The notes beneath the pieces are model-generated. The model did not search any database. It was not told the origin of the DNA and worked only from the letters and a program-made list of their open reading frames with translations. The translations under genes were made by a program, and so were the position numbers. A stretch of DNA of 13,549 bases, taken from contig QHRI01000054.1 in NCBI GenBank assembly GCA_003221375.1, positions 1 through 13,549 of the forward strand, written 5' to 3'. Positions 1 through 13,549 of the stretch are shown here, piece after piece; the stretch's first letter is position 1; the number at the start of each line of letters is the position of its first letter. This DNA comes from Verrucomicrobiota bacterium. GTDB lineage: Bacteria > Verrucomicrobiota > Verrucomicrobiia > Chthoniobacterales > UBA10450.

Positions 1-72
1 GAAAAAAGTGAAAAAAAAGCTTGTCAGCGCCACAGAAGTTTAATAACCGTGTCACAACCTAACCAAACCAAT

Positions 73-76
73 GGAG
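73..76 (+). promoter_or_regulatory. Ribosome binding site deciding the receptor start
   Basis: GGAG lies six bases upstream of the ATG at 83. An earlier in-frame ATG at 71 has no Shine-Dalgarno match in front of it, and this GGAG would sit inside its coding sequence. The ATG at 83 is therefore the better start; using 71 would add only four residues. Confidence 0.6.
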
Positions 77-82
77 AAACTA

Positions 83-3000
83 ATGACTAAAAACGTGCTA
101 AATAAACTCGGATTCCTTGGCGTCGCCCTTGTGGCGAGCGTGGGATTTCCTCTAATTTTTGCATCGAACACACTTGCTCAGTTGCCGGCTCCGGCGGCTC
201 CCGCTCCGGGTGCGCCAGCGCCCACTGCTGAGGTCGAGCGTGTGGTTGTGACCGGTTCGAATATTCCAACAGCGGAAGAGACCGGCCCCAATCCAGTCGA
301 CACGTATCGTCCGCAGGACATCGAGAAACTCGGTATCCGTAACGCCACGGATCTGCAAGAATTTATCCCGCAGGAGGCGGGCGGAACCGTCAACCTGAAT
401 ATTGGCAACGGCGGTGATGGCACCGTTCAATTCAACCTGCGCGGCCTGTTGCCGAAGGAGACTTTGATTCTAATCGATGGCAAACGGGTCGCCTATGGCT
501 CGTTGGGCGTTGCTGGGTTTAGCGGAGGCCCGGACATTAACCTGATCCCGTTTTCCATGGTCGATCACGTGGACATTCTCAAGGATGGCGCCTCGGCTGT
601 GTACGGATCCGACGCGATCGCCGGCGTGATCAACTTCTTCCTGGTCCACAAATTCCGCGGCTTGGAGATCGGGGGTACCTATGGGAACACAAACATGGGA
701 GCATCCAATGACATGGGCGAATGGGAGGCATGGATCAAAGCCGGCACCGGAGATGACAAGACCGATATCGTAGTCGTCGCCGATTTCTGGCAGCGTACCG
801 GTGGCATTTTTAGTCGGGACCGCGACATTTCTTCCAATGGGAATTTCACTAAGTGGGGCGGACTAGATAACCGCAGTGGGAACTTCCCTGGCCACTATGG
901 AGGGTTCGTGGGTATCCGTCAGATTCCCAGTTTGTTCTTCAGCGCAAACACCCCGCCACCACATTCAGCTCCGAACGTGGCGACTTCTCCATTTTATGTC
1001 CCTGTGACCAGTTCCAAATTGAATAACGGAAACGGTTTCTTTAATGGGACCTTGCAGGGCTTAGATGGGAACTACGTCGCCTATAACTTCGCCTCCGTCA
1101 CGCCGAACCTGCCGCCGGGAGACCGTCAAGTGTACTACGGTTCGTTCACGCGGGACCTGTGCGATAAGTATCTGTCAGTATTTGCCGACTTCAAATATGC
1201 GCGCTCGTATTTCGATTCATCGCTGGCCGCTGTGCCATTTACGCCCGATCCATTTCGCGGATTGAAGGGTACTGACGGTACGCTTTATCCTGTCGGGCCT
1301 ACTGGTCCGTTCGGCATCAGTGTGCCAATCTCGAATGCGTTTAATCCGTTCACAGTTGGGGACACGACTCTGGTTATTAACGGAGCGCCGGTTCCGGTGA
1401 CCACCGGGATTCGGTTTCGCGGCATTAACGATACCGGCTCAAGGAGTGAAAAATTCACTTACTGGGATCAACTCTTTGACGTCGGGCTGCGGGGCGAGAT
1501 GGGAGAATTTGGCGATTACTTCAAGACGTGGAACTGGGAAATGGGTTTCCGTTACTCTCTCAACGAAGGGCAGGACCTCTCCGTTGGCGAAGCGAGCCAG
1601 CCTGGGTTGCGAGACGCCCTATTCGATACAGACCCACACACGGCGTTTAATCCGTTTGGTGGCTTTTTCCGCCAAAACACCGCAGCCGCCAGGCAACAAG
1701 TTTATGTGACATTGCATAACTCCGGCGAGTATGAGTTGCCTATATATTACGCCACCATTAACGGCGACCTGTTCAGTCTTCCTGCCGGGCCAGTCTCCTT
1801 TGCCATTGGTGGCGAGTACGACGCGCCGAGATTCACTCGCGATCGTGACGCGCTCAATAACACGTTTAACTCCATTGGTTCGGTGGACGGGCAAAGCTTC
1901 CGTGTGAACCGGGATATCTGGGGAATCTACGAGGAAGTGCGTGTGCCATTCACCAGTCCTACGTGGAACTTCCCGGGGTTCTACAGCTTTGAGGTGGACT
2001 TTGCTGAGCGAGAGGAATGGTACAGCAATAACACCTCTGCGGTGCTGCCTTCTGGCCTCTTTCCGGCGGTGCCCGCGTTTCACAGCACGTATAATGCGCA
2101 AAAGCCGAAGATATCACTGCGCTGGCAGCCGATTGATCCCAAGTATATCGGCGCAGTAACCCTGCGTGGCAGCTATACCGAGGCATTCCATGCGCCAACG
2201 CTGGGAGAACTTACACCTGCGGGCTCGCAAAACTTCCCGATCGTGGCGGATCCGTTTTCCTCTCAAACCGAGCCTCAGATTGAGGAACGCGTTTTAGGAA
2301 ACCCCGCTCTGCATCCCGAGGTGGCGTATGAATGGACCTACGGCGCTGTTTACAGCCCGAAATGGATTAAGGGCCTGACGCTGAGCGCCGATTGGTGGCA
2401 CATTGATATGCGCGACATTGTGGCATTCCCAGGTGCGAACACCCTCATCGTGGAGAATCCCCCGACCCCGGGTGTTGTGCAAAACGGGCCGGTTGTTTTC
2501 CGTAGTGCGAGTTCAATTCCAGGCGAGGCTGGGCCAGTCCAACTGGTTATCGATCTCAACCAAAACCTTTCTGGCGCAGTCTTGGAAGGTCTCGACTACG
2601 AAGCGATCTATATTCTGGATTCGACGATCTTTGGCGGCGGGGATTGGGGAAGGTTAACCACCACGGTCAATGGCACCTGGCTATCCCGGTTTGAGTTTCA
2701 GCCTGGCCCCAACAACAAACGGTTCGGTATCGCAGGCACATTCCAGCCGCCGGGAGCTACTCTAACCAATTCGACGCCGTGGAACCGAGCCAACGCCAGT
2801 ATCTTCTACGATGGTCCGGCTGACACGTGGATGCAGGGATTGGATGTCGGCGCGGTAGTCCACTGGATCGGTCAGTACGAGGATGATAATGCCACTCTGA
2901 CAGGATCGACAAAGCTCAACGAGCCTAGAAGTGGCCCGTTCGGTGGCGGTGGTGAAGTTCGCGCGCGGAAAATCTCCGCGTGGACCACACTGGATCTGAT

Positions 3001-3307
3001 CCTGAACTACACATTTAACCTGCCACCGCCAGCGCCGGCCGAGGTACCTGGCTATGCCAAGGATGGTGGGAAAAACGTGAAGATGAAGGATGGCAAGGAG
3101 AAGAACGTGGTGCCCGTCTCAACAGCCGAATATGGCTGCAGCAACTGGCAGTGGTGGCTCAATAACACGACCGTCACGCTGGGAATGCAGAACGTATTGG
3201 ATGAGGATCCGCCGTTTGTGGGAGGTTCGTTCGAGAATGGTTACGACGAGTCGGTTGCTAACATCAAAGGCCGCTTCTGGTACGTCGGCTTAAAGAAGAG
3301 ATTCTAG
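83..3307 (+). CDS. TonB-dependent outer-membrane receptor
   Basis: This is a complete TonB-dependent receptor of 1074 residues from the ATG at 83. Numbering below counts from the alternative ATG at 71. A signal peptide covers about residues 5-36, with likely cleavage after NTLA, and is followed by a Pro/Ala-rich linker (37-52). The segment ERVVVTGSNIP (56-66) fits the start of the plug and TonB-box region. The plug shows the family motifs ETLILIDGKRV (130-140) and DILKDGASAVYGSDAIAGV (168-186). The rest is a large beta-barrel ending in the NVLDEDPPF motif and a terminal Phe, the usual outer-membrane assembly signal. A short Lys/Gly-rich loop (about residues 991-1015) lies just before the last strands. 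Such receptors import chelates, vitamins or oligosaccharides using TonB energy. The substrate is not evident: no TonB/ExbBD or periplasmic partner is in the window. The following genes are separated by a terminator and look unrelated. Confidence 0.95.
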   Translation: MTKNVLNKLGFLGVALVASVGFPLIFASNTLAQLPAPAAPAPGAPAPTAEVERVVVTGSNIPTAEETGPNPVDTYRPQDIEKLGIRNATDLQEFIPQEAGGTVNLNIGNGGDGTVQFNLRGLLPKETLILIDGKRVAYGSLGVAGFSGGPDINLIPFSMVDHVDILKDGASAVYGSDAIAGVINFFLVHKFRGLEIGGTYGNTNMGASNDMGEWEAWIKAGTGDDKTDIVVVADFWQRTGGIFSRDRDISSNGNFTKWGGLDNRSGNFPGHYGGFVGIRQIPSLFFSANTPPPHSAPNVATSPFYVPVTSSKLNNGNGFFNGTLQGLDGNYVAYNFASVTPNLPPGDRQVYYGSFTRDLCDKYLSVFADFKYARSYFDSSLAAVPFTPDPFRGLKGTDGTLYPVGPTGPFGISVPISNAFNPFTVGDTTLVINGAPVPVTTGIRFRGINDTGSRSEKFTYWDQLFDVGLRGEMGEFGDYFKTWNWEMGFRYSLNEGQDLSVGEASQPGLRDALFDTDPHTAFNPFGGFFRQNTAAARQQVYVTLHNSGEYELPIYYATINGDLFSLPAGPVSFAIGGEYDAPRFTRDRDALNNTFNSIGSVDGQSFRVNRDIWGIYEEVRVPFTSPTWNFPGFYSFEVDFAEREEWYSNNTSAVLPSGLFPAVPAFHSTYNAQKPKISLRWQPIDPKYIGAVTLRGSYTEAFHAPTLGELTPAGSQNFPIVADPFSSQTEPQIEERVLGNPALHPEVAYEWTYGAVYSPKWIKGLTLSADWWHIDMRDIVAFPGANTLIVENPPTPGVVQNGPVVFRSASSIPGEAGPVQLVIDLNQNLSGAVLEGLDYEAIYILDSTIFGGGDWGRLTTTVNGTWLSRFEFQPGPNNKRFGIAGTFQPPGATLTNSTPWNRANASIFYDGPADTWMQGLDVGAVVHWIGQYEDDNATLTGSTKLNEPRSGPFGGGGEVRARKISAWTTLDLILNYTFNLPPPAPAEVPGYAKDGGKNVKMKDGKEKNVVPVSTAEYGCSNWQWWLNNTTVTLGMQNVLDEDPPFVGGSFENGYDESVANIKGRFWYVGLKKRF

Positions 3308-3330
3308 AGCGAAAACCGCAGTAATTCACG

Positions 3331-3368
3331 GCGGCCGGGCTCATCGAGGGCCCGGCCGCTTTGCTTTT
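3331..3368 (+). terminator. Rho-independent terminator after the receptor gene
   Basis: A perfect 10 bp GC-rich stem, GCGGCCGGGC (3331-3340) with GCCCGGCCGC (3350-3359), encloses a 9-base loop. It is followed by a T-rich tract (TTTGCTTTT). It lies 23 bases past the receptor stop, so it should end that transcript and isolate it from gene A. Confidence 0.85.
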
Positions 3369-3430
3369 GTGTGACCACTAAGGCACATGAATTGACACGA
3401 AGTCCTCAGAGTTAAAGTGACTTACTGCTC

Positions 3431-3457
3431 ACGAAATACGCGAAAAGGCGCGAAAAG
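3431..3457. repeat. Short dispersed-repeat piece, CGCGAAAAG type
   Basis: The sequence ACGAAATACGCGAAAAG is followed directly by GCGCGAAAAG, so the core CGCGAAAAG occurs twice in tandem (3439-3447 and 3449-3457, one base apart). I recognise this as one of the short intergenic repeat types common in Verrucomicrobiota genomes. That is recollection; it was not checked against a genome. Confidence 0.45.
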
Positions 3458-3540
3458 TTCACAGGTAAATTCGTTTTCTCCTTTTGCGCTTTCCGCCTGT
3501 TTCGTGGGCGACTGGCTTAGAGTTTTTTCTCGTATTTCTT

Positions 3541-3648
3541 ATCCGTGCTATCCGGGTAATCGGTGGTTCGTCCGAAAATTTGGTGTTCACTTGTGAAATT
3601 CGTGAATCGCTGTACCGGGAAGCCGCAGATTATGCGGATGACACGGAT
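3541..3648. repeat. Inverted pair of ATCCG / CGGAT dispersed repeats
   Basis: The left arm (3541-3569) begins ATCCGTGCTATCCGGGTAAT. The right arm (3619-3648) ends GCGGATGACACGGAT. Reverse-complemented, the left arm aligns to the right arm with one gap and a few mismatches: GATTACCCGGAT against GATTATGCGGAT, then CACGGAT in both. Between them lies a short palindrome, TTCACTTGTGAA (3586-3597). A direct copy of the right arm recurs inside gene A at 4219-4248 with 25 of 30 bases identical. Confidence 0.65.
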
Positions 3649-3675
3649 TCCACTGAGCACATGAGAGCATGAGTT

Positions 3676-6021
3676 TTGCCTTCTACTGCGTGCCATCACC
3701 AGTGGTTCAACTCTTGTATTTTTTGGATTTGTGTCCATTTGTGTTCATTCGTGGTTAGATTTTTTGAGCGGACGAACTGGCTTTGGGGATTCCTTCTAAT
3801 CGTTCTAGTTTTCGCGGCATATGTGAGGGTTTTTAATGCCGGCTTCCTCTGGGACGATGAATCACATTTGACCCAGAATCCGTGCATTGTTGGTCCGCTT
3901 GGATTAAAGGAAGTCTGGACCACCACGCGAGCAGTCTATTACCCGCTGGTACTTACCACATTTTGGATTCTGCATAACTTCGTCGGTCTGTCGCCGTGGC
4001 CATACCACCTCCTGAATGTGCTTTTGCATGCCGGATCGGCTGTCTTGCTATGGCAGGTCTTACGCCAGCTTACCGTTCGCGGTGCCTGGCTGGGAGCGGC
4101 CCTTTGGGCTTCGCACCCGGTGATGGTTCAATCAGTCGCCTGGGTAACTGAGCTCAAAAATGCGCAGTCAGGCCTCTTTTATCTTCTGTCGATTTTCTAC
4201 TTTTTGAAATGGGATAAGGAAACCGCGGATTGCGTGGATGACACGGATAGTTCGGAACGAAATTCGCCAGACGAACGGACGGAATCGCCGTTTCGGCGAT
4301 GCTCCCATTCTCCGATTCTGTGGTTTGCTCTTTCTTTACTCTTCTTCATCCTGGCTACTCTAAGCAAGCCTTCGGTGGTCATGTTGCCTGTCGTGCTTGC
4401 GCTCTGTATCTGGTGGAAAACAGGACGAATTAGTCGCCGTAATGTTTTGGCGCTTGTTCCATTTTTGCTGATATCGGCGGTTGCCAGCATCTGGACGATC
4501 TTCGAGCAAAAATTTCACGCGGGCGCGATTGGTGCTGAGTGGGCGCAGACATGGCCGGAACGGCTTATCGTCGCGGGACGCGCGGTATGGTTTTACCTGG
4601 CGAAGCTGGTCTGGCCGGATCCGCTCATATTCATCTATCCACGATGGGAAATTGATTCGTCAAAGCTAACGGCCTATTTCCCGCTTCTCGCGGCTTTCAT
4701 CGGACTGCTCGTTTTGTGGTTAGTCCCAGCGAAATGGAGTCGTGCTGTGTTCGTCGCGGCAGCGTACTATGTGGTTTCCTTGTTTCCAGTGCTCGGTTTT
4801 TTCAACGTTTTTTTCTTCCGTTACTCCTTTGTGAGCGATCATTTTCAGTATCTGGCGAGCATGGGACCTCTCGCGCTCGCTGGCGCGGGGATTGTAACGG
4901 GTTGTAGCCGCCTCGCTGTGTCGAGGCGCTTTCCAGAGTTGGCATCAACACGGCGAAACAGCGCCGTGGCTACAACAGCGCTCGTTGGGGTCTCTGCGTT
5001 TTTTTTGTTTTCGCTTGGATTGCTGACCTGGCGACAGACTGCTATTTACCACGATGTGGTCACGCTGTACACGGCAACATTGACTAAGAATCCGAATTGC
5101 TGGATGGCACATTACAATTTGGGCATCGCTCTTAACGAGCGGGGAAAGACCGATGAGGCGATCACTCATTATCAGCAGGCGATTGAGCTGCGGTCAAATT
5201 ATGCCGAGGCGCATTACAATTTGGGCCGGCTTCTTGTACAGAAAGGCCAACTCGACGGCGCGGTCGCTCATTACGAAAAGGCATTGGAAATAAACCCTGC
5301 TGATGCAGAAGCTCGCAACAATCTTGGTGTTACGCTTTTTGGGACTGGACGCGTGGACGACGCAATTGCTCAATATGAGAAGGCGCTGAAGGTCCAGCCA
5401 GATTACGGGGAAGCCTCCTGCAATCTGGCGAACGCGCTTGTTTCGAAAGGAGATTTTGATGGCGCTATCGATCGTTACCTGGCATGCCTCGCGCTATCGC
5501 CGAGTCAGGCTGAGCCCCAGTACAATCTAGCGAGCGCCTTGCTCCGCAAGGGTCGATTGGACGAAGCGATTGCTCATTACCAAAAAGTGCTCGAGTTGCA
5601 GGCGGATAACGCAGATGCTCATGCAAATCTGGGAAGCGCATTTCTCGCAAAAGGCCGCGTCCGAGAAGCGATCGCTGCTTATAGAAATGCCCTTAGGATT
5701 TCGCCCGAAAACGTGCCCGCGCAAAGTAATCTAGCTTGGATCCTGGCAACATCCTCAGACTCGTCGCTCAGAAATGGATCAGAGGCTGTTCTTCTGGCTG
5801 AACAGGCCGACTCGGAAAGCTCTCGAAGTGAAAATCACCCGATTGTTCTACGTATCCTGGCTGCGGCCTACGCCGAATCTGGCCGGTTTGCTGAAGCTAC
5901 GAAAACTGCCCAACAGGGTTTACAAGAGGCAAAGATCCAAGGCAATTCCACGTTGTCCAACGCTCTCCGGGATGAAATTGCGCTCTACGAGTTGGGATTA
6001 CCTTACCATAAAGAACAATAA
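3676..6021 (+). CDS. TMTC-like GT-C membrane protein with six TPRs (gene A)
   Basis: Up to 781 residues. About ten transmembrane segments span residues 37-455. The first extracytoplasmic loop carries Asp60-Asp61, and the next conserved loop reads HPVMVQSVAWVTELKN (147-162). This layout matches the DUF1736/TMTC family, whose animal members are O-mannosyltransferases; sugar transfer from a lipid carrier is inference. Six contiguous 34-residue TPRs run from 474 to 677. They are followed by a region of about 100 residues shared with genes B, C and D (SNLAWILATSSDSSLRNG, then LAAAYAESGRFAEA). The start is uncertain: 3676 is a TTG two codons after an in-frame stop, there is no Shine-Dalgarno, and no in-frame ATG occurs before residue 149. 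A GTG at 3751, just before TM1, is a plausible alternative. Two loops, residues 181-210 and 409-434, are repeat-derived and make it 29 and 16 residues longer than its paralogue at those points. It converges on gene B. Confidence 0.85.
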   Translation: MPSTACHHQWFNSCIFWICVHLCSFVVRFFERTNWLWGFLLIVLVFAAYVRVFNAGFLWDDESHLTQNPCIVGPLGLKEVWTTTRAVYYPLVLTTFWILHNFVGLSPWPYHLLNVLLHAGSAVLLWQVLRQLTVRGAWLGAALWASHPVMVQSVAWVTELKNAQSGLFYLLSIFYFLKWDKETADCVDDTDSSERNSPDERTESPFRRCSHSPILWFALSLLFFILATLSKPSVVMLPVVLALCIWWKTGRISRRNVLALVPFLLISAVASIWTIFEQKFHAGAIGAEWAQTWPERLIVAGRAVWFYLAKLVWPDPLIFIYPRWEIDSSKLTAYFPLLAAFIGLLVLWLVPAKWSRAVFVAAAYYVVSLFPVLGFFNVFFFRYSFVSDHFQYLASMGPLALAGAGIVTGCSRLAVSRRFPELASTRRNSAVATTALVGVSAFFLFSLGLLTWRQTAIYHDVVTLYTATLTKNPNCWMAHYNLGIALNERGKTDEAITHYQQAIELRSNYAEAHYNLGRLLVQKGQLDGAVAHYEKALEINPADAEARNNLGVTLFGTGRVDDAIAQYEKALKVQPDYGEASCNLANALVSKGDFDGAIDRYLACLALSPSQAEPQYNLASALLRKGRLDEAIAHYQKVLELQADNADAHANLGSAFLAKGRVREAIAAYRNALRISPENVPAQSNLAWILATSSDSSLRNGSEAVLLAEQADSESSRSENHPIVLRILAAAYAESGRFAEATKTAQQGLQEAKIQGNSTLSNALRDEIALYELGLPYHKEQ
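3728..3757 (+). repeat. Three tandem decamers at the start of gene A
   Basis: Three successive ten-base units are TTTGTGTCCA, TTTGTGTTCA and TTCGTGGTTA. I recognise this as a dispersed Verrucomicrobiota repeat piece. It lies inside the longest open frame of gene A and is translated as ICVHLCSFVV, so the N-terminus of that frame is repeat-derived or the true start lies within or after this repeat. Confidence 0.55.
4219..4248 (+). repeat. Dispersed repeat inside gene A, direct copy of 3619-3648
   Basis: This 30-base segment matches 3619-3648 at 25 of 30 positions, including an identical 12-base end (GATGACACGGAT plus flanking G). It encodes ETADCVDDTD (residues 182-191) in a loop between two membrane helices. 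The paralogue at 10325-12196 has about eight residues in the same loop. Confidence 0.75.
4284..4300. repeat. Perfect hairpin within the gene A loop insert
   Basis: ATCGCCG, TTT, CGGCGAT forms a perfect 7 bp stem with a 3-base loop. It lies 35 bases after the 4219-4248 repeat, within the same extra loop of gene A (residues 204-209). It looks like a second repeat piece joined to the first. Confidence 0.55.
4901..4976. repeat. Two-arm REP-like inverted element inside gene A
   Basis: The element is 76 bp, bounded by 9 bp terminal inverted repeats GTTGTAGCC (4901-4909) and GGCTACAAC (4968-4976). Each end continues into its own hairpin: CGCCTCG with CGAGGCG (4909-4915 and 4922-4928), and CACGGCG with CGCCGTG (4949-4955 and 4962-4968). 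The two 28-base arms, read inward, match at 21 of 28 positions. Six of the seven differences form three compensated base pairs; the seventh is in the loop (CTGTGT or CTGTTT). It is translated in frame as residues 409-434 of gene A, in a loop before the last membrane helix. Confidence 0.8.
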
Positions 6022-6211
6022 CTCGGTGCGAAGGCCCTGCTCCGACTGATGATAACTTGGAAGAATGTCATCGGGCAGGCGCTACAAAGCGCCTGGCTTG
6101 CGGTATCTTAAGGAGCGGCGGTGTCCAGTCCGCGGCCTGTTAAACTCAATGGTTGGTAAGCTCCGAAAGGTCCCGCGAGCAGCACAACTTGCTCCTGGAA
6201 TCGCCTCTGGG
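6022..6211. other. Convergent intergenic region with a hairpin
   Basis: This 190-base gap separates the stops of gene A (+) and gene B (-). It contains a perfect 8 bp hairpin, CAGGCGCT (6076-6083), ACAA, AGCGCCTG (6088-6095). Neither strand has a T-tract after it, so it is a poor intrinsic terminator by the usual rule. On the minus strand the hairpin includes TTTGTAGCGCCT, which resembles the TTGTAGCC end of the element at 4901-4976 and could be a decayed relative. Confidence 0.45.
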
Positions 6212-7045
6212 TTATTTCTCCGGAAACGTTTGACGGAGCGGAAGCTGTATCTGGTAAAGAGCGATGTCTCCTTGAAGGATCTTCGCGAGCTGGAGATTGC
6301 CTTGGCTAGTCGCTATCTCCTTAGCTCGTTGAGCGGCGTTGATCGCTTCGGAGAACTGGCCGGCCTCCGCGTAGGAAGCCGCGAGAGTTCGGAGAGAATT
6401 CGGATCTTTGCCGCCCGAGAGTTGCACGGTTTGTTCGGCGACTTCGATTGCCCGATTCCCATCGCGAGTTGAAGCATCCGAGGAAGTCGCGAGAAGCCAC
6501 GCCAAGCTGTTGCGAGACTTGGGGTCGTGCGGGTAGATGCGTGCCGCATGCTCGTACTCGGCGATTGCATCTTTCTGTAATGCCCTTTGAAGAAACGCGT
6601 TGCCCAGAATCATGTGGAAGCCCGCGTCGTTTGGCTGGGTCGCAGCCGCCTTGTGCCATTGTGCAATCGCCTCCTCCGTGCGGCCCTGCTGAAATAGAAT
6701 GCTGCCAAGATTTAAATATGGGTCGCCGTAGTCAGGTCGCAGCTTCATCGCTTTCTCGTAATGCCCGATTGCTTCACTTAGCCGGCCTTTTCGGACGAGG
6801 GCAGTAGCAAGACTATTCTCGATGAGCGCCCCACCAAGATTGTAGTGGGCGGCAGCGGTGCGCGATCGAATTTCCAATGCCTTCTCGAAGTGCGAAATCG
6901 CGGTATCCAATTCGCCATGTCGCAGGAAAAGATCGCCGAGACTGTTATGTGCCATGTCGTTGTTAGTCGTAACAGCCAACGTGTGGTTCCAGAGCATCTC
7001 GCTGTTTTTCCAATACGACGTCTGCACAAACGCGCGCGAACTCAA
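6212..7045 (-). CDS. TPR half of frameshifted gene B (3' part)
   Basis: This frame holds the C-terminal half of gene B. It contains four TPRs (residues 28-61, 62-104, 105-138, 139-172 from the nominal start) and then the shared C-terminal region: NSLAWLLATSSDASTRDG (179-196), LAASYAEAGQ, and an end at LPLRQTFPEK. The nominal start at 7045 is a TTG with no ribosome binding site, inside what is a transmembrane helix in the paralogues. Upstream of it the same frame still reads helix-like sequence (FCTAIAAATIIAL) that aligns with gene C. It is therefore most likely not an independent gene but the continuation of 6963-8339 after a frameshift. The second TPR carries a nine-residue insertion also found in gene C. 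Confidence 0.6.
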   Translation of the reverse strand: MSSRAFVQTSYWKNSEMLWNHTLAVTTNNDMAHNSLGDLFLRHGELDTAISHFEKALEIRSRTAAAHYNLGGALIENSLATALVRKGRLSEAIGHYEKAMKLRPDYGDPYLNLGSILFQQGRTEEAIAQWHKAAATQPNDAGFHMILGNAFLQRALQKDAIAEYEHAARIYPHDPKSRNSLAWLLATSSDASTRDGNRAIEVAEQTVQLSGGKDPNSLRTLAASYAEAGQFSEAINAAQRAKEIATSQGNLQLAKILQGDIALYQIQLPLRQTFPEK

Positions 7046-8339
7046 CGCAATGATAGTCGCTGCCGCGATAGCGGTGCAGAATGCCTTGTAGTAGTATCGT
7101 CATCAGATCCGTGGTGCCCCACGTAATCAGCACATACAAACCGATCTGCGGCAGGTAAGTGTAGCGGTCCGCGCGCGCTTGCTCGCCGCTCTGTACCAAG
7201 CCGATCACAGGCACAAGCATCACGACATACCAAAACCAGCCAGTGAAAATGTACGGTCGTTCTTTCCCCCAAAGGACTGCCAACAGGCTGACTGAGATCA
7301 GAAACGCAATTGCCAAAAGAACCTGCCAAAAAGGCAGTTGGTCGTTGGGATTCGGATAAAAAGCCCCCAGCCGTGCGGGCCAGAACATCTGCCAAATGTA
7401 GGCAATGTAACTGACAGCTGCAGTGTTCAGTCTCCACATGAATGGCAGTTGCTCGATTGCTTCTGTGCTGTAGACCTGTGCCAGCATGGTTGCTACGCAA
7501 GAGAGAGCGGACAGTGCGATCAACGGAATCTTCTCTATTACAAGACGACTAACTATTCGCCACTGACTATTGATCGGCGATTTCCGGCCTCCCGCCTTCG
7601 CCGAGGCTGCGGCGGGCAGGCTGATTTCTGCCGCCTGACTCCTAATTCTCTTAAGCGGCCAGTAATCCAGGAGCAGAAGTACGAACGGCAGCGTTACGAG
7701 CATGGGTTTCGACATCAGACCGAGAGCAAAGAACAACGCCACTGTCACATAGCGAGCAACGGATGGCTTGTGCACATAACGCACATAGGCGCCTAGCGTA
7801 AGCATGAAAAAAACGGCGCTGAGCACATCTTTGCGCTCCGAGACCCATGCGACAGATTCGACGTGCAACGGATGAATGGCGAACAGCGATGCCACGAAAG
7901 CGCTTTGCCAAATACTGCCAGTCCGGCTCGAACCTCCGGTCATTTGATCGAGCACAAGAAAGAGCAGTAATACGGCTATTGTATGAAGCAGCACATTGGT
8001 GGAGTGATGCCATCCCGCCTGCAATCCGTATAACTCGCAATCGAGCATATGCGAAATAGTCGTTAGCGGATGCCAGTTTCGTGCATGAGTATGAGTAAAT
8101 GCGTCGACCAGTCCACGTGTTGTGAGGCCCTGTGTGATCCGCGGGTTTTCGTGCACGTACACGTGATCGTCGAAATCGACGAAATCGTGCTGCAGAGTTT
8201 GACCAAAAACGAACCAAATGATTGCAACTAAAGCGATACAGACATAAAGAGATGCGAATCTCAACAAGGCGCAGTTTTCTAACCGACTGTTGGAGAACTC
8301 GCGCGTGTCCTTCTTGGATCTGTTTTTTACCCTGCTCAT
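6963..8339 (-). CDS. Membrane half of frameshifted gene B (TMTC-like GT-C domain)
   Basis: This is the N-terminal half of a TMTC-like protein. The ATG at 8339 is one base past the gene C stop (TAAGATG), which suggests translational coupling; a TTG at 8351 would also be in frame. TM1 covers about residues 28-46. Asp57-Asp58 lie in the first extracytoplasmic loop, and HPLHVESVAWVSERKD falls at 156-171. LMSKPMLVTLPFVLLLLDYW and GWFWYVVMLVPVIGLVQ mark later helices. The cytoplasmic-type loop after that DYW is 27 residues longer than in gene D and contains a hairpin repeat. After ITWGTTDLM (about residue 413) the frame leaves homology and ends at 6963 in unrelated residues, because of the frameshift at 7034-7118. 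If the shift is real the product lacks its TPR arm; TMTC-type activity without TPRs would be unusual. Confidence 0.7.
   Translation of the reverse strand: MSRVKNRSKKDTREFSNSRLENCALLRFASLYVCIALVAIIWFVFGQTLQHDFVDFDDHVYVHENPRITQGLTTRGLVDAFTHTHARNWHPLTTISHMLDCELYGLQAGWHHSTNVLLHTIAVLLLFLVLDQMTGGSSRTGSIWQSAFVASLFAIHPLHVESVAWVSERKDVLSAVFFMLTLGAYVRYVHKPSVARYVTVALFFALGLMSKPMLVTLPFVLLLLDYWPLKRIRSQAAEISLPAAASAKAGGRKSPINSQWRIVSRLVIEKIPLIALSALSCVATMLAQVYSTEAIEQLPFMWRLNTAAVSYIAYIWQMFWPARLGAFYPNPNDQLPFWQVLLAIAFLISVSLLAVLWGKERPYIFTGWFWYVVMLVPVIGLVQSGEQARADRYTYLPQIGLYVLITWGTTDLMTILLQGILHRYRGSDYHCVEFARVCADVVLEKQRDALEPHVGCYD
7034..7118 (-). other. Frameshift zone in gene B
   Basis: Between the conserved Trp codon (7119-7121, in ITWG) and the conserved AFVQ (its Ala codon at 7031-7033), gene B has 85 bases. 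Genes C and D both have exactly 90 between the same landmarks. The net loss of five bases moves the reading frame. The switch must lie between a TGA in the downstream frame (about 7098) and the point where homology resumes, close to a run that reads TACTACTAC on the minus strand. A sequencing or assembly error remains possible. Confidence 0.75.
7587..7621. repeat. GC-rich hairpin repeat inside gene B
   Basis: GCCTCCCGCC (7587-7596) pairs with GGCGGGCAGGC (7611-7621), a 10 bp stem with one bulged C. It encodes SLPAAASAKAGG (about residues 240-251) of gene B, in a loop that gene D lacks. I recognise CCCGCCTTCG...GGCGGGC hairpins as a common dispersed repeat in soil Verrucomicrobiota; this is recollection. 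The adjoining stretch at about 7557-7575 (CGCCACTGACTATTGATC) also looks repeat-like. Confidence 0.55.
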
Positions 8340-8340
8340 C

Positions 8341-10353
8341 TTAACCGCCAAGTGAGTTTTGCCAAAGCGGCAGGCGTCGGCGATAGAGCATAAGGTCTGT
8401 TTCGAGGCGGTTTGCCAGTCCTCCTTTCCCCTGCATTCGAGCTATGGCTATGGCTTGCTGGGCTACGCCCAAGGCTTCAGGGAATCGGCCGGTCTCCGCA
8501 TACGCAGCTGCCAGCGTGCGGAGAAAGCGTGGTTCTCTACCTCCTGAAAGCGCGACTGCTACTTGGGCCAAGTCGATCGCTTTGGCGCCGTCGCGGATTG
8601 AGTCATCAGAAGATGTCGCTAGAACCCAGGCAATATTGTTGCGAGAATGGGGATCTTCGGGAGCTAGTGCCAATGCTTGTTCGTAATGGATAATCGCCTC
8701 CCTTGGCGAACCCTTCTGCAAAAGCGCGTTACCGAGGCCAGTATGGGCATTCGCGTCACTGGGTTGCAATTTGAGAGTCCACTCCCAATCCGCCATTGCT
8801 TCATCGACGCGGCCTTTGTGAAAAAAAACGCTACCGCGGTTGTAAAAAGCATCCGCATAATACGGTTGCAATGCTATTGCTTCGTCATAGTGCGCTATGG
8901 CTTCATCGGATTGTCCTTTTCGGGCGAGAGCGTTGGCGAGGTTCATTTGCATAAACGCCGAACCGACGTCGTAATGGGGATCCAGCTTACCGGACCTGAT
9001 CCTTAACGCGGCTTCAAAATGCGAGATCGCCTTGTCTAGTTCTTCGCGATCGACGCACAGGTATCCAAGATTATTGTGGGCAACGTCGTTGTCGGACGTC
9101 ACCGCAAGAGTGTGAGTCCAAAGAGTTTCGCTGTTGCGCCAGTAGGAAGTCTGAACGAATGCCATCCACGCCAAAACAGCAACGATTACTACCGCGATAG
9201 CTACAGCAAACTGCGACCTCGGCCGACGGGCTCCTAGCATGTCAGCAACGAGCCAAATCGCGAGCAAAAAGAGACCGACAAGTGGCAGGTAGGTATAGCG
9301 ATCTGCATGACCTTGTTCTCCGACTTGGACGATGCCGATGACTGGGACGAGCATAACGAGGTACCAAAACCACCCTGTGAACAGGTAAGGCTGCTTACGT
9401 CGCAAAACCATTGCCGCTGTTGTGATGGTTAGTAGGAACCCGGTTGCAAGAATAACTTGCCAAATTTCCAGGCTGCCATTTGGATGAGGATAGAAAACGG
9501 CGAGGCCTGTCGGCCGCAAGGTTTGCCAGAGGTAAATCGGGTAACTTGCGACCGCGTTTTCGACTCGCCAGAGGAAGGGCAACGGTGGAATCGCGCCAGT
9601 AGCACGTTTTTGCAGGATAAATGTGATGGCTCCGGCGGCTGCGGAAAGAACAAACAACGGAACCTTTTCGAGAAAGAGGCGTCCTATTGTCTGTGTTTGA
9701 TCATCACACCCTGAGATTGTGGCGTCTCCTGTTGAGGGGAACTGTTTAAAACGATTAAGCGGCCAGTAATCCAAAAGGAGAAGGACACAGGGAGTGCTTA
9801 TCAGCATTGACTTGGACATGAGGCCGAAGGTGAACATGATTGCCACTGTCAAATAACGCGCGTTTGATGGCGTACGCACATAACGCACATATGCGATTAA
9901 CGTGAGCATGAAGAACACTGCGCTGAGCACGTCTTTTCGCTCGCTTACCCATGCGACTGATTCGACATGAAGTGGATGAACCGCAAATAACGCAGCGACA
10001 ATCACACTCTTCCAAATTGCGCCGGTCATTTGCCGCAGCACACAAAACAAGAGGAGCGTTGCGATAGTATGCAAAACCACGTTCGTAGCGTGATGGCCGC
10101 CAGCGTTCAGGCCATACAGCTGGCAATCCAGCATGTGAGAGATAGTCGCCAACGGGTGCCAATTACCTGCGTGTGGACTGACAAAAGCCCGTGCAATGCC
10201 TTGTATCGTTAGGCCAGCCCGAATGGCAGGAGTGTTATAGACGTACAAATCGTCGTCGAAGTTAACAAAGTCGTGACGGACTGTTTGACCAAAGACAGCC
10301 AGACTGATTCCGGCAAACTTTATGTTACTCACTGTGAGGCGGCGAATGGCCAT
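8341..10353 (-). CDS. TMTC-like GT-C membrane protein with four TPRs (gene C)
   Basis: Complete, 670 residues, and the closest paralogue of B. Asp33-Asp34-Asp35 sit in the first extracytoplasmic loop (FVNFDDDLYVYN). HPLHVESVAWVSERKD falls at 126-141. Further helices include LLLLDYWPL and GWFWYLVMLVPVIGIVQ. The membrane domain ends near residue 400. Four TPRs follow at 421-454, 455-497, 498-531 and 532-565. The second has nine extra residues, as in B. The shared C-terminal region begins at NNIAWVLATSSDDSIRDG (572-589). The ATG at 10353 lies inside the end of gene D (29-base overlap), is preceded by an in-frame TAA two codons upstream, and has no clear Shine-Dalgarno. TM1 is short: only about 11 hydrophobic residues precede FGQTV, against about 17 in D. 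By family it should transfer a sugar from a lipid carrier outside the cytoplasm; substrate unknown. Confidence 0.88.
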   Translation of the reverse strand: MAIRRLTVSNIKFAGISLAVFGQTVRHDFVNFDDDLYVYNTPAIRAGLTIQGIARAFVSPHAGNWHPLATISHMLDCQLYGLNAGGHHATNVVLHTIATLLLFCVLRQMTGAIWKSVIVAALFAVHPLHVESVAWVSERKDVLSAVFFMLTLIAYVRYVRTPSNARYLTVAIMFTFGLMSKSMLISTPCVLLLLDYWPLNRFKQFPSTGDATISGCDDQTQTIGRLFLEKVPLFVLSAAAGAITFILQKRATGAIPPLPFLWRVENAVASYPIYLWQTLRPTGLAVFYPHPNGSLEIWQVILATGFLLTITTAAMVLRRKQPYLFTGWFWYLVMLVPVIGIVQVGEQGHADRYTYLPLVGLFLLAIWLVADMLGARRPRSQFAVAIAVVIVAVLAWMAFVQTSYWRNSETLWTHTLAVTSDNDVAHNNLGYLCVDREELDKAISHFEAALRIRSGKLDPHYDVGSAFMQMNLANALARKGQSDEAIAHYDEAIALQPYYADAFYNRGSVFFHKGRVDEAMADWEWTLKLQPSDANAHTGLGNALLQKGSPREAIIHYEQALALAPEDPHSRNNIAWVLATSSDDSIRDGAKAIDLAQVAVALSGGREPRFLRTLAAAYAETGRFPEALGVAQQAIAIARMQGKGGLANRLETDLMLYRRRLPLWQNSLGG

Positions 10354-12196
10354 ATGTTAAACTGACATCCCGCAGCGGCCGCTGTTCTTGGTAAAGCGCA
10401 ATATTGCCATTGAGCTCAGCAGCCAACTCAGAGTTCCCCTGGCTATTTGCTAATTTAATCCCCTGTTGCGCAGTCTGGATTGCTTCAGAGAACCGACCAC
10501 TTTCGGCGTAAGCCGCTGCTAATGTACGGAACAATATTGGGATTCTGTTACCGGAAATGCGTAGAGCCTCGGACGCGAGCTGAATCGCTTTCGTGCCGTC
10601 TCGAAGAGAATCGTCGGGCGAGGTCGCAAATACCCACGCTAGGTTGCTCATGGCATTTCCGTTGTCGGGTTGAATCGCCAAGACCTTCTCCCATTCTTCA
10701 ACACCCTCCCTGATGCGACGCTGCTGGATCAATGCCGTACCCACAATGTTGTGGACTTCGATGTTATCGGGTTGTAGCTCGAGTAGCTTCTGGTAGTGAA
10801 TCAGTGCATCGGCAACTTTACCCTTTTGAAGAAGAGCCTTGGCAAGGTTCTCGTGGGCGGGACTATTATCGGGCCGAAGATCCACAGCAGCTTGCAGCAG
10901 GGAGATAGCCTCATCCACGTTACCTTGTCGCAAATAAACAATGCCGAGATTGTTTTCTGCAACATCGTTGTTTGTGGTTACTGCCAGAGCGTGCTTGAAC
11001 AGTATCTCACTATCGCGCCAATACCAAGTCTGGGCCCAGGCGCGCCATGTCAAAACACCTATGGTAAGTATTGCTGCGGTGCTCAAAATTGTGCGCTGAC
11101 GTCGCCACAAGGCTGTCAGATCGGCCACTGTCCATGTGATTGCTATGTATAGACCGATTTGGGGCAAGTATGTGTATCGATCAGCGCGTCCCTGCCAACC
11201 GACTTGGACCAGTCCTATAACTGGCACAAGCATTCCGAGGTACCATAACCAACCTGTGATTAAGTAGGGTCGCTGTTTTCGCAGGGCGATCGGTATCGCT
11301 GTGCCGCAAACTAGAAGAAGGAGGGAAGAGATGATTTCCCAAGGCAACAACCGATTCTCCGGATGGGGGTAAAAGACCGCAAGGTTCGCCGGCCAGACCA
11401 TCTGCCAGATGTAGAGAACATAGCTGATGATCGCGTTGTTGATTCGTTCCAGTATCGGCAACTCCTCGGTCCAACCAACCGCGCCTTTTTGTGCAACAAG
11501 CGTGCCGATACTTGAGACAGCCGAAAGCGCGAGCAGCGGAATTTTTTCCGCCACGCGCTTCCAGAAGCGCCCCCTGATTCTATCGAGCGGCCAGTGATCC
11601 AAAAGCAAGAGCACGAACGGCAGTGTCACCAGCATCGGCTTAGACATGAGGCCACAGGCAAGTGCGAATACTACGACGAGATAACGCCCGATCGATGGCA
11701 AGCGCACATAATGCACGTAGGCGAGCAGCGTGAGCATAAAGAAGACGCCGCTAAGCACATCCTTCCGCTCGGCTATCCACGCGACCGATTCGACACGTAA
11801 CGGGTGAATTGCGAACACGGCTGCAACAAAAGCGCTGTTCCAAAATGTGCCCGTCATTTCTTGCAGCGCGAGGAAAAGGAGGATCGCCGCCACAATGTGC
11901 AGGAGGACATTTGTGAAATGGTGACCTCCTGGCTTCAATCCATATACCTGGCAGTCGAGCATATGCGAGATCGTCGTCAGCGGATGCCAGTTCATCGAGT
12001 GAATATGGGTGAATGCCCAGGCAATGCCGCTTAGGCTGACGCCGCTTGTTATTTTAGTGTTCTCATAAACGTAGCGCGGATCGTCGTAGTTAATGAAGTC
12101 GTGCCGGAGGGTTTGGCCAAAGACAAGCCAGGTCAGCGCGGCGAGAAAAAGGCAGATAACAATGGTGAGCCAGGGTGGCCTGAGCGTTGCCTTCAT
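10325..12196 (-). CDS. TMTC-like GT-C membrane protein with three TPRs (gene D)
   Basis: Complete, 623 residues. TM1 is at about 9-25. The catalytic-type pair Asp38-Asp39 sits in FINYDDPRYVYEN, HPLRVESVAWIAERKD falls at 131-146, and LMSKPMLVTLPFVLLLLDHW follows at about 183-202. The last helix ends near 388. Three TPRs run at 409-442, 443-476 and 477-510. The shared C-terminal region starts at SNLAWVFATSPDDSLRDG (517-534) and includes LAAAYAESGRFSEA. It is the most compact of the four paralogues and has none of the loop insertions seen in A and B. Its C-terminal tail is about eight residues longer than in B or C and reads into the start of gene C. The ATG at 12196 is preceded by a repeat-derived spacer without a Shine-Dalgarno. 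E lies 82 bases upstream on the same strand, so one transcript is plausible. Confidence 0.88.
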   Translation of the reverse strand: MKATLRPPWLTIVICLFLAALTWLVFGQTLRHDFINYDDPRYVYENTKITSGVSLSGIAWAFTHIHSMNWHPLTTISHMLDCQVYGLKPGGHHFTNVLLHIVAAILLFLALQEMTGTFWNSAFVAAVFAIHPLRVESVAWIAERKDVLSGVFFMLTLLAYVHYVRLPSIGRYLVVVFALACGLMSKPMLVTLPFVLLLLDHWPLDRIRGRFWKRVAEKIPLLALSAVSSIGTLVAQKGAVGWTEELPILERINNAIISYVLYIWQMVWPANLAVFYPHPENRLLPWEIISSLLLLVCGTAIPIALRKQRPYLITGWLWYLGMLVPVIGLVQVGWQGRADRYTYLPQIGLYIAITWTVADLTALWRRQRTILSTAAILTIGVLTWRAWAQTWYWRDSEILFKHALAVTTNNDVAENNLGIVYLRQGNVDEAISLLQAAVDLRPDNSPAHENLAKALLQKGKVADALIHYQKLLELQPDNIEVHNIVGTALIQQRRIREGVEEWEKVLAIQPDNGNAMSNLAWVFATSPDDSLRDGTKAIQLASEALRISGNRIPILFRTLAAAYAESGRFSEAIQTAQQGIKLANSQGNSELAAELNGNIALYQEQRPLRDVSLTYGHSPPHSE

Positions 12197-12205
12197 CTTG
12201 AAGAA

Positions 12206-12233
12206 ATGACGAATGACGAATGTCTAATGACGA
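12206..12233. repeat. Four tandem ATGACGA heptamers
   Basis: Four heptamers follow in exact phase: ATGACGA (12206-12212), ATGACGA (12213-12219), ATGTCTA (12220-12226) and ATGACGA (12227-12233). They occupy the gap between genes E and D. I recognise runs of GAATGACGAATGACGAATG as a common intergenic repeat in Verrucomicrobiota; this is recollection. Confidence 0.7.
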
Positions 12234-12307
12234 AGGAATAACAAAATCCAAATGATAAAAAGGGGCACTCCGGCTGCGTCATTTGGTCATTCGGATTTGC
12301 TTCGTCA
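12228..12307. repeat. Imperfect inverted repeat spanning the end of gene E
   Basis: TGACGAAG (12228-12235) is inverted at 12300-12307, and AAATCCAAATGA (12244-12255) is inverted at 12287-12298 with one mismatch. The right arm is coding: it supplies the last residues of gene E. The spacer (12256-12286) contains AAAAAGGGG and no obvious strong stem. It may fold in the E-D transcript, but no T-tract follows in the minus-strand direction. Confidence 0.6.
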
Positions 12308-13549
12308 CTTGTCGAAAATGAGCGTAGCACAACGACGTGGTGTCGCTGCCAAAATAGTAATCCGTTCTGTCTGGCGCCAACATGTTTACGAAGCCGACAA
12401 CGGCATAGTTTTGCGCCGTATATTCATTAGCCCAGGTGAAAATCAATGGCTTGGATTCCGGCCGTTGCAGCCACGAATCAGGCATTACCACAAAGATGAG
12501 AAATTTTGGACGGGTGCGTTCTATCTCGTGAATCATTTCCTGTTGCATTTGGGTGGCATACTTTTGGGCTTCCATCAGGCCGTAAGTGTAAATGTAGCCG
12601 GTTGCCGAATGCCGGTTTGAATAAAAATAAATCTGCGGCTCGGAACCGAGGACGGCTATCGTATCACCTCGGGTTGTATGTTCGCGCAGATATTCTCCAA
12701 TTCTAATGGATTCCACGAAGGGACTTTCTGGATAAATCATTCGGGAAGCGTTAGTCGGAGAGAGTTCAAAAAAGAACCTTCTTTCTGTAATGATCGGCCA
12801 GGCGAGAGCAGCTCCGAGAATCAGTATGGAGAGAAATCGGATTAGCGTCCCTCGATTCGCAACGAGATCCGACAATCTGCCGATACCAACGCCAGCCAGC
12901 AACGAGACAGCTGGGAGCAGCAAGACAAAATAGTGTAATCGAAAATAGAATCCCGGGCAGATCGCCAGTGCAGAGAAGAAGAGGAATCCGACCAGAAAAA
13001 TTGTGGTGATTCGCGTTCGCTGCGCCCACAAACCTGAAACGATTCCGATTGCAGTCAGCATCCAGATGGGCCACGTGGCTAAGATCACCTCTTTGGTGCT
13101 GTAGGCGAGAAGTTGCTCCGCCTGACTAAATGGAACCAGGCCGCCATACTGACGCGCGTAATCGATTGTCCAAAACCAGAACCTTTCGAACACGCCAATT
13201 TTCCAAAAGAGGAGGCACGTAATTCCCAGTGGAAGAATTACACCAGCGCCGAAAGTCAGGCCTGACAGGAGAAGTTTTTTCGCTCGGACTCGGCGATGAA
13301 GATTGCTGCAGACGAGATAAATCGTTCCGAAGAAAGCGAAAAAAATGGCTGGCTGCTTCATCAAGAGCCCGATGCCAAAGAGCAATCCGCTGGCGAACAG
13401 TTTTCCCACTGCTTGGCGATCTGTCGACTTGCATAGGAGGAGGATTCCACCAAGCACAGGGAGCAGCACAAAATGCGTTGCGTGGCCGGCAAACCCTAGC
13501 ACCGATGGACTTACGGAGAGCACCGCATAGCTCATCGCCGCAGCAAGTC
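12279..13549 (-). CDS. GT39/ArnT-like membrane glycosyltransferase, 5' end off window (gene E)
   Basis: Partial: the frame is open to the window edge (13549), so the true start, and with it the catalytic first loop, is missing. An internal ATG lies at 13535; residues below count from it. About eight membrane helices are visible (near 17-35, 43-60, 62-77, 89-111, 150-170, 177-194, 199-217, 231-249). FYFRLHYFVLLLPAVSLLAG (197-216) is typical of GT-C enzymes of the glycosyltransferase 39 / ArnT type, which transfer sugars from polyprenyl phosphate carriers. A soluble extracytoplasmic domain follows from about 250, with VLGSEPQIYFYSNRHSATGY (295-314). The last nine residues (VTKQIRMTK) and the stop lie in the ATGACGA-type repeat, so the natural C-terminus has probably been replaced or trimmed. 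Gene D follows in the same direction. Exact substrate unknown. Confidence 0.8.
   Translation of the reverse strand, partial: LAAAMSYAVLSVSPSVLGFAGHATHFVLLPVLGGILLLCKSTDRQAVGKLFASGLLFGIGLLMKQPAIFFAFFGTIYLVCSNLHRRVRAKKLLLSGLTFGAGVILPLGITCLLFWKIGVFERFWFWTIDYARQYGGLVPFSQAEQLLAYSTKEVILATWPIWMLTAIGIVSGLWAQRTRITTIFLVGFLFFSALAICPGFYFRLHYFVLLLPAVSLLAGVGIGRLSDLVANRGTLIRFLSILILGAALAWPIITERRFFFELSPTNASRMIYPESPFVESIRIGEYLREHTTRGDTIAVLGSEPQIYFYSNRHSATGYIYTYGLMEAQKYATQMQQEMIHEIERTRPKFLIFVVMPDSWLQRPESKPLIFTWANEYTAQNYAVVGFVNMLAPDRTDYYFGSDTTSLCYAHFRQVTKQIRMTK

What the first reader, a model, noticed from the sequence alone, without database searches (positions are those of the whole stretch)
4901..4976. Structured two-arm element with compensatory stem changes, translated inside gene A
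The two ends of this 76 bp element are inverted copies of a 28-base unit (9-base conserved lead, 7 bp stem, 6-base loop). They match at 21 of 28 positions. The stem differences are G-C to A-T, C-G to G-C and T-A to G-C, each with both partners changed, so pairing is conserved while sequence is not. That pattern is expected of REP/BIME-type elements whose hairpin is recognised by a protein, for example a RAYT (Y1-type) transposase. Here it is also read as protein (residues 409-434), in a loop just before the last membrane helix.
Basis: partly seen in the sequence, partly recalled or inferred. Interest (0 to 1): 0.75.

Follow-up and report, generated by a model that had tools for sequence, protein, structure and literature searches.

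The report
Mobile DNA hairpin inside a gene
A short hairpin-forming repeat that has spread through the genomes of common soil bacteria (Candidatus Udaeobacter and relatives) lies inside a gene and is probably read as part of its protein; the kind of repeat is known, but here the same protein loops are filled by different repeats in different species.

Summary
Window 4901-4976 is a pair of inverted units (TGTAG lead, 7-bp stem, 6-base loop), 21 of 28 positions alike, with three both-sided stem differences. These are an old difference between two arm types, shared by the 19 full-length copies of this genome; other pair-preserving changes occur among 67 aligned elements. It is a dispersed repeat: 28 matches at E<0.001 in a 59%-complete genome and model matches in 35 of 35 genus genomes. 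It fits the GTAG-tagged REP superfamily as a head-to-head dimer (BIME/REPIN type). In relatives, a RAYT transposase lineage is flanked on both sides by it in 3 of 3 nearest members; mobilisation itself is inferred. In gene A it fills a variable loop that is short in 6 of 15 loci with both anchors. Three more genes of this genome carry it in frame; at those codon positions congeners carry other repeats or nothing. Translated intragenic GTAG REPs are already published (Di Nocera 2013), also in a verrucomicrobium, so this is a new member of a known kind; the same-site refilling over many species is the extension. Noticed in passing: whole Y1 transposases in frame inside recG, carB, metH, alaS and a rarA-like gene of congeners.

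The parts
4901..4976 (.). head-to-head dimer of two GTAG-tagged REPs (BIME/REPIN-type element)
4901..4908 (+). left lead with the TGTAG tag; 5' half of the outer stem (partner 4969-4976)
   Evidence: fold
4909..4928 (+). left hairpin: 7-bp stem CGCCTCG/CGAGGCG, loop CTGTGT at 4916-4921
   Evidence: fold; pair counts
4929..4948 (+). spacer, variable in length and sequence between copies
   Evidence: alignments
4949..4968 (+). right hairpin: 7-bp stem CACGGCG/CGCCGTG, loop at 4956-4961
   Evidence: fold; pair counts
4969..4976 (+). right end, complement of the TGTAG lead; 3' half of the outer stem
   Evidence: fold
3676..6021 (+). gene A: membrane protein with C-terminal TPR repeats (homologues named protein O-mannosyl-transferase by their source); the element adds residues 409-434 of this frame
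   Evidence: frame; TPR families; homologues

Best explanation
The 76-bp segment is one copy of a non-autonomous mobile repeat: a head-to-head pair of GTAG-tagged REPs of Candidatus Udaeobacter and related Chthoniobacterales, most likely copied by a RAYT (Y1/HUH transposase) that recognises the TGTAG lead and the hairpin in single-stranded DNA. It landed in a variable loop of gene A in a frame and length that keep the gene open, and adds about 26 residues. It persists because that loop tolerates extra sequence; in other lineages the copy has drifted or the loop is short. Shown by computation: dispersed copies, conserved lead with pair-preserving stem changes, a RAYT lineage flanked by the same element in three other species, long and short versions of the site in orthologues. 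Inferred: that such a RAYT moved this copy, the single-stranded route, that the insert is translated, and that it is tolerated rather than useful.
For: 28 of 42 listed matches at E<0.001 in G000, 19 nearly full length. R1 matches in 35 of 35 genus, 35 of 38 other family and 8 of 44 other order genomes. With three stem pairs left free, 52, 56 and 53 of 56 places are Watson-Crick; the middle pair is TA 45, CG 10, GC 1. Pair counts on 67 elements: 96.6% paired, 6 pairs with both-sided changes, 0 of 500 shuffles. RAYT of G007 and its relatives in G001 (68%) and G033 (64%, 70%) each lie between R1 matches of 37-79 bits. In 24 RAYT loci with frames under 300 aa, 43 tagged arms lie within 250 bp and 9 in 53,032 bp further off. 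Gene A loop short (35-36 aa) in 6 of 15 loci, this element in L054, another tagged repeat in L064. In-frame copies of the same element in three other genes supported by homology.
Against: No RAYT of the matching lineage was found in G000; its intact RAYT (L012) carries sibling repeats, 32.2 bits on one side and 13.9 bits at the contig end on the other. L213 (RAYT 52% identical) has a 56.1-bit match with arms in reversed order, so RAYT and element type do not pair one to one. No exact junction or target duplication was worked out. Old copies decay (L053), and between the window and L053 or L052 the element is less alike (56/78, 52/78) than its flanks (76%, 81%). No expression data.
Confidence: 0.85

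Rival explanations
1. Selected coding hairpin: the element stays inside genes because its RNA or DNA hairpin does something there, for example slowing the ribosome at a domain or membrane-helix boundary, or binding a protein.
For: Where two species share an insert it is more alike than the surrounding gene: 62/78 vs 75%, 74/84 vs 80%, 62/72 vs 77%, 51/54 vs 75%, 54/60 vs 76%. One GlcD/Fe-S site lies between two domains, and at a second site 12 of 13 loci carry a TGTAG or CTACA motif.
Against: Sites are short in many congeners (9 of 16 at the first GlcD site, 6 of 15 in gene A); unrelated repeats replace it; different frames and strands are used; L053 and L052 show decay. Fresh insertion explains the similarity as well.
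Confidence: 0.1
2. Ordinary variable coding loop: the palindrome is a by-product of the protein sequence and was inherited with the gene.
For: 36 of 120 listed homologues have the element-like peptide start at this place (4 exact, 32 drifted), as expected after descent from one old insertion.
Against: The same 76 bases occur at 27 other places of the genome at E<0.001, in and between genes; loops of orthologues are short or hold other tagged repeats.
Confidence: 0.03
3. A palindromic element moved by another transposase, comparable to the Rickettsia palindromic elements, and only by chance near RAYT genes.
For: In-frame use inside genes is what Rickettsia elements do (passages of PMC10969869); no matching RAYT was found in G000.
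Against: TGTAG tag plus hairpin; tagged arms pile up beside RAYT genes; both-sided flanking in 3 of 3 nearest members of one lineage, best match 32.2 bits in the other 20 of 23 loci searched.
Confidence: 0.04

Closest known systems
GTAG-tagged REP superfamily, head-to-head dimers (Di Nocera et al. 2013, PMC3733652; abstract and sections on GTAG families, genome distribution and transposases read, Discussion part 1 of 2 read)
   Same: TGTAG lead, 7-bp stem, 6-base loop, dimers with the tags outside, association with RAYT genes, several families per genome, translated copies inside genes; Opitutus terrae (Verrucomicrobia) has the most intragenic GTAG repeats there.
   Different: Stems of this family were not compared with the 24 published families (their figure is not held). 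That text reports one case of different REPs at about the same site (recB of two Xanthomonas species); here several genes show it over many species.
BIME / REPIN (REP dimers mobilised by RAYT; Nunvar 2010 PMC2817692 abstract seen; REPIN paper PMC3116915 in search listing only)
   Same: Two inverted REPs with a spacer as the repeated unit; RAYT genes between inverted REPs.
   Different: Those names refer to extragenic elements by definition of REP; here some copies are inside genes.
Rickettsia palindromic elements (Ogata 2000, recalled; passages in the review PMC10969869)
   Same: Palindromic repeats inserted in frame in unrelated genes, apparently tolerated at the protein level.
   Different: About 150 bp with a conserved encoded peptide in the review; here 67-83 bp in the 19 G000 copies, several frames, and a RAYT partner in relatives.
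TnpA-REP / RAYT of E. coli (PDB 4er8; PMC8266576 abstract seen)
   Same: The L216 RAYT matches 4er8 by sequence, E 2.4e-7, 33.9 bits, and NF047646 with 92.1 bits, cut-off 80.
   Different: Only the sequence was compared; no activity is known for it.

Membership tests
GTAG-tagged REP superfamily | GTAG motif at one end of a palindromic unit | tested here: met
   TGTAG leads both arms; T3, G4, T5, A6, G7 invariant or at least 90% in 67 elements
GTAG-tagged REP superfamily | stem 5-13 bp, loop 2-20 bases, stem variants that keep pairing | tested here: met
   7-bp stems, 6-base loops; both-sided changes in 6 of 22 pairs
GTAG-tagged REP superfamily | many copies per genome, often as head-to-head dimers | tested here: met
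   28 matches at E<0.001, 19 nearly full-length dimers in G000
GTAG-tagged REP superfamily | RAYT gene flanked by the cognate repeats | tested here: met
   met in G007, G001 and G033; not found in G000, where the intact RAYT has sibling repeats
GTAG-tagged REP superfamily | most copies between genes | tested here: inconclusive
   of 33 places examined 4 are inside genes with homology on both sides; the others were only checked for open frames
BIME/REPIN mobilised by RAYT | demonstrated movement by the transposase | not testable with these tools
   no assay or strain series; only flanking and site differences between species
Rickettsia palindromic element | in-frame insertion in unrelated genes | tested here: met
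   four genes of G000
Rickettsia palindromic element | about 150 bp with a conserved encoded peptide | tested here: not met
   67-83 bp; several frames and both strands give unrelated peptides. It works like these elements but is not one of them
RAYT (NF047646), the L216 protein | curated family cut-off and HUH motif | tested here: met
   92.1 bits, cut-off 80; PDHVH in the translation; the role of the conserved tyrosine is recalled

The most novel reading that the evidence does not exclude
In this clade certain coding positions act as landing pads: the same codon position of a gene is entered in frame again and again by unrelated mobile sequences, from about 20-residue REP hairpins of several families up to complete Y1 transposases, and one insert favours or is replaced by the next. 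Protein linkers are thus built and rebuilt from mobile DNA, and housekeeping genes such as recG, carB, metH and alaS carry in-frame transposases whose cores stay under selection as protein.
Probability: 0.4. Interest if true: 0.85.

Novelty: new member of a known kind. Interest (0 to 1): 0.55.

Why it matters
It turns a hairpin seen by eye into a placed member of a known mobile-repeat class and gives a clear set of natural experiments: the same loop of the same protein short, filled by this repeat, or filled by others, across many species of a very common soil lineage. That makes it testable how short mobile DNA becomes protein, whether insertion is targeted or only tolerated, and what such inserts cost the protein.

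Tried and rejected
Rejected: chance palindrome or plain coding segment (dispersed copies). Rejected: three separate compensatory events in this copy (the arm difference is common to the 19 full-length copies). Not tested: terminator or riboswitch readings (no Rfam search was made).

Weak or without result: the AlphaFold model of gene A (mean pLDDT 64.6) is below 50 at residues 344-410, which hold nearly all of the element (386-411 of P0001), so its lack of helix at 393-405 is weak support for a loop. A first pattern for the GlcD/Fe-S orthologues caught only the own copy and was replaced. A loose pattern (100 of 120) also matches unrelated residues and is not used; only the two strict counts are. 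Paper searches: 'Udaeobacter' with 'palindromic' 0 papers; 'intragenic REP' 117 papers, 15 listed, none on this by title; 'Verrucomicrobi' with 'repetitive extragenic palindromic' 4, one relevant; 'transposase', 'inserted in-frame', 'Verrucomicrobi' 1, the paper cited; 'Udaeobacter' with 'transposase' 3 listed, none read; 'transposase domain', recG, insertion, alaS: 15 papers, 8 listed, none on this by title. Only open-licence PMC is searched, so absence is weak evidence.

Selections: A5 (67 rows) holds the 19 G000 copies of A2 and 48 matches picked by me from the tables, one strand and one copy of each duplicate; weaker or nested ones were left out, for example L237, L052, L148, L178, L187, L190, L195. 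All were found with a model or pattern of this element, so pair counts lean towards the structure. One search was given 65 of the loci then held. One search was given 23 of the 30 loci (L308-L314 left out). In one search, 6 of the 22 arms found in loops are in G000, by which the sites were chosen, and some arms counted as elsewhere belong to the second GlcD site. The counts of loci with both anchors include the G000 copy. One search compared nine pairs; besides the five quoted for the rival, L251/L255 gave 59/63 vs 91%, L266/L267 30/30 vs 98%, and the window gave 56/78 vs 76% with L053 and 52/78 vs 81% with L052.

Full report
WHAT IS THERE. Window 4901-4976 is as described: two inverted 28-base units, 21 of 28 positions alike, nine identical lead bases, 7-bp stems, 6-base loops, and three stem pairs that differ on both sides (sequence; repeat I10). 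As single-stranded DNA it folds into an outer stem carrying two hairpins at -21.7 kcal/mol, z -4.35, 0 of 200 shuffles as good. The frame of gene A (3676-6021) runs through it.

IT IS A DISPERSED REPEAT. In the window's own assembly (G000, 2.17 Mb, 455 contigs, 59% complete) the 76 bases have 42 listed matches, 28 at E<0.001, 19 of them over nearly the whole length. Pair-preserving changes occur among copies: on 67 elements of G000 and relatives 96.6% of cells pair, 6 of 22 pairs have both-sided changes (23 cells), and no shuffle of 500 reaches this; on the 19 G000 copies alone it is 2 pairs and 3 cells. A pattern that leaves three stem pairs free gave 56 places in named genomes; the free pairs are Watson-Crick in 52, 56 and 53 of 56, the middle one as TA 45, CG 10, GC 1. 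By record title 55 of the 56 are Verrucomicrobia, Spartobacteria, Chthoniobacterales or Candidatus Udaeobacter, and one is Kiritimatiellae. Model R1 finds matches in 35 of 35 genus genomes (own included), 35 of 38 other genomes of the family and 8 of 44 other genomes of the order (at most 41 candidates per genome were scored, so copy numbers are lower bounds). One homologue of gene A (P0094) is named Candidatus Udaeobacter sp. by its source.

THE LIKELY MOVER. RAYT genes (NF047646) occur in 33 of 35 genus genomes, in 30 over the cut-off. Of the 30 loci fetched, 24 lie in frames under 300 residues; 20 of these have a TGTAG-tagged hairpin within 250 bp and 11 on both sides, 43 arms in all, against 9 in 53,032 bp further off; the 6 loci in longer frames have none. 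Different RAYTs carry different stems. For this element the partner is seen in relatives: the RAYT of G007 (L216, 161 residues; NF047646 92.1 bits; PDB 4er8 TnpA-REP, E 2.4e-7) lies between R1 matches of 55.7 and 36.9 bits. Its nearest relatives, in G001 (68% identical) and G033 (64% and 70% over two pieces, frame interrupted), lie between matches of 37.0 and 59.6 bits, and of 69.4, 65.4, 38.2 on one side and 60.2, 79.1 on the other. In the other 20 of 23 loci searched the best match is 32.2 bits. One exception is L213, whose RAYT is 52% identical and has a 56.1-bit match with the arms in reversed order. In G000 the one intact RAYT (L012, 106.7 bits) has sibling repeats on both sides, one cut by the contig end; a second Y1 gene is broken by stops. 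A matching RAYT may lie in the missing part of the genome or may be lost.

INSIDE GENES. Of 33 places examined in G000, four are in frame in genes with homology on both sides: gene A, a PMT_2/ArnT-like transferase (L021), a DAO-type FAD oxidoreductase (L025) and a GlcD-like FAD oxidase fused to a Fe-S part (L035). L033 and L038 have open frames only. Frames and strands differ, so the nucleic acid and not one peptide is shared. Orthologues in the genus and family show the sites short or otherwise filled (counts include the G000 copy). Gene A, 15 of 30 loci with both anchors: loop of 35-36 residues in 6; this element in L054; a variant in L052; another tagged repeat in L064; a decayed copy in L053. 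GlcD/Fe-S first site, 16 of 20: four residues in 9, this element in 2, a GGTAGGG-type repeat in 1, 10-12 residues in 4. Transferase, 19 of 20: tagged arms in 4, GGTAGGG motif in 7, neither in 8. DAO, 19 of 20: tagged arms in 5, a GTCATnnCGAGC repeat in 9, neither in 5. Over the four sites the detector finds 22 arms in 6,885 bp of loop, 6 of them in G000, and 21 in 120,348 bp of the same frames elsewhere. A second site in the GlcD/Fe-S protein: of 13 of 20 loci with both anchors, 12 carry a TGTAG or CTACA motif, with clearly different stems. The transferase-site repeat of L269 has matches in 35 of 35 genus genomes, up to 36 per genome with at most 26 candidates scored. Where two species share an insert it tends to be more alike than its surroundings (62/78 vs 75%, 74/84 vs 80%, 62/72 vs 77%, 51/54 vs 75%, 54/60 vs 76%), while four-fold sites agree at 0.46-0.56. 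This fits repeated insertion or conversion better than plain descent; structural constraint is not excluded. Against it, the window and L053 or L052 are less alike in the element (56/78, 52/78) than in the flanks (76%, 81%), and 36 of 120 listed homologues have an element-like peptide start, 4 exact and 32 drifted, which looks like an old insert ageing as protein.

HOW IT WORKS. A RAYT copies the REP dimer as folded single-stranded DNA; copies that keep a frame open and fall into a tolerant loop survive, are translated, and then drift or are replaced. Shown: repeat nature, structure, RAYT association in relatives, site differences. Inferred: the enzyme for this copy, the single-stranded route (from published work on TnpA-REP; abstract of PMC8266576 seen), translation, tolerance.

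WHAT IS KNOWN. Di Nocera et al. 2013 (PMC3733652) describe GTAG REPs, HH dimers, RAYT association and translated intragenic copies, with Opitutus terrae (Verrucomicrobia) richest in intragenic GTAG repeats, report different REPs at about the same site of recB in two Xanthomonas species, and suggest that inserts in flexible linkers or loops may be neutral. Rickettsia elements are the older example of translated palindromes (passages of PMC10969869). The element is therefore a new member of a known kind. What goes beyond the text read is the scale of same-site refilling.

IN PASSING, POSSIBLY LARGER. RAYT-like domains in very long frames are Y1 transposases lying in frame inside other genes: recG (L219, L224, L225), carB (L315, L320), metH (L316) and alaS (L317), named by NCBIfam on both sides of the insert, and a rarA-like AAA ATPase (L322, where the transposase was recognised by eye, since no RAYT family is in its list). 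RAYT scores are over the cut-off of 80 in L219 (82.9) and L316 (85.0) and below it in the others (66.8-76.9). With recG of G023 as query some relatives match through the insert and others, G000 included, in two pieces around it. In 19 comparisons the core keeps 50-82% amino-acid identity while its four-fold sites agree at 0.25-0.42 (host gene 0.36-0.46); in 14 of 19 the linkers at its ends agree at 0.59-0.92 of 16-26 four-fold sites, as if the ends matter as DNA; in the other five (L331, L332, L337-L339) core identity is 0.50-0.53 and the linkers differ, as if another lineage sits there. An HUH-like motif was found by pattern in 16 of 19 and the tyrosine motif in 17 of 19.

Noticed in passing
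L219:133-3081(+), L224:301-2985(+), L225:145-2994(+); L323-L342: recG of congeners carries a complete Y1/RAYT-like transposase in frame inside the helicase; other relatives have recG without it. The core is conserved as protein, the linkers often as DNA.
   Followed up: partly
L315:1336-5454(-), L320:810-4886(-), L316:1537-6393(-), L317:1743-5285(+), L322:2379-4433(-): The same kind of in-frame transposase inside carB, metH, alaS and a rarA-like gene. L318 and L319, L321 look alike by eye (metH, carB).
   Followed up: partly
G022:C334 and C129; G021:C12 and C178: Two congener assemblies list both a filled and an empty recG; paralogues or mixed assemblies, not resolved.
   Followed up: no
L035 (second site, between FDKWF and VILWDD) and orthologues: A second linker of the GlcD/Fe-S protein holds tagged repeats with different stems in 12 of 13 loci with both anchors.
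   Followed up: partly
L025, L028, L031, L033 (right arms): Four copies have a further small palindrome (about CCCGCCGCGGCGGGCAGGC) nested in the loop of the right arm.
   Followed up: no
window 3618-3648 and 4218-4248: An imperfect repeat (84%, D9) whose second copy lies in another hypervariable loop of gene A; homologues have peptides such as RPRITRITRIKDTEDQ there.
   Followed up: no
window 7588-7622: By eye, a palindrome CCCGCCTTCGCCGAGGCTGCGGCGGG inside the neighbouring minus-strand gene (frame 6963-8351), possibly another translated repeat.
   Followed up: no
L012:588-669, 27-72 and 2937-3018: A sibling tagged repeat (TGTAGACGCTTCG...) flanks the intact RAYT of the host genome and recurs further on.
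   Followed up: partly
DAO site loci L247-L250, L252, L254, L258, L259, L263: A repeat without the GTAG tag (GTCATnnCGAGC...) occupies the same codon position in frame.
   Followed up: no
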